From Gemmatimonas sp. (lineage in GTDB: Bacteria; Gemmatimonadota; Gemmatimonadetes; Gemmatimonadales; Gemmatimonadaceae), in contig NZ_JAPZSK010000010.1 of NCBI RefSeq assembly GCF_027531815.1, forward strand, positions 124,001 through 188,000: 64,000 bases of DNA, given 5' to 3'. This document shows, one piece after another, positions 1 to 64,000 of the stretch. Under the pieces are notes generated by a model that was given only the letters and a program-made list of their open reading frames with translations, searched no databases and had not been told where the DNA came from. Position 1 is the stretch's first letter; the number at the start of each line of letters is the position of its first letter. The position numbers and the translations under genes were made by a program.

Positions 1-654
1 CGACCACGGCGTCTCGCGCTCCACACCGAGCATGTCCACGCGCGGTACCATCACCTCTTCGGCCGTCGTTTCGCCAAACTCGAACACGCCGAGCAGCAGC
101 GCCCGCTCATCGCCGGACACGTCGGTTTCACTGGTCACCACATCGCGAAACTGCTGCGCGGCCTCCTCGCGCCGCTCCTGCGTGGCGTCCGACTCCGACA
201 CCACCTCGGCGAACAGGCCGTCCATCCAATTGCCCAGCGCGACCACGGGCCACAACACGCGTTCCACCGCCCGGGTGAAACCGGCGAGGCGCAGCGCCGC
301 CTGATCGCCCAGCGCATCCCCCAGCACGCGGGCGGTACTCTCCGCCACCAGCACGGTGGCAAGGCCGAGGAGCACGAGGGCCGCCACAAGAGCAAGCGTG
401 GGGCGTCCGGTGAGGTCGAGCGCCACGGCAAGACCGCAGCCGGCCGCCAGATGCCCCACGACGCGTGCATACGCCAGAGCGCGATGCGCCTGCTCGCGCG
501 CCGGCACGGCGCGTGCCACGGAGGGCTGTGGCGCGCCCCCCCGGTCGCTGTTCACCGGCAGCGCGTTCTCCGACAGCAGCGCCCCGTCGGCCACCGCCGA
601 GAGGGCGGCGACGGCGGCACCCGCTGCCGCCAGTCCCCACGCCACCGCGCTCAT
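1..654 (-). CDS. CorC/HlyC-family (DUF21-CBS) membrane protein, N-terminal part
   Basis: The gene is cut by the left window edge; 218 codons from its ATG are visible. The N-terminal ~130 residues are hydrophobic Ala/Leu/Val-rich stretches, consistent with a DUF21-type membrane domain. They are followed by an acidic linker and the family signature LLLGVFEFGETTAEEVMVPR (about residues 186-205), which precedes the CBS pair in CorC/HlyC proteins. The family is associated with divalent-cation (Mg/Co) export. The ATG lies inside the ybeY stop (ATGA), so it is the last visible gene of aspS-phoH-ybeY-corC. The phoH-ybeY-corC order is widely conserved. The CBS domains and C-terminus are outside the window. 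Confidence 0.85.
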   Translation of the reverse strand, partial: MSAVAWGLAAAGAAVAALSAVADGALLSENALPVNSDRGGAPQPSVARAVPAREQAHRALAYARVVGHLAAGCGLAVALDLTGRPTLALVAALVLLGLATVLVAESTARVLGDALGDQAALRLAGFTRAVERVLWPVVALGNWMDGLFAEVVSESDATQERREEAAQQFRDVVTSETDVSGDERALLLGVFEFGETTAEEVMVPRVDMLGVERETPWS

Positions 655-1130
655 GCGCGGGGGGTCGAGGTGGTCCAGAAGCGTCGCACCAACTGCTCCT
701 GGCGTCGCCACATTGGCGACGTCGTGCGGGTCTCATCCTCGGGGTGCTCCCACCCGCAGGCGTGCAACGTGCCGTGCACGACCAGACGCGCAATCTCTTC
801 CCGTACGCCGACGCCGTGCTCCCGTGCCTGGGCACGCGCCACGTCGGGGCAGATGTAGATGTCACCGATGACCGCCCCCGACGGATCCGCACCGAGGGCA
901 AACGTGATCACGTCCGTCGGTCCGGTATGGCCGAGATGGGTGGTGTTGAGCCGCGCACTCGCGCGGGCCGAGACGAAGGTGATGGAAAGCATGGCGCGCG
1001 GCACCCTGAGGGCCTGCAGCACCTGGCGGGCGAGTGTCGCCAGCCGGTCGGCCGCCACCGGAACTCGCACGCCCTCGCAGCTGATGGCCACGGCGCGCGG
1101 TTCCGGTCGGGGCAATCGATCCGTACTCAT
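651..1130 (-). CDS. ybeY: Endoribonuclease YbeY (rRNA maturation)
   Basis: 159 aa, normal length for YbeY, a single-strand endoribonuclease acting in 16S rRNA 3'-end maturation and ribosome quality control. The zinc motif HGTLHACGWEHPED is complete, with His119, His123 and His129. The upstream family segment GPTDVITFAL is also present. The ATG overlaps the phoH stop and the stop overlaps the next ATG (both ATGA), so translation is probably coupled on both sides. PhoH is its usual partner gene. Confidence 0.96.
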   Translation of the reverse strand: MSTDRLPRPEPRAVAISCEGVRVPVAADRLATLARQVLQALRVPRAMLSITFVSARASARLNTTHLGHTGPTDVITFALGADPSGAVIGDIYICPDVARAQAREHGVGVREEIARLVVHGTLHACGWEHPEDETRTTSPMWRRQEQLVRRFWTTSTPRA

Positions 1131-2104
1131 CCTCCACCCGCCGCGTCTTCGTTGTACGCCCGGATGATGTCGCGGACCAGCCGGTGGCGCACGACGTCCG
1201 CCTCACTGAAGTAGTGGAACGCGATGCCTTCGATCCCGTGCAGGATGCGCTCGATCTGCATGAGGCCCGACTCCTCTCGGCGCGGCAGATCCACTTGGGT
1301 CTTGTCACCGGTAATGACGATCTTGGAGTTCACGCCGAGCCGCGTGAGAAACATCTTCATCTGCGCGCCCGTCGCGTTCTGCGCTTCGTCGAGGATCACG
1401 AAGGCGTCGCCCAGTGTGCGACCACGCATGAAGGCCAAGGGGGCCACTTCGATGGTGCGCGCCTCGATGAGCTTCTGGATGCGCTCGAATGGGATCAGGT
1501 CGTCGAGGGAGTCGTAGAGCGGGCGCAGGTACGGGTCGACCTTGGCCTGCATGTCGCCAGGCAGAAAGCCGAGGCTCTCGCCGGCTTCCACCGCCGGGCG
1601 CGCCAGCACGATGCGTCGGACACGCTTGCGCATGAGTGCATCCACGGCAGCGGCTACCGCCAGGTAGGTCTTGCCCGTCCCTGCCGGTCCGATCCCGACC
1701 ACGATGTCGTGCTCGGCAATCTTCTTGAGATACGCCGCCTGCCCTGGCGTCTTCGCCTGCACGCCGCGCCGCGCGCCGGGGAGCGCGAGGGTGCTGCTTG
1801 TTGCGCCCGGCGTATCCGCGGGGCGCTCGGTGAGCGTCAGCCGCAGGACATCGTCGGCCGATACCGACTTGCCGTCACGCACGAGGGCCACGAGCGCGGC
1901 CGCCACGGCTTCGGCGCGCGTGACGGCGTCCATGTCCCCTGTGAGGGAAAGATGGTCCCCCCGCAGTGCGACGCGGGCCCCCGTGGCACGCTCGAGTTCC
2001 TTGAGGTTGCCGTCGTTCACCCCCGCCAGCATCTGCAGGTCGGCACCCTCCACCGAAACCCGGGTCATTGTGACGTCCCCCCGATCGCCCCGGGGGTCAC
2101 TCAT
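1127..2104 (-). CDS. phoH: PhoH-like ATPase (YbeZ type)
   Basis: 325 aa. A KH-like N-terminal segment (about 15-95) precedes a P-loop ATPase core with Walker A GPAGTGKT (139-146) and Walker B FVILDEAQN (about 236-244). The family is a nucleoside-triphosphatase, probably RNA-associated, that functions with YbeY. The chosen ATG overlaps the aspS stop (ATGA). A second in-frame ATG 12 codons later (MTRVSV) is a possible alternative start. The following gene is ybeY, in the usual order. Confidence 0.94.
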   Translation of the reverse strand: MSDPRGDRGDVTMTRVSVEGADLQMLAGVNDGNLKELERATGARVALRGDHLSLTGDMDAVTRAEAVAAALVALVRDGKSVSADDVLRLTLTERPADTPGATSSTLALPGARRGVQAKTPGQAAYLKKIAEHDIVVGIGPAGTGKTYLAVAAAVDALMRKRVRRIVLARPAVEAGESLGFLPGDMQAKVDPYLRPLYDSLDDLIPFERIQKLIEARTIEVAPLAFMRGRTLGDAFVILDEAQNATGAQMKMFLTRLGVNSKIVITGDKTQVDLPRREESGLMQIERILHGIEGIAFHYFSEADVVRHRLVRDIIRAYNEDAAGGG

Positions 2105-3918
2105 GACGTTCCTCCGCGTCGGCCCGTTGCCACGGCGATGTGCAACTCCGCAAGATCGTCAGCCGGCACGGCGACCGGCGCGCCCTCGAAGAGCGAGCGC
2201 GCCGCGGTGGTCTTGGGGAAGGCGATGACGTCACGCAGCGACGGCGCACCGGAGAGCAGCATGGCAATGCGATCGAAGCCGAACGCGATCCCGCCGTGCG
2301 GGGGGGCGCCGGCGCGCAATCCTTCAAGCAGGAAGCCGAACCGACGCTCCTGCTCCTCGGCATCACCGATCCCCAGCAGCGCGAACATGCGCGACTGAAC
2401 GGCGGGGTCGCTGGTCCGGATGCTGCCACCACCCAGCTCGGTGCCGTTGAGCACCGCGTCATAGGCCAACGCACGCCACCGGGCCGGCTCGTCGGGATAG
2501 GCGGCCATATCTTCGGGGTTCGGTGCCGTGAACGGATGATGCACGGCGGCCAGCGCCCCCGTCTCGGGGTCCTGTTCGAACATCGGGAAGTCGAGGACCC
2601 AGAGAAAGCGGCGCGCCTGCTCGTCGACCAGGTCGAGTCGGCGCGCGCACTCCTGCCGCACCCGATCGAGTGCGGGGCTGCTGATGCGGTCGGGCGCCGC
2701 CACGAAAAGCGCCAGGTCGCCGTCAGTGAGCGCCAGCGTCTGCTTCGCCGTGTCGGTGAGGAACTTCGCCAGCGGCCCATCGTAGGCCCCATCCGCCTTG
2801 CGGAGGCGCAGCAGACCGCCGGCACCAGCTCCCTTGGCCAGCGCTTCGAGCTCGTCCACTTGCTTGCGACTCCACGCCGCGCCGCCGGGCACCACGAGGC
2901 CACGCACCCGGTGTCCGTTCGCCAGTGCCGCGGTGGTTACCGCAAAGTCGAGCGCGGAAAACAGAGCACTGTAGTCGTGCAGCTTGAGGCCATAGCGAAG
3001 GTCCGGACGGTCGCATCCGTACGATTCCATCGCCTCGGCGTAGCTCATGCGGTCGAATTGCGGCGGCACGTCGTCGTGGCCGGCTTCGCGCCACATGGCC
3101 CCGAGCAGCCCCTCTGCGAGGGTGAGAATGTCCTCGCGCCCGATGAACGACGCCTCGATGTCGATCTGCGTGAACTCCGGCTGCCGGTCGGCGCGCAGGT
3201 CCTCGTCACGGAAGCAGCGGGCGACCTGGAAATAGCGATCGAAGCCACAGCACATGAACAGCTGTTTATAGATCTGCGGCGACTGCGGCAGCGCATAGAA
3301 CTCGCCCGGATGCACCCGACTGGGCACGAGGTAGTCACGCGCCCCCTCCGGCGTGGGCTTCGTGAGGATGGGCGTTTCCAACTCGAGATAGCCGTGGTCG
3401 GACAGATAGCGCCGCGACAGCTGCAACAACCGGTGCCGGAGCACCAGGTTCTCCTGCAACTCGGGGCGACGCAGATCGAGATAGCGATGACGCAGGCGCA
3501 GTTCCTCGGCGGGCATCTTGTCGCCGCGCCCGCGGGCCACGGGAAGCGCGGGCGTGACGGCAGGCCCCACGACACGCAGACTGTGCACCCGGACCTCGAC
3601 CTCGCCGGTGCCCATGTCGGGGTTCAGCCGGTCGGCCTCGCGGGCCACGACCTCCCCTTCGCACATCACGACCGACTCCACGCCAACGGCGGCGGCCAGT
3701 GCCTGCACTGCCGCTGCGCTCCACGCCGGCCCGAAGGCGAGTTGGACCAGCCCCGTGCGATCGCGCAGGTCGATGAAGACCAGACCGCCAAGGTCGCGAC
3801 TCCGATGCACCCACCCGCCCAGGCGAACGGTGCGGCCCACATCGCTGCGCCGAAGCAGGCCGCAGGTGTCGGTGCGCATGGACGTGGCGAGCACGGACGA
3901 CGGAATCGAAGACGACAT
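2101..3918 (-). CDS. aspS: Aspartyl-tRNA synthetase
   Basis: Class II aminoacyl-tRNA synthetase charging tRNA-Asp (or Asp/Asn tRNAs in non-discriminating forms). It has an N-terminal OB-fold with GGWVHRSRDLGGLVFIDLRD, motif 2 around FRDEDLRADRQPEFTQID, a bacterial GAD insertion, and motif 3 near the end (GIAFGFDRI). The ATG at 3918 gives 605 aa and has a GGAG 11 bases upstream. An in-frame ATG at 3879 (MRTDTCG) gives 592 aa and matches the usual family N-terminus better, so the start is uncertain. The frame stays open far upstream but that part has no family similarity. First gene of the minus-strand operon with phoH, ybeY and corC. Confidence 0.95.
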   Translation of the reverse strand: MSSSIPSSVLATSMRTDTCGLLRRSDVGRTVRLGGWVHRSRDLGGLVFIDLRDRTGLVQLAFGPAWSAAAVQALAAAVGVESVVMCEGEVVAREADRLNPDMGTGEVEVRVHSLRVVGPAVTPALPVARGRGDKMPAEELRLRHRYLDLRRPELQENLVLRHRLLQLSRRYLSDHGYLELETPILTKPTPEGARDYLVPSRVHPGEFYALPQSPQIYKQLFMCCGFDRYFQVARCFRDEDLRADRQPEFTQIDIEASFIGREDILTLAEGLLGAMWREAGHDDVPPQFDRMSYAEAMESYGCDRPDLRYGLKLHDYSALFSALDFAVTTAALANGHRVRGLVVPGGAAWSRKQVDELEALAKGAGAGGLLRLRKADGAYDGPLAKFLTDTAKQTLALTDGDLALFVAAPDRISSPALDRVRQECARRLDLVDEQARRFLWVLDFPMFEQDPETGALAAVHHPFTAPNPEDMAAYPDEPARWRALAYDAVLNGTELGGGSIRTSDPAVQSRMFALLGIGDAEEQERRFGFLLEGLRAGAPPHGGIAFGFDRIAMLLSGAPSLRDVIAFPKTTAARSLFEGAPVAVPADDLAELHIAVATGRRGGTS

Positions 3919-4055
3919 CGAGGGCGGTACTCCGCAAGCAGGAGCGAGGGGTGCGTGCGCGACACGCGGCGTCGCGACGACGCAGAACAGGACGCAAACA
4001 GTGAAAGATAAACGCCTTACGTCACTCAAGGTAGCATTTTTCTGCGCCGTTTCGC

Positions 4056-4085
4056 TTGACCTCGCCTCTTGGCGCCGTTTAGTCT
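4056..4085 (+). promoter_or_regulatory. Promoter of the outer-membrane protein gene, predicted leaderless
   Basis: TTGACC, an 18-base spacer, then TAGTCT. The -10 box ends five bases before the ATG at 4091, so transcription would begin at or next to the start codon. The same TTGNNN/TAGNNT arrangement recurs before truA and ptsN in this window. Confidence 0.55.
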
Positions 4086-4090
4086 CCCGT

Positions 4091-4987
4091 ATGCGCCGCA
4101 TGCTCATTTGCGGGCTTGCCGCGTCGCTTTGGGCCACTGGGCTCCGTGCGCAGCCGGTGCCCGCGCGCGATCTCTGGGAGTTCCCGCTGGGGGCCATCTT
4201 CGAGCCGCCGGCGCTTGCTTCCGAGCCGGGCGCGGGGCTGTGGAACCCCGCCACTGCCTCCGTGCCTGCCGGTGAGCGATTTCGCCTCGGCGTGGCCTCC
4301 CTCACGACGGGCAGTGCGCAGGGCGTCGATGGGCAGCTGCTCTCCGTGGGATGGCGGCGAGCGAGCGGCACCACCCTTGGTCTGTCGCTCGGGCGGGCCG
4401 CGGTCGGGGGACTCGTGCGGACCGACTCCGACCCGCAATCCATCGGCAACATCCCGTATACCAGTACTCTCTTGAGTCTCACCGCGACCCGAGAACTGGT
4501 GCCGCACCTGACGGCCGGGGTGGCCATGCGGTGGCGGAATGGCCGTGCGGATCAGCTGTCGCGGCATGCCGTGGCGGCGGATTTCGGGGCCGTCCTGCAC
4601 GACCTCCCCTGGCGGAATGCCCGAGTGGCGCTGTCGAGCTTCCTCTGGCGACCGGGGCGGGAAATCGAAGACCGACCGACGGTCATTGCCGCCGGCGACA
4701 TCCGCGTCTTCGGTCGGTCACCCACGCGCGAAACGCGCCTGGGGTACAGCACGACCGCCGTGAATCGGGGAGCACGCGAGCGTGGCCTGTTCATCGCAGG
4801 GCGCTTCGAACGGGTCGAAGCGCGCGCGGCCTATGTGCGCAGCGCCGCAGGCACGGTATCCGATCACCGGCTGCGCACCGGACTGGCGCTGTATTACGCG
4901 CGCTACGCCGTGGGCGTCGCGCGTGAAGAAGGCATTGCCGGCCTCGGGGCCGTGTATCAGTTCACGCTCAGCTCGCTCATCAAGTGA
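4091..4987 (+). CDS. Predicted outer-membrane beta-barrel protein, unknown function
   Basis: 298 aa. A signal peptide (MRRMLICGLAASLWATGLRA, cut before Q) is followed by alternating polar/hydrophobic strands rich in Gly, Arg and aromatic residues, such as LLSVGWRRASGTTLGLSLG and LRTGLALYYARYAVGVA. It ends in a strand-like segment (LGAVYQFTLSSLIK). This pattern fits a PorV/PorQ-like or generic outer-membrane barrel; I do not recognise a specific family. The 5' gap holds a promoter reading directly into the ATG, and the stop overlaps the GTG of rlmN (GTGA), so the two are probably co-expressed. Function cannot be assigned from sequence. Confidence 0.72.
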   Translation: MRRMLICGLAASLWATGLRAQPVPARDLWEFPLGAIFEPPALASEPGAGLWNPATASVPAGERFRLGVASLTTGSAQGVDGQLLSVGWRRASGTTLGLSLGRAAVGGLVRTDSDPQSIGNIPYTSTLLSLTATRELVPHLTAGVAMRWRNGRADQLSRHAVAADFGAVLHDLPWRNARVALSSFLWRPGREIEDRPTVIAAGDIRVFGRSPTRETRLGYSTTAVNRGARERGLFIAGRFERVEARAAYVRSAAGTVSDHRLRTGLALYYARYAVGVAREEGIAGLGAVYQFTLSSLIK

Positions 4988-6081
4988 CCGACTCCGCCTT
5001 ACCGTCCCTTCCCGATCTGCTCGACTATGAACCCGAGGCGGCCCTCGCGCTGCTCCGGGCGTGGATGGCCGAGCGCGGGGAACCGAGCTATCGAGCCGGT
5101 CAGGTGTTCGGTCGCCTCTGGCAGCGCCCTGTGGACTCGTTCGAGGCGATGTCGGAGCTGCCGAAGGCGTTGCGGGAAGCGCTTGCGCAGTCGTTCCGCA
5201 TCACGACGCTGGAATTGGCGACGCGTCAGCGCTCCTCTGATGGTACCGAGAAGTTCCTGTTCCGCCTGCATGACGGCCAGCTCATCGAGACGGTGGCCAT
5301 CCCCGACGGCGACCGCATGACGTTCTGCATCTCGTCGCAAGCAGGGTGTGCCCTGCAGTGTGCGTTCTGTGCGACGGGGGCCATGGGGTTTCAGCGCAAT
5401 CTCCAGCCCTCGGAGATCGCCGGACAGGTGCGTGCGCTGCGCATGCTGACGCCTCCCGTCATCCCCACGAACATCGTCTTCATGGGCATGGGCGAACCGC
5501 TCATGAACTGGAAGGCGGTCGGTCCCACGCTCACCTTGCTGAACGATCCGCGAGCGCTCGGCATCGGTGCGCGTCACATCACGATCTCCACCGTGGGTGT
5601 GCTCCCGGGAATCGTGGCGCTCAGCGAACGGCCCGAGCAGTTCCGCCTCGCCATCTCCATTCATGCGCCAAGCGACGCCCTGCGGAAAACGCTCATGCCG
5701 GTGAACACCAAGTATCCCCTGGCGGAGGTCATCGAGGCGGCGCGCGCCTTCGACCGCCGCGTGACGTTCGAGTATGTCATGCTGGGTGGCGTGAATGATC
5801 AGCCCGAGCATGCGGCGCAGCTGGCGCAACTGGCGCGCGAATGTCGTGCCTTCGTCAACCTCATTCCGCTCCATCCGGGCGGTTCGATGGGGTTCACGCC
5901 GACGCCGGCGCCGGTGATTACGGCATTCGCCAAGGCCCTGCGCACTCGCGGCGTGGAAACCGCCGTGCGCCGCAGCCGCGGGCTCGATATCGCCGCCGCC
6001 TGTGGACAGCTACGGACGGAGCGTCTCGGTCGACGGGCGCCAGTCGCGCCCGAGGTACACGGTGAGGTCCACGTAGCGTGA
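4984..6081 (+). CDS. rlmN: RlmN, dual-specificity 23S rRNA/tRNA adenine-C2 methyltransferase
   Basis: 365 aa radical-SAM enzyme that methylates C2 of A2503 in 23S rRNA and A37 in some tRNAs. The iron-sulfur motif CALQCAFC gives Cys122, Cys126 and Cys129. The mechanistic pair is Cys115 (in MTFCISSQ) and Cys340 (in AAACGQL). MGMGEPLMN is the SAM-binding GEP motif. The GTG start overlaps the stop of the upstream barrel gene. The last ~24 codons overlap the 3' end of the convergent LytR_C gene by 72 bp, and the C-terminal extension after GQL is longer than the core needs. Confidence 0.95.
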   Translation: MTDSALPSLPDLLDYEPEAALALLRAWMAERGEPSYRAGQVFGRLWQRPVDSFEAMSELPKALREALAQSFRITTLELATRQRSSDGTEKFLFRLHDGQLIETVAIPDGDRMTFCISSQAGCALQCAFCATGAMGFQRNLQPSEIAGQVRALRMLTPPVIPTNIVFMGMGEPLMNWKAVGPTLTLLNDPRALGIGARHITISTVGVLPGIVALSERPEQFRLAISIHAPSDALRKTLMPVNTKYPLAEVIEAARAFDRRVTFEYVMLGGVNDQPEHAAQLAQLARECRAFVNLIPLHPGGSMGFTPTPAPVITAFAKALRTRGVETAVRRSRGLDIAAACGQLRTERLGRRAPVAPEVHGEVHVA

Positions 6082-6519
6082 CGTATCGGGGTCGGTGGCG
6101 ATGACGCCGACCCCGAGCGCCCGCTGCACCCGGAGCGGCCAGTCGGCATGGCTGGTGTGGTTGCTGATGCGGGTGCGCGTTTCGCCATCGCGTCGTCCGG
6201 ATCCAAAATCGACCACATCGAACCCATACTCGCGCAGGTGATTCGTCGCGCGCCGAGCGAGCCCCGGTACCCCACTCACATTGAGCACGCGGACGCGGAT
6301 CCGCAGCCCCGCGGGTGCGCGCGCGGACGTGTCGGTCACGGCTGCCGCGACGGACGTCGAATCGGTGCCAGACGCGTTCGACTCGGCATCGCGCGTCTGC
6401 CACCAGGCCACACCGGCGCCCGTCGCCACCAGAAGGACCAGCCCCCCGGCGATCAGGAGGCTCCTGCTCCTGGCCCTGCGGGGTGCCTGGGACGGCGGAG
6501 AGGGTATGCCGACGGTCAT
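6010..6519 (-). CDS. LytR_C-domain membrane protein
   Basis: 169 aa from the ATG at 6519; an in-frame ATG at 6549 would add ten residues and overlap the YqeK-like gene by 14 bases. A basic cytoplasmic stretch (RRARSRS) is followed by one membrane helix (about residues 17-40), a Ser/Thr/Asp linker and a C-terminal LytR_C domain (IRVRVLNVSGVPGLARRA; GFDVVDFG). In other bacteria this domain occurs at the end of LytR-CpsA-Psr proteins and alone beside yqeK. Its exact role is unknown; extracytoplasmic placement suggests a cell-wall link. Last gene of the trp-YqeK run, converging on rlmN. Confidence 0.78.
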   Translation of the reverse strand: MTVGIPSPPSQAPRRARSRSLLIAGGLVLLVATGAGVAWWQTRDAESNASGTDSTSVAAAVTDTSARAPAGLRIRVRVLNVSGVPGLARRATNHLREYGFDVVDFGSGRRDGETRTRISNHTSHADWPLRVQRALGVGVIATDPDTSRYVDLTVYLGRDWRPSTETLRP

Positions 6520-6535
6520 GTGCTGTGCCAGTACA

Positions 6536-7066
6536 TCATCGGACGCCATTCCAGAGTGCCACCGTTTCCGGCGAGAGTCCCTTCCCCTCCCGAATGACCC
6601 ATTCGAGACGCAGTCGCACCACCTGACGGAAGACGCGATCGAACGCGACCGGCACAAGCGACGCGAGAAAGGCGCGATCGCTCTGCATGAACGTGCGTCC
6701 GGGCTCGAGGAAGTCCGCCATGTAGAGCGCGCGGCCGGTGTCGGCCCACGCGGTGTGCCCCACCGTGTGCCACCGGATCGCTTCCAGCACATCGCCCCGC
6801 GCTTCACCGACTGCTTCCAACCGGAGGGCGGCGGCAGGCCCGTGCAGCAACCCCACCGGACTCACGCGGTCGCCGGTCATGTCGCGCAACGTCGGTTCGT
6901 CGGCGTCGCGCAGGGCATCATGCCACCAGCCCGCGTCACACCACGCGACGCGACGCTCGGGCGGCAGGGCCATGCGCTCAGCCCACGAATCGAGCAGCGC
7001 CACCACGCGTTCGATGTGAGCGCGGCGCTTGTCGCCCACGACGGCCCACGTCGGAAGTCCGGTCAC
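6536..7066 (-). CDS. yqeK: YqeK-like HD-domain phosphohydrolase
   Basis: 176 aa from the GTG at 7066, 14 bases after the trpA stop. Metal-site residues of the HD fold are visible: His17, the pair WWHDALRD (His49-Asp50), His75, His100 (IRWHTVGH) and Asp118 in ADFLEPGR. The last motif is typical of YqeK, known in Firmicutes as a symmetrical diadenosine tetraphosphate (Ap4A) hydrolase. YqeK usually follows nadD and precedes lytR/rsfS; here the partner kept is the LytR_C gene and the upstream neighbour is trpA. Ap4A hydrolysis is inferred from the family. Confidence 0.8.
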   Translation of the reverse strand: MTGLPTWAVVGDKRRAHIERVVALLDSWAERMALPPERRVAWCDAGWWHDALRDADEPTLRDMTGDRVSPVGLLHGPAAALRLEAVGEARGDVLEAIRWHTVGHTAWADTGRALYMADFLEPGRTFMQSDRAFLASLVPVAFDRVFRQVVRLRLEWVIREGKGLSPETVALWNGVR

Positions 7067-7080
7067 GTGCCCGCAGCCGC

Positions 7081-7902
7081 TCAGCGCGCGTCGAGCGCCG
7101 CACGCATGGCCGCCACGAGCGCACAGGCGTCGTCCACGCTGGTGCCGGCCGCACGGACGATGGCGCTCCCGACCACCACCCCGTCGCCGAGCAGCGCGGC
7201 CACGCGCGCCTGCTCCGGCGTGGAAATGCCGAAGCCAATGCACAGCGGCAGCGACGTGGCCGCACGCAACCGCGCCACGGTGGCAGGCAGGTCGTCGGGG
7301 AGCGCGGCACGTTCCCCGGTGACCCCCAGTCGACTGATGAGGTACACGAAACCGCCACCGTGCCGGCTGATTTCTTCCATGCGAGGCAACGGTGTGGTCG
7401 GCGCCACCAAGCGCACGAAGTCCAGACCACTGGTCCCCAACCACTGCTCGCGCACCGGGTCGGCGCCGACGGGGAGATCGGTCACCAGGACCCCATCCAC
7501 GCCGGCATCACGCGCCCGCTGCAACGCGTCGGCGCCAGCGGCGATGACGGGGTTGAGATAGCTGAACAGGACGACGGGTACCGCCACCGCCGCCTCGCGG
7601 ACGAGGTCGAGCGTGCGCCACAGGGTCATGCCGTGCTCCAGCGCGACCTGTGAGCTGCGCTGAATCACCGGACCGTCGGCGAGCGGATCGGAGAACGGTA
7701 CGCCCACCTCGAGGACGTCCGCCCCTGCGGCAGCCAGGCCACGCATGAGCGCGATGCTGCGTTCCGGGTCGGGATGTCCGGCGGTGACATAGCAGACGAG
7801 GGCCTTGCGTCCCTCCGCCCGGAGGGCGGCGAAGCGCGCCGTGAGGCGCGAGGCTGCGGGAGCCACGGCCTCAGGCGAAGTAGTCACCGATGTTGATGCC
7901 AT
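7081..7902 (-). CDS. trpA: Tryptophan synthase alpha subunit
   Basis: 273 aa. Cleaves indole-3-glycerol phosphate to indole and glyceraldehyde-3-phosphate, channelling indole to TrpB. Catalytic residues are Glu65 (LEVGVPFSDP) and Asp72 (DPLADGP), and the phosphate-binding GFGIS loop is present. The ATG at 7902 overlaps the end of the HD-GYP-like gene by 32 bases; in-frame GTGs at 7887 and 7866 are alternatives. Unlike the usual trpB-trpA pair, it is separated from trpB by two regulatory-type genes on the same strand. Confidence 0.95.
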   Translation of the reverse strand: MASTSVTTSPEAVAPAASRLTARFAALRAEGRKALVCYVTAGHPDPERSIALMRGLAAAGADVLEVGVPFSDPLADGPVIQRSSQVALEHGMTLWRTLDLVREAAVAVPVVLFSYLNPVIAAGADALQRARDAGVDGVLVTDLPVGADPVREQWLGTSGLDFVRLVAPTTPLPRMEEISRHGGGFVYLISRLGVTGERAALPDDLPATVARLRAATSLPLCIGFGISTPEQARVAALLGDGVVVGSAIVRAAGTSVDDACALVAAMRAALDAR

Positions 7903-9325
7903 AGCGTTGCGGGTCTTCGGTCCGAATGATCGTGTGTGCAAACTGACCAGTCGCCGTACGCGCCGTAAGGTCCACCGGTGTCGGATCGTCCAGCAGGTTG
8001 CCGCGGTCGTCCGTCAGCAGGCGAACGATCGGCCGCGACAGTGCCGATGGATCGGGGTTGGCCGCCAGTACGATCGCCAACTCGAATGTGTCGAGCACGA
8101 CCACCGTTCCCACGGGATAGATCCCCGTGAGATTGATGAAGGCCTTGACGACAGTAGGATCAAGACCGAGCCGAGGGTTGTCTCGCATGCCGCGAAGGAC
8201 ATCGGCGGGGGTCCAGGGAGAATCCTTATAGACGCGCGTGGTGGTGGCCGCATCGAACCCGTCAGTGACGGCGATGATCTTGCTGAACAGCGACAACTTC
8301 CGCTGCCGCGAGACCTTGGGGTAGCCGGACAGGTCAGTGCGCATGTGATGCTCGTAGGCCGCCGTCATCGAGCGCCATGGGCGGACGCCGCCGTTCGGCA
8401 GCGCGAACAGCGCCAGCACCCCGTTCCAGGTATGCGTCTGCAGCACGACCCGCTCCTCATCCGCGAGTTGTCCGCGCCTGTTCAGCAGGGCGAGCGGGAG
8501 GCGCGACTTGCCGATGTCATGCAACAACGCCGCCAGGCCCAGATCGAGCAACTGCGTCTTGCTGAGGGCAAGGCGGCGACCGAGCGCCACCGACAGAATG
8601 CACACGTTGACGCTGTGCACGAACGTGTACTCGTCGAATTCACGGAGGGTCGTGAGGCCGATCAGCGACGACGAATCGGTGAGGATGGCGTCCACAATGC
8701 CCTGCACGGCGCGCTTCACGCGCTTGAGCCCCGGGCTCTTCCCCAGTCGCGCTGACGTGATCACCTCGCGCGTGACATCGAGCGAGCGAACATAGGTCTG
8801 GCGCGCCCGCTCCTTGGCGTCGAGATCATGATCGAGTTCATCCGATTCGTCAGCCACCGGAAAGAGCTCGAAGTCATGGACCTGGGCCGTCTCCAGCCGG
8901 GCCATCAGCTGTGAAAGACGCTCCTCCTCCGGATACTCGAGCGGGGGCGCCTGCAGGAACGACAGCAGGACCACCCACGAGCGCGGTGGCGGGGCCTCGA
9001 AGGTACCGACGCCGCCGATACCAGCCTCGCGGAACATCCCCAGCAAGGCGGCAACGGCCGCATAGTTGTCGAAGGTAAGGCGCAAGCGCGTGTCGTTGAC
9101 GAAGAGGTAGTCACCGACCCGACGCACGGTACATTGCCCCTCACTCTCCCGCACCCGATCGGCGCACACCCCCAATTCCGCAATCGCCTTCTGCACCGCG
9201 GCGTTCTCTACCGGGTAGAGGCGTACGGCGCGGATGGCACCATTCATCGCCACGACGAACGCCCGGACGGTCTTCTGGGGGCCGCCGTCTGTGGCGCCGC
9301 GCACGGTGGTGTGCGGCGCGGTCAT
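7871..9325 (-). CDS. HD-GYP-like phosphohydrolase with N-terminal RAV-LY module
   Basis: 484 aa. The N-terminal ~125 residues form a module (RAVRLYPVENAAVQ, residues 33-46, then GDYLFVNDTRLRL) resembling that of the adjacent HEAT protein. The HD core spans about 210-400: His237, the metal pair LLHDIGK (His269-Asp270), His298, HHMRTDLSGYP (326-336) and Asp355 (VTDGFD). The ligand set looks complete, but the GYP signature differs from the canonical HHExxDGxGYP at Glu and two Gly positions. Cyclic-di-GMP hydrolysis is therefore possible but unproven. ATG overlaps the HEAT gene stop (ATGA); lies between trpB and trpA. Confidence 0.85.
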   Translation of the reverse strand: MTAPHTTVRGATDGGPQKTVRAFVVAMNGAIRAVRLYPVENAAVQKAIAELGVCADRVRESEGQCTVRRVGDYLFVNDTRLRLTFDNYAAVAALLGMFREAGIGGVGTFEAPPPRSWVVLLSFLQAPPLEYPEEERLSQLMARLETAQVHDFELFPVADESDELDHDLDAKERARQTYVRSLDVTREVITSARLGKSPGLKRVKRAVQGIVDAILTDSSSLIGLTTLREFDEYTFVHSVNVCILSVALGRRLALSKTQLLDLGLAALLHDIGKSRLPLALLNRRGQLADEERVVLQTHTWNGVLALFALPNGGVRPWRSMTAAYEHHMRTDLSGYPKVSRQRKLSLFSKIIAVTDGFDAATTTRVYKDSPWTPADVLRGMRDNPRLGLDPTVVKAFINLTGIYPVGTVVVLDTFELAIVLAANPDPSALSRPIVRLLTDDRGNLLDDPTPVDLTARTATGQFAHTIIRTEDPQRYGINIGDYFA

Positions 9326-11016
9326 GTCCCACCTCGCATGGCGCGGGCGACCGCGCTTCGCACCACGACATCCTTGGTATCTGCCGACTTCTGCAGAGCG
9401 GCCACGGCGGTCCGACTGCCTACGAGCCCCAGCGCGCGGGCCGCGCAGGCACGCATTTCGGGTGTCTCCTTGGCGCCGAGCAAACCGCGGGCGTTCAGGA
9501 TCCCATCAAGTTCAGCGACACCCTGATCACCGCACAGGCCGCCGTATGCCTCAAAGAGCGCCATCTTCTCTCCGAGGTCGGCACTGCGGAGTTCCTTGCG
9601 ACGGATGGCGGTGAGCAGTCGCGGCAGCGCGCCGCTGTGTTTGCGGGCGCCAATGGCGCGAAACGCCGCCACCCGCACTTCGCGATCGGCGTCGTCCATG
9701 GCGCGATCCAGAGCCTGCAGGGCTGCTGGGGAGCCGATGTCCGCCAGCGCTGCCACCGCTTCGGCGCGCAGTTTGGTGTCCGCCCCGCGCAGGATACGGG
9801 CGAGCCCCGGGACGGCGGCCGGCGTCGCGAGCTGCGCCGCAAGGCGAACTGCGCCGCGTACCACCGACTCCTGAGGCTGCTCGAGCAGCTTGGCCAGCTC
9901 ACCGGTGTTCGCGCCCGCGAGTCGCAATGACGCGCGCTCGATGGCCACGCGGGCGGGAGATGCGGAGGCGGCACCGAGCCAGGCGACCAGCGGTTCGAGC
10001 GCCGTCGGGCGCAGCTCGGCGAACAGCCCCTCCAGCAGCGACGCAACCGGGGTCCGCGCCCGCTCGTCGAGCGCGTGCAGCAGTTGGGCGACGACCTGCG
10101 GTTCGCTCAGCCGCGCCGGCAGCTCGCGCAGTCCGTTCTGCACGTCTCCGTGGACACCGGCACTCTTGGCCGTGGCCCCCGCTTCGCGCAGGGTGTAGGC
10201 CACGAGCTCGTACTCCCCGAGCGTGAGAAACTCGAGCACCAGCTGTTCGAGAATCGCCAACGCCTCACGCTGTGTACCCACGTCGGATTGCAGCTCGATG
10301 ATGTCAAAGAGGCTGGCGAGGACGAGGCGTCGCTGGTCTTCGGTATACTCGCGCTTCAGCTCATCCTGCAGGTACGCCGCCTCTCGTGGATCGAGGAAGT
10401 ACAGCGTGGATTCGAAATCCTCCGGGCGCACCAGCCCCGGCGGTCCGTCACCGGGGGGCTGTGTCTCCGCCGGCGGCACCGCCAGGGGCAATTCGCCGGC
10501 GGCCTGCGTGGCCACGCCGGGCCGGTCGCCCGATGCCATTACGAAATCGCTGGCGCCGCTGTTCTCGACGTACCGGTACGTGATGTGCGCGACGTCGGCC
10601 ACCCACAACATCGTGACCAGGTCGTCGTCGTCGGTGGATGCCGTCCGCGCCCGATGCAGCAGGGCGAGGAAGGTCTCCAGATCGTGGGTCTCGAAACCGG
10701 GGAGGAAACTCAGCGTGCGCAGACCGTCGCGGTACAACAGCCACGGCAGCGACTCGCTGCCGCGCTCCAAATCCTGGTACACCACCCGGTCGTCGAGCGT
10801 GAACGACGCTTCCCGCACCTGCAGGTCGAGCGGCGGCAGGTACGTCCACACACGCGCGAAGGCCTGGCGGGCCTGGTCGACGCTTTGGACGCGCGTGGGG
10901 TTGTTGGGGAGATACAACTGGACGGCGCGAAGCGCCTTCGCGAACGCCCGCAGTGCGTCCTCGACGGCCGATATCGCTTGCGGCGAGACGTCAGCGTCCG
11001 GTACCGAAACGTTCAT
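9322..11016 (-). CDS. HEAT-repeat protein with N-terminal RAV-LY module
   Basis: 564 aa, no signal peptide or membrane helix. The N-terminal ~130 residues contain [15 protein letters not shown] and [14 protein letters not shown], matching the layout of the next gene's N-terminus. A Pro-rich linker (about 165-198) follows, then a long helical part. Clear HEAT/PBS-lyase-type repeats run from about 380 to 564, for example [20 protein letters not shown] and [24 protein letters not shown] repeats are protein-binding scaffolds, and the coupled HD-GYP-like protein is the obvious candidate partner. ATG sits in the trpB stop and its stop holds the next ATG (both ATGA). No catalytic motif seen; function unknown. 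Confidence 0.85.
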
Positions 11017-12215
11017 ACCGCAGGAAGGGTGTGCTGGCTGATGGTTCCCACGTCCTTGTCCCCCCGGCCGCTCACGCACAGCAGTACCGGGTCCTGCTCC
11101 GACCACCGTCCGGCCTCTCGTTCAAGCCACGCCACCGCATGCGCCGTCTCGAGAGCCGGGATGATCCCCTCCAGACGACTGAGCAAGGCCACCCCTCGCA
11201 ACGCTTCCGTATCCGTCACTGCCACGTACTCGGCCCGCCCGCTGTCGTTCAGCCAGGCATGCTCCGGTCCCACCCCGGGGTAATCGAGGCCGGCAGAAAT
11301 GGAGTGCGCTGGGTGGACCTGACCGGCTGCATCCTGCAGGAGATACGAGAGCGAGCCGTGCAGGACCCCCGGCGTCCCCTTGGAAATCGAGGCACTATGA
11401 CGGTCGGTATCGAGACCGTCACCGGCGGCCTCCACCCCTACCAGCTCTACCCCGTCGTCTCGCACGAAGCCGGCGAAGATACCCATGGCATTGGAGCCCC
11501 CACCAACACAGGCGACCACCGTACGAGGCAGGCGTCCGGTCTTCGCCAATATCTGGGTACGCGCCTCGGTGCCGATCACCGACTGGAACTCCCGCACCAT
11601 GCGTGGATACGGCGCCGGCCCGACCACTGACCCAATGATGTAATGACTGTTGGTGACGTTGGTCACCCAATCGCGGATGGCCTCGGTTGTGGCGTCCTTG
11701 AGGGTGCGGGTGCCCGAGGTTACCGGAACGACCGTGGCCCCCATGAGGCGCATGCGGAAGACATTGAGCGCCTGCCGCTGCATGTCTTCCTCGCCCATGT
11801 ACACCACGCACTCCAGCCCAAAGCGGGCACAGATGGTCGCCGTGGCAACCCCGTGCTGTCCGGCGCCGGTTTCGGCAATGATGCGCGGCTTCCCCATGCG
11901 GCGCGCAAGGAGCGCCTGCCCCACCGTGTTGTTGATCTTGTGGGCGCCCGTATGGTTGAGATCCTCGCGCTTCATCCACACCGGTGCTCCCACGCGCGCA
12001 CTGAGTCGCGGCGCAAAGGTGAGGGCCGTGGGACGCCCCACGTACTCGCGCAGCAGGCCGTCGAGCTCGGCCTGGAACGCGGCATCGTGACGCACCGTCT
12101 CGAAGGCCGCTTCCAGAGTATCGAGCGCGGGTATGAGCGTCTCGGGAACGTACCGACCGCCGTACGGTCCGAAGCGGTCCGTCGGAGGAATCCCTGCACT
12201 GCCGACCATCGTCAT
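11013..12215 (-). CDS. trpB: Tryptophan synthase beta subunit
   Basis: 400 aa PLP enzyme condensing indole and serine to tryptophan. The PLP lysine is Lys93 in HKINN, the Glu motif is in ETGAGQHG, and the phosphate-binding loop is GGGSNAMG. Length and motifs match the standard TrpB1 type. The ATG (ATGACGATG) overlaps the trpF stop and the stop overlaps the HEAT gene start, so trpF-trpB-HEAT-HD-GYP is one uninterrupted coupled chain. Confidence 0.97.
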
Positions 12216-12874
12216 CGCGACGTCTCCGCGGCGCGATGCGCCGCCTGCACAAACTGTTGGACGCGCTCCGGATCCTTCACACCGGGCGCGCTCTCCACGC
12301 CGGAAGATACGTCCACGACCTGCGGCGCAAGCAAACGCACCGCTTCGGCCACGTTCTCCGGTCGGAGTCCGCCGGCCAATACCAGCCGGAGCGCTGGGAG
12401 TTCCGTTCGGAGCGCTGCCACCGACCTGGCCAGCCCGGACCAGTCGAGTGCTACGCCGGTACCTCCGAGCTGTCCCTCGACGAAGGCGTCGAGTACCAGC
12501 GTCCCGCTCACACCCGCCCACATCACCGCATCCACCGGAAGAGTGGCGCCCGTGATCCGCAGCACGGGCCAGACCTCGCAGCCTGCGGCACGGGCAATGC
12601 GCACCGCCTCGTCGGGGGTCCGCCAGCCGTGCAGCTGCACCGCGTCCAGTGCGAGCTCGCGGGCGAGGACGATCACCTCCTCGGCGGACTGATCACCCAC
12701 GACGGCCACACGTCGCACGCCGTGACGCGGCGCGCCCAGCACCTGACGCGCGTCGGGGACAGCGAGGTGGCGTGGCCCCCCGGCAAGGATGGCCCCCAGG
12801 AACAACGCACCGGATCGCTCGGCATGCCGTGCGTCTTCCGCCCTGGTCAGACCACAAATCTTGACGTCGGCCAT
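12212..12874 (-). CDS. trpF: Phosphoribosylanthranilate isomerase
   Basis: 220 aa TIM-barrel enzyme converting N-(5-phosphoribosyl)anthranilate to the 1-deoxyribulose form. The N-terminus VKICGLTR carries the catalytic Cys7, and LVLDAF carries the general-acid Asp. [10 protein letters not shown] and VDVSSGVES are the phosphate-binding loops. Three bases separate it from trpC upstream and it overlaps trpB downstream (ATGA). Confidence 0.96.
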
Positions 12875-12877
12875 GGT

Positions 12878-13750
12878 TCAGTGACCGCCCGATCCCAGCG
12901 CACGGCGCGCCTCGTCGGCATCACGGGAGCTGAGGGGGCGCGCTACGCCGGCGAGGGCACGCACCTCGGCTGCCGGGTCGGCCGCTGCCGAGATCGCGCT
13001 GCCCACAAGCACGGCATCGGCGCCCGCGGCCGCCGCGGGGGCAAGGTCGACCGGGGTGCGCATGCCGCTCTCCGCCACGGCGATGCACTCCGCCGGGATG
13101 CATGGAACCAGTGCGGGGGCTGTTGCGGGGTCGATGACGAGCGTCTCCAGGTCACGGTTGTTCACCCCGATCACCGTGGCCCCGGCGGCCAGCGCACGAT
13201 CGAGCTCCCCCAGGGTGCGGACCTCGACCAGCGTGGCGAGCCCCGCTTCGGCAGCGGCGTCCATGAGGCGCGGCAACTCGTCGGGGGAGAGCGACCGCAC
13301 GATGAGTAGCGCCGCCGACGCGCCCGCGGCGCGTGCCTCCCAGAGCTGCACCGGGTGCACGAGAAAATCCTTCCGGATTACCGGCACACGAACCGCATGA
13401 CACACGTTGCGGAGATCCGCGAGGTCACCGCCGAAGCGCGTCGGCTCGGTGAGAACCGAGATCGCGGCGGCGCCACCGGCCACATAGGCCGCGGCCTGCA
13501 TACTGGCGTCGAGGCCGGGAGCGATGGCCCCCTTGGACGGGGATGCCCGCTTCACCTCCGCGATGACCCGCAGGCACGGGCCCCGCAATGGCGCCGCGAA
13601 CGGACGGGCGGGTGGCTGGTCATGGACGCGCGTCCGCAGCTCGGCCAGGGTGCCGGCTACGGCGCCTGCCCGCTCATGGGCCTCGCGAGTCAGTGCGCCA
13701 AGGGTGCCGCTGGGGAAGCTCCAGGGCGCGGACGAAAAAAATGCTTGCAC
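12878..13750 (-). CDS. trpC: Indole-3-glycerol-phosphate synthase
   Basis: Up to 290 aa. Motifs: VIAEVKRASPSKG (catalytic Lys), RKDFLV, VNNRDL and AESGM. The only standard in-frame start near the conserved N-terminus is the GTG at 13750. It adds about 15 residues before the usual first helix (LGALTREAHERA) and has no clear ribosome-binding site, so the exact start is uncertain. This GTG coincides with the -35 box of the divergent lexA promoter. No convincing trpC promoter was found; transcription may come through from trpD and beneath lexA. Confidence 0.93.
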   Translation of the reverse strand: MQAFFSSAPWSFPSGTLGALTREAHERAGAVAGTLAELRTRVHDQPPARPFAAPLRGPCLRVIAEVKRASPSKGAIAPGLDASMQAAAYVAGGAAAISVLTEPTRFGGDLADLRNVCHAVRVPVIRKDFLVHPVQLWEARAAGASAALLIVRSLSPDELPRLMDAAAEAGLATLVEVRTLGELDRALAAGATVIGVNNRDLETLVIDPATAPALVPCIPAECIAVAESGMRTPVDLAPAAAAGADAVLVGSAISAAADPAAEVRALAGVARPLSSRDADEARRALGSGGH

Positions 13751-13773
13751 TTCGGGGCGTCTTCGGTTAGCGT
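13745..13773 (+). promoter_or_regulatory. lexA promoter
   Basis: TTGCAC, 17-base spacer, TAGCGT. It leaves a leader of about 60 bases before the lexA ATG at 13838. The -35 box overlaps the trpC start codon on the other strand. I could not identify a LexA operator palindrome here by eye. Confidence 0.5.
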
Positions 13774-13837
13774 GCCGGGTGTTTGGATTCGGCCTGTTTT
13801 CGGGGCGCGAGGCGTCCCCTCAATCCATGGAGCTACC

Positions 13838-14446
13838 ATGCCGCTCACCAAGCGACAGCGGGAAATTCTGTCGTTCCTGTCGGAGTACAACGAAGTCAAC
13901 GGGTATGCACCGAGCTTCGAGGAAATCGCCTCGCGCTTCAACTATAACTCGCTGGCTACGGTGCACGAGCACCTCACCAATCTCGAGCGCAAGGGATACA
14001 TCAAGCGGTCGTACAACGAAAGCCGCGCGATCGAGATTCTGCCCTCGGAGATCTACCAGCGCTCGGTCGAACTCCCGCTGCTGGGCACGGTGGCTGCCGG
14101 TGCACCGCTCGAAGCGATGCACACCGGCGAGACCATGGCGGTGCCCGATGGGTTCCTGCGCAAGAACGGGAGCCACTACGTGCTGCGGGTGAAGGGCGAC
14201 TCCATGATCGAGGAGCACATCCGCGACGGCGACTACGTGGTCATCAACGACAAGCAGGCTGCGGACAACGGGGAGATGGTCATTGCCCTGCTCGACGGCT
14301 CGGGCGCCACGGTCAAGCGGTATTATCGTGAGCGCGACGGACGCATTCGTCTACAGCCGGCGAACGAAACCATGCAGCCGCTTTTCGTCCACGAGGACGA
14401 CGTGCGCATACAGGGCATTGTGGTGGGAGTGCTGCGGCGCTACTGA
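13838..14446 (+). CDS. lexA: LexA SOS repressor
   Basis: 202 aa. The winged-helix N-terminus (LTKRQREILSFL, SLATVHEHLTNLERKGYI) binds SOS operators. The C-terminal S24 peptidase part has the Ala87-Gly88 self-cleavage site (VAAGAP), Ser122 (KGDSM) and Lys160 (ATVKRYY). RecA-stimulated self-cleavage derepresses DNA repair genes. The ATG is preceded by GGAG at good spacing. The frame remains open upstream but is not coding there. It lies opposite to and between trpD and trpC, ending 18 bases from the convergent trpD stop. Confidence 0.96.
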   Translation: MPLTKRQREILSFLSEYNEVNGYAPSFEEIASRFNYNSLATVHEHLTNLERKGYIKRSYNESRAIEILPSEIYQRSVELPLLGTVAAGAPLEAMHTGETMAVPDGFLRKNGSHYVLRVKGDSMIEEHIRDGDYVVINDKQAADNGEMVIALLDGSGATVKRYYRERDGRIRLQPANETMQPLFVHEDDVRIQGIVVGVLRRY

Positions 14447-14464
14447 GCCGGGCCGCCAAGGGGG

Positions 14465-15523
14465 CTATTGCGCGGCGTGACGCGATCGGGCGGCTGCGGC
14501 CTGCGAGGCGGCGCGAAGCCGCTCCAGAGCCGTGAAGCCCACGCCGGAGCGCAGGGCGTCGCGCGTGTGGGCCACGGCGTCCGCATAGGCGAGGTCCTCT
14601 CGGCTCACATAGAGCGCGGCCGCGGCATTCAGCAGCACGGCGGCGTGCGCCCCTGGGGTCCCGTTTCCCTGCAACACCTGTTCTATCACGCGCGCGTTGT
14701 CGGCGGGATCGCCGCCCGCGAGCTCCGACGCGTCTACCGCACGTACCTCATGGGCCGCGGGATCGATCTCCCACGAGTGCACGCGGCCACCGGCAACCTC
14801 CTGCACCGACGTCACGCCGAGCGGTGAGATTTCATCGAGGCCCGGCTCCCCGTGAACCACGAGGGCCCGCACCGAGCCCAGAGCGCACAGCGTGTCCGCC
14901 AGGAGCGGGAGGCGCGCGCGTTCCGCCACGCCCACCACCTGCCGTCCGGCGCGGGCCGGATTGGCCAGCGGGCCCACGATGTTCATGACCGTGGGTACGG
15001 CCAGCTCCCGCCGAACCGGTCCCACATGGCGCAGCGCCGGATGCATGAGCGGCGCGAACATGAACACGATCCCCGCTTCCTGCAGGGTGTCGGCCATGGC
15101 CGCCGGCGAGATGTCCACCGCCACCCCAAGCGCCTCGAGCACATCGGCGCTTCCGCTGCGTGAAGTGAACGACCGATTGCCGTGTTTCGCCACCCGCACC
15201 CCCATGCCCGCGGCCACCAACGCCGCCGCCGTGGATATGTTGAATGTGGTGAGGGCGCCACCGCCGGTTCCGCAGGTGTCTACCAGATCGTCCGGCTGCG
15301 AAGCGGGCAGCACCAGCATGGCGTCACGCAACGCCTGCACGACCCCGGCCACTTCCGCGGCCGTTTCTCCCTTCACGCGCAGCGCCATGAGCAAGGCGGC
15401 GACCTGCGCGGATGTGCCTTCGCCGCGCATGATGACGCGGAAGGCCGCGCGCAGTGCCTCCGCGTCGAGCGACGCATGCTGGGCCAGACGACGGATCGCG
15501 GCGAGTAGGGCGTCAGCCGACAT
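14465..15523 (-). CDS. trpD: Anthranilate phosphoribosyltransferase
   Basis: 352 aa; transfers phosphoribosyl from PRPP to anthranilate. The glycine-rich PRPP motif DTCGTGGGALTTFNIS and the substrate segments KHGNRSFTSRSGSADVLEALG and RRELAVPTVMNIVGPLANPA are typical; no glutamine amidotransferase domain is fused. The ATG overlaps the end of the GAF gene by 11 bases. The rest of the pathway (trpC-F-B-A) continues on the same strand beyond lexA. trpE and trpG are not in the window. Confidence 0.96.
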   Translation of the reverse strand: MSADALLAAIRRLAQHASLDAEALRAAFRVIMRGEGTSAQVAALLMALRVKGETAAEVAGVVQALRDAMLVLPASQPDDLVDTCGTGGGALTTFNISTAAALVAAGMGVRVAKHGNRSFTSRSGSADVLEALGVAVDISPAAMADTLQEAGIVFMFAPLMHPALRHVGPVRRELAVPTVMNIVGPLANPARAGRQVVGVAERARLPLLADTLCALGSVRALVVHGEPGLDEISPLGVTSVQEVAGGRVHSWEIDPAAHEVRAVDASELAGGDPADNARVIEQVLQGNGTPGAHAAVLLNAAAALYVSREDLAYADAVAHTRDALRSGVGFTALERLRAASQAAAARSRHAAQ

Positions 15524-16823
15524 GCAGCGTGTTCAGCAGGCGCTCTGCGAGGCCGTTGCGCGAGGCGATGAGGGAGATGACCAGGCCGAGCAGGCGCACG
15601 CGCTCGACATCTTCATCGGTATAGATCCCGCGCTGGGCACGGTTGGTGAGGTTAAGCACACCGACCAGCTCGCCATGATACAGCAGGGGGAAGCAGATGA
15701 AGCTGCCCGTGGTGAAGTACTGGTCTCGCAGAAGCGGGTGCTGAGCCGCCTCGCGCACGTCCTGCACCAGCAACGGCTCGCGTGCCGCGGCGACGCGCCC
15801 CGCCACGCCCTCACCAATACGAATTCGCATGCCCTCGGACACGGACGGCGCGATCCCACGAGCCGCAGCGAGGTACAGATAATCGGGGTCCGGCGATCGC
15901 AGCATGAGCGAGCAGCGCTGCGCCTGCATATCGTCGCCCACGAGCGCGAGGAGCGCGTCGACCAGCGTTCGGGCGTCCGTGGTTTCGGCGTCCAGCGTCA
16001 GAGCGCGATCAACGAGGTACAGCGTCCGCGTCCGCTGGCGGAGTGCTTCGCTGCGTCGGTGCAGTTCGATGTGCGCCTGCTCCAGCTGCGACACGGCGGC
16101 TGCGAGCTGCTGATCCGAGAGCACCGCGCGTCTGGTGGCTCGGCGCGCCTCTTCCAGGGCTCGCGCCGCTTCGGCCTGCACGGCGATCATCTCCGCCCGA
16201 TCCAGGGCGGGAATTTCGCGCGGCGTGTTGCGGACCTCGCGCAGTTCCGCTTCGAGCGCCCCCAGCTTGCGGACATACTCGCCGTGGACGCGCTGGGTCA
16301 CGTCCTCAAGCGTCCGTACGGCCTCTTCCCGCGCATCCCGTTCCGCCAGGCGGGCATACGCCAGGTCGAAGAGCGCCATGGCGGGGGCGAGGCGTTCGGT
16401 GGTGCGCGTGCCGAAAATCTTGCGGGGCTCGTACAGTGCGAGCACAGCGCCGAGCATCCCGTCCATGCGCATGCCGCGCACGGCAAGAACTCCGCCTTCG
16501 AGCATCGCCGAAAAACCGCACAGGCGGGCGTAATCGGCCGACCGGTCGGTGACATCGATGAACGGCCCGCCGGCCAGTACGCGGGTCCGCACGGGCTCGG
16601 GCAGATGGTCGAAGGTGGTTTCCATGCTGCTCCGTACCACCTGCGCGCCGACCGGAGTGAGCCGGTCGCGCAGCATGTCGCGGCGCGCATCGTACTGGAT
16701 CAGCGCCAGCGACGCGCCCCGGTCAAGTTCGGCAATCGTCTCCCCCAAGGCGATCAGCGCCTGATCGAGATCGGGGGCCGCCGACAGGGCGTGCGCGAGG
16801 GAGGCGAGGGTGCGTGGAGGCAT
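15513..16823 (-). CDS. Double GAF-domain protein with central coiled coil
   Basis: 436 aa from the ATG at 16823; a GTG at 16844 would add seven residues. An N-terminal GAF-like domain (about 5-160) is followed by a long Ala/Glu/Arg helical coiled coil (about 165-270, including RTLEDVTQRVHGEYVRKLG). A second, clearer GAF domain (about 275-425) contains IRIGEGVAGRVAAAREPLLV and FPLLYHGELVGVLNL. No kinase, cyclase, EAL or HD output domain is present, so it may be a stand-alone sensor or adaptor. It precedes and overlaps trpD, so it is probably co-transcribed. Ligand unknown. Confidence 0.8.
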   Translation of the reverse strand: MPPRTLASLAHALSAAPDLDQALIALGETIAELDRGASLALIQYDARRDMLRDRLTPVGAQVVRSSMETTFDHLPEPVRTRVLAGGPFIDVTDRSADYARLCGFSAMLEGGVLAVRGMRMDGMLGAVLALYEPRKIFGTRTTERLAPAMALFDLAYARLAERDAREEAVRTLEDVTQRVHGEYVRKLGALEAELREVRNTPREIPALDRAEMIAVQAEAARALEEARRATRRAVLSDQQLAAAVSQLEQAHIELHRRSEALRQRTRTLYLVDRALTLDAETTDARTLVDALLALVGDDMQAQRCSLMLRSPDPDYLYLAAARGIAPSVSEGMRIRIGEGVAGRVAAAREPLLVQDVREAAQHPLLRDQYFTTGSFICFPLLYHGELVGVLNLTNRAQRGIYTDEDVERVRLLGLVISLIASRNGLAERLLNTLHVG

Positions 16824-16919
16824 GGTGAAAGAGACGACGTGCACACAACGTCATTCAAGGCGGTCGCGCAATGGCTGAGCCGCTTGCGTCCCGCCGCTGC
16901 CGGGGCGTGACCCGGCGAG

Positions 16920-16948
16920 TTGAAGCAAACGCCTGAGGTGCCTAGCTT
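16920..16948 (+). promoter_or_regulatory. truA promoter, predicted leaderless
   Basis: TTGAAG, 17-base spacer, TAGCTT. Only nine bases lie between the -10 box and the ATG at 16958, so the transcript would have at most a few untranslated bases. Probably drives the truA-degP-pur run. Confidence 0.5.
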
Positions 16949-16957
16949 CCCCGCCTA

Positions 16958-17734
16958 ATGGACCTGCGACCGATCCTCCTGGTAACGCAATATGACGGAG
17001 GGCGCTTCGCCGGCTGGCAGCGCCAACCGGTCGCCCGGACCGTTCAGGGCGAGATGGAAGCCGTGCTTGCCCGGCTCTGCGGCGGCGCCATTCCCGCGGT
17101 CGGCGCCGGGCGGACCGATGCCGGCGTTCATGCGCATGGCCAGGGTGTCGGCGTCCGGGTTCCCGCCCGCTGGAGTCCGGAGCGGCTCCAGCGGGCCATC
17201 AACGCCTTGCTGCCGCCGGACATCTGGGTGGCCTCGGCCCACGAGATGGTTGCGGACTTTCACCCCCGGCGCAGCGCAATCGAGCGCCGATATGGTTATC
17301 TTGTGGGGACGGATGACGCTGCCCGGTCGCCCTTCCGGCGCCGGTACGAGTGGGCGGTTTCCCGCCTGCTGGCGGCGGAAGCGCTTCACGAGGAAGCCAG
17401 TCACCTGCTGGGAGAACACACGTTTCGGGCGTTTGCCGTGGCTCACACGGCGCCGATCGACGATCACCATCGCTGTGTCATTCAGCACGCGGCGTGGGTG
17501 CCTCGCGACGGCGGCTGGGTCTTCGAGGTCGCTGCGAACCGGTTTCTCCATCACATGGTGCGCTTTCTCGTGGGAACGATGATCGATGTGGCACAGGGAC
17601 GCCGGCCGCGTGGCAGCATCGCGCGGCTGCTCGTGGCACCCGACAACACCGAGACATCGCCGCCGGCGCCGGCCCACGGGCTTTCGCTGCGTGAGGTGGT
17701 CTACCCCGGGTCCTGCTATGCCACCAACGGGTAA
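16958..17734 (+). CDS. truA: tRNA pseudouridine synthase A
   Basis: 258 aa; makes pseudouridine at positions 38-40 of tRNA anticodon stems. The catalytic Asp54 lies in GAGRTDAGVHA, and the N-terminal YDGGRFAGWQRQP and NRFLHHMVRFLVGTMIDV segments are diagnostic. The start codon sits nine bases from the -10 box and no Shine-Dalgarno sequence is visible. First gene of the plus-strand operon running to ppdK. Confidence 0.95.
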   Translation: MDLRPILLVTQYDGGRFAGWQRQPVARTVQGEMEAVLARLCGGAIPAVGAGRTDAGVHAHGQGVGVRVPARWSPERLQRAINALLPPDIWVASAHEMVADFHPRRSAIERRYGYLVGTDDAARSPFRRRYEWAVSRLLAAEALHEEASHLLGEHTFRAFAVAHTAPIDDHHRCVIQHAAWVPRDGGWVFEVAANRFLHHMVRFLVGTMIDVAQGRRPRGSIARLLVAPDNTETSPPAPAHGLSLREVVYPGSCYATNG

Positions 17735-17770
17735 ACGCGCTCGCCGCCCGGTGCTCGCCGTCGTGCGTCC

Positions 17771-19198
17771 ATGACACCGCGTCCCACGCTCGTCGCCCTG
17801 CTCGCTCTGGCGCTCGTCGGGTGCGAGGGGGCCAATCCCTCCCGCTCGGAGGCGCAGTCGCGCACGTTGCCCCCGGCCCCACCCCTGCCGGCTGGCTCCG
17901 TTCCGGCGGCCTCCGTAGCCACCTCCCGTCGTACTGCCATCACCACCGCTGTCGAGCGTGTGGCCCCTGCCGTCGTGACGGTACAGACGGAAACGGTGGA
18001 GCGGGTGCCGGTCGACTTCTTCGAGTACTTCATGGGGGGGCGCTCGGGGGAGCGGCGCAACGCAGGGATCGGCTCGGGCTTCGTGGTGCGTGCCGATGGC
18101 GTGATCGTGACCAATGCCCATGTGATCGCGGGCGCGTCCCGCGTCTCGGTGGCGATGCGCGACGGGACCACCTACGACGCCACGGTGGTAGGCACCGACG
18201 AGTCGAACGACCTTGCGGTGGTGCGAATCAAGGCGCGGAACCTGCCGGTGGCGCCACTCGGCCGGTCATCGGAGCTCATTGTGGGCGAATGGACGATCGC
18301 CATCGGCAATCCGTTCGGATTCGTGCTGGGCAACAATGAGCCGAGTGTCTCGGTTGGCGTGGTGAGCGCGGTGGGTCGCAATCTTGCCGGGCGTGGCGAG
18401 GGGGGAGGCGCGTACATCGACATGATCCAGACGGACGCCGCCATCAACCCGGGCAACTCCGGGGGACCGCTTGTAAATGCGTCGGGGGAAGTGATCGGTG
18501 TCAACAGTTCGATCTACTCCCCCAGCGGCGGCTCGGTAGGCCTGGGATTCGCCATCCCCATCGATCGCACGAAGCGCATCGTTGAGGACCTCCTGGAGCA
18601 TGGCGCGGTCCGGCAGCCATGGGTCGGGATCCGGCTGCAAACGCCACAGGCGAGCAGCGCACGCGATGTGGCCAAGGCCGGCGCGGTGGTGGCGCGTGTC
18701 GTTCCCGGCTCGCCGGCAGAAAAGGCGGGGGTGCGGATGGGCGATCAGGTGGTGGGTGCGGGAACGCGCCCCGTTCGCAATCCCTTCGATTGGGAGGCGC
18801 GGCTGCTCGACCTGCGAGTGGGCGAGGCACTGCCCATTACCGTGCGCCGCGGCGGCCGCGATGTGCGTCTCACCGTGCAGGTGGCTGACGCGCCCGAGGT
18901 AACGGCCCAGAAGGTCACAGTCCTCCGGGAACTGCAACTCATCACTCTTACCGATGCCATCCGTCAGGAGCGCGGCATCGCCGCCTCCGCCGGGGCGCTC
19001 GTGTACCGCATTTCCGATCGCATCCGAGACGAGATCGGGCTGCAGGAAGGAGATGTGATCGCGCAGGTGGGGCAAACGCGCATCGGCTCCGCCGAGGCCG
19101 CCTCCAGTGCCTTCGATCGCTACGGTGCCCGCGGGCCGGTGTTCGTCGTATTCGAGCGCAATCGTCAGTACTTCCAGACGTCGTTCTACCTCCGCTGA
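17771..19198 (+). CDS. degP: HtrA/DegP-type serine protease, predicted lipoprotein
   Basis: 475 aa. The signal peptide ends in a lipobox (ALVGC, Cys18), so the protease is probably a membrane-anchored lipoprotein rather than the soluble periplasmic form. The trypsin-like domain (about 55-265) has His117 (NAHV), Asp147 (NDLAVV) and Ser230 (GNSGGP). Two PDZ domains follow (about 280-365 and 385-470). The family degrades misfolded envelope proteins. A Pro/Ala linker separates lipid anchor and protease. It lies 36 bases after truA and 25 bases before purB. Confidence 0.92.
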   Translation: MTPRPTLVALLALALVGCEGANPSRSEAQSRTLPPAPPLPAGSVPAASVATSRRTAITTAVERVAPAVVTVQTETVERVPVDFFEYFMGGRSGERRNAGIGSGFVVRADGVIVTNAHVIAGASRVSVAMRDGTTYDATVVGTDESNDLAVVRIKARNLPVAPLGRSSELIVGEWTIAIGNPFGFVLGNNEPSVSVGVVSAVGRNLAGRGEGGGAYIDMIQTDAAINPGNSGGPLVNASGEVIGVNSSIYSPSGGSVGLGFAIPIDRTKRIVEDLLEHGAVRQPWVGIRLQTPQASSARDVAKAGAVVARVVPGSPAEKAGVRMGDQVVGAGTRPVRNPFDWEARLLDLRVGEALPITVRRGGRDVRLTVQVADAPEVTAQKVTVLRELQLITLTDAIRQERGIAASAGALVYRISDRIRDEIGLQEGDVIAQVGQTRIGSAEAASSAFDRYGARGPVFVVFERNRQYFQTSFYLR

Positions 19199-19223
19199 CC
19201 CGACGTACCTCACCATCGATTCC

Positions 19224-20663
19224 GTGACCGCTTCCGATAGATCGTCGTATCAGTCTCCGCTTGCCGACCGCTATGCGTCCCGTGCCATGCTCACGCTCTG
19301 GGGGCCGCAGGAGCGCTATGGCCTGTGGCGTCGCCTGTGGCTGGCCTTGGCGGAAGCGCAGCAATCGCTCGGCATTGCCATTCCCGACGCAGCGCTCACC
19401 GGGATGCGCGCGCACCTCGACGACATCGATTTCGACGCGGTGGCCGACTACGAGCGGAAGTTTCGCCACGACGTCATGGCGCATGTGCACGCCTTCGGCG
19501 ACGTGGCCCCCGAGGCGCGCAAGTTCATTCATCTCGGGGCGACCAGCTGCTATGTCACGGACAATGCCGAGCTCATTCTCATGCGGCGCGGTCTCGGCCT
19601 GCTACGGGCGAAGTTGCTCGACGCCCTCGACGCGCTGAGCGGCTTCGCGCGGGAGTGGAAAGATGTGCCGGCGCTCGGGTACACCCACCTGCAGCCGGCG
19701 CAGCTGACCACGGTGGGCAAGCGGGCCACTTTGTGGATGCAGGACATCCTGCTCGATCTCGAGGATCTCGAGTTCCGCATCGGCTCCCTCCCCTTCCGTG
19801 GCGTCAAGGGCACCACCGGGACGCAAGCGTCCTTCCTGTCGCTGTTCGACGGCGACCATGCCAAGGTGCGCGAACTCGACCGGATGGTGTGCGCGAAAAT
19901 GGGCTTCGCCACCAGCATCCCGGTGAGCGGACAGACCTACTCGCGCAAGATCGATGCGCAGGTGCTGGGTGTCGTGGCCGGGATCGCCGCAACCGCTTCC
20001 AAGTTCAGCGGCGACATTCGCATGCTGCAGGCGTTCGGGGAGATCGAGGAGCCCTTCGAGAAGAATCAGATCGGTTCCTCGGCCATGGCATACAAGCGCA
20101 ATCCCATGCGGTCGGAGCGCATCGCGGCACTTGCCCGTTTTGTGCTCTCGCTCGAGCCGAATGCCAACCAGACCCACGCCGTGCAGTACTTCGAGCGTAC
20201 CCTCGACGACTCGGCGAATCGCCGTCTGGCCATTCCAGAGTCGTTTCTCGCGACCGATGCCATTCTGGTGCTGCTGCAGAATGTGGTGCGGGGACTCGAG
20301 GTGCATCCGGCGCGCATCCGGCGGCGCGTCGATGACGAGCTGCCGTTCATGGCCACGGAGGAACTGATCGTTCGCTTCGTGCGCGCGGGCGGCGACCGCC
20401 AGGAGGCGCACGAGATCATTCGTGGGCACAGCATTGCGGCGGCGCGGGCGGTCAAGGATGGCGCCGCGAGGAACGACATGCTGGAGCGGCTTGCCTCTGA
20501 TCCGGCGTTCGGTGTGCCGCTGGAGGATCTGCAGGCCGTGGCGGAGCCCGCGCGTTTCGTCGGGCGCGCTCCGCAGCAGGTGGAGGAGTTCCTCGAGGTG
20601 CACGTCGCCCCGTGGCTGTCGCGCGAACGTGCCAGCGTGGACCAGGAAGAGGTTCGCGTATGA
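19224..20663 (+). CDS. purB: Adenylosuccinate lyase
   Basis: 479 aa from a GTG, chosen because the family N-terminus ([11 protein letters not shown]) follows immediately. It catalyses SAICAR to AICAR plus fumarate and adenylosuccinate to AMP plus fumarate. The fumarase/aspartase signature is [16 protein letters not shown], and the catalytic-His region is [12 protein letters not shown]. No Shine-Dalgarno is visible. The stop overlaps the purC ATG (ATGA). Confidence 0.95.
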
Positions 20664-21604
20664 GCACAGCGGCGCTTCTGCAGACCGACCTGCCGTTGCC
20701 GCTGGTGCGGCGTGGCAAGGTGCGTGACGTATACGAGGTCGATGCCGATCGCCTTCTGCTGGTAACGACCGATCGCATCAGCGCCTTCGATGTGGTGATG
20801 TCGGAGGCGATTCCCTACAAGGGGGCCGTGCTCACGCAGCTCACCGCGTGGTGGCTCGGCCAACTGCCGTCGGGCATCGCGCACCATCTCATCACGGCCG
20901 ACACCGACGCCATCCTCGCCGCCGTGCCCGCGCTCGCGCCCTATCGCGAGGCATTGGCCGGTCGGGCCATGCTCACGTGGAAGGCGGACGTGGTGCCCAT
21001 CGAGTGCGTAGTGCGAGGCTACATCACCGGCTCGGCATGGAAGGAATACCAGGCGATCGGCACCCTTGCGGGCGAGGCGCTGCCCACGGGATTGCGTGAA
21101 AGCGACCGTCTCGATCCGCCGATCTTCAGTCCAGCCACCAAGGCCGAGACCGGGCACGACGAGAACATCACCATTGCCACGGTGGTGGCACGGGTCGGGG
21201 CGGAGACAGCGGCGACGCTCGAGCAACTGGCGCGCACGATCTACGAATTCGGGCGGGCGGTTGCCGAGCCGCGCGGCATCATCGTGGCCGACACCAAGTT
21301 CGAGTTCGGCTGGCGCGAGGGCACGTTGCTGCTCATCGACGAGGTCCTCACCCCCGACAGCTCACGCTTCTGGCCTGCCGACCGCTACGTCCCCGGCCGC
21401 GGGCAGCCGAGCTTCGACAAACAGCCGCTGCGTGACTGGTTGGACGTGGAGCGGAAGGCGGGGCGCTGGGATGGTGACGCGCCCGCTCCGGTACTGCCCC
21501 CGGAGATCGTGGAAGCCACCAGTTTACGGTATCGCGACGCCTTTCATCGATTGACGGGTTCCCCGCTCGACCTGGCCCGTCTGGGGCTTCCGGTCGCCCA
21601 GTGA
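20660..21604 (+). CDS. purC: SAICAR synthetase
   Basis: 314 aa, the longer PurC type; ATP-dependent ligation of aspartate to CAIR. Typical segments are [37 protein letters not shown]-like and DTKFEFGW followed by [12 protein letters not shown]. The start overlaps the purB stop (ATGA) and the stop overlaps the GTG of a small membrane gene (GTGA). Confidence 0.96.
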
Positions 21605-21762
21605 ACGCCCCCTCGGTCGAAATCGGGGGCATTACCGCGGCGACGGGTGTTGCCCTGCTCGTGCTGTTCGGACTCGCCCTGCGTGGTCGTTCGTGGACCT
21701 GGTGGTTGCTGGGCTATGTCATGACGCTGGTGACACTGGTACTCGCTTGGACTCGCCGATGA
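21601..21762 (+). CDS. Small two-helix membrane protein, unknown
   Basis: 53 aa, GTG start. Two hydrophobic helices are visible (about residues 11-27, [17 protein letters not shown], and 32-50, [18 protein letters not shown]) around a short basic turn RGRS, with a basic end TRR. I recognise no family. The gene is defined mainly by context: its GTG is inside the purC stop (GTGA) and its stop contains the pssA ATG (ATGA), and the frame is open from one to the other. Such fully coupled placement is hard to explain if it is not translated. It may serve membrane or lipid synthesis with PssA; that is inference. Confidence 0.68.
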
Positions 21763-22649
21763 ACGCCCCCGACGGTACGGAGCGCCGGCGGATGCGGCCC
21801 CAGGAGGCCGCGGTCATCGCGCTGCCCAACGGATTCACGCTGGCCAACCTGTTTTTCGGCATCTTCGGCATCGTGGCCGCCTCACGCGGCGACTTCGATG
21901 CCGCGGCGCGTTTCATCGTGTTCGGTGCCGTCGCCGATACGCTCGACGGCCGCATTGCGCGCGCCACCAAGACCGGCTCGCGCTTCGGCGAAGAGCTGGA
22001 CTCGCTGGTGGATGCCATTTCGTTCGGCACCGCGCCCGCACTCATCATGTACTTCGCGGTGTTTCAGAGTACACGGTGGGAGTGGATCTTCTGTTTCTTC
22101 TTCACCGCGTGCGCGGTGATGCGTCTGGCCCGATTCAACGTGATGCAGGCCGGTCGCAAGACGACGCACTTCCAGGGGCTTCCGAGCCCGGCAGCCGGCG
22201 GGGTGCTGGCCACGTACTATTGGTTCAGCCAGACCTCGCTGTATACCGAGACGATCGTCGCCGACCTTCCCTGGCATCAGATGCTCCGATTCCTGATCCT
22301 CGGCCTTGGCATGCTGATGATCAGCAACGTGCAGTACGCCAAGTTTCCCGTCGTCAACTTCCGCTCCCTCCAGGGCATCCTCGGATTCTTGCTCGTCATC
22401 GGTACGCTCATTGGCGTGATCTTCCTGCCGAAGCAGTTCTTCTTTCCGGCCGGCATGGCGTACGTGCTGTACGGGATCGGCCGCACGGTGTTCCTCGGTC
22501 TTCTCGACCGTCTGCCGGGTCGTGATGCGTCCGGCGATGACGATGATGAAGATTCGGAGAGCGCCCCTCCCCGTCGCCGTCGCCGGCGTCGTCCTTCCCA
22601 ACGCAACCCAGCCGGTTCCGACACCGGTCGCGAGGATAAGCCCGCATGA
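21759..22649 (+). CDS. pssA: CDP-diacylglycerol-serine O-phosphatidyltransferase
   Basis: 296 aa integral membrane enzyme making phosphatidylserine. The CDP-alcohol phosphotransferase motif D-G-x2-A-R-x8-G-x3-D-x3-D is complete at Asp63, Gly64, Ala67, Arg68, Gly77, Asp81 and Asp85. Several membrane helices follow. The last ~40 residues form an acidic run (DDDDEDSES) then an Arg-rich run (PRRRRRRRP), probably a cytoplasmic tail. It is embedded between purC/small ORF and purS with ATGA overlaps on both sides, an unusual context; no psd gene is beside it. Confidence 0.92.
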   Translation: MNAPDGTERRRMRPQEAAVIALPNGFTLANLFFGIFGIVAASRGDFDAAARFIVFGAVADTLDGRIARATKTGSRFGEELDSLVDAISFGTAPALIMYFAVFQSTRWEWIFCFFFTACAVMRLARFNVMQAGRKTTHFQGLPSPAAGGVLATYYWFSQTSLYTETIVADLPWHQMLRFLILGLGMLMISNVQYAKFPVVNFRSLQGILGFLLVIGTLIGVIFLPKQFFFPAGMAYVLYGIGRTVFLGLLDRLPGRDASGDDDDEDSESAPPRRRRRRRPSQRNPAGSDTGREDKPA

Positions 22650-22903
22650 CCCGTTTCCGTTGCGCCGTCCACATCGTACCGCGTCGTGGTATTCTCGATC
22701 CTCAGGGTAAGGCCGTCGCCGACGCGCTGCACTCACTCGAGTTTACCAATGTCAGTGATGTGCGCGTGGGTCGGTACGTTGTGGTGGACACAACCGCCGA
22801 GTCGGAAGACGCGGCGCGTGCGGCGGTGAAGGCCATGTGCGAGAAGCTGCTCGCCAATCCCGTAACCGAAGACTACGACATCGCCAGCGTGGAGCGCGCG
22901 TGA
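22646..22903 (+). CDS. purS: FGAM synthase subunit PurS
   Basis: 85 aa. Small subunit that bridges PurL and PurQ in the three-part formylglycinamidine ribonucleotide synthase. The pattern RGILDPQGKAV and VRVGRYVVVD is typical. The start overlaps the pssA stop (ATGA) and the stop overlaps the purQ GTG (GTGA). Confidence 0.95.
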   Translation: MTRFRCAVHIVPRRGILDPQGKAVADALHSLEFTNVSDVRVGRYVVVDTTAESEDAARAAVKAMCEKLLANPVTEDYDIASVERA

Positions 22904-23604
22904 AAGCCGGCATCGTTCGCTTCCCGGGCTCCAACTGCGACGAGGATGCGTTCCACGCCGTCGCGGACATCCTCGGTCAGGACGCCGTCTACCTGTGGCA
23001 CAAGGATCAGGACCTCCAGGGGGTGGATCTGGTGATTCTCCCCGGTGGTTTCAGCTATGGCGATTACCTGCGCGCCGGCGCGATCGCGCGATTCAGTCCG
23101 ATCATGCGGGAGGTGGTGCAGCACGCCAACCGCGGCGGCCTCGTGCTGGGCATCTGCAATGGCTTTCAGATTGCCTGCGAAGCGGGGCTGCTGCCTGGCG
23201 CGCTCCTGCGCAACGATACGTTGCGCTTCGTGAGTGCGCCGGTCACGCTGCGGGTGGAAAGCATCGCCACGCGTTTCACCTCGCAGTATCACCTGGGGCA
23301 GCAGATCCGCATTCCGGTGGCACATGGCGATGGGCGATACACCGCCGACGGCGACGTACTCGCCCGACTCGAGGGGGAGGGGCGTGTGGTGTTCCGCTAC
23401 GTCGACGCCAGCGGTGAGGCCACCCGCGCGGCCAATCCGAACGGATCGCTCCGCAACATTGCGGGCATCGTCAGCGAGGCCGGAAACGTGCTGGGGATGA
23501 TGCCGCACCCGGAGCGGGCCATGGAGGGGGCGCTGGGCTCGACGGACGGTCTGCCGCTCTTCACGTCGATCGTTGAATCGCTGTTGGGAGGAGTTGCCAT
23601 ATGA
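22900..23604 (+). CDS. purQ: FGAM synthase glutaminase subunit PurQ
   Basis: 234 aa class I glutamine amidotransferase supplying ammonia to PurL. The nucleophile is Cys86 in LGICNGFQ, with the His/Glu pair in [11 protein letters not shown] near the end. [10 protein letters not shown] at the N-terminus is diagnostic. The GTG overlaps the purS stop and fixes the start; the stop overlaps the purL ATG. Confidence 0.96.
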
Positions 23605-25934
23605 ACGTATCCACACCTTCGACCGCCTCGCGCGTGCAGTCGCGTCCCGGTGACCCGACCATTACGCCGGCGCTGGTTGCCGAGCATGGCATCACCGAGT
23701 TCGAGTACGAGCGTCTGGTGCACATGCTCGGCCGTACGCCGACGTTCACCGAGCTGGGGGTGGTGAGTGCCCTGTGGAGCGAGCACTGCTCCTACAAGCA
23801 TTCCCGCCCCATGCTCAAGACGCTGCCCACCAAGGCTCCCTGGGTGCTGCAGGGGCCCGGAGAAAACGCCGGCGTCATTTCCGTCGGCGACGGCTGGGCC
23901 GTGGCGTTCAAGATCGAGTCCCACAACCATCCTTCGGCTGTGGAGCCGTATCAGGGGGCTGCCACCGGGGTGGGCGGCATTCTGCGTGATGTCTTCACCA
24001 TGGGCGCCCGCCCCATCGCTCTGCTGAACTCGCTGCGCTTCGGCCCGCTGACCTCCTCGCGAGTGCGATGGCTCTTCGCCGGTGTGGTGAAGGGCATTGG
24101 CGATTACGGCAACTGCGTGGGCGTCCCTACCGTGGGCGGCGAAGTCGTGTTCGACCCGTCCTACGAAGGCAATCCTCTCGTGAATGCCATGTGCGTGGGG
24201 CTCATGCGCGAGGACGAACTCATCCGCGCCGTTGCCAGCGGTGTTGGCAATCCCATCATGGCGGTGGGGGCGCGAACCGGTCGCGACGGCATTCACGGTG
24301 CCTCGTTCGCCTCGGAGGATCTTTCCGAGTCCAGCGAGGCGAAGCGCCCCATGGTGCAGGTGGGTGACCCGTTCACCGAGAAGCTGCTCCTCGAGGCTTC
24401 GCTCGAACTGATTCGCAGTGGGCACATCGTGGCCATCCAGGACATGGGTGCGGCTGGTCTCACATCCTCCTCGGCGGAGATGGCGGAGCGCGGTGACGTG
24501 GGGGTCACGATCGACGCGACCAAGGTCCCCGTGCGCGAGCAGGGGATGACGCCCTACGAGATCCTGCTCTCTGAATCCCAGGAGCGCATGCTCGTGGTGG
24601 CCCGCCAGGGCCATGAGGACGCCGTCCGCCAGATCCTCGCAAAGTGGGATCTCGAAGCGGCGGTGATCGGCGAAGTGATCGCGGAGCCGGTGTATCGGGT
24701 GACCGAGGGGGAGACGATCGTCGCGGAGTTTCCCGGCTCGCGGCTCGTGACCGAATGCCCGCAGTACGTGCTGGAGCCGAGGGAGAGCGAGGCGCTCAGA
24801 GCGGCGCGGGCGCGCGACCCGCATGACGTGAAGCCACTCGCCGACGAACGCGACCATGCGTGGACGCTGGAGCGCCTGCTCTCGTCGCCCACGATTGCCA
24901 GCAAGCGGTGGGTGTGGCAGCAGTACGACTCGACGGTGCGCACCAGCACGGTACGCGGGCCCGGGAGTGATGCTGCCGTCGTGCGTCTTCGCAGCACGGA
25001 TAAGGCGATTGCGTTGTGTATCGACGGCAATGGACGCCATGTGGCGCTGTCGCCGCGCAACGGCGGGCGCGCAGCGGTGTGCGAGGCCGCGCGCAACGTG
25101 GCGTGCAGCGGTGCGCGCCCCAAGGCCATCACGAACAACCTCAACTTCGGCAATCCGAAGAAGCCGGAAGTGTACTTCCAGCTCAGCGAGGCAATCGCCG
25201 GGATGGGAGAAGCCTGCACGGTGCTGGAGACTCCGGTCACGGGCGGCAACGTCTCGCTGTACAACGAGAATCCACAAGGCGCCATTCATCCGACCCCAAC
25301 GATCGGCATGGTTGGTCTGATTGAGTCCCTTGCGCACATCACCCCGTCGGCGTTTCAGCGCGTGGGCGACGCCATCGTGCTGCTGGGGGAATGCACGGAT
25401 GAACTGGGGGCGAGTGAGTACCTGCTCAGCGTCCATGGTCTCACGATCGGCGAGCCGCCCGCGTGCAACCCGGCCACGGAGCGTTCCCTCATCGACGCGC
25501 TGCTCGAGGCCATCGCAGCGGGAGTCGTGCGGTCGGCACACGATTGCAGCGACGGGGGCCTTGCCGTGGCGCTGGCGGAATGTGCCATGATGGAGCGCGA
25601 CCACGCCTTCGGGTTTGCGGTCGACCTGTCCCCGTGGACCACGCTCCCCCATCGTGCGCTGCTGTTCGGCGAAGCGCACGGCCGGGTGGTCGTGTCCACC
25701 GCCGACAGCGCGGCCGTGCTGAAGATCGCGCAACGGTACGGGGTACCGGCGCGGGTGATCGGGCGCGTGACCGAGGCCGACACCGGCGCGAGCTTCACCA
25801 TTTCCGACGATACCTTCACGGCGCCGATCAACTGGCTCGCCAAAGCGTTCCACGAGGCCATTCCCCAGGCAATGGACGGCGACACGCCGGCTGAGCATGT
25901 GGTGACCGCGTCGCACGCTCCTACCAACGACTGA
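23601..25934 (+). CDS. purL: FGAM synthase subunit PurL (small-type)
   Basis: 777 aa, the PurL form that works with separate PurS and PurQ. Catalyses ATP-dependent conversion of FGAR to FGAM. Recognisable segments include [45 protein letters not shown] and the second-half [11 protein letters not shown]. The start overlaps purQ (ATGA); purF follows after 11 bases with its own GGGAG ribosome-binding site. Confidence 0.97.
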
Positions 25935-25945
25935 GGGAGTTTCCC

Positions 25946-27349
25946 ATGTGCGGCATTTTCGGCGTCTACGGCCACAAGGATGCAGCGGCCCTGACGCAGC
26001 TGGGCCTCTACTCTTTGCAGCATCGCGGCCAGGAGTCGGCCGGCATCGTGGCGGTCGACGACAACGGGCAGGCGCGCGTGAGTCGCGCGATGGGCCTCGT
26101 GTCCGAGGGGTTCGGCGACGACGAGATGCTGGCGTTGCAGGGGCCGATCGCCATCGGGCATACGCGCTACAGCACGGCCGGCTCTTCGGCCATTGAGAAC
26201 GCGCAGCCGGTGCTGGCCCGTGTGCGCCGGGGGCACATTGCCCTCGCGCACAACGGCAACCTCACCAATGCCGTGGAGCTGCGACGGGCACTCGAAGATG
26301 ATGGGGCCATCTTCTCGAGCACGATGGACTCGGAAGTGATCGTGCATCGCATCGCCCGTGCCTCCGGCGAATCCCCAGAGGCGCGCGTGGCCGAGGCCCT
26401 GCAGGGGGTGGAAGGTGCGTACTGCCTGCTCGTGGTCCTGGACGAAACGGTGGTGGTGGCTCGCGATCCGCACGGATGGCGGCCGCTCGTCATGGGGCGC
26501 CTCGCCGACAGCCTGGTGTTCGCGTCGGAGACCTGCGCACTGGACATCGTGGGCGCGGTCGTCGAGCGCGAGATCGCGCCGGGGGAGATCGTGGCCGTGG
26601 ATCGGCACGGGCTGCGGTCGATCACGGCGTTGCCGGCGGCACCGCTGAATCGCTGCGTATTCGAGCACGTCTACTTCGCCCGTCCCGACAGCAAGATCTT
26701 CGGTGGCTCGGTGGATCGCTCGCGGCGCGCGCTGGGGCGGCAGCTCGCGCGCGAATGCCCCGCTCCCGACGCGGACGTCGTGTTTGCGGTCCCCGATTCG
26801 TCCAACTCAGCGGCGCTGGGATTCGCCGAGGCCTCGGGCATTCCCTACGAACTGGCGCTCATTCGCAATCACTACGTCGGGCGCACCTTCATCCAGCCCA
26901 CGCAGTCGGGGCGTGATGCCAAGGTGAAGGTGAAGTACAACCCGGTGCGCGAGATCATCGAGGGCAAGCGCGTGGTCATGGTGGATGACTCGATCGTGCG
27001 TGGCACGACCACGCGCGGCCTGGTGTCGCTCGTACGGGCGGCGGGTGCGCGGGAAGTGCACATGCGCGTATCCAGTGCGCCCATCATCAGCCCATGCTAC
27101 TACGGCATCGACACGCCGCGCCGGGAAGAGCTCATTGCGGCGCAAATGAGCCACGAGGAACTGGTCCGTCATCTGGGCGTGGACACGCTGGGGTATCTGT
27201 CCATCGAGGGCATGCTCTCGGCCATGCCGACCGGTCCGGACGGCTACTGCCATGCCTGTTTCTCCGGTCGCTATCCGACGGCCACGCCGTCGGAGCCGGA
27301 ATTGCTTCGCGCCGGCAGTTCCGCTGGTGTGCCGGTCGGCATCGCCTGA
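25946..27349 (+). CDS. purF: Amidophosphoribosyltransferase
   Basis: 467 aa; first committed step of purine synthesis (PRPP plus glutamine to phosphoribosylamine). The protein starts MCGIFG, so the nucleophile Cys2 is exposed by Met removal without a propeptide. The glutaminase domain has RGQESAG and AHNGNLTN. The PRTase domain has the PRPP loop VVMVDDSIVRGTTT. A GGGAG lies seven bases before the ATG. Purine feedback inhibition is a family property. Confidence 0.97.
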   Translation: MCGIFGVYGHKDAAALTQLGLYSLQHRGQESAGIVAVDDNGQARVSRAMGLVSEGFGDDEMLALQGPIAIGHTRYSTAGSSAIENAQPVLARVRRGHIALAHNGNLTNAVELRRALEDDGAIFSSTMDSEVIVHRIARASGESPEARVAEALQGVEGAYCLLVVLDETVVVARDPHGWRPLVMGRLADSLVFASETCALDIVGAVVEREIAPGEIVAVDRHGLRSITALPAAPLNRCVFEHVYFARPDSKIFGGSVDRSRRALGRQLARECPAPDADVVFAVPDSSNSAALGFAEASGIPYELALIRNHYVGRTFIQPTQSGRDAKVKVKYNPVREIIEGKRVVMVDDSIVRGTTTRGLVSLVRAAGAREVHMRVSSAPIISPCYYGIDTPRREELIAAQMSHEELVRHLGVDTLGYLSIEGMLSAMPTGPDGYCHACFSGRYPTATPSEPELLRAGSSAGVPVGIA

Positions 27350-27384
27350 TCCTCACTCTTCCATCCACAGCAGGAGCCTCTCTC

Positions 27385-30048
<2,664 letters not shown>

Positions 30049-30090
30049 GCACTGGCCGACTGAGCGGCGCCCTGAAGCGCCACCAGGGGC

Positions 30091-30126
30091 AAAACAACAA
30101 AGGGCTCGCCACGAAGCGAGCCCTTT
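30091..30126 (-). terminator. tmRNA intrinsic terminator
   Basis: An 11-bp perfect stem (30099-30109 with 30116-30126) around a six-base loop, followed on the minus strand by a T-rich tail TTGTTTT. It starts eight bases after the tmRNA CCA end. The hairpin could also slow transcription from ppdK, but the T tract is on the tmRNA side. Confidence 0.8.
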
Positions 30127-30133
30127 GCTGTAG

Positions 30134-30488
30134 TGGAGGTGAGGGGAATCGAACCCCTGTCCGAGACTAGATCGACCCCAGCTTCTACGTGCGTATTCCA
30201 TTGATTGAGGTCTCCCTCGGCTGGCCAATGGAAAGCCCACCTCAGGACAAGTCTTCTAGAGTTTTGCCTGCCGACGGAAGACGCACCAACAGGCTAGCCC
30301 AGATTTGCGATACTCACGTGCCGCCCCGGGCGGGCTGCCGCGTGAGCACTGCTACGTAACCCGAAGGTTAGGCAGCGAGCGCGAGGTTGTTGTTCGCGAT
30401 TGTGGTTTTCCCGAGTGTTTTACCAGGTGCTCGAGTACCTGGGCACGCTACCAGAGCTTCACCAACCCCGTCGAAGCCAGTCACCCCC
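30134..30488 (-). ncRNA. ssrA: Transfer-messenger RNA (tmRNA)
   Basis: About 355 nt. The 5' end GGGGGTGACTGGCTTCGACG and 3' end with T-arm GGTTCGATTCC and encoded CCA form the tRNA-like acceptor (GGGGGTG pairs with CACCTCC). The mRNA-like part reads GCG AAC AAC AAC CTC GCG CTC GCT GCC TAA, stop at 30368-30370, giving the tag ANNNLALAA with the proteolysis signal ALAA. The conserved ATC just before the GCG resume codon resembles the usual TAGTC context. It rescues stalled ribosomes with SmpB (gene not in the window). 5' end assigned from acceptor pairing. Confidence 0.97.
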
Positions 30489-30515
30489 GGTTCGAACGGT
30501 CCTGCTACCTGTTAC

Positions 30516-30543
30516 ACTATACGCCCCACGCCGGTTCCGGCAA
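30516..30543 (-). promoter_or_regulatory. Probable tmRNA promoter
   Basis: TTGCCG, 16-base spacer, TATAGT on the minus strand. Start would be about 20 bases upstream of the mature tmRNA 5' end, consistent with 5' processing. It begins 14 bases after the dus stop. Confidence 0.5.
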
Positions 30544-30556
30544 CTGTGCCGCCGTT

Positions 30557-31618
30557 TCAGGCCGCTTCACAGGTGAGATCCGATACATCCGGATCGTCGG
30601 CCTTCGCGCCCCGGGCGACGTACTCATCGTAGAAGAGGAGGTAATTGGCGAAGATCGCCTCCACCTCGGCAAAGTCGCGCACCTGATGCAGTTTGGCACG
30701 CAAATCGGCGGAGTTGGGAAGTCCCTTCACGTACCACCCCAAGTGCTTGCGGAACTCGATCGCCGCACCAATGGGATCCGTCTCGTAGGCCTGCACCATG
30801 CGCGCGTGTCCAAGGGCAACCGCGAAGCGATCGTGCACAGCCGGCGTGGCCGGCATTGGTTCGCCGTTGATCAGCGCCCGCGCCTGATTGAAGATCCACG
30901 GCTGGCCGTAGGACCCGCGACCGATCATGATGCCGTCAGCCCGCGTATGGTCGAGCATCCGCTTGGCGTCGGACGCCGTCTTGATGTCGCCGTTGCCCAG
31001 CACCGGGATGTCGAGTGCCTCGGCAACCTTGGCGATCTCGTCCCAGTTCGCCTGACCGCTGTACATCTGGGTCCGCGTCCGCGCATGGAGCGTGAACACG
31101 GTGGCGCCCGCATCCTGCATGCGAAGCGCAATGCCGACCGGGTCGCGCATCTCCTCGTTCCAGCCACTGCGCGTCTTGACCGTGACGGGAAGCGGGGTGG
31201 CCTTCGACACCGCGCGGATGATCTCCTGCACGAGGTCCATGTCCTTGAGGCACCCCGACCCGCCGTTGCGCCGCACGACCTTCTTGACCGGACATCCGAA
31301 GTTGATGTCGACGAAGTCCGGCATGAAGAGATCGGTGACCATGGCGGCCGCATCGGCCATGGCCCGCGGGTCGGCCCCGAAGATCTGTACGCCGATCGGC
31401 CGCTCGTCCTGATTGAAGCGCAGCTTGCTGATCGTTGCTTCGTTCTCCCGGCGAATGCCTTCGGCCGACAGAAACTCGGTGATCACCACGTCCGCGCCAT
31501 GGCTATGGCACAAGCGACGGAACGGCGATTCCGATACACCGGCCATGGGGGCCAGGTAGAGCGGCGTCTGGTTTGGGACCGGAAAGGGAAACGTCTTGCG
31601 GGGCAAGGACTTGGCCAT
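30557..31618 (-). CDS. dusB: tRNA-dihydrouridine synthase (DusB type)
   Basis: 353 aa FMN-dependent TIM-barrel reductase converting uridine to dihydrouridine in tRNA D-loops. Signature segments are LAPMAGVSESPFRRLC, VDINFGCPVKKV and the catalytic Cys123 in NGGSGCLKD, then VLGNGDI and IGRGSYGQPWIF. The ATG lies seven bases from a -10 box (predicted leaderless). Upstream of tmRNA, with divergent ptsN behind it. The fis neighbour seen in Enterobacteria is absent. Confidence 0.93.
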   Translation of the reverse strand: MAKSLPRKTFPFPVPNQTPLYLAPMAGVSESPFRRLCHSHGADVVITEFLSAEGIRRENEATISKLRFNQDERPIGVQIFGADPRAMADAAAMVTDLFMPDFVDINFGCPVKKVVRRNGGSGCLKDMDLVQEIIRAVSKATPLPVTVKTRSGWNEEMRDPVGIALRMQDAGATVFTLHARTRTQMYSGQANWDEIAKVAEALDIPVLGNGDIKTASDAKRMLDHTRADGIMIGRGSYGQPWIFNQARALINGEPMPATPAVHDRFAVALGHARMVQAYETDPIGAAIEFRKHLGWYVKGLPNSADLRAKLHQVRDFAEVEAIFANYLLFYDEYVARGAKADDPDVSDLTCEAA

Positions 31619-31624
31619 TCCATG

Positions 31625-31653
31625 AAAGTAGCGACGCCCAAACCGGGGGGCAA
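31625..31653 (-). promoter_or_regulatory. dus promoter, predicted leaderless
   Basis: TTGCCC, 17-base spacer, TACTTT on the minus strand; six bases separate the -10 box from the ATG at 31618. Its -35 box is ten bases from the -35 box of the divergent ptsN promoter, giving a compact back-to-back arrangement. Confidence 0.5.
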
Positions 31654-31663
31654 CGCGTCCCGT

Positions 31664-31691
31664 TTGACTCAGCGCGTCCGACGGTTAGGTT
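31664..31691 (+). promoter_or_regulatory. ptsN promoter, predicted leaderless
   Basis: TTGACT, 16-base spacer, TAGGTT. The ATG at 31700 is eight bases beyond the -10 box. Shares the TTGNNN/TAGNNT pattern with the promoters at 4056 and 16920. Confidence 0.5.
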
Positions 31692-31699
31692 GCAAGGCT

Positions 31700-32152
31700 A
31701 TGGAACTGCGCGAGTTTTTCTCCGAAGACGCCGTCCAACTGGAGCTTCAGGGCACCAGCAAGGATGAGATCCTGAAGGAATTGATCGGCCTCCTCAAGCT
31801 CGACGAGAAGTCCGAGGGCATGCTGTTCAAGATGCTCAAGCGACGCGAGAACCTGGGCTCGACGGGCATCGGCCGAGGCATCGCCATTCCACATTGCCGA
31901 TCACTGGTCGTCAACCGCCTGCGTGTCGCGTTTGGCCGCAAGAAGGACGGCGTCGATTTCAAGGCTATCGACGACAAGCCCGTGAACTTCTTCTTCCTGA
32001 TCGTTGCGCCGCCGCTCGAGGTCTCCAATCAGTACCTCCCCGTGCTCGGTAAAATTGCGCAGTTCAGCAAGGAGAGCGATGTGCCGGGCCGACTGCTCGA
32101 GATCGGATCGCCCGCCGAGTTCATGGCCTTGTTGGAAGAGAAGCGCGTGTAG
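31700..32152 (+). CDS. ptsN: PTS EIIA(Ntr)-type protein
   Basis: 150 aa single EIIA-2 domain. The phosphorylatable residue is His65 in GIAIPHCRS. FFLIVAPP and the C-terminal helix LLEIGSPAEFMALL match the fold. PtsN-type proteins act in regulatory phosphorelays rather than sugar uptake. No EI, HPr, permease, rpoN or hpf gene is next to it, so its donor and target cannot be read from context. A long open frame upstream of the ATG overlaps dus and tmRNA and is not coding. Confidence 0.88.
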   Translation: MELREFFSEDAVQLELQGTSKDEILKELIGLLKLDEKSEGMLFKMLKRRENLGSTGIGRGIAIPHCRSLVVNRLRVAFGRKKDGVDFKAIDDKPVNFFFLIVAPPLEVSNQYLPVLGKIAQFSKESDVPGRLLEIGSPAEFMALLEEKRV

Positions 32153-32171
32153 CGCTGCCGCGGCGGCTGGG

Positions 32172-33527
32172 TCAGTGGTCGATTCGCACGCGCGCGAGGT
32201 CCGACTGCAGTCGTCGGGCCACGCGCGCGCTTTGCAGGAAGGCTGCCGCTGCCAATCCGGCCACCAGACCCATCCACAACCCCTGCTCACGCCACGGGGT
32301 ATGGAAGCCCAGGTAGTAGCCCAGCGGAATACCCACGCCCCAGAACGCGATCAGGTGCAGCATTGCCGGTACGCGCGTGTCGCCGGTTCCCCGCAGCACG
32401 CCGCTGGTCACCGCCTGCAGACCGTCGAAAACCTGAAACCATCCGGCCAGCGGAATCAGCGATACGGCCACGGCCACCGTCGCCGGCTCGTTCGTGTAGA
32501 GTGACGTGAGCCATGCCGGTGCCCCGATGAACACCAGGGCGCTGATGCACATGAAGCCCACGCCGCACGCGATCGCGGCCACTGCGTCGCGTCGAGCCGT
32601 GCTGATATCGCCGCGCCCAATGGCACGGCCCACAACGGCAGCGGCGGCTCCCGATACGCCCAGCGGCACCATGAACGTGAGCGCGGCCATGTTGAGCGCA
32701 ATCTCGTGACCGGCAAGGGAGGCCGTACCCATCCATCCCATGAATAGCGCAGTCAGGCCAAACGCGAAGCTTTCGAAGAACCACTGCACGCCAATGGGGA
32801 TGCCGATGCGCAGCATGCGGAGCATCGGGGCACGTGCCATCGTTTCGGGATGCCACGGCAGAATGTGTGTCCCGAGCAACGGCCACGCGAGCCACGCGAG
32901 GACGAGGGCCATGACCCACGTGGCGATAGCCGTCGCATAGCCGGCGCCCTCTACGCCAAGCACCGGGGCCCCGAAGTTCCCGAAGATGAGCAGCCAGTTG
33001 GCTGCGGCATTCACGATATTGGCGACCACCGCCGCCACGATGATCGGACGCACCGGCCCCATCGCCTGCAGCGCCTGGCGCAACACGGCAACAAGGAAGA
33101 ATGGGAGGACACCAAGCACTCGGCGTCTGGTGTAGACGGCGGTTTCGTCAATGACGTCGAGCGGCTGATCGAGCACCGTGAGCAGCCACTCGCCGGGGAG
33201 GAGCGCCGCCATGACGACGAGTGACACCCCGAACGCCAGCACGAGACCGCGCTGCACGCCGCGCGTGATCCCGAGCCGATCGCCGGCGCCAACCGCCTGC
33301 GCCACCACGGGATCAATGGCGAAGAGCAGGCCGATGCCGAAGACGCTGACGTTGAAGAAATAGAAGTTGCCGAGCGCCACGGCGGCGATGGCAGCGCCTC
33401 CGAGCCGACCCACCATGAGCGTATCCACCACACCCATGGCCTGCAGGCCCACGTTGATGAGCACAACCGGCGCGGCAACCTGGGCCATGTCGCGCAGATC
33501 GTCCCGCCAGCCGCGCGCAGCCCTCAC
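32172..33527 (-). CDS. MATE-family efflux transporter
   Basis: 451 aa with about 12 membrane helices in two homologous halves. The N-terminal LINVGLQAMGVVDTLMVGRLG is characteristic of MATE proteins, which export cationic drugs or metabolites using Na+ or H+. The GTG at 33527 follows the amidohydrolase stop by 19 bases; an ATG 13 codons later is the alternative. Last gene of the accD-to-MATE minus-strand run; ends 19 bases from convergent ptsN. Confidence 0.9.
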   Translation of the reverse strand: MRAARGWRDDLRDMAQVAAPVVLINVGLQAMGVVDTLMVGRLGGAAIAAVALGNFYFFNVSVFGIGLLFAIDPVVAQAVGAGDRLGITRGVQRGLVLAFGVSLVVMAALLPGEWLLTVLDQPLDVIDETAVYTRRRVLGVLPFFLVAVLRQALQAMGPVRPIIVAAVVANIVNAAANWLLIFGNFGAPVLGVEGAGYATAIATWVMALVLAWLAWPLLGTHILPWHPETMARAPMLRMLRIGIPIGVQWFFESFAFGLTALFMGWMGTASLAGHEIALNMAALTFMVPLGVSGAAAAVVGRAIGRGDISTARRDAVAAIACGVGFMCISALVFIGAPAWLTSLYTNEPATVAVAVSLIPLAGWFQVFDGLQAVTSGVLRGTGDTRVPAMLHLIAFWGVGIPLGYYLGFHTPWREQGLWMGLVAGLAAAAFLQSARVARRLQSDLARVRIDH

Positions 33528-33546
33528 AATAGGCGCCGTACCGCGG

Positions 33547-35049
33547 TCACGGCGCCTTCGCCGCCTTCACCAGTTCACGAACTTCGCGCAGCAGGCGCGG
33601 CGCATCGTACGGGATTCCATCCTTGATCGTCCACTGAATGCCGCCACCGGGCCCCGCCGCGGCATCGGCACGCGGCGGATAGAACGCCTTGAGGTCTTCC
33701 AACGGATTGCCGTTCACCACCACCAGATCGGCCAGATAGCCTGCACGGACGCGGCCAAGCCGCTGCTCTTCGCCGAGTATGCGCGCGTTGTTGGCCGTGA
33801 CATGCTGCAACACCTTGAGCGTGGGAAACCCCGCCTCCTGATGCAGCTCGAGTTCACGGATGAGGCCGAATCCGTACACCTGGTAGATGAACCCGGCGTC
33901 TTCGCCGGCACCGATGAGGCCGCCCAGTCGCTCGAAGTCACGCACCGCGCGGAACCAGATCTGGTAGTTCTCCTTCCAGTATGCCTCGTCGGTACTGCTC
34001 CAGTTCGCGAAGTATGACCCGTGATTGGCGGGGTCAGGGCGGAAATACTTCTCCAGTGTCGGGTGCAGGTACTGCGCAAACCACGGCTGGGTTTCCGCGC
34101 GCTGCAGGTCGCGACTGGCCTCGTAGATCTCGAGGGTCGGATTCCACGCGACCCCACCCTGCACCATCGCCTTGAGCACCTCCTGCAGCCGCGTCGGATC
34201 GGCTTCGCGCCAAAGGCGTCCGGCATACCGAAAGCGCATGCCCTCGTCGGCATAGTTGAAATTCGACGGGAAGGGCTGGACCCCGTCGATGATCGCCGCG
34301 TCGGGAACCCCGTACCAGTGCTCGATGCTCGTCAGTCCACCCTTTGCGGCGTCCCAGGCGTTGGTTTCATCGACCGCCATGTGGTGCGCGGTGCGCAGGC
34401 CAAGCTTCCGCGCCTCATCGAGGACGGGAAGATAGACGTCCTTGTCCATGCCAAACAGCTTGAGTCCATCGACCCCAATCGTCTTGAGATCGCGCACACG
34501 CTGGCGCGCTTCCGCCTCGTTGCGGGGCACCGGCATGTAGGCGTACCGCGCGTAGACGTACAGCCGGGGGGCCGCGATGTCTCCGGTCAGACTGCGCGCC
34601 CGCAGCTGCAGCGTCTTGGGCGTCTCGCTGGAGACATCCCGCACGGTCGTGATCCCCATGCCCAGCCACAGCTTGAGCTGATAGTCGAGTGGTTGCGGCA
34701 GGCCACCGCGCTCATCCTGCACGTGCCCATGCAGATTGATCAGCCCGGGCAGGACGTATTTCCCCGTGGCGTCAATTTCGACATCGGCCGGCGCGCGTCG
34801 CACGGTCCCCGACTTCACGGCCACCGGGTCGAGTGCCACGATCTCGACGATGCGATTGCCCTCGAGGATGATGTCCTTGGGCCCCTCGGCGGGCGTGCCG
34901 TTCCCCTCGATCACCATGGCGTTGCGAATGGCCATGCGACGTGGGCGCACGCCGTGCGCGGGCGCCGACTGCGTCGAGAGTTCGGAGGCGAACGCCAGCG
35001 ACAGCAGGCCCAAGCTAACGAGCCGGGAAACGCGGTCGGTCATACGCAT
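33547..35049 (-). CDS. Exported metal-dependent amidohydrolase
   Basis: 500 aa. An N-terminal signal peptide (about residues 1-27) suggests export. The amidohydrolase metal site is visible: His107 and His109 (LHGHV), Lys197 (GLKLFG, probable carboxylated lysine), His222/223, His244 (SIEHWYG) and the Asp of GAGEDAGF. The C-terminal part returns to a beta-sandwich (AGYLADLVVVNGNPLEDL), as in imidazolonepropionase/prolidase-like relatives. Substrate cannot be deduced. Seven bases downstream of guaA, so co-transcribed, though its exported nature sets it apart from the neighbours. Confidence 0.85.
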   Translation of the reverse strand: MRMTDRVSRLVSLGLLSLAFASELSTQSAPAHGVRPRRMAIRNAMVIEGNGTPAEGPKDIILEGNRIVEIVALDPVAVKSGTVRRAPADVEIDATGKYVLPGLINLHGHVQDERGGLPQPLDYQLKLWLGMGITTVRDVSSETPKTLQLRARSLTGDIAAPRLYVYARYAYMPVPRNEAEARQRVRDLKTIGVDGLKLFGMDKDVYLPVLDEARKLGLRTAHHMAVDETNAWDAAKGGLTSIEHWYGVPDAAIIDGVQPFPSNFNYADEGMRFRYAGRLWREADPTRLQEVLKAMVQGGVAWNPTLEIYEASRDLQRAETQPWFAQYLHPTLEKYFRPDPANHGSYFANWSSTDEAYWKENYQIWFRAVRDFERLGGLIGAGEDAGFIYQVYGFGLIRELELHQEAGFPTLKVLQHVTANNARILGEEQRLGRVRAGYLADLVVVNGNPLEDLKAFYPPRADAAAGPGGGIQWTIKDGIPYDAPRLLREVRELVKAAKAP

Positions 35050-35056
35050 CTGCGGT

Positions 35057-36607
35057 TCACTCCCATTCGATGGTGGCGGGCGGCTTGGAGCTCACGTCAT
35101 ATACTACGCGGTTCACGCCGTCCACCTCGTTGATGATGCGGTTCGAAATGCGTCCCAGCACCTCGTGCGGGAAGTTGAACCAGTCCGCCGTCATGCCGTC
35201 GGTGCTGGTCACCGCGCGCAGCGCGATGACGTGCTCGTAGGTGCGGCCGTCACCCATGACTCCCACCGAACGCACCGGCAGGAACACGGCAAACGCCTGC
35301 CAGATCTCGGGGTACAGACCTGACGCCCGGATCTCTTCCAGATAGATCGCATCTGCACGCCGGAGCACATCGAGCGCGGTCGGGCTCACTTCCCCGAGCA
35401 CCCGGATGGCGAGGCCAGGACCGGGGAACGGGTGACGCCCCACCATCTCCTCCGGCAGACCGAGTTCGCGCCCCACGTTGCGCACCTCGTCCTTGAACAG
35501 CTCACGCAGCGGCTCGATGAGCTGGAACTTCATGTCCTTGGGCAGTCCACCCACGTTGTGGTGCGTCTTGATGGTGGCACTCGGCCCACCCTTGGCGCTG
35601 ACCGACTCGATGACATCCGGGTAGAGCGTCCCCTGTACCAGGAACGCCGCCTCCTTACCGGCGTCGGCGCTGGCCGACTCGAATACGCGGATAAAATGCT
35701 CGCCGATGATCTTGCGCTTGCGCTCAGGGTCACCGACGCCAGCCAACGCGTTGAGGAAGCGCTCTTCGGCGCGCACGGTGATGAGCCGGATACCCAGGTG
35801 TTCCCCCATTGTGCGTTCCACCTGGTCGCGCTCATGAAGCCGCAGCAATCCCGTGTCCACGAAAATGCAGGTGAGCTGATCACCGATGGCCTTATGCACG
35901 AGCGCCGCGGCCACGCTCGAGTCCACACCGCCCGAAAGACCGCAGATGACTTGCCGGTCTCCCACGAGCTCGCGGATGCGCGCCACTTCCTGTTCGATGA
36001 AGTGCCCGGGCGTCCAGTCCGGTGTGCAATGGCACACCCCGAACAGGAAGTTCTGTATGATCTCCGCACCACGGACCGAGTGGTGGACTTCGGCGTGAAA
36101 CTGGACAGCGTGAATGGGCTTCGTGGCATGGCGAAAGCCGGCGCAGGTGGTGCCACTGTGCGCGGTGGCCACATAGCCGGGCGGGACCTCATCCACATGA
36201 TCGCCGTGACTCATCCACACGGTTGTCCGTTCCGCTGCGTCGAACCCCTTGAACAACCCCGTGGTGTCATCGATGGTGACCTCGGCCCGGCCGTACTCGC
36301 GTCGCCCACCACCAACCACCGCGCCGCCTTCCAGGTGCGCGATGAGCTGCATGCCGTAGCACACGCCAAGCACCGGCGCGATGTCGAGCAGATCCCGCGA
36401 GACGGTTGGAGCCCCCTCGTCCGCCACGCTGCTGGGGCCTCCGGACAGGATGATTCCCGTCGGCTTCCATTTGCGGATCCACTCGAGCGACCGGGACGGC
36501 GGATGAATCTCCGAATACACGCGCGCCTCGCGGACCCGTCGCGCGATCAGCTGCGTGAACTGCGACCCGCAGTCGAGGATGAGGATACGGCTCTCTGTCT
36601 TCTGCAT
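35057..36607 (-). CDS. guaA: GMP synthase (glutamine-hydrolysing)
   Basis: 516 aa; amination of XMP to GMP. The glutaminase domain has Cys83 (GVCYGMQ) and VQFHAEV. The ATP pyrophosphatase domain has the PP-loop [12 protein letters not shown]. The C-terminal dimerisation domain ends in IEWE. The ATG shares its A with the stop of the phosphoesterase gene (TGATG), which fixes the start; 33 further codons of open frame upstream are non-coding. Confidence 0.97.
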
Positions 36608-37119
36608 CAGACCTTCCACTCCGGTCCGGTGAGCTTCAGGAATTCGATGGCCTTGGTATCGAGGTCGAGGATCGCCCCGGTGGGTGCACCGTGCAACCAG
36701 CCGCACCCCTCACCCGGATTGACCAGGAGCGAGTCGCCCCGAGCCTTCATCTCGGGCACATGCGTGAAGCCGTGCACGATCACTTCATGCCCGTCGATGG
36801 AGCGTTGGTGGACATCAGCCAGATCATGCACGAGCAGGACGGACTTGCCGCCGAGATCGAAGCTGTGCGGCGACTCGTACAGCTCGGCGGCGCCGAAACC
36901 GGTCTTCGCCGCTGCAATCAGAGCATCGCGATCACCGTCGTTGCGTCCGAACACCCCGAGCAGCGGCAACGACAGGTCGTGGAACGGCTGCAACGAGAAA
37001 GGGGAACAGTAGTCCCCCGCGTGCATCACGAGTGACACGCCGCCAGCGACCATCTGCTGGAGCAGTTCGCGTATGGCAGGGACGCGGTCGTGGGTATCCG
37101 ACAACAGACCGATGCGCAT
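36607..37119 (-). CDS. YfcE/MJ0936-type metallophosphoesterase
   Basis: 170 aa calcineurin-like fold. Metal ligands: Asp8 and His10 (SDTHD), Asp36 (HAGD), Asn60 (GRND in place of GNCD) and HGFTH in place of the usual GHTH; NPGEG is intact. The family hydrolyses phosphodiesters, but the physiological substrate is unknown. Both ends are TGATG junctions (lysA upstream, guaA downstream). Confidence 0.88.
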
Positions 37120-38390
37120 CAGGCAGTTCTCCAGTGGAGGGGGGCGCGCTCGAGGCGCACCAGATCATCGAACTGTTCGCGTGCCCCGGCCACGGCGAAA
37201 CGCTCGCCGTCGACGAGCACCTCAACCGGTCGCGGACGCGAGTTGTAATTGGACGCCATGGTGAAGCCGTACGCGCCGGCCGTACGGATGGCGAGCAGTG
37301 CTCCCGCTTGCACGTCGGGAAGCGCGCGAGCCTTGGCGAAGAAATCGCCGGATTCGCAGATGGGGCCCACCACGTCGGCGGTGAGTGCTCCCGCGGTCTG
37401 CTGCACGGCTTCGATCGCGTGATACGCCTGGTAGAGAGCCGGACGAATGAGATCACTCATGCCGGCGTCGGTCACGACGAAATCCTTGCCGGCGGCGTGC
37501 TTGCGATACAGCACCTCCGTGAGCAGCACGCCAGCCTCCGCGACGAGATAGCGCCCCGGCTCGAGCAGCAGCGTCAGTCCCGTTTCCAGTGCCGCGGCGC
37601 GGACGAGGCGGGCGTAGTCATCGAGATCAGCCGACGTCTCGCCCGGCTCGTACGGGACCGAGAGGCCACCGCCCACGTCCATGTACGTGACGGGGTGCCC
37701 TTCGGCACGCGCGTGGGCGATGGCCGCGAGCAATCGGGGCAAGGCATCCCGCAGTGGATCGGCATTACTGATCTGCGACCCGAGATGCATGCCGAGGCCG
37801 CGCAACTCCACGTGGGGGAGTGTGGCAATCAACGCCACCAGGCGCGTCACGTCGTCACGCGGAATCCCGAACTTCTGTCCCTTCTCTCCGGTCTTGATGT
37901 ACGCGTGGGGCGTCTCCACGGTGACTTCCGGATTGACGCGAATGGCGATCGGCGCCCTGAGGCCGAGGCCACCGGCCACGTGGTCAACGGCGACGACTTC
38001 GGCTTCCGATTCGACATTGATGAGCGCGACCCCGGCCCGGAGCGCCTGCTCGATCTCGGCAACCGTCTTCCCCACACCGCTGAACACCACGTCACGACCG
38101 CCGAAGCCGGCCTCCAGTGCGCGGAACAGCTCTCCCCCCGAGACGATGTCCACGCCCGCACCGAGTTCGCGCAGGAGGGACAGTACATGCAGGTTCGAGT
38201 TGGCCTTGACCGCAAAGTGGATGTGGTGCGGTATTCCGGCGAAGGCGTCGTCCAGGCGGCGGAAGCGATCGCGCACGGTGTTCGCGCAGTACACGTACGC
38301 TGGCGTGCCGACTGCCGCCGCGATGGCTGGTAGCGGCACCTGGTCGGCGTGCAGCACGCCGTCGATGGTCGTGAACCCGGTGGTCGGCAT
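37119..38390 (-). CDS. lysA: Diaminopimelate decarboxylase
   Basis: 423 aa PLP enzyme; last step of lysine synthesis from meso-DAP. The PLP lysine is Lys62 (FAVKANSN). GMHLGSQI, DVGGGLSVPY, EPGRYLVAEAG and GPICESGD are the standard motifs. The chosen ATG precedes the conserved N-terminus; 26 more open codons upstream overlap the proS end and are discounted. Stop overlaps the phosphoesterase start (TGATG). Confidence 0.95.
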   Translation of the reverse strand: MPTTGFTTIDGVLHADQVPLPAIAAAVGTPAYVYCANTVRDRFRRLDDAFAGIPHHIHFAVKANSNLHVLSLLRELGAGVDIVSGGELFRALEAGFGGRDVVFSGVGKTVAEIEQALRAGVALINVESEAEVVAVDHVAGGLGLRAPIAIRVNPEVTVETPHAYIKTGEKGQKFGIPRDDVTRLVALIATLPHVELRGLGMHLGSQISNADPLRDALPRLLAAIAHARAEGHPVTYMDVGGGLSVPYEPGETSADLDDYARLVRAAALETGLTLLLEPGRYLVAEAGVLLTEVLYRKHAAGKDFVVTDAGMSDLIRPALYQAYHAIEAVQQTAGALTADVVGPICESGDFFAKARALPDVQAGALLAIRTAGAYGFTMASNYNSRPRPVEVLVDGERFAVAGAREQFDDLVRLERAPLHWRTA

Positions 38391-38410
38391 GCGTGGCGCC
38401 TCGCTCGACG

Positions 38411-39880
38411 TCAGTACGAGCGCGCCCACACGACCTCGTACTTGGCCGGTTCGCCGGTCACCATGCACGTGGTCGGTGCCTCGGCGGACCGGAACTCCGC
38501 ATCAGGGATGACGCGAATTGTCGCCTTGGTCTCCTCCTTCACCCTGGCCTCGACAGCAGGGTCGCCATTCCAGCCGGCGAACACGAAGGCGCCCGGACCA
38601 TCCATGACGTCCTTGAACCGATCGTAGCCGATGCGCTCACGAATCGTATTGGCCTCGAGGCGCGTCCGCGCCGCAGCCAACATGTCCGCCTGAATGGTGT
38701 CCAGAATCACTGGCAACTCGGCGCGCAGCGCCTCGAGGCTGATGCTCCGCTTCTCGCGGGTATCGCGCCGCGCCAGCATCCCCGAACTGGAGGCCAGGTC
38801 ACGCGGCCCGATCTCCAACCGCAGCGGAATGCCACGCAACTCCCAGTGATAATACTTGGCCCCCGGCTTGATGCCGATGCGGTCGTCCACATGCACCCGG
38901 ATGCGCTCGTGGTCGGGGCGCTTGTAGCTGCCCAACTCGTCGGCGATCCGCTTCGCCGCCTCGATCGTCGCCGCGCGCTCCTCGTCGGTCTTCCAGATGG
39001 GGACGATCACCATCTGAATGGGCGTAAGGCGGGGTGGCAGACGCAGGCCGCTGTCGTCTCCGTGCGTCATGACCAACCCGCCGATCATACGCGTGGATAC
39101 ACCCCAACTGGTGTTCCACGCGTAATCCTGCTGCCCCTGCTCATTCTGGAAGGTGAGGTCGAAGGCCTTGGCGAAGTTCTGTCCCAGATTGTGCGACGTG
39201 CCCGCCTGCAGCGCCTTGTTGTCCTGCATCATGGCTTCGCAGGCGTAGGTGCGCAGCGCGCCGGCGAACTTTTCGCTTTCCGTCTTCTGCCCCGTGATGA
39301 CCGGCATGGCCATCCAGCCTTCCATGAATTCACGGTACACGCCCAGCATGCGGCGTGTTTCCGCTTCCGCCTCATCGTGCGTGGCATGCGCGGTGTGCCC
39401 TTCCTGCCAGAGAAACTCCATCGTGCGCAGGAACAGGCGCGTGCGCATCTCCCACCGCACCACGTTCGCCCACTGGTTGTACAGCAATGGCAAGTCGCGA
39501 TAGCTCTGCACCCACTTGGCGAACATCGAGTAAATGATCGTCTCCGACGTGGGGCGCACCACGAGGCGCTCCTCAAGCTGCTTGCCACCGCCGTGGGTCA
39601 CCACGGCGCACTCGGGCGCGAACCCTTCCACGTGCTGCGCCTCCTTCGACAGGAAGCTCTCGGGAATGAACAGCGGGAAGTACGCGTTCACGTGGCCCGT
39701 GGCCTTGAACATGTCGTCGAGCGCCCGCTGCATGCGCTCCCAGACGCCATAGCCGTGCGGCCGGATGACCATGCAGCCGCGAACGGGCGAGTAGTCCGCG
39801 AGCTCCGCCCGCAGCACAAGTTCGTTGTACCAGTCGCTGAAGTTCTCGGCGCGGGTGGTCAGCTTCTTGTCGTCACTCAT
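38411..39880 (-). CDS. proS: Prolyl-tRNA synthetase, archaeal/eukaryotic-like type
   Basis: 489 aa class II synthetase. It lacks the INS editing insertion of the long bacterial form and ends in a C-terminal zinc-domain-like extension with a terminal Tyr, typical of the archaeal-type ProRS found in some bacteria. Motif 2 is around [20 protein letters not shown], and the QEGHTAHAT segment is diagnostic. The ATG overlaps the hisS stop (ATGA). A stand-alone editing protein (YbaK/ProX) is not in the window. Confidence 0.95.
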
Positions 39881-41178
39881 CGTACGGTTCCGTTCGAGGA
39901 TGCCCAGGCGCACAGCGCGTCGAGCGAAGAAAAGATCACGTCGTCGTTGCCGGTTCGCCGGACGCGCCAAGGCGCGTCACCCATGCCGGGATCTACGATG
40001 ACGAAGGTCCCGGCGCCTGCCTTGCGCCCGGACTCCAGCTGTTTGTCCAGTTTCTGCACCCGCAACGCGAACTCGGTCGTGCACCCGGCGCCGCGTAACG
40101 CCGCGGCGGTGCGCAGAGCGGCGTGCGGCGCATCCGGCGTATCGGGTGACTGCGCCACCCATATCGCCACCGTCGATGGCGTAGGAGGCATGAGCCCCCG
40201 CGCGCGCAGCAATTCGCCGATCACCACGTCGCCCATGCCGAAACCCAGAGCCGGCAGGTCGGCGCCGCCCAGCGACTTGAGGAGGTTGTCGTACCGCCCC
40301 CCACCGCAGATCGCCCGGAATTCACCCACCTGATCGAACAGCTCGAAGACGATGCCGGTGTAATACGCCAGCCCGCGCACGATGGTGAGATCGAACCGGA
40401 TCCAGTCGGCCACGCCAAGCGCGTCACAGTGGGCCAGATACTCGGCAAAACGCGCCACATGGGGCTGCACGGCAGGTGCGTCGCCGTAGCGCGCGCGCAT
40501 CGTGGCGAAATCGAGGGCGCCAAACCCGAGTACGGCCGTTGCCGCTTCATCATCGAGCCCCGCCTCCGCCAGCTTTTCGGCGGAGAGCTCACGCGGTTGC
40601 CGCTCGAGCTTGTCCAGCACGGTGTACACCGCCGGCCACGCCGGCTCGGCGATGGCCAAGTGCGTCAGTAACCCGTTCAGCAGGCGGCGGTCGCTCACAC
40701 GCGCCCGTACGTCAGCTGCGGTGAGGCCGAAGGCACGCATGATTTCGAGCGCCACCGAGAGGAGCTCGGCGTCGGCAAGCACGTCGGCTTCGCCGACGAG
40801 GTCCACGTTTAACTGGTAGTGCTCACGCAATCGGCCCTTTTGCGTGCGCTCGTAGCGAAACAGCTGCGGCAGCGAGAACCAGCGCACCGGCTTGCGCAAC
40901 GTTTGCGCCTTCGCCCCAACCATGCGGGCAAAGGTCGGCGTCATTTCCGGGCGCATGGCCACGGCACGCTCACCCTTGTCCACGAAGTTGTAGAGCTGCG
41001 TAACGATCTCCTCCCCGCTCTTCTGCGTGTACAGTTCGAGCGGTTCGAGGGGTGGCCCGTCGTACTCCTGAAACGCATAGCGCCGCACGACGCGGCGCCA
41101 GGTGTCGAAGATGTGGGCTCGCTCGGCGAACTGTTCGGGATAGAAATCGCGGAATCCGGGCAGCGGCTTGTGGGACAT
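39877..41178 (-). CDS. hisS: Histidyl-tRNA synthetase
   Basis: 433 aa class II synthetase. Family segments: [11 protein letters not shown] at the N-terminus, [12 protein letters not shown] (motif 2 region), [17 protein letters not shown] and a histidine-A-like region near GRYDNL. The C-terminal anticodon-binding domain includes [12 protein letters not shown]. It follows folC after nine bases and is coupled to proS (ATGA). Confidence 0.95.
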
Positions 41179-41187
41179 CCCGGTAAG

Positions 41188-42516
41188 CTACCGAGCCAAT
41201 GGATGCACCTGCAACCGTTCCATGGCGTCTCCGACCGTGTGGAAAGACCCCGTCACCAGTACCGTGGCCGCCTCGGAGCGGGCATGGGCAAGCGCCTGGC
41301 CGAAATCATCGATGCGTTCGATCGGCAATCCTTCGGCGACCGCCCACTGCTCCACCTCGAGGAGGTCCCACAGACGATTCGGCGGCGACGTGGGCGCAAT
41401 CGTGACCACGATCCGCTCAGCGGCACGGGCGACGGCCCGGATGATCCCGCGCCAGTCCTTGTCGCGCAGGACGCAGACCACAGCGGTCATTGGACGCGGC
41501 ATACCTACGGCAAGCAGGTTCTCCACCACGGTGGCCGCACCGTCGGCATTGTGCGCCACGTCGAAGAGCCACGGCGATGCTTGATGAAAGCGCCCCGCGA
41601 GCCGTACCCCCGGCAGTAGGTCGGCCGCCCGCGCCTCCACCTCCGCCCATCGACCACCCGCCCCCCGCAGCATCGCAAGCGCCGCGGCGGCATTGTGCGC
41701 CTGGAACTGTCCCACCAGGGGGGTCGTGAGACGCCGGCTCTGCCCCTCCGCATGGAGAGTGAAGGTCGTGCCCTGCGCATGCACGCGCACATCCTCGACC
41801 TGCCACTCGCGACCCGTCACCAGAATGGGTGCGGCACCGGAGGCTTCGGCGTGCCGCTGCAGCACCGATCGGATCTCGGGCGAGGTATCGCCGACGACCG
41901 CGACCGCCGACCGCTTGTAGATCCCTGCCTTCTCGCCGGCAATGGCTTCCAGCGAATCACCAAGATACTCCATGTGGTCGAAACCGATCTGCGTGACACC
42001 GGCGGCAAGCGGTTGGACGACGTTCGTGGCGTCGAGTCTCCCCCCCAATCCCACCTCCACGACAGCGACCTCGACCCGCTGTTCCGCGAAATGGCTGAGG
42101 GCCATTGCGGTGGTGGCCTCGAAGAAGGTCGCCCCGAGGTCGCTCAGCAGCGGCTCCCATCGCGTCAACCACGCCGTGATCGCGTCGTGGCTCATGGGCG
42201 CGCCGTTCACGACAATTCGCTCGGAGAAGTCCACCAGGTGCGGCGAGGTGTAGCGTCCCACGCGCATTCCGGCCCCGCGCAACAGGGCATCAAGCGTGGC
42301 AACGGTACTCCCCTTCCCATTCGTGCCCGCCACATGAAAGACCGGATAGGCGACGTGTGGGTTGCCGAGCGCCGACAGCAAGGCGCTCACGCGCTCCAAC
42401 CCCAGGCGCCACGCCCCCCCCGTGCGCGCGAAAAGGCGACGGAGGGCCTCATGATAGGCGTCGTCGCGGGCGTCCGGCGGGAGTGCCGTAACCGGTCGTG
42501 GGGTCCGAGGGTCCAG
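41188..42516 (-). CDS. folC: Folylpolyglutamate/dihydrofolate synthase, non-standard start
   Basis: Mur-ligase-like enzyme adding glutamate to folates. The P-loop is GTNGKGST, then TSPHLVDFSERI and a C-terminal domain with FDVAHNADGA. The first standard start is TTG at 42399, yet the family N-terminus (DAYHEALRRLFARTGGAWRL) is encoded in the same frame upstream, to about 42462. The frame is open to a TGA at 42520-42522 with no ATG, GTG or TTG. The only near-standard codon is CTG at 42516, 14 bases after the accD stop, giving 442 aa. CTG start is inferred. Confidence 0.88.
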   Translation of the reverse strand: MDPRTPRPVTALPPDARDDAYHEALRRLFARTGGAWRLGLERVSALLSALGNPHVAYPVFHVAGTNGKGSTVATLDALLRGAGMRVGRYTSPHLVDFSERIVVNGAPMSHDAITAWLTRWEPLLSDLGATFFEATTAMALSHFAEQRVEVAVVEVGLGGRLDATNVVQPLAAGVTQIGFDHMEYLGDSLEAIAGEKAGIYKRSAVAVVGDTSPEIRSVLQRHAEASGAAPILVTGREWQVEDVRVHAQGTTFTLHAEGQSRRLTTPLVGQFQAHNAAAALAMLRGAGGRWAEVEARAADLLPGVRLAGRFHQASPWLFDVAHNADGAATVVENLLAVGMPRPMTAVVCVLRDKDWRGIIRAVARAAERIVVTIAPTSPPNRLWDLLEVEQWAVAEGLPIERIDDFGQALAHARSEAATVLVTGSFHTVGDAMERLQVHPLAR

Positions 42517-42530
42517 CGGTCAGCTCGCGG

Positions 42531-43400
42531 TCAGCTTTCCTGCTGGTCGTGTCCGGCAGCGGCCGGACGCCCAGTCATGTGACGCAGGAGGCGCGAAAGC
42601 GTACCCCGCATCACCTTGCGATGCACGACCCGATCGACCATGCCTTTTTCGAGGAGGAACTCAGCGGTCTGGAACCCCTCCGGCAAGTCCTGCCCGAGTG
42701 TCTGTTTGATGACCCGTGGCCCGGCAAAGCCGATGACGGCCCCTGGTTCGGCGAGGATGGCGTCGCCGAGCATGGCATAACTGGCGCTCACGCCGCCGGT
42801 GGTCGGGTTCGTCAGCACCGAAATGTACGGGATGCGGCGTTCTGCCAGCTGGGAGAGCACCGCAGACGCCTTCGCCATTTGCATGAGCGACAGGATGCCT
42901 TCCTGCATTCGTGCGCCACCGGACTGTGACACGATGACGAGCGGATGTTTCTTCTCGAGCGAACGCTGGCCGAGGCGGGCGATCTTCTCGCCTACGACCG
43001 ACCCCATGGAGCCACCCATGAAGGCGAAGTCCATGATACCGATACCCACAGGCATCCCCTCCAGCTGGCCCGTGACGGTGAGGATGGCGTCGGTGTCCCC
43101 GGCATTGGCGAGCGCGCGCTTGAGACGGCTTGGATAATCGGGGAAGCCGAGCGGATCCACCGAGCGGAGTTCTCCGCCCACTTCGTTGAGTGTCCCGTCG
43201 TCGATCAGCGCACCCGCGTAGTCCCAGGCGCGCATACGGCGGTGAAAATCGCACGCCGGACACACGTTGAGGTTGCGCAGGAACTTGTCACGGATATCCG
43301 TGTGCCCGCAGGCCTCGCACTTCTCCCACGTATCCCGCGGGATCTCGAGGCGCTCGCGACTCGCCTGTCGGGGCTTCTTTTCCTTCCGGAACCAGGCCAT
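42531..43400 (-). CDS. accD: Acetyl-CoA carboxylase carboxyltransferase beta subunit
   Basis: 289 aa. Zinc ribbon Cys28, Cys31, Cys47, Cys50 (CEACG, CPAC), then the crotonase-like carboxyltransferase domain with QSGGARMQEG and NPTTGGVSASYAMLGD. Works with AccA (not in window) to make malonyl-CoA. The ATG chosen gives the family N-terminus MAWFRKEKKP. The open frame upstream runs into rodA and is not coding. The accD-folC order is common in bacteria. Confidence 0.96.
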   Translation of the reverse strand: MAWFRKEKKPRQASRERLEIPRDTWEKCEACGHTDIRDKFLRNLNVCPACDFHRRMRAWDYAGALIDDGTLNEVGGELRSVDPLGFPDYPSRLKRALANAGDTDAILTVTGQLEGMPVGIGIMDFAFMGGSMGSVVGEKIARLGQRSLEKKHPLVIVSQSGGARMQEGILSLMQMAKASAVLSQLAERRIPYISVLTNPTTGGVSASYAMLGDAILAEPGAVIGFAGPRVIKQTLGQDLPEGFQTAEFLLEKGMVDRVVHRKVMRGTLSRLLRHMTGRPAAAGHDQQES

Positions 43401-43480
43401 AGGCCTGATAAGATCGGAAGTTCTCCCCCCGAAGGCTAGACCTTGCGCACGCCTGGGTCCGTCGTTTTGCCTGGGCGCCC

Positions 43481-44746
43481 CTACAGCCCCAGCGCGTCCG
43501 CCTGGCCCCGTCCCTCGGCCGAGATCCGCAGCAGCACCGCCACGGCCAGCCAACTGACCAGCAGGAAGGATCCCCCGTAGCTGAAGAAGGGCAGCGGAAT
43601 ACCCGTGACCGGCATGAGGTTGAGTGTCATCCCGACGTTCACCATGACGTGCACGAACCAGGCCGACATGAGGCCGAAGGCCACCAGGCTGGGAAACGCG
43701 TCGGCGGCGCGCACGGCAATGCGCGTGCTGCGGAGGAACAACGCCAGAAAGAGCGACAGGGCGACCACGACACCCACGAACCCCAACTCTTCGCCGACCA
43801 CCGAGAAGATGAAGTCGGTCTGCTGCTCGGGAAGAAAGTTCAGACGCTTCTGGCTCCCCAGTGTGAACCCCTTGCCGAACAGCCCGCCGGAGCCGATGGC
43901 CACCTGGCTCTGAATCACGTTATACCCCGACCCCTGCGCGTCGACCGACGGATCGAGGAACACCAGGAACCGCTGCTGCTGATACGGCTTGAGTTTGTCC
44001 CACAGCACAGGGGCCACAACTCCCATTACCACGTTCGCCACCACCAGCACCACCCCTTCGAGGAGGTACGGGCGATACCACAGCACCAGCGCCACGAGGA
44101 TGAGGAACCACGCGCCCCACACACCCGTGCTGAAAGCCAGGACGAGGCTGATTCCCGGGCTGGCCAGCATGAGCAGCACCGGCCAAGGTACGCCGGCCCA
44201 AAAAAGCATGGCAAAGCAGATGCCGATGAATGTGAGCGCCGTGCCCAGATCCTTGGTGGCCAGCACGAGCACCCAGGGAACCGCCACCACCAACAGCGGC
44301 TTCCATAGCTCGCGCATCGACGTGACTGTGTCGCGTTGCGAGGCCAGCACGCGCGCGAGCATGAAGGTCGTCGCCAACTTGGCCAGCTCTGCCGGTTGCC
44401 CGAGGCGAACGCCACCGATGGTGAGCCACTGTTTGGTGCTGGCCGCGGTGCCGGCACCGCTGCCGAGGAACTGCAACAGCAGGAGCATGATGCAGGCCAT
44501 CAGGTACAGTGGCCACGCACTCCACTCGATGAGCCGCACCGAGCCGCGCGTGATCACCCAGGTGGCGGCCATCGCCACGCCGAAGAACGCCAGCTGCCGC
44601 TGCCACAATGTCTCGAGCCCCTTGTCCGGCATGTCCGTCTGCCCTGCCGAGAATACCATGGCGAGGCCGAACACCGTGAGCAGGAGCGCGGTGACGAGCA
44701 GGGGGACGTCAATGCTCTGCCGTCGCAGGATGCCGGGAGCAGCCAT
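43481..44746 (-). CDS. rodA: RodA, SEDS peptidoglycan glycosyltransferase
   Basis: 421 aa, about ten membrane helices. SEDS signatures: KDLGTALTF and the terminal PVTGIPLPFFSYGGS. Polymerises lipid II for lateral wall growth together with PBP2, encoded four bases upstream. The ends match the family in length. Final gene of the mreBCD-mrdA-rodA operon. Confidence 0.95.
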   Translation of the reverse strand: MAAPGILRRQSIDVPLLVTALLLTVFGLAMVFSAGQTDMPDKGLETLWQRQLAFFGVAMAATWVITRGSVRLIEWSAWPLYLMACIMLLLLQFLGSGAGTAASTKQWLTIGGVRLGQPAELAKLATTFMLARVLASQRDTVTSMRELWKPLLVVAVPWVLVLATKDLGTALTFIGICFAMLFWAGVPWPVLLMLASPGISLVLAFSTGVWGAWFLILVALVLWYRPYLLEGVVLVVANVVMGVVAPVLWDKLKPYQQQRFLVFLDPSVDAQGSGYNVIQSQVAIGSGGLFGKGFTLGSQKRLNFLPEQQTDFIFSVVGEELGFVGVVVALSLFLALFLRSTRIAVRAADAFPSLVAFGLMSAWFVHVMVNVGMTLNLMPVTGIPLPFFSYGGSFLLVSWLAVAVLLRISAEGRGQADALGL

Positions 44747-44750
44747 GGCC

Positions 44751-46511
44751 TCAGTCGGTGGGAACGGCGTTCATGGTGAGCTTCGTCTTGAGATAGCGCT
44801 CCATCAGCTTCGTGGCGACCTTCGCGGCCGTCGAACCGTGCAGCCCTTCTTCAATGATGATGGCCAGCACGATCTTCGGTTTGTCGGCCGGCGCATACCC
44901 CACGAACCAGGCATAATCCTCCTCGGGCGGGACCTGCGCGGTGCCGGTCTTGCCGGCGATCGTGAGTCCCTGGACTTGCGCGCCGGCGGCCGTACCCCGG
45001 CTCACCACGTCGGCGAGGGCCAGCTGCACACTCTTGAGCTGCTCCGGTGAAAGATCGAACAGCTTCTTGCGCTCCGGCGTCCGTGCCACGACCTGCGGCG
45101 TTGCCGCGTAGCCGTCGGTTGCGAGCGCGGTGTAGAAGCGCGCCATATTGAGCGGGGTTTGGGAGTTGTTGGCCTGCCCAATGGAGAGGCTCAGCACGAC
45201 CGACCTGTTCCAGCCACGCGGTCCGTATCGCCGATCGAAGTACGCGGTGCTCGCCGGCCAGATCGGCGTCTTCTCACCGGGCATGTCGATGCCGGTCGAG
45301 TCACCGAACCCCAACCGGACACCGCCTGCCAGCAGCCGGGTGAGACCGATCTTGAGGCCAAGCTGGTAGAAGTAGACATCGCAGGACTTGGCGATGGCCT
45401 GCGCCAGCGAGATGTCGCCGTGGCCGCGCTTGTCCCAACACTTGAACACGCGGCCATAGTAGTAGCCGCCGGTGCATGGCTGCTCCTGGTGCGTCTCCAT
45501 GGTGACCAGCCCCAGCTCCATGCCCAGTACCGCGGTGGCCAGCTTCCAGGTGGACGCGGGCGGATAGCGCCCGGACAGCGCCCGGTTGAACAACGGCTTG
45601 TACTTGTGCTCCTGCAGTTCGCGGTAGTACGACGAAGACACGCCGCCAATGAAGCGGTTGATGTCGTAACTGGGGGCACTGTAGATGGCGAGCACGCCCC
45701 CGGTTTCCGGCTCGAGGGCCACGACCGCGCCGCGCAGTGAGTCACCGAAGTACTCGTGCGCATACCGTTGCAAGTCGAGGTCGATGTTGGTGCGCAGCGG
45801 CGGCGGTGCCTCCGGGGGCACTTCGGCGCGCACACCGTTATCGCGCACCACCCGATTTCTGGCGTCCACTTCCACGAAGCGGCTGCCCTCCCGAGCACGC
45901 AGCTGCTCCTCATACTGCATCTCGAGCCCTTCCCGGCCCACCTGCTGTCCCGCCTTGTACCCCTCGTACCTGGGCATCGCCAGCTGCTTCTCGGAGATTT
46001 CCCCGGTGTATCCGACCAGCGCCGCCACGGCCTGTGCATCGGGATAATACCGCTTTGGGGCACTCTGGATGATGAGGCCGGGGAACTCGGCCCGTCGCTC
46101 CTCGAGCACCGAAACGACCTGAAAGCTCGCGTCGTTGAAGATCACCGCCGGCCGTGTGGGCGCCGCCCGAAAGCGCCGCACGGCAAGTACCTGTTGCGCC
46201 GAGTCGATCTCGATGACCCGGGACAGTGAGCGCAGCGCCGAGCGCAGCGAATCCACCGTTGGACTGAGAATGGAGACCGAGTACCCCGGCAGGTTCTCAG
46301 CGATGATCTGGCCGTGCCGGTCGTAAATAATGCCACGGGCCCCGGGCAACGGGACTTCACGCAGCCGATTGCTCTCCGAGCGGAGCACGAACTCCTCGTT
46401 GCGCAACACCTGAGCACGAAAGAACGCGCCCCCCAGCGTCGTGAACGCCGCAACGAGCAGCACACGCGCCACGCGGGCACGCCTGATTATGGAGTTCGGA
46501 TGGTAGCTCAT
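44751..46511 (-). CDS. mrdA: Penicillin-binding protein 2 (elongasome transpeptidase)
   Basis: 586 aa. One N-terminal membrane helix (about 15-33), a PBP dimerisation/pedestal domain, then the transpeptidase domain with Ser320-x-x-Lys323 (PPASTWK), Ser376-Cys-Asp378 (AKSCDVYFY) and KTGT (AGKTGTAQ). Cross-links peptidoglycan in rod elongation with RodA. A 66-base gap separates it from mreD; I see nothing else in that gap. Confidence 0.95.
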   Translation of the reverse strand: MSYHPNSIIRRARVARVLLVAAFTTLGGAFFRAQVLRNEEFVLRSESNRLREVPLPGARGIIYDRHGQIIAENLPGYSVSILSPTVDSLRSALRSLSRVIEIDSAQQVLAVRRFRAAPTRPAVIFNDASFQVVSVLEERRAEFPGLIIQSAPKRYYPDAQAVAALVGYTGEISEKQLAMPRYEGYKAGQQVGREGLEMQYEEQLRAREGSRFVEVDARNRVVRDNGVRAEVPPEAPPPLRTNIDLDLQRYAHEYFGDSLRGAVVALEPETGGVLAIYSAPSYDINRFIGGVSSSYYRELQEHKYKPLFNRALSGRYPPASTWKLATAVLGMELGLVTMETHQEQPCTGGYYYGRVFKCWDKRGHGDISLAQAIAKSCDVYFYQLGLKIGLTRLLAGGVRLGFGDSTGIDMPGEKTPIWPASTAYFDRRYGPRGWNRSVVLSLSIGQANNSQTPLNMARFYTALATDGYAATPQVVARTPERKKLFDLSPEQLKSVQLALADVVSRGTAAGAQVQGLTIAGKTGTAQVPPEEDYAWFVGYAPADKPKIVLAIIIEEGLHGSTAAKVATKLMERYLKTKLTMNAVPTD

Positions 46512-46577
46512 CAGGGATGGCGAACCGTCGGGGAGCGCACCGCGCGGCGGAGAGGGGAAAGACGGTTACGGAGACTG

Positions 46578-47087
46578 CTACAATGCCTGCGGTCGGTACA
46601 ACGGACGAAAGAGCACAAGCAGCAAGACCGCCACCACCGCTGTGGCGGCGGCGGACAGCGGCGCCCACAGCAGCAGCGTCACCACGAGCGACGATCCGGT
46701 ACCGACGCCGGTGAGCAGTGTCATGGCCACGTCGAAAAGCCACTTGGCAGCGAATACAAAGAGGCCCGTGAGCGCCACATGGTCCGCAAAAAAAACCGCT
46801 TTGAGCCACGACGCAGCGAAGGCCACGAGCGACAGCACGAGGGTACTGGCACCGAAGCTGCCCGGTGACAGGGCATCGAGCGCCACCCCCGTGGCGAATC
46901 CGGAAACGGCGGCCAGCCCGGGCCGCATGCGGACCGCCGAGAAGAGCACCGCGATGACCGCGAAGTCGACACTTGCCCGATCACCAAGGAGCGGGCGCAC
47001 CCCGAATTGCGCGGTGATGAGCAGCGCAAAGCCCATCCAGGCGCGTAGCGCACTGCCAAGACCGGGTGTCGGCTGTGGCCCCCGCAT
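46578..47087 (-). CDS. mreD: MreD, rod-shape membrane protein
   Basis: 169 aa with about five membrane helices and the family pattern of acidic residues after the first helices (ALDALSPGSFGASTL). Integral membrane component of the elongasome. The ATG shares a base with the mreC stop (TGATG). Assignment rests on position between mreC and mrdA plus topology, because MreD sequences diverge strongly. Confidence 0.88.
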   Translation of the reverse strand: MRGPQPTPGLGSALRAWMGFALLITAQFGVRPLLGDRASVDFAVIAVLFSAVRMRPGLAAVSGFATGVALDALSPGSFGASTLVLSLVAFAASWLKAVFFADHVALTGLFVFAAKWLFDVAMTLLTGVGTGSSLVVTLLLWAPLSAAATAVVAVLLLVLFRPLYRPQAL

Positions 47088-48169
47088 CAGCGACGTCCTG
47101 CCGGACGCGGGACGCTATCGCGACGCACGCTGTCACGGCGCACGCTGTCACGGCGACTGCTGTCGGGGCGCGGGAGCAGGCGCCGGCGCATGCCGCCGAT
47201 GGTGTCCGCGAAAGCCAAACTGTCGCCCATCAGCGAATCGAGGGCGGCACGCCGCGCCGCCAACTCGTCCAGGGCGGCCGAACGTCCAACCGAATCCCCG
47301 GTCGCCGCCACCGCCCGGGCCGCACTATCGGCCGCGGCCACACTCGTCCATACCCCATTCACCCCGCGCTGGGCTCGTCCCGGCATGAGCACGAGTACAG
47401 CGCCGAGGTTTTCCGGCAACACCGCGGGCTTCACCAAGTAGGTGCGCGCCCATTTCTCGGGCGTGTTGAGTTCGCCAATGACGATCCCCACAGGAATGCC
47501 GCGCGGATAGGTGGACCCAAGCCCCGAACTCACGATGAGCGTGCCGGAATCGAGCTTGGCGCGAAACGGCACCCCGCGCATTTCCAGCAACCAGCGCTCG
47601 GCGCCCGTGGACAGATACGGCTGCACGATGCCGAACGCATCCTGGTCGATGCTCATGGCGCTCACGCGGAAGTCCGGATGCGCCCACATGATGACCGTAC
47701 TGGTGACCCGGTCGACCGTTTCCACCATGCCGACCAGTCCATCCGCAGTGACGACGGGAAGGAAGGGCTGCACACCGACGTCGCTGCCGGCAGTCAGACT
47801 GATTGTGAACTCGTCACCGCCACGCGTGGGCAACACCTCGGCGGGCACGAATCCCTCCTGCAATCGCGCGGAAAGCCCCAGCAGCTTGCGCAACGTGGCG
47901 TTCTCGTCACTGATCGCGCGCAGACTCAGCGTGTCGGCTACCGCACGCCCGCGCGTGGTGAGCAGGTCGTTGCGCGCCACGATCGCCGCGCGCACGCCGG
48001 CGGCGCGCGCCTCGAGCCGCACGAGCGGCGCGAGCACCGTGCCGCGCAGTACGCTTGCGATCTCCTCACGCGAACGTCGCGGAGAGAGCCACGCCAGTAT
48101 GGCCAACGTTACACACACCAGCACCAAGCCGGTGTCGAGACGCCCTTCGCCGCGAACGTTCCGTGCCAC
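47087..48169 (-). CDS. mreC: MreC, rod-shape periplasmic scaffold
   Basis: 360 aa from a GTG. One N-terminal membrane helix (TGLVLVCVTLAILAW), a helical segment with LRAISDENATLRKLLGL, then the MreC beta domain (GFVPAEVL to about GELNTPE). The C-terminal ~75 residues are Ala/Arg/Asp/Ser-rich and end in RRDSV repeats encoded by a 15-bp tandem repeat. The start is uncertain: no Shine-Dalgarno is visible, and the open frame upstream enters mreB. Confidence 0.9.
   Translation of the reverse strand: MARNVRGEGRLDTGLVLVCVTLAILAWLSPRRSREEIASVLRGTVLAPLVRLEARAAGVRAAIVARNDLLTTRGRAVADTLSLRAISDENATLRKLLGLSARLQEGFVPAEVLPTRGGDEFTISLTAGSDVGVQPFLPVVTADGLVGMVETVDRVTSTVIMWAHPDFRVSAMSIDQDAFGIVQPYLSTGAERWLLEMRGVPFRAKLDSGTLIVSSGLGSTYPRGIPVGIVIGELNTPEKWARTYLVKPAVLPENLGAVLVLMPGRAQRGVNGVWTSVAAADSAARAVAATGDSVGRSAALDELAARRAALDSLMGDSLAFADTIGGMRRRLLPRPDSSRRDSVRRDSVRRDSVPRPAGRR
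47110..47169 (-). repeat. 15-bp tandem repeat inside mreC
   Basis: About four copies of a 15-bp unit; the two central ones (47125-47139 and 47140-47154) are identical, the flanking two degenerate. In frame they encode R-R-D-S-V/S repeats in the periplasmic C-terminal tail of MreC. Likely to vary in copy number without shifting the frame. Confidence 0.75.
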
Positions 48170-48209
48170 GCGTGTCGTGCGGGTATGAGGGGAAAGGACG
48201 CGCTGGGAC

Positions 48210-49247
48210 TCAGGTGGTGAGGACCGACCAGTACTTCTCTTCGTCGTCGAGGATCTTGCCCGTGCCGCGCACGACACACGTGAGCGGATCGTCGTCGACG
48301 TGAATGGGGAGGCCGGTCTCCTGCGACAGCAACACATCGAGCCCGCGGATCAAGGCACCGCCGCCCGTCATGACGATCCCGCGATCGACGATGTCCGAGG
48401 CCAACTCGGGGGGCGTGATTTCGAGCGCGCGGCGTACGGCGTCCACGATCTGCTGAATGGGTTCCTGCACCGCTTCGCGAATCTCGCTGGAGTGCACGCG
48501 CACGGTCTTCGGAATGCCCGACACCAGATCGCGCCCCTTCACTTCCATCTCCCGCTCTTCGCCAACCGGATACGCCGAGCCGATCTGGATCTTGATCTGT
48601 TCCGCCGTGGGTTCGCCGATGAGCAGGTTATAGTTCTTGCGCATGAACTGCACGATGCTGATGTCCAGCTCGTCGCCGCCCGTGCGAATGCTCGTGTCGC
48701 TCACGATACCCGACAACGCAATCACCGCAATTTCGGTCGTGCCGCCGCCAATATCGATGACCATGTTGCCGGTGGGCGACTCTACCGGCAAGCCGACGCC
48801 GATGGCGGCGGCCATGGGCTCCGTCACCATGAACACTTCCTTCGCGCCGGCACCCAGCGCGGAGTCACGTACGGCGCGCTTCTCGACTTCCGTGATCCCC
48901 GACGGCACACACACGATGACGCGTGGCTTCACCTTGAAGACGTGCTTGTCGATGACGAGCGTAAGGAAATACCGCAGCATCTTCTCAGTCACGTCGAAGT
49001 CGGCAATGACGCCGTCCTTCATCGGCCGGACCGCCATGATGCCATCGGGCGTGCGCCCGAGCATGCGCTTGGCCTCAAGCCCTACGCCCTTGATCTTCTT
49101 CGTCTCCCGATCGAGCGCGACAACGGAGGGTTCGTTCAACACGATCCCCTCCCCCTTCACGTAGATCAGCGTATTGGCGGTGCCAAGGTCAACGGCGATG
49201 GCATTCGCCGGAAAAAACGAATTCGTCTTGCTGAAGGGCCAGAACAT
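48210..49247 (-). CDS. mreB: MreB, rod-shape actin homologue
   Basis: 345 aa cytoskeletal ATPase that directs lateral wall synthesis. Actin-fold motifs: [31 protein letters not shown] and the C-terminal [12 protein letters not shown]. The N-terminus MFWPFSKTN resembles the amphipathic membrane-binding start of Gram-negative MreBs. A GTG nine codons upstream is possible. No clear Shine-Dalgarno is seen. Leads the mreB-C-D-mrdA-rodA operon; promoter at 49318-49346. Confidence 0.96.
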
Positions 49248-49317
49248 CCAAGGGAGACCGGGGCGGCGCGGCACCTGCAGGTGGCGCCTGTTGAATGACA
49301 GGAGAGGCGTATATGGT

Positions 49318-49346
49318 AAGGTATTGGCTCACCCCAGAGCGGACAA
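49318..49346 (-). promoter_or_regulatory. Probable mreB promoter
   Basis: TTGTCC, 17-base spacer, TACCTT on the minus strand. It gives a leader of about 60 bases that contains a small CCTGT/ACAGG hairpin (about 49289-49304). The leader has no obvious ribosome-binding site near the ATG. Confidence 0.45.
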
Positions 49347-49400
49347 GCTATTGGAATATCGTGACCTAGCACACCACCACCCTCGGCTCCCGAACGCAAC

Positions 49401-49428
49401 GCGGCCGGCCCCGGGGAGGACCGGCCGC
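49401..49428 (-). terminator. Probable terminator after ald
   Basis: GC-rich stem of 8 bp (49401-49408 with 49421-49428), 25 bases after the ald stop. The following minus-strand sequence is only weakly T-rich, so termination may be partial. It separates the rpsO-pnp-ald unit from mreB. Confidence 0.5.
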
Positions 49429-49453
49429 ACAACCGCCATTTGCGGGGACGGAC

Positions 49454-50566
49454 TCAGAGGAACGTACTCGGCTCGGTCAGGGGCATACCAAAGGCCTCGG
49501 CGACCCCCTGATAGGTCACCTTCCCCGAAGACATGTTGAGTCCCTTGAGCAGGGCACCATTGTCCTTGAGCGCCTGCTTCCAGCCCTTGTTGGCCAGCTG
49601 CAGCGTGTACGGCAGCGTCGCGTTCGTCAGGGCCAGGGTGGAGGTCCGAGGGACCGCACCCGGCATGTTCGCCACGCCGTAGTGGATGATGCCGTCCACC
49701 GTGTACGTCGGATTCTCGTGGGTCGTCGGCTTGATCGTTTCCACGCATCCGCCCTGATCGACGGCCACGTCCACGATGACCGCCCCGGGGCGCATGCGGG
49801 CGAGATCAGCCCGACGCACCAGCTTGGGCGCCTTGGCGCCGGGAATGAGCACGCCACCAATGACCAGATCGCAGGTGCTGATCTGCTCCAGGATGTTGTG
49901 GCGGTTGGAATGCACGAGCTGCACGTTGGCCGGCATCACGTCGCTCAAGTAGCGCAAGCGCTCGAGCGAGAGGTCGAGGACCACGACCTTGGCGCCCAAC
50001 CCTGCCGCCATCTTGGCGGCATTCACGCCGACGATGCCGCCGCCCAGAATGACCACCTTGGCCGGGGCAACGCCGGGGACGCCACCGAGCAGTACGCCAC
50101 GTCCCCCGTACAGTTTCTCGAGGTACTTGGCGCCTTCCTGCACCGCCATGCGTCCCGCCACTTCGGACATGGGGATCAGAAGCGGCAGATCACGATTGGG
50201 CAGCTCGACGGTCTCGTACGCAATGCAGGTTGCCCCACTGGCGAGATGCGCGTTGGTGAGCTGTTCATCCGCGGCAAAATGGAAATACGTGAACAGCGTG
50301 AGGTCGCGTCGCAGGTACTGCCACTCGGAAGCGATCGGTTCCTTCACCTTGAGCAGCAGCTCCGCCTTGCCCCAGGCCGTGGCGGCATCGGGCACGATCT
50401 GGGCGCCCACGCCCACGTAGTCCGCGTCTTCGAAACCGCTGCCAATGCCTGCACCGGTTTCGATGAACACCTCATGACCAGCGGCAACGAGCGCCTCGGC
50501 CCCGGCCGGGACGAGGGCAACACGGTTCTCGTTGGTCTTGATCTCTTTCGGTACCCCGATTCGCAT
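49454..50566 (-). CDS. ald: Alanine dehydrogenase
   Basis: 370 aa NAD-dependent enzyme interconverting alanine with pyruvate and ammonium. The N-terminus MRIGVPKEIKTNENRVAL and the NAD-binding VVILGGGIVGVNAA are diagnostic, followed by VDVAVDQGGC and NMPGAVPRTST. Normal family length. 27 bases after the M16 peptidase gene and followed by a GC-rich hairpin, so likely the end of the rpsO operon. Confidence 0.96.
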   Translation of the reverse strand: MRIGVPKEIKTNENRVALVPAGAEALVAAGHEVFIETGAGIGSGFEDADYVGVGAQIVPDAATAWGKAELLLKVKEPIASEWQYLRRDLTLFTYFHFAADEQLTNAHLASGATCIAYETVELPNRDLPLLIPMSEVAGRMAVQEGAKYLEKLYGGRGVLLGGVPGVAPAKVVILGGGIVGVNAAKMAAGLGAKVVVLDLSLERLRYLSDVMPANVQLVHSNRHNILEQISTCDLVIGGVLIPGAKAPKLVRRADLARMRPGAVIVDVAVDQGGCVETIKPTTHENPTYTVDGIIHYGVANMPGAVPRTSTLALTNATLPYTLQLANKGWKQALKDNGALLKGLNMSSGKVTYQGVAEAFGMPLTEPSTFL

Positions 50567-50593
50567 AGGGATTTCTGGATTGAGGGGAGTTCG

Positions 50594-51880
50594 TCAGCGA
50601 ACGGCCTTGGGGCCGAGGCTGACGAGGATGTGTCGATCCGGATCGAAGAAGTCGCGCGCCACTTCGCGCACCTGATCTTCGTCAATGGCGTCCACGAGCG
50701 CCATAAGCTCGTCGATCGTACGGTACGGTTCACCGTACAGGGCCGTGGTGGCCGCGCGGTACATGCGGGAGGAGACCCCTTCCATGGACAGCACCAACTG
50801 TCCACGAAGCTGCCGCTTGCCGGCCGCCAGTTCGGCGCTGGAGAGCCCTCGGCTTGCCACCTCACGCAGGACGTCACGCACTGCATCCAGCGCCTCCTGG
50901 GCGCTGTCCGGTGCGCTGGCGAGGTACACGCCATGGGAACCGGTGTCGGCGTAGGACCCCGAGAAGCTGTGGACGCTGTACGCCAGCCCCAGTTCCTCGC
51001 GCACCCGCTGAAACAGACGCGAGCTCATTCCGCCGCCGAGCAACATGTCGATGAGCGCGAAGGCATAGCGTCGGGGGTCGCCGTGGGCGATACCCGGCCC
51101 CCCCAGGACGACGTGCACCTGCCCGATGTCCTTCCGCTTCACATGCTCGGCATGCGGCCCCGCCGCTTCGACGGGATCGACCGGGAAGGGTGTGCAATCG
51201 CCCTTTACCTCATCAAGCCACCCGGTGCGCTGCAGTACGTGGAGCAGCTGCTCGTGCTCCACCCGTCCCGATGCCGCGACGACCACGCGCCCTGGGTGAT
51301 AGGCCGACGTATGCAGCGCGCGCAAGTGCGACACGTCGAGCGCCTTGACCGTCTCTCGGGTGCCGAGGATGGCATACCCATGCGGGTGGTCGCCCCACAG
51401 CGCACGATTGTGCACGTCGAAGATGATGTCGTCGGGGGTGTCATCGACCATGCTGATCTCTTCCAGAATGACCTTGCGCTCGAGGGCGAGATCCTCCGGA
51501 CGGAGCAAGGGATGGAAGATGAGGTCGCCGATGACCTCGGCGGCGGTCTCGAGATGCTCATCGAGCACGCGCGCCTGATACGACGTGTGTTCGCGTTCGG
51601 TGTAGGCGTCGAGGGCGCCGCCGAGTGTCTCGAGCGAGAGCGCGATCTCCTGCGCGCTGCGGGCGCGCGTCCCCTTGAACACCATGTGCTCGAGAAGGTG
51701 TGACACACCCATGACCTCGGGGCGCTCGTGCAACGTGGCGGCCCGTACCCAAGCCCCGAAAGCAACCGACCGCGCTCCCGGAACGGCTTCCGAGAGCACG
51801 GTCAGTCCATTGGGGAGATCCGTACGGTGCAGCGTGGGCGCCTCAGCGCCCGAAGAATCAGCGCCGATCGCGACCACCAC
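50594..51880 (-). CDS. M16-family zinc peptidase (processing-peptidase type)
   Basis: 428 aa, a single M16A/B half with inverted zinc motif HLLEH (His61, Glu64, His65). A second half with the R/Y pair lies in GMSSRLFQRVREELGLAYSVHSF. Homologues next to rpsO-pnp include B. subtilis MlpA. Substrate unknown. The start is one of two adjacent GTGs (51880, 51877) with GGA upstream, overlapping the pnp end by 23 bases; the frame extends further into pnp but without similarity. Confidence 0.9.
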   Translation of the reverse strand: MVVAIGADSSGAEAPTLHRTDLPNGLTVLSEAVPGARSVAFGAWVRAATLHERPEVMGVSHLLEHMVFKGTRARSAQEIALSLETLGGALDAYTEREHTSYQARVLDEHLETAAEVIGDLIFHPLLRPEDLALERKVILEEISMVDDTPDDIIFDVHNRALWGDHPHGYAILGTRETVKALDVSHLRALHTSAYHPGRVVVAASGRVEHEQLLHVLQRTGWLDEVKGDCTPFPVDPVEAAGPHAEHVKRKDIGQVHVVLGGPGIAHGDPRRYAFALIDMLLGGGMSSRLFQRVREELGLAYSVHSFSGSYADTGSHGVYLASAPDSAQEALDAVRDVLREVASRGLSSAELAAGKRQLRGQLVLSMEGVSSRMYRAATTALYGEPYRTIDELMALVDAIDEDQVREVARDFFDPDRHILVSLGPKAVR

Positions 51881-54062
51881 CGTTCCGTCCACCACGTCCA
51901 CCACGATCACCGCCACGGTCACCGCGCTCGCCGTCGTCACGACGCGGACGCTCGCCCTGCGGCTCATCGGGCATGCCTTCCGGCTTCGGCAGCAGGGCCT
52001 TCATGCTCAACCGCAGGCGCCCGCGCTCGTCGCGATCGACCAGCTTGACCGTGACCCGATCACCCTTCTTGCACACGTCCTCGGGCTTCTCGACACGCTC
52101 CCACTTCATCTCCGACACGTGGAGGAGCGCCTCGGTGCCGGGCATGATTTCGACGAAGGCGCCGAACGCCGTCACCGTCTTGACCGTGCCCTCGTAGGTC
52201 TCGCCCACCACCGGTTCAGCGGTGATGGCCATGACCATCTGCTTGGCGCGCTCCATGCTCTCGCCACCCACCGCAGCGATGGTGACCGTCCCGTCGTCAT
52301 CGACGGTGAGCTCGGCGCCGGTTTCCTCCTGAATGCCGCGGATGTTCTTGCCCTTGGGACCAATGAGCTCCCCGATCTTGTCGACCGGGATCTGCACCGT
52401 GACAATGCGCGGGGCGTACTTGGAGAGTTCGGCGCGCGGTGTGGCCAGCGCCTTGTCCATCTCGCCCAGGATGTGCAGGCGGCCTTCCTTCGCCTGCGAC
52501 AGGGCCTCCTCCATGATCTTGAGGTCGAGCCCCTCGATCTTGATGTCCATCTGAATGGAGGTGATGCCGTCCTTTGTACCGGCCACCTTGAAGTCCATGT
52601 CGCCGAGGTGGTCTTCGGTGCCAAGGATGTCGGTGAGGATCGCGTACTTCTTGCCTTCCTTGATCAGCCCCATGGCCACCCCGGCCACGGCCGCCTTCAT
52701 GGGCACGCCGGCATCGAACAGCGCGAGCGAGCCGCCACACACCGAGGCCATCGACGAGGAGCCGTTGGACTCGAGCACGTCGGAGACGATGCGGATGGTG
52801 TAGGGGAAGTCGGCAAAGTCGGGGAGTACGCCCTGCAGCGCCCGCTCGGCGAGGTTGCCGTGTCCGATCTCTCGGCGGCTGGTGCCACGCATGGGTCGCA
52901 CTTCACCCGTTGAGAACGGCGGGAAGTTGTAGTGCAGCATGAACGAGCGCGTGACTTCACCGGCTTCCTTGATGGAGTCGAGGCGCTGCGCATCCTTGGC
53001 CGTGCCGAGCGTCGCGGCGACAAGCGCCTGCGTCTGCCCGCGCGTGAACAGGGACGACCCGTGGGCACGCGGCAGCACACCGTTGTCGATTGTGATCGCA
53101 CGCACTTCGTTTGGCTTGCGGCCGTCGACACGCAGGTTGGTGTCGAGCACCTGGGCGCGCAACTCGTGGTACTCGACGTCGCCAAGGATGGTGTGAATGT
53201 CCTTGGCATTATCGGGGAACTCAACCAACAGCCCTTCGGCGAGTTCCTTCTTGGTGCGCTCCACGGCCTCGATGCGCGTGTGCTTGTCCTTCTGGTTGAG
53301 CGCTTCGCGAATGCGACCGGCCGCGAGCTCCTTGACCTTCGTCGCCACGCCTTCCGGCGTCTCCGCCTTCGTCCACGACATCTTGGGCTGCTGCACCTTG
53401 CCGAGCAGTTCGTCCTGCATGGCAATGAGCTCACGGATGCCGTCGTGCGACAAACGCAGCGACTCCAGCACGTCCTCTTCGGACACCTCGAGCGCCCCGC
53501 CTTCCACCATCACGATGGAATCCTTTGAGCCGGCCACGACCAGCTCCATGTCGGAGAACGCGACCTGCTGGAAGGTGGGGTTGAGTACCCAGTGCCCCTG
53601 CACGCGGCCAACGCGCACGCCGGCGATGGGGCCGAGAAACGGGATTTTCGAGGCGTTCAGTGCAAACGAGGCCGCCAGGAGCGCGAGCACATCCGCATCG
53701 TTCTCCTGATCGGCGGAGATGACGTAGATGAACACCTGCACTTCGTTCTTGAAGCCTTCCGGGAAGAGCGGCCGGATCGAGCGATCGATGATGCGCGCCG
53801 CGAGGATCTCGTGATCGTGCGGGCGCCCTTCGCGCTTGATGAAGCCGCCCGGGATCTTGCCCGCGGCGTAAGTCTTTTCCTTGTACTCGACCGTGAGCGG
53901 GAAGAACGGGAGCGGACTCTGATTGTCGCTCACGGTGACGGCGGCGAGCACCATGGTCTCGCCGAACTGGACCACTGCGGAACCCGCCGCCTGCTTCGCC
54001 ATACGTCCGGTCTCGATGACCAGGGGGCGACCAGCGAACGTCCGCTCGATTCGATGCATCAT
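51858..54062 (-). CDS. pnp: Polyribonucleotide nucleotidyltransferase (PNPase)
   Basis: 734 aa. Two RNase PH domains separated by a helical domain, then KH (IGELIGPKGKNIRGIQEETG) and S1 (YEGTVKTVTAFGAFVEI) domains: a phosphorolytic 3'-5' exonuclease. After S1 there is an extra ~50-residue tail rich in Arg, Gly and Asp (RGDRGGDRGGRGGRNGGGR). ATG ATG at 54062/54059 with GAGG upstream; a TTG at 54089 is also open. Follows rpsO with a hairpin between, as in many bacteria. Confidence 0.96.
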   Translation of the reverse strand: MMHRIERTFAGRPLVIETGRMAKQAAGSAVVQFGETMVLAAVTVSDNQSPLPFFPLTVEYKEKTYAAGKIPGGFIKREGRPHDHEILAARIIDRSIRPLFPEGFKNEVQVFIYVISADQENDADVLALLAASFALNASKIPFLGPIAGVRVGRVQGHWVLNPTFQQVAFSDMELVVAGSKDSIVMVEGGALEVSEEDVLESLRLSHDGIRELIAMQDELLGKVQQPKMSWTKAETPEGVATKVKELAAGRIREALNQKDKHTRIEAVERTKKELAEGLLVEFPDNAKDIHTILGDVEYHELRAQVLDTNLRVDGRKPNEVRAITIDNGVLPRAHGSSLFTRGQTQALVAATLGTAKDAQRLDSIKEAGEVTRSFMLHYNFPPFSTGEVRPMRGTSRREIGHGNLAERALQGVLPDFADFPYTIRIVSDVLESNGSSSMASVCGGSLALFDAGVPMKAAVAGVAMGLIKEGKKYAILTDILGTEDHLGDMDFKVAGTKDGITSIQMDIKIEGLDLKIMEEALSQAKEGRLHILGEMDKALATPRAELSKYAPRIVTVQIPVDKIGELIGPKGKNIRGIQEETGAELTVDDDGTVTIAAVGGESMERAKQMVMAITAEPVVGETYEGTVKTVTAFGAFVEIMPGTEALLHVSEMKWERVEKPEDVCKKGDRVTVKLVDRDERGRLRLSMKALLPKPEGMPDEPQGERPRRDDGERGDRGGDRGGRGGRNGGGRDRR

Positions 54063-54091
54063 CTGCTGTGTAACCTCATGAGAACGCAAAT

Positions 54092-54120
54092 CGCGCGGTA
54101 GGCAAAAGTGCCCCCGCGCG
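54092..54120 (-). promoter_or_regulatory. Intercistronic hairpin between rpsO and pnp
   Basis: CGCGCGG pairs with CCGCGCG (7 bp), extended by an inner GGCA/TGCC pairing around a short loop. No T-run follows, so it is more likely an RNA-processing or stability element than a terminator. The position matches the RNase III/PNPase autoregulation hairpin known in E. coli; function here is inferred. Confidence 0.5.
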
Positions 54121-54140
54121 ACGACGTGACGGATCTCTGC

Positions 54141-54401
54141 TTAGTAGCGGAGCCCAAGGTCTTGCACGAGCGTGCGATACTGCTGCACGTCCGTACGCTT
54201 CAAATAGTCCAGCAAACGGCGGCGCTTGCCGACCATCTTGAGGAGGCCGCGGCGACCATGATGGTCCTTCGCGTGCGTACGGAAGTGACCCGTCAGGTAG
54301 TTGATGCGCTCCGTCAGGAGGGCGATCTGTACGCGGGTCGAACCGGTGTCCCCTTCGTGGGCCCGGTACTTGTCGATCGTGGTAGCCTTGTCGAACGCCA
54401 T
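54141..54401 (-). CDS. rpsO: 30S ribosomal protein S15
   Basis: 86 aa. The S15 signature [20 protein letters not shown] and [12 protein letters not shown] are complete; length is standard. It binds the 16S central domain. First gene of the rpsO-pnp-M16-ald unit. The upstream region shared with the divergent kinase gene must hold its promoter, but I could not pick convincing boxes. Confidence 0.97.
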
Positions 54402-54538
54402 CGTCGTTGTATTCTCAGCCGTTATCCGAGCTGTCGTCGCGCGGAGTGGTGCGCGACATTCACTGCGGGTTTTGTGCGCGCAATTGCAGGAAGCACGGTA
54501 GCTTACTCGACTCTGCCCCCCCTGTAAAGGACCCTGCC

Positions 54539-56134
54539 GTGCCAGAACGTTACCTGGGGCGTACCATCGGGAAGTACCGTGTCACCCGCCATTTGGGGAC
54601 AGGGGCCTTTTCGTGGGTTTACGAGGCCGTCGATCTCGACCTCGAGATCCCGGTCGCCCTCAAGATCCTGCGCCCCGAGTTCGCCGGACAAGACCTCGCC
54701 GAAAGCCGCTTCCGCAAGGAAGCCGCTACGGCGGCTCGCCTCCGGCATCCCAATATTGTCACGGTCCGAGACGTGGGACAGGTGGACGGGGCAGCGTTCG
54801 TGGCCATGGACCTCTACCCGCTCACCCTCGGGCGTCGCCTTGCCTTGGTGGGTCGCCTGCCCGAACCCGAGGTCGTGCGCCTGGGGATCGGCATGGCCGC
54901 CGCCCTCGCCGTGGCACATGCCAGCCAGATCGTCCACCGTGACATCAAGCCCGACAACATCCTGCTCGATCAGGGTGGCGAGGCGATCGTGGCCGATTTC
55001 GGCCTGGCCCGTGCCTTGGCGGCTGAGTCGCTGGGCGACACCAATCAGGTCCAGGGCACCCCGCACTACTTCAGCCCAGAACAGGCGCGGGGCAAGGAAC
55101 TCGACGGTCGGAGTGACCTGTACGCGGTTGGGGTCACCCTCTACCGGGCTGCCACCGGGAAGCTCCCGTTCGAGGGGGATGACTGGTACGCGGTGGCCCG
55201 TTGCCACATTGAGACACCGCCCCGCCCGCCGCGCGACCTCGTACCGGAACTCACCCCCGAGTTCGACGCGCTGGTTCGGCGCCTGCTGGCGAAAGACCCG
55301 GCAGACCGGATACCCAATGCCGTCCAGCTCGTAGATGCTCTGGCGGCGCTCCCCACGGCACCCGACGGGAGTGCCGGGCTGTCACGCCTCGGTTCCAATA
55401 CTGTCGACGCCTTCCGTGTCTCCCCTCCCACGCCACGCCGATTTTGGCCCGCGGCGGCCATCGTGATCGTGGGTGGGGTCATTGGCTGGATTGCCTGGGA
55501 ACGGCAGGTTCGCGGCGCCGGCCTCGGCCCGGCCCCCACGGTTGCCGTGGCCGCAGACAGCGCCCGATCCGTACCGGTAACCGTCGATTCGCCCCCGCCG
55601 GTTCCACCCGTGGCCGATTCCACCCCCGCCACGGCGGCCACCCCGGTCAAACGGGCCGTGGCCGCACTGCCGCGTACGGTGCGGATCGAGGTGACCACCC
55701 TCGACTCGGCTGTGATCTACGCCGACAATCGGCAGGTGGGCATCGGACGCTGGTCCGCCGATGTGGCGGTCTCCCCCCGCCTCTCGCTGCGTGCCGTCGT
55801 CCCCGACGCGCCGACCACATGCCGCACCGCCCTTCGCGATACCGTGCTGACCGCACTCCGCGCGGGACAGCGATTCTCGATCGATCTGCCGGTGCGCGGA
55901 TGTGCGGTCGTACGCTATCGGGTAGAACCGCGCGACGCGCGGGTTCAGTTCGCTCCCGTTGAGGGCGGCCGTGCATACGAAACGCGCGCCGACAGCGTCG
56001 AATCGTACTCCCTCCCGTGGGGAAAGTACGTCATGCGTATTTCGGCCCCGTATTGCATCGTCTTTTCCGACACCGTGGTCGTGCATCGCAACGGCGGGGA
56101 GGCCGTGGTTCCACGCAAGCTCGTGTGCAGCTGA
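54539..56134 (+). CDS. Transmembrane Ser/Thr protein kinase with PEGA-like extracytoplasmic region
   Basis: 531 aa from a GTG with AAAGGA seven bases upstream. The kinase domain covers about 12-275: P-loop GTGAFSWV (20-27), Lys42, HRD-type VHRDIKPDN (Asp135), DFG (153-155) and a [13 protein letters not shown] activation segment. A membrane helix (about 302-320) is followed by a Pro/Ala/Ser linker and a PEGA-like beta repeat (about 380-410, [21 protein letters not shown]) plus a second beta-rich part with three Cys residues. Active-site residues appear intact, so it should be an active Hanks-type kinase sensing envelope signals. Neighbours do not reveal its target. Confidence 0.9.
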
Positions 56135-56135
56135 C

Positions 56136-56399
56136 CTGACGCGACACGATGACGAACTGCGGGACACGCTCCGATCGCGGTACGCGGCACTGGTGGCAGC
56201 GCACGCGACCATGCGGGACGCTGCCGCCTCCATCGGTGTCACACGCCGCACCCGGTACCGTCGTCTCGAGCGCCTCGGCCTTTCACCGGGCCGCGGCGTG
56301 CGCCATGCCCGGTCACGCCCTCGCCAACGGCGGTGGTCGTCTCGCCGTGCGCATCGCCTCGAGGCTAGCGCGCCGCCGCCACGCTGCCGGCTCCGATGA
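56136..56399 (+). CDS. Possible small Fis-type helix-turn-helix protein, start unclear
   Basis: An open frame beginning just after the kinase stop reads DDELRDTLRSRYAALVAA, then MRDAAASIGVTRRTRYRRLE, ending with an Arg-rich tail. The second part strongly resembles a Fis/HTH_8 DNA-binding motif. There is no ATG, GTG or TTG ahead of the helices; CTG at 56136 would give 87 aa, and GTG at 56193 or ATG at 56211 would truncate the first helix. The end overlaps the convergent lipoprotein gene by 35 bases. It may be a real small regulator or a remnant. Confidence 0.4.
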   Translation: MTRHDDELRDTLRSRYAALVAAHATMRDAAASIGVTRRTRYRRLERLGLSPGRGVRHARSRPRQRRWSSRRAHRLEASAPPPRCRLR

Positions 56400-56811
56400 T
56401 GGCGCCCACAAGTGTTCCCATCCAGAAGCGACGCTCGTGCCACCACCCTTCCTTGGGACGCACCACCAGCAGAAAGTGCTCTGGCTTGACCCGCGTCACC
56501 TGCCCGGTCACGAGCGCGGTGGCGGTGGCGCTGTCACGGTGGATCACGCGTAGACGCGCGACCAGCGCATCGCGCTGCTGGGGATCGACGACGTAACTCT
56601 GCAGCCCCTTGCGCACCCACCGCGCTTCCCGCACGCGAAAGGTGGCCGTGGAATCCGTGACGCTGTCGATCTCGAAGCGCGCCGCGTCACGCGGAATGCG
56701 TGGAAGGGCCGGACCGCTCGGGGACGTCACCAGCGGAGGCGCCCACGGCATGCGGACGCTGCAGCCGACAAACGCCAGCGAGATCGTCAGCAGCGCGCAC
56801 GAACGTCTCAC
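56365..56811 (-). CDS. Small lipoprotein, unknown function
   Basis: 148 aa from a GTG that overlaps the rseP stop (GTGA). The signal peptide ends in a lipobox (AFVGC, Cys17). The middle has a beta-rich stretch (FEIDSVTDSTATFRVREARW), and the C-terminus carries a hydrophobic Gly/Ala helix (MGTLVGAIIGAGSVAAA). No recognised domain. Its coupling to rseP suggests an envelope role. C-terminal coding sequence overlaps the plus-strand HTH ORF. Confidence 0.75.
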   Translation of the reverse strand: MRRSCALLTISLAFVGCSVRMPWAPPLVTSPSGPALPRIPRDAARFEIDSVTDSTATFRVREARWVRKGLQSYVVDPQQRDALVARLRVIHRDSATATALVTGQVTRVKPEHFLLVVRPKEGWWHERRFWMGTLVGAIIGAGSVAAAR

Positions 56812-57995
56812 TGCGTGAATACCGATCGGAGATCGTTGAACGTCACCAGAATGATCAAGGCGAGCACCGCCAGCACACCCACCCGTGCGAACGCTTCACG
56901 CGTCCGCATGCTGAAGGTGCTGCCCTTGATGCGCTCGGCAATGACCAGCACGATCTGTCCGCCATCGAGGACGGGGATGGGCACGAGGTTGAGGATGGCG
57001 ATGTTCAGACTGAGGAACGCGATCAGCGACCAGAGCGTCTCCGCGCCGTTGCGTGCCGCCTGCACCGACGTGCGCGCGATCTGGATGGGCCCCCCGAGGT
57101 TCTTCGCCGATACCTCACCGGTGACGAGTCCGCCCAGCACGGTCACGATATTGCGCGCCATGGCCCACGTGGCTTTGGTGCCGCTCGCCGTCGCTTGCGC
57201 CAGCGATACGGACTCGCGTACCACCGAATCGCGAACCATCATGCCGACGCGACCGACCTTCGTGGCCGCCCCGGTGACGGGGTCCTGCGCATCCACCACT
57301 TGGGGCGCAATGATGGCCTGTACACGCTCGGTGCCACGCAGCAGGTCGAACTGTACGGTTCCGCTCGTCACGGGGGACACACGAGCGAGGACCTCATCCC
57401 ATGCGCGCACGCTGTCGCCGTTGATTGCCACGATCCGGTCGCCGGCCTGTACGCCAGCCGCCGCAGCCGGCGCGCCGGGTACGATGGAGTCGATCACGGC
57501 AGGCACGTAGCGGTTTCCGTAGGTGTAGTACAAGCCGCTTGTTACCGACATCGTGAGCAGGATGTTCATGATGACGCCGGCCGACAGGATGAAGATGCGC
57601 GCCATCGCGGACTTGCTCTCTACCCATCGCTCGGCCGGCACGGCCTTTGGACCAAATGGCGCCATTCCCTGGGGATCCCACAGCGCGGCCGGTACCCCGT
57701 CTGGTTGCTTCGGGACGCTCTCGAGCGAGCCACGATCGGCCTCCCCGCCCTCGATCCCCGCCAGGGCATCGTCGTCGCGTGAGGCCATGCGTACGAAGCC
57801 GCCCAGCGGAATGAGCGACACCCGATAATCCGTTTCGCCACGCTTCCAGCCGAACAGGCGACGCCCCCACCCCAGCGAAAACACCGGGGCGTATACACCA
57901 CACAGCTTCGCAGCCACGAAGTGGCCCAATTCGTGAACGAACACGACAAGGCCGAAGACCAGCAACGGCGCGATATAGACTGACAGTGAGGCCAT
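56808..57995 (-). CDS. rseP: RseP-type site-2 zinc metalloprotease
   Basis: 395 aa intramembrane protease. The zinc motif is VHELGH (His21, Glu22, His25) in the first helix, with the second ligand region LNLVPIPVLDGG near the C-terminus. I see one PDZ domain (about 165-215, GAPAAAAGVQAGDRIVAING), not two as in E. coli RseP. A loop of about 60 residues before helix 2 is Asp/Glu/Pro-rich. Family cuts anti-sigma factors or signal peptides. Five bases after dxr. Confidence 0.93.
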   Translation of the reverse strand: MASLSVYIAPLLVFGLVVFVHELGHFVAAKLCGVYAPVFSLGWGRRLFGWKRGETDYRVSLIPLGGFVRMASRDDDALAGIEGGEADRGSLESVPKQPDGVPAALWDPQGMAPFGPKAVPAERWVESKSAMARIFILSAGVIMNILLTMSVTSGLYYTYGNRYVPAVIDSIVPGAPAAAAGVQAGDRIVAINGDSVRAWDEVLARVSPVTSGTVQFDLLRGTERVQAIIAPQVVDAQDPVTGAATKVGRVGMMVRDSVVRESVSLAQATASGTKATWAMARNIVTVLGGLVTGEVSAKNLGGPIQIARTSVQAARNGAETLWSLIAFLSLNIAILNLVPIPVLDGGQIVLVIAERIKGSTFSMRTREAFARVGVLAVLALIILVTFNDLRSVFTQ

Positions 57996-58000
57996 GGTTG

Positions 58001-59188
58001 CTACAACTCCGCCACAATACGAGACCGGACATGACGACGCGCGGCGGCATCGGCCGCGAGCAGCGCGTCGAGCGTGTCGCCAGAGGATCCACCCAGCTCC
58101 TGCAACGCGTCAGCCACCCGCGCGGCGATACCGCCAAAGCTCAGATGCCCCGCGAGAAACTGCGCCACCGCTTCTTCGTTCGCCGCATTGAACACCGCCG
58201 GGGCCGCTCCGCCCCGGCGTCCGGCCGCGATCCCCAGGCCGAGCATGGGAAACTGCTCGTGGCGTACCGCCTCGAACGTGAGGCCGCCCAGCGCGACCGG
58301 ATCGAATGATGGTACGCCACTGTCGGGCACGCGTTCCGGCCAGGTGAGAGCGTACAGGATGGGCAACTCCATGCTCGGCACCCCCATCTGGGCGAGCACA
58401 CTGCCATCAACGAATTCCACGAACGAGTGTATGATGCTCTGCGGATGCACGACGACGTCAATGCGGTCGTACGGCACGCCAAACAGGTGATGCGCCTCGA
58501 TCACCTCCAGCGCCTTGTTTGCCAGCGTGGCGCTGTCGATGGTGATCTTGCTGCCCATCTGCCAGGTCGGATGCTTGAGCGCATCGCTCCGGGTGGCCGT
58601 GGCGATGCGTTCGGCGGGCCACGTGCGGAACGGGCCGCCGGAGGCCGTGAGCATGAGCCGCCGGACCTCGTGTGGCTGACGTCCGGCCAGGCACTGGAGA
58701 ATGGCAGAATGCTCGCTGTCCACGGGCACCAGTTCGCCGCCATGTTCGCGGGCCGTGCTCGTGACGATGTCACCGGCTACGACGAGCGTTTCCTTGTTCG
58801 CCAGTGCGACCCGCTTCCCGCAGCGCAGTGCGGCAAGCGTGGCCGGTAGCCCGGCAGCGCCGACCACGGCATTGATGACGATGGCGGCCTCAGGGCGTGT
58901 GGCCGCCTCGACGAGGCAATCAGGGCCACGCCCCCAGGTTGCCGGCGCGTCGGGGCACGATTGCACCAGCCCAACATAGGCCGGCGAGAAACGCTCCACC
59001 TGCTCCTGTAGCGCCGCAAGGTTCCCGTTGGCCGTGAGGGCGACCGGTACGAACCGCGCCGGCTGCCTGGCCAACACGCGCAGCGCACTGGTGCCGATTG
59101 AGCCGGTTGCCCCCAGCAGGGCAACACCGACCGGCTCGGCGGCCGGCGCGTGGCCCATGGGGGCATCCTGCATCCAATTGGCGGTCAT
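58001..59188 (-). CDS. dxr: 1-deoxy-D-xylulose-5-phosphate reductoisomerase
   Basis: 395 aa; NADPH-dependent step of the MEP isoprenoid pathway. NADPH-binding GATGSIGTSALRVL, ALANKETLVVAG, SEHSAILQCL and VHPQSIIHSFVEF are diagnostic. The ATG lies in the cdsA stop (ATGA), giving MTANWMQ before the conserved core. Gene order uppS-cdsA-dxr-rseP is the classical one. Confidence 0.96.
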   Translation of the reverse strand: MTANWMQDAPMGHAPAAEPVGVALLGATGSIGTSALRVLARQPARFVPVALTANGNLAALQEQVERFSPAYVGLVQSCPDAPATWGRGPDCLVEAATRPEAAIVINAVVGAAGLPATLAALRCGKRVALANKETLVVAGDIVTSTAREHGGELVPVDSEHSAILQCLAGRQPHEVRRLMLTASGGPFRTWPAERIATATRSDALKHPTWQMGSKITIDSATLANKALEVIEAHHLFGVPYDRIDVVVHPQSIIHSFVEFVDGSVLAQMGVPSMELPILYALTWPERVPDSGVPSFDPVALGGLTFEAVRHEQFPMLGLGIAAGRRGGAAPAVFNAANEEAVAQFLAGHLSFGGIAARVADALQELGGSSGDTLDALLAADAAARRHVRSRIVAEL

Positions 59189-60048
59189 CGCCCCCCCGGC
59201 GCGGGAATCAGCAGCCAGTCGTACAGTGCATAGGCCGCCGGCAGCACGAAAAAGAGCGAGTCGAGGCGGTCGAGGACGCCGCCGTGACCCGGGAACAGTG
59301 TGCCGCTGTCCTTGACGCCGGCCTCTCGCTTGAGGAGTGACTCGGCGAGATCGCCGACCTGCGCGACCACACTGATGGCGGCGCCGAAGAGGACAAGGCC
59401 CCACGGGGTAAATGCCAGCTGGGCACGCGGAACAAGCAGGCCGTGCACGAACGCGTAGGTAGCCGCCACGGTTACCACGATCGCGCCGACGGCTCCCGCC
59501 ACGGTTTTCCCCGGGCTCACACTGGGCATGAGCCTGCGTCCGCCGATGAGCCGCCCGCTGAAGTACGCCCCGGTGTCGCTGGCCCAGGTGAGCACCACCG
59601 GAAACAGGACGGCCAACGCTCCCGCAGTATCACCCACCGCGTAGTTGTGATAGCGCAGTGCATAACCGAAGGCGAGCGTTCCGCCCGTATACAACACACC
59701 GTACACCGTCGTGCTGGCCGCGCCCAGCGGCTTGCCATCGACTCCGCGCAACCAGATGGCGACGCCCAGCACGAACAGCACGGGAAGAATCCACGCGTAG
59801 AGCGGGATGCGCAGGACCCCCAACACCTCACCGTGCACGGCGATCGGCACGAGCGCCGCGGCGATCACGCCGAGGACGACGAGCGGTGTTGCGCCACCTT
59901 CCCGAGCGAGGCGATAGAACTCCCACGCTCCGACCCCGGCGAGCGCGCCGAGCAGGGTGGCGAGTGGCGCCCCCCCGATCCAGATGATCCCGATGGCAAG
60001 TGGCACACCAATGAGCGCCACAAGGACGCGACGACCGAGTTCGTTCAC
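59185..60048 (-). CDS. cdsA: Phosphatidate cytidylyltransferase
   Basis: 287 aa, about eight membrane helices, GTG start. The family signature near the C-terminus reads VGDLAESLLKREAGVKDSG and GHGGVLDRLDSL. Makes CDP-diacylglycerol, the substrate of the PssA encoded at 21759-22649. 13 bases after uppS; overlaps dxr (ATGA). Confidence 0.94.
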   Translation of the reverse strand: MNELGRRVLVALIGVPLAIGIIWIGGAPLATLLGALAGVGAWEFYRLAREGGATPLVVLGVIAAALVPIAVHGEVLGVLRIPLYAWILPVLFVLGVAIWLRGVDGKPLGAASTTVYGVLYTGGTLAFGYALRYHNYAVGDTAGALAVLFPVVLTWASDTGAYFSGRLIGGRRLMPSVSPGKTVAGAVGAIVVTVAATYAFVHGLLVPRAQLAFTPWGLVLFGAAISVVAQVGDLAESLLKREAGVKDSGTLFPGHGGVLDRLDSLFFVLPAAYALYDWLLIPAPGGR

Positions 60049-60061
60049 GACGCAGCAGGGG

Positions 60062-60814
60062 TTACGGAGTCACCCGTCCGAAGCGACGGTCACGACGCTG
60101 GAAGTCGCAGATCGCCTCGTACAGGGCGGCGCGATCGAAATCGGGCCACAGGACGCTGGAGATGTACAGCTCCGCGTAGGCAACCTGCCATAGCAGGAAG
60201 TTGGAAAGGCGTTGCTCGCCGGAGGTACGAATGAGCAGGTCCGGGTCGGGGCAGTCGGCGGTGAAGAGCCGACTCCGGAACTGCGCTTCGTCGATCTCCT
60301 CCGGTACCAGCCGCCCCTGCAACACATCGGTGGCGAGGCGACGGGCCGCGCGCACCAACTCGGCGCGACCGCCGTACGAGATGAAGAGGTTGAGGCCAAG
60401 ACGCGCCCCGCCCGACGTTTCCCGCCGCACCCGATCGATCGCCGCGGCCGCGGCGGGGCTAAGGCGGTCAAGATCGCCATGTACATGGACGCAGACACCC
60501 TGCCGGGCGAGATCCGCTGCCTCACGGGCAATGAACTCCTCGAGCAGCGACATTAGCGCCGACACCTCGGTTTCCGGCCGTTGCCAGTTCTCCTGCGAAA
60601 ACGCGAACAGCGACAGCCATTCGACGCCGGCTGCGAGGCACCCCTCCACCACGGCGCGCACCGCCTTCATGCCCGACCGATGGCCGAATGGGCGCGGCAT
60701 GTGTCGCTCCCGCGCCCATCGGCCATTTCCATCCATGATTATCGCGATGTGCCGCGGCACCGCCCCATGCACGCGAATGCGCGCCAACAGATCCGACTCG
60801 GTATCAGTCATCAT
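60062..60814 (-). CDS. uppS: Undecaprenyl diphosphate synthase
   Basis: 250 aa cis-prenyltransferase making the lipid carrier for wall polymers. Catalytic Asp28 in IIMDGNGRWA; FAFSQENWQRP, LFISYGGRAEL and DLLIRTSGEQRLSNFLLWQ are all present. ATG ATG at the start leaves the first Met ambiguous by one codon. A 52-base gap precedes it, after frr. Confidence 0.96.
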   Translation of the reverse strand: MMTDTESDLLARIRVHGAVPRHIAIIMDGNGRWARERHMPRPFGHRSGMKAVRAVVEGCLAAGVEWLSLFAFSQENWQRPETEVSALMSLLEEFIAREAADLARQGVCVHVHGDLDRLSPAAAAAIDRVRRETSGGARLGLNLFISYGGRAELVRAARRLATDVLQGRLVPEEIDEAQFRSRLFTADCPDPDLLIRTSGEQRLSNFLLWQVAYAELYISSVLWPDFDRAALYEAICDFQRRDRRFGRVTP

Positions 60815-60866
60815 GGGTTGAGGCGGTGACGATGGAGCACAGCACGGCGCATCCGCTGTGGCGGAA

Positions 60867-61418
60867 TCACACTTCCATGATTTCGGCTTCCTTGGCCTTC
60901 AGCAACGCCTCGAGTCGGCCGATCTCATCATCGTGCACTTTCTGCAGCTCCTTCTCGGCGTGCTTCTTGTCGTCCTCCGACACGCCGTCGAGCTTCTTGA
61001 TCTTGTCGCGCGCATCGGTACGCGCATGTCGAACGGCGATCTTGCCATCTTCCGCGAGCTTGTGAAGGATCTTCACGAGCTCCTTGCGGCGCTGTTCCGT
61101 CATGCTGGGCAACGGCACGCGGATGATGCCGTTCTGGTGAGCCGGATCCAACCCGAGCTCCGACTCCCGGATCGCCTTCTCGATCACCTTCGCCTGCCCC
61201 TTGTCGAACGGGGTGACGAGCAGGATGCGGGGTTCGGGGGCGGAGACGGAAGCCACCTGATTGAGCGGCAGCAGCGAGCCGTAGGCCTCGACCTTGATGG
61301 TATCCAACATGTTCGGCGAGGCCTTCCCCGAGCGAACGCTCGAGAACTCCCGCTTGGCGTTGTCGAGGGCCTTGTCCATGCCGGCCTTCGCGTCCTTCAG
61401 GATCTGGGCAATGCTCAT
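60867..61418 (-). CDS. frr: Ribosome recycling factor
   Basis: 183 aa, standard RRF length. Three-helix bundle sequence with [15 protein letters not shown] and [15 protein letters not shown]. Splits post-termination ribosomes with EF-G. The ATG overlaps the pyrH stop (ATGA). Confidence 0.97.
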
Positions 61419-62164
61419 GAAACCAGTGTCCCTACGCGTTCGCCCTTGATGGCGCGCTCGATGGCACCGGGGCGGTGAAGGTTGAGTACGACGATCGGCA
61501 ACTGATTCTCCTTGCAGAGCGTGATGGCCGTCTGGTCCATCACCCGCAGTTCCTCGAGCATCACGTCACGATAGCTGATCGTCTCGTACAGGGTGGCGTT
61601 CGGGTCCTTCTTGGGATCGGCCGAGTACACGCCGTCGACACTCGTGGCCTTGATGATGACGTCTGCCTTCATCTGAATGGCCCGCAGTACCGCCGCCGTG
61701 TCCGTGGAAAAATACGGGTTGCCGGTGCCGGCGGCAAAGATCACGGTGCGCCCCTTCTCGAAATGCCGCAACGCTCGCCGACGGATGTAGGGTTCCGCCA
61801 GCTCCTCCATGCGGATGGCGGTCATCACGCGGGTGTCGAGTCCCTTCTTCTCCAGCACGTCCTGCAGCGCCATGGCATTGATGACGGTCCCCAACATGCC
61901 CATGTAGTCGGCGCCGACGCGATCCATGCCCATCTGCGAGAGTTGCGTCCCGCGGACGATGTTGCCGCCACCGATCACCAGGCCGAGCTGAACGCCCATG
62001 CGCGCCACCTGCACGATCTGGTCGGCGAAGAACCCGATGCGTTCGAAATCGAATCCCACCCCTCGATCTCCGGCAAGCGCTTCACCGGAGATCTTGAGGA
62101 GAATGCGCCGAAAGCGCAGTTCGGACCCGCCTTGTGCGAGCGCACCGGTCGCGGATTCGCTCAT
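61415..62164 (-). CDS. pyrH: UMP kinase
   Basis: 249 aa hexameric amino-acid-kinase-fold enzyme phosphorylating [28 protein letters not shown] and [16 protein letters not shown] are signature segments. Six bases after tsf, coupled to frr. Confidence 0.97.
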
Positions 62165-62170
62165 GGCGCG

Positions 62171-63052
62171 TTACTCGGCGCCGAGCTGCAAACGCGCGAA
62201 GCGGTCCACCGTGATTTCGCCACCCGCCTTCTTGCCATGGTCGGCGACCAGCTGCGCGATGGTGATGGCTGCGTCGCGGACCCACGGCTGCGGCATGAGC
62301 GTGACGTCCTTCAGGAACGCCTCCACCTTGCCCGTCGCGATCTTTTCGATCATGGCCTCCGGCTTCCCCGCTTCGCGGGCCTGCCCTTCCGCCACGCGCT
62401 GCTCGGCCTCCAGCTTCTCCGCCGGCACACCGCGGCGGTCGACGGCAATGGGCGCAGTCGCCGCGATATGCTCGGCGATGTACTTGACCAGGTCCTTCGT
62501 CGCCTCGTGGTTGGCCACCTCCGGGGAGGAGGCGGTCACCTGCACGATCGTGGAGAGCTTGCCGTTGTGATGGCGGTACATGCCCACCTGGCCATTGGCC
62601 CCCGCGTCGAAGCGCACCGTGCGCTTCACGTTCACCGCTTCGCCAGTCTTCGCCGCCGCCGCCTTCACGTACTCTTCAACCGACTCCGACGGGCTCCCGG
62701 TCATCGGCTCGGCAAGGAACGCCTCGGTGTCGGCCGCCGTGGACTGGATCCGGTGGGCGAGGAGTGTCGTGACGATCTTGCCGAAGTCTTCGTTGCGCGC
62801 CACGAAGTCGGTTTCGCACGCGACTTCGATGAGCGCGGCCGACGCGCCGTTGTTGAACACTTCGCCCCCCACGATGCCCTCGCTCGTGGAGCGGTCGGCA
62901 CGCTTCTCGGCCTTGGCAATGCCCTTTTTGCGGAGGTACTCGATGGCGGCGTTCATGTCGCCGTTGTTCTCCTCGAGCGCCTTCTTGCAATCCATCATGC
63001 CGGCGCCCGTGCGCTGGCGGAGTTCCGCTACGTCCTTGGCCGTGATCGCCAT
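62171..63052 (-). CDS. tsf: Elongation factor Ts
   Basis: 293 aa; guanine-nucleotide exchange factor for EF-Tu. The N-terminal UBA-like domain (VAELRQRTGAGMMDCKKALEE) and the EF-Tu contact TDFVARNEDF are typical. The central domain begins near AVDRRGVPAEKLEAE. Separated from rpsB by 165 bases holding a strong hairpin. Confidence 0.97.
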   Translation of the reverse strand: MAITAKDVAELRQRTGAGMMDCKKALEENNGDMNAAIEYLRKKGIAKAEKRADRSTSEGIVGGEVFNNGASAALIEVACETDFVARNEDFGKIVTTLLAHRIQSTAADTEAFLAEPMTGSPSESVEEYVKAAAAKTGEAVNVKRTVRFDAGANGQVGMYRHHNGKLSTIVQVTASSPEVANHEATKDLVKYIAEHIAATAPIAVDRRGVPAEKLEAEQRVAEGQAREAGKPEAMIEKIATGKVEAFLKDVTLMPQPWVRDAAITIAQLVADHGKKAGGEITVDRFARLQLGAE

Positions 63053-63113
63053 CGTCGAGTCCCTGTCTATCGCTGAAGTGTGCGTGGTCGGTACTGGGAA
63101 GGTACTGCTCTGT

Positions 63114-63148
63114 GCTACAACAACGCCGCCGGGAAGAGCCGGCGGCGT
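63114..63148 (-). terminator. Terminator/attenuator between rpsB and tsf
   Basis: Perfect 10-bp stem (63123-63132 with 63139-63148) and six-base loop, followed on the minus strand by TGTTGT. Its place between rpsB and tsf suggests it reduces read-through so that S2 is made in excess of EF-Ts. The rest of the 63053-63217 gap shows nothing I can assign. Confidence 0.7.
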
Positions 63149-63217
63149 CGCGTTTCAACATCCTCGGCAGCAGCGCGAGTGGCCACCGCCATCGGAAACC
63201 GAGCGGAACGTCGGCGG

Positions 63218-64000
63218 TTACTCGGCGCTGTCGGCGGAACCGGCGTCTTCACCGGCATCACTCTCGCCGGCGGGGGCGTCGCCACCCTTCAGGCGCGCGG
63301 CGATGGCTTCCGGCTTCGCCCGACGGCGGCGCGGGCGTCCACCGCGGTCGTTGTTGCCACTGCGGTCGCCGCCACCACGGTTTTCACCGCCACGCCCTCC
63401 ACGATCGCCACGATCGGCGCGCTCTGCCCCACGGTCGCTGGAGAACGTGTAGGTCTCCTGCTCTTCTTCCGACGGACGGCTCGGCGCCTCGCGACGCGCC
63501 TCGTCGATGGTGTCGGCAATCACCTTGGTGATCAGCTCCACCGACCGAATGGCATCGTCGTTGCCCGCGATGGGTACCGTGATGAGGTCCGGATCGGCGT
63601 TCGTATCGACGATAGCTACGATCGGCACGCCCAGCTTGTTGGCTTCGGAAACGGCGATGCGCTCCTTCTTCGAGTCGATGATGAACAGGAGCCCCGGAAG
63701 GCGGTTCATCGACTTGATGCCGGAGAGGTACTTGGACAGCTTCTCGCGCTGACGCGACATGAGCAGCTGTTCCTTTTTGGTGTAGTTCGCGAGCGAGCCA
63801 TCTTCGCTGCCGGCCTCAAGCTCCTTCAGCTTCTTGACCTGCTTCTTGACCGTCTGGTAGTTGGTGAGCATGCCGCCGAGCCAGCGCTCGGTTACGAACA
63901 TCCCGCCGCAGCGCGCGGCCTCGTCGCGCACGATGGCCGCGAGCTGGCGCTTGGTGCAGACGAACAGCACGTTCTCGCCGCGCAGGACGACCTCGCGGAC
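63218..64000 (-). CDS. rpsB: 30S ribosomal protein S2 (partial), RGG-tailed
   Basis: The 5' part is cut by the right window edge; 260 codons are visible in frame. The S2 core is clear (GENVLFVCTKRQ, TERWLGGMLTNYQT, LPGLLFIID, IPIAGND-like VPIAGNDDAIRS). After the normal end (about DTIDEAR) there is an unusual tail of roughly 85 residues: Glu/Ser linker, an Arg/Gly/Asp-rich RGG-like run (RGGRGGENRGGGDRSGNN), a basic RPRRRRAKPE patch and an acidic end. Tail function unknown. Confidence 0.95.
   Translation of the reverse strand, partial: VREVVLRGENVLFVCTKRQLAAIVRDEAARCGGMFVTERWLGGMLTNYQTVKKQVKKLKELEAGSEDGSLANYTKKEQLLMSRQREKLSKYLSGIKSMNRLPGLLFIIDSKKERIAVSEANKLGVPIVAIVDTNADPDLITVPIAGNDDAIRSVELITKVIADTIDEARREAPSRPSEEEQETYTFSSDRGAERADRGDRGGRGGENRGGGDRSGNNDRGGRPRRRRAKPEAIAARLKGGDAPAGESDAGEDAGSADSAE

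Follow-up and report, generated by a model that had tools for sequence, protein, structure and literature searches.

A probable non-canonical CTG start of folC next to the accD stop codon in a Gemmatimonas genome

Introduction

At which codon does translation of folC begin if its reading frame contains no standard start codon ahead of the conserved part of the protein? This question is raised by the junction of accD and folC on contig C10 (317 kb) of a 4.3 Mb draft genome of Gemmatimonas sp. The junction lies within the window analysed here, a stretch of 64,000 nucleotides, which also carries a tmRNA gene (30133-30488, minus strand, tag ANNNLALAA, found by ARAGORN). The initial annotation of the window had offered two explanations, a rare CTG start coupled to the termination of accD or an error in the sequence. 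Here, we re-read the junction, compare it with the corresponding loci of relatives and weigh these and several further explanations.

Results

The junction comprises the following features, all on the minus strand.

42531-43400, minus strand: accD, acetyl-CoA carboxylase carboxyltransferase beta subunit (TIGR00515 equivalog, 363.4 bits, cut-off 317.45)
43400 and 42533-42531, minus strand: ends of accD, start ATG at 43400 and stop TGA at 42533-42531, read from the sequence
42531-42534, minus strand: CTGA overlapping the accD stop, with its CTG in the folC frame; many relatives could start here, but the in-frame TGA closes it in this genome
42520-42522, minus strand: TGA bounding the folC frame on its upstream side; the clade's six other species have GGA or CGC here
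42514-42516, minus strand: CTG, the most likely folC start
41188-42516, minus strand: folC, dihydrofolate synthase/folylpolyglutamate synthase, 442 amino acids if counted from CTG 42516 (TIGR01499, Pfam, 1o5z)
42490-42513, minus strand: eight codons, DPRTPRPV, directly 3' of the CTG, with a 3/0/15 substitution pattern that indicates constraint at the protein level

The two genes are read in different frames. In the folC frame TGA 42522-42520 is followed by CCG and by CTG 42516-42514, which is located 14 nt past the accD stop and 3 nt past the in-frame TGA. Re-reading confirmed the coordinates given in the initial annotation, i.e. the folC frame contains no ATG, GTG or TTG between TGA 42522 and TTG 42399-42397, the first standard start codon, which is followed by GTG 42390. 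When all codons from 42516 to 42399 were scanned for ATG, GTG, TTG, CTG, ATT, ATC, ATA and ACG, only CTG 42516, ACG 42489, ACG 42423, CTG 42405 and TTG 42399 were found; as claimed before, no NTG codon other than CTG 42516 precedes the conserved FolC N-terminus. The CTGA over the accD stop is present, but a frame opened there is closed four codons on by TGA 42522, leaving CTG 42516 as the sole NTG. Further downstream, within folC, the minus strand has a run of eight G (42414-42421); in the sister genome, G005, an A interrupts this run.

The identity of the product is clear. The protein translated from CTG 42516 scores above the cut-off of TIGR01499 (337.5 bits, cut-off 162.65), contains the GTNGKGS motif and the Pfam domains Mur_ligase_M and Mur_ligase_C, and its closest FolC relatives among named records come from metagenome-assembled genomes of Gemmatimonas sp. 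(93% and 79% identity). The best match among solved FolC structures is that of Thermotoga maritima (1o5z, E 4.8e-62), whose alignment starts at residue 20 of the protein as read from the CTG. As the alignments to the other FolC structures begin at residue 37 or later, and the match to TIGR01499 at residue 40, 1o5z is the only one of these references that informs on the disputed N-terminal segment. The conserved N-terminus, which had been traced back to about 42462, starts one codon later, with AYHEALRRLF at 42459.

In order to locate the onset of translation we used substitution patterns among relatives. A folC match was obtained in 60 of 61 relatives' genomes searched, and near-full-length folC was recovered from 26 of the 30 genomes of the genus; the remaining four gave a match of 21 residues (one genome), weak matches elsewhere (two) or nothing (one). 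Codons are numbered backward from the first glycine of GTNGKG, so that CTG 42516 is codon -63 and TTG 42399 codon -24, and changes at codon positions 1/2/3 were counted by parsimony on a FastTree tree of the folC body. Clade A consists of seven species (loci L002-L008; this genome is L002); its counts are small, and as the species are related, with L005-L007 nearly identical on the tree, they reflect few independent events.

Codons -44 to -24 (42459-42397) show 5/2/41 changes in the seven clade A species, the pattern of a translated sequence, and thus TTG 42399 comes too late to be the start. A FolC beginning at TTG 42399 or GTG 42390, lacking the conserved N-terminal segment, is what a gene finder limited to ATG, GTG and TTG would call, TTG 42399 being the first standard in-frame codon. 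This is very improbable in view of the strong constraint upstream of it and of the T. maritima FolC, which aligns across that region; only G005, of the six other clade A species, shares the TTG. We reject this start, and the observation that the conserved N-terminus precedes TTG 42399 holds. The same stretch bears on a reading with a start at ATG 42452, outside the folC frame, and entry into that frame by a -1 shift within the run of eight G (42421-42414), or with a base missing from that run. Both the ATG and the run exist in the sequence, but in G005 the ATG is replaced by CAC GAG and the unbroken run by GGA GGG, and the folC frame upstream of the run already shows a coding pattern. This frameshift is extremely unlikely and was rejected on these grounds.

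Upstream of the conserved N-terminus the pattern changes twice. The linker, codons -54 to -45, is loose in clade A (12/11/15), whereas codons -62 to -55 (DPRAPRTV) changed almost exclusively at third positions (3/0/15; p 1.9e-5 in a binomial test against one third). The CTG at -63 is invariant in all seven species (0/0/0); none of the 29 invariant-leucine columns of the folC body is CTG throughout in the same seven species. Codon -64 has 1/0/0 changes, and codons -68 to -65 have no codon pattern (7/6/5). An onset of the coding pattern at an invariant CTG is the trace that would be expected of a start codon. Initiation at another non-standard codon, e.g. ACG 42489, is very unlikely: this ACG does lie in the folC frame, but past the constrained DPRTPRPV and within the variable linker, and it is not conserved in the clade, for which reasons it was rejected. 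It should be noted that, according to the cited part of PMC12725619, the 5' ends of bacterial genes have unusual mutation rates that can mislead tests for selection.

Is the absence of a standard start peculiar to this genome? In 6 of the 26 Gemmatimonas folC loci (L002, L005-L008 and L024) there is no ATG, GTG or TTG between the upstream stop and codon -43, and the genomes concerned come from separate assemblies, one of them a single-contig genome (G028). Thus, a merely local sequence error does not account for the finding, and of the two explanations offered initially the error is unlikely as a whole explanation, five further genomes being alike, although it could explain TGA 42522. The initial annotation had named relatives with an ATG or GTG at this place as a refutation. 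This applies only in part: the other 20 of the 26 loci do have a standard codon (ATG, GTG or TTG) upstream of the domain, but mostly at scattered positions: ATG at -48 in L014, L017, L020 and L022 (ATC in L013), GTG at -50 in L010, ATG at -68 in L015 and TTG at -68 in its sister L021. The exceptions within clade A, GTG at -55 in L003 and ATG at -52 in L004, lie at the end of the constrained stretch or after it. At the leucine homologous to CTG 42516, 21 Gemmatimonas loci have CTG (16), TTG (2) or CTC (3; L010, L012 and L018), and none has ATG or GTG; the codon of L018 was read by eye, and L023-L027, being without the N-terminal motif, are outside the 21. CTC is hardly a start codon, so that L010, L012 and L018 would start elsewhere. 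Coding-like codons following a conserved CTG were found in clade A, while outside it the leucine codon is CTC in 3 of the 21 Gemmatimonas loci.

Some further features of these junctions were recorded. A motif P-L-(A/D/S)-P is found near the folC start in most Gemmatimonas looked at and in the g30 genomes L192 and L196, whereas the g30 genomes L195 and L198 differ there. The accD-folC junction of L024 is of the Gemmatimonas kind. Locus L053 (CALQGY020000012.1), from a record named Candidatus Kuenenia stuttgartiensis, has a folC 71% identical to that of this genome; the record is probably a misnamed bin.

In the relatives folC starts at, near or just inside the end of accD, and its frame extends into accD without a stop in most of those from Gemmatimonas. 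A -1 frameshift near the accD stop could then yield an AccD-FolC fusion; in this genome TGA 42522 would end the product four codons past the shift, which makes a fusion extremely unlikely here and led us to reject it. The same TGA is the subject of a more serious alternative, namely that it is a sequencing or assembly error and that the true start is the CTG of CTGA 42534-42531, as is possibly the case in relatives. Indeed, the sister genome G005 has GGA at this position, and a stop a few codons upstream of the leucine is unique to this genome among the 21 Gemmatimonas that have the N-terminal motif. Moreover, the four codons preceding the leucine are codon-like in clade B (4/1/9, p 0.017; 4/1/10 if L009 is included), so that species of clade B may start at the upstream CTGA, and CTG 42516 may have arisen late, as a replacement; for clade B and L009 the CTGA over the accD stop may be the better start candidate, as far as these counts tell. 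Yet the lack of a pattern at codons -68 to -65, after the CTGA, in clade A fits a start downstream of it. We consider an erroneous TGA unlikely, though worth keeping in mind.

In the wider family a standard start is the rule. Outside the genus (50-58% identity), 57 of 60 named loci have one between codons -75 and -42, commonly GTG at -50 inside the end of accD; the three that lack it are L061 (Roseisolibacter), L064 and L074, with a CTGA overlap in L061 and L074 and none in L064. The junction of L064 contains three copies of a stretch around the accD end (GGACGTCGCC and then GTGA or CTGA) and also an in-frame TGA; this repeat is either a duplication or an assembly fault. In further genomes of the family, codons -80 to -42 contain no standard start at 8 of 42 junctions, each of which has a CTG in the folC frame over the accD stop; L216 and L222 among these 8 duplicate L061 and L074, and part of the other 34 also duplicate named loci. 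For a joint count nine of 152 loci, in which the accD end or GTNGKG was not recognised (L015, L027, L047, L055, L062, L080, L083, L219 and L225), were dropped and identical junctions merged, resulting in 110 junctions; the dropped L219 likewise lacks a standard start over codons -80 to -42 and, by eye, has a CTGA. In the merged set 14 junctions lack a standard start; this genome is one of the 13 among them with a CTGA in the folC frame, L064 being the exception; apart from this genome, CTGA is present and open in 12 of 13. Of the g30 genomes looked at, four (L192, L195, L196 and L198) lack a standard start, and each of them has a CTGA at -65, which would suit a true start at the CTGA and an erroneous TGA 42522. 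In L192 compared with L196 the stretch after the CTGA looks coding (codons -61 to -53, 1/0/5), while the other pairs of these four genomes gave no clear coding pattern there. Nevertheless, an in-frame CTGA is about as common beside standard starts (80/96, versus 13/14 without one, Fisher p 0.69) and thus by itself proves nothing. The CTGA is widespread background, which could become usable as a start once a standard codon has been lost.

Finally, contig C10 (317 kb) was screened against 1.2 Mb of G028, i.e. part of each genome, for long codon-like stretches preceding any standard start in both. A looser first pass had flagged 157 of 352 ORFs, several of which, on the plus strand, are taken as antisense shadows of other genes (e.g. 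27 codons, 0/0/17). Once ORFs overlapped by more than half by a better-scoring ORF had been dropped, 226 non-overlapping, third-position-dominated ORF pairs remained, of which 5 were flagged. Among the 226 pairs folC alone had a long stretch (40 codons, 6/6/23); the four other flagged pairs had 5 or 6 codons each, the next best being 6 codons with 2/2/5.

Discussion

Taken together, our analysis suggests that the start of folC in this genome is non-canonical and most likely CTG 42516, with probable coupling to the termination of accD, a reading to which we assign a probability of roughly 0.6. The first of the two explanations in the initial annotation is thus supported, the CTG being invariant in seven species at the very onset of the coding pattern. 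Ribosomes terminating on accD would probably re-initiate at CTG 42516, whose position also suits re-initiation after a four-codon, CTG-started frame ending at TGA 42522; in several relatives, the CTG in the CTGA over the accD stop would be the likeliest start candidate left. We infer both that the CTG is read by initiator tRNA and that translation is coupled. Pairing of the Shine-Dalgarno type before CTG 42516 is weak (-2.2 kcal/mol; at the CTGA it is -3.4 in L003 and L005-L008 and -4.0 in L004), and an AGGA lies 21 nt before the CTG, which would make coupling likelier than free initiation. According to the cited part of PMC12548453, no spacing of neighbouring genes is commoner than the NTGA stop-start overlap, and coupling works best at short distance; for the six gene pairs tested in the cited portion of PMC10666635 it had nearly disappeared once the distance reached about 20 nt.

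CUG is a poor start codon in Escherichia coli. The section of PMC9845219 concerned reports that CUG reporter activity was not detected there, and in the part of PMC11497404 referred to here neither of the tested forms of the initiator tRNA initiates efficiently on CUG in E. coli. The 60 non-ATG database starts in the cited portion of an N-terminomics study (PMC13245402) comprise 50 GTG and 10 TTG. Thus, the yield of FolC may be low, or other features of initiation in Gemmatimonas may help.

One may speculate, although we regard this as very improbable, that Gemmatimonadaceae have kept and selected CUG as a weak folC start, coupled via CUGA to accD. If so, FolC output would depend on how much accD is translated and on how stringent initiation is. 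As FolC supplies folates that are needed for formylating the initiator tRNA, the folC CUG could then form a feedback loop comparable to the infC AUU start.

Gene finders restricted to ATG, GTG and TTG would trim the conserved FolC N-terminus here, and a CTG start backed by substitutions in several species is an uncommon kind of evidence for CUG at a housekeeping gene. Cultured Gemmatimonas species would allow the CTG start to be tested. Among the matches listed by a literature search drawn mostly from outside the subscription journals, none dealt with this folC case.

How does this locus compare with known systems? As in the annotated bacterial CUG starts, which in the cited part of PMC9845219 number 20 ORFs (0.024%) in 69 model genomes, folC has CTG in place of ATG, GTG or TTG; unlike them, it is a housekeeping gene, lies beside an upstream stop and is backed by substitution patterns from seven species. 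The arrangement also resembles NTGA overlap coupling as described in the cited parts of PMC12548453 and PMC10666635, since folC adjoins or overlaps the accD stop and CTGA is found in the folC frame of many relatives, but N is C, the overlap start of this genome is closed, and the likely start is located 14 nt downstream. The product itself belongs to the same enzyme family as FolC from T. maritima (1o5z) and E. coli (1w78): 1o5z aligns over the disputed N-terminal segment and leaves the first 19 residues from CTG 42516 unmatched, whereas 1w78 aligns only from residue 37.
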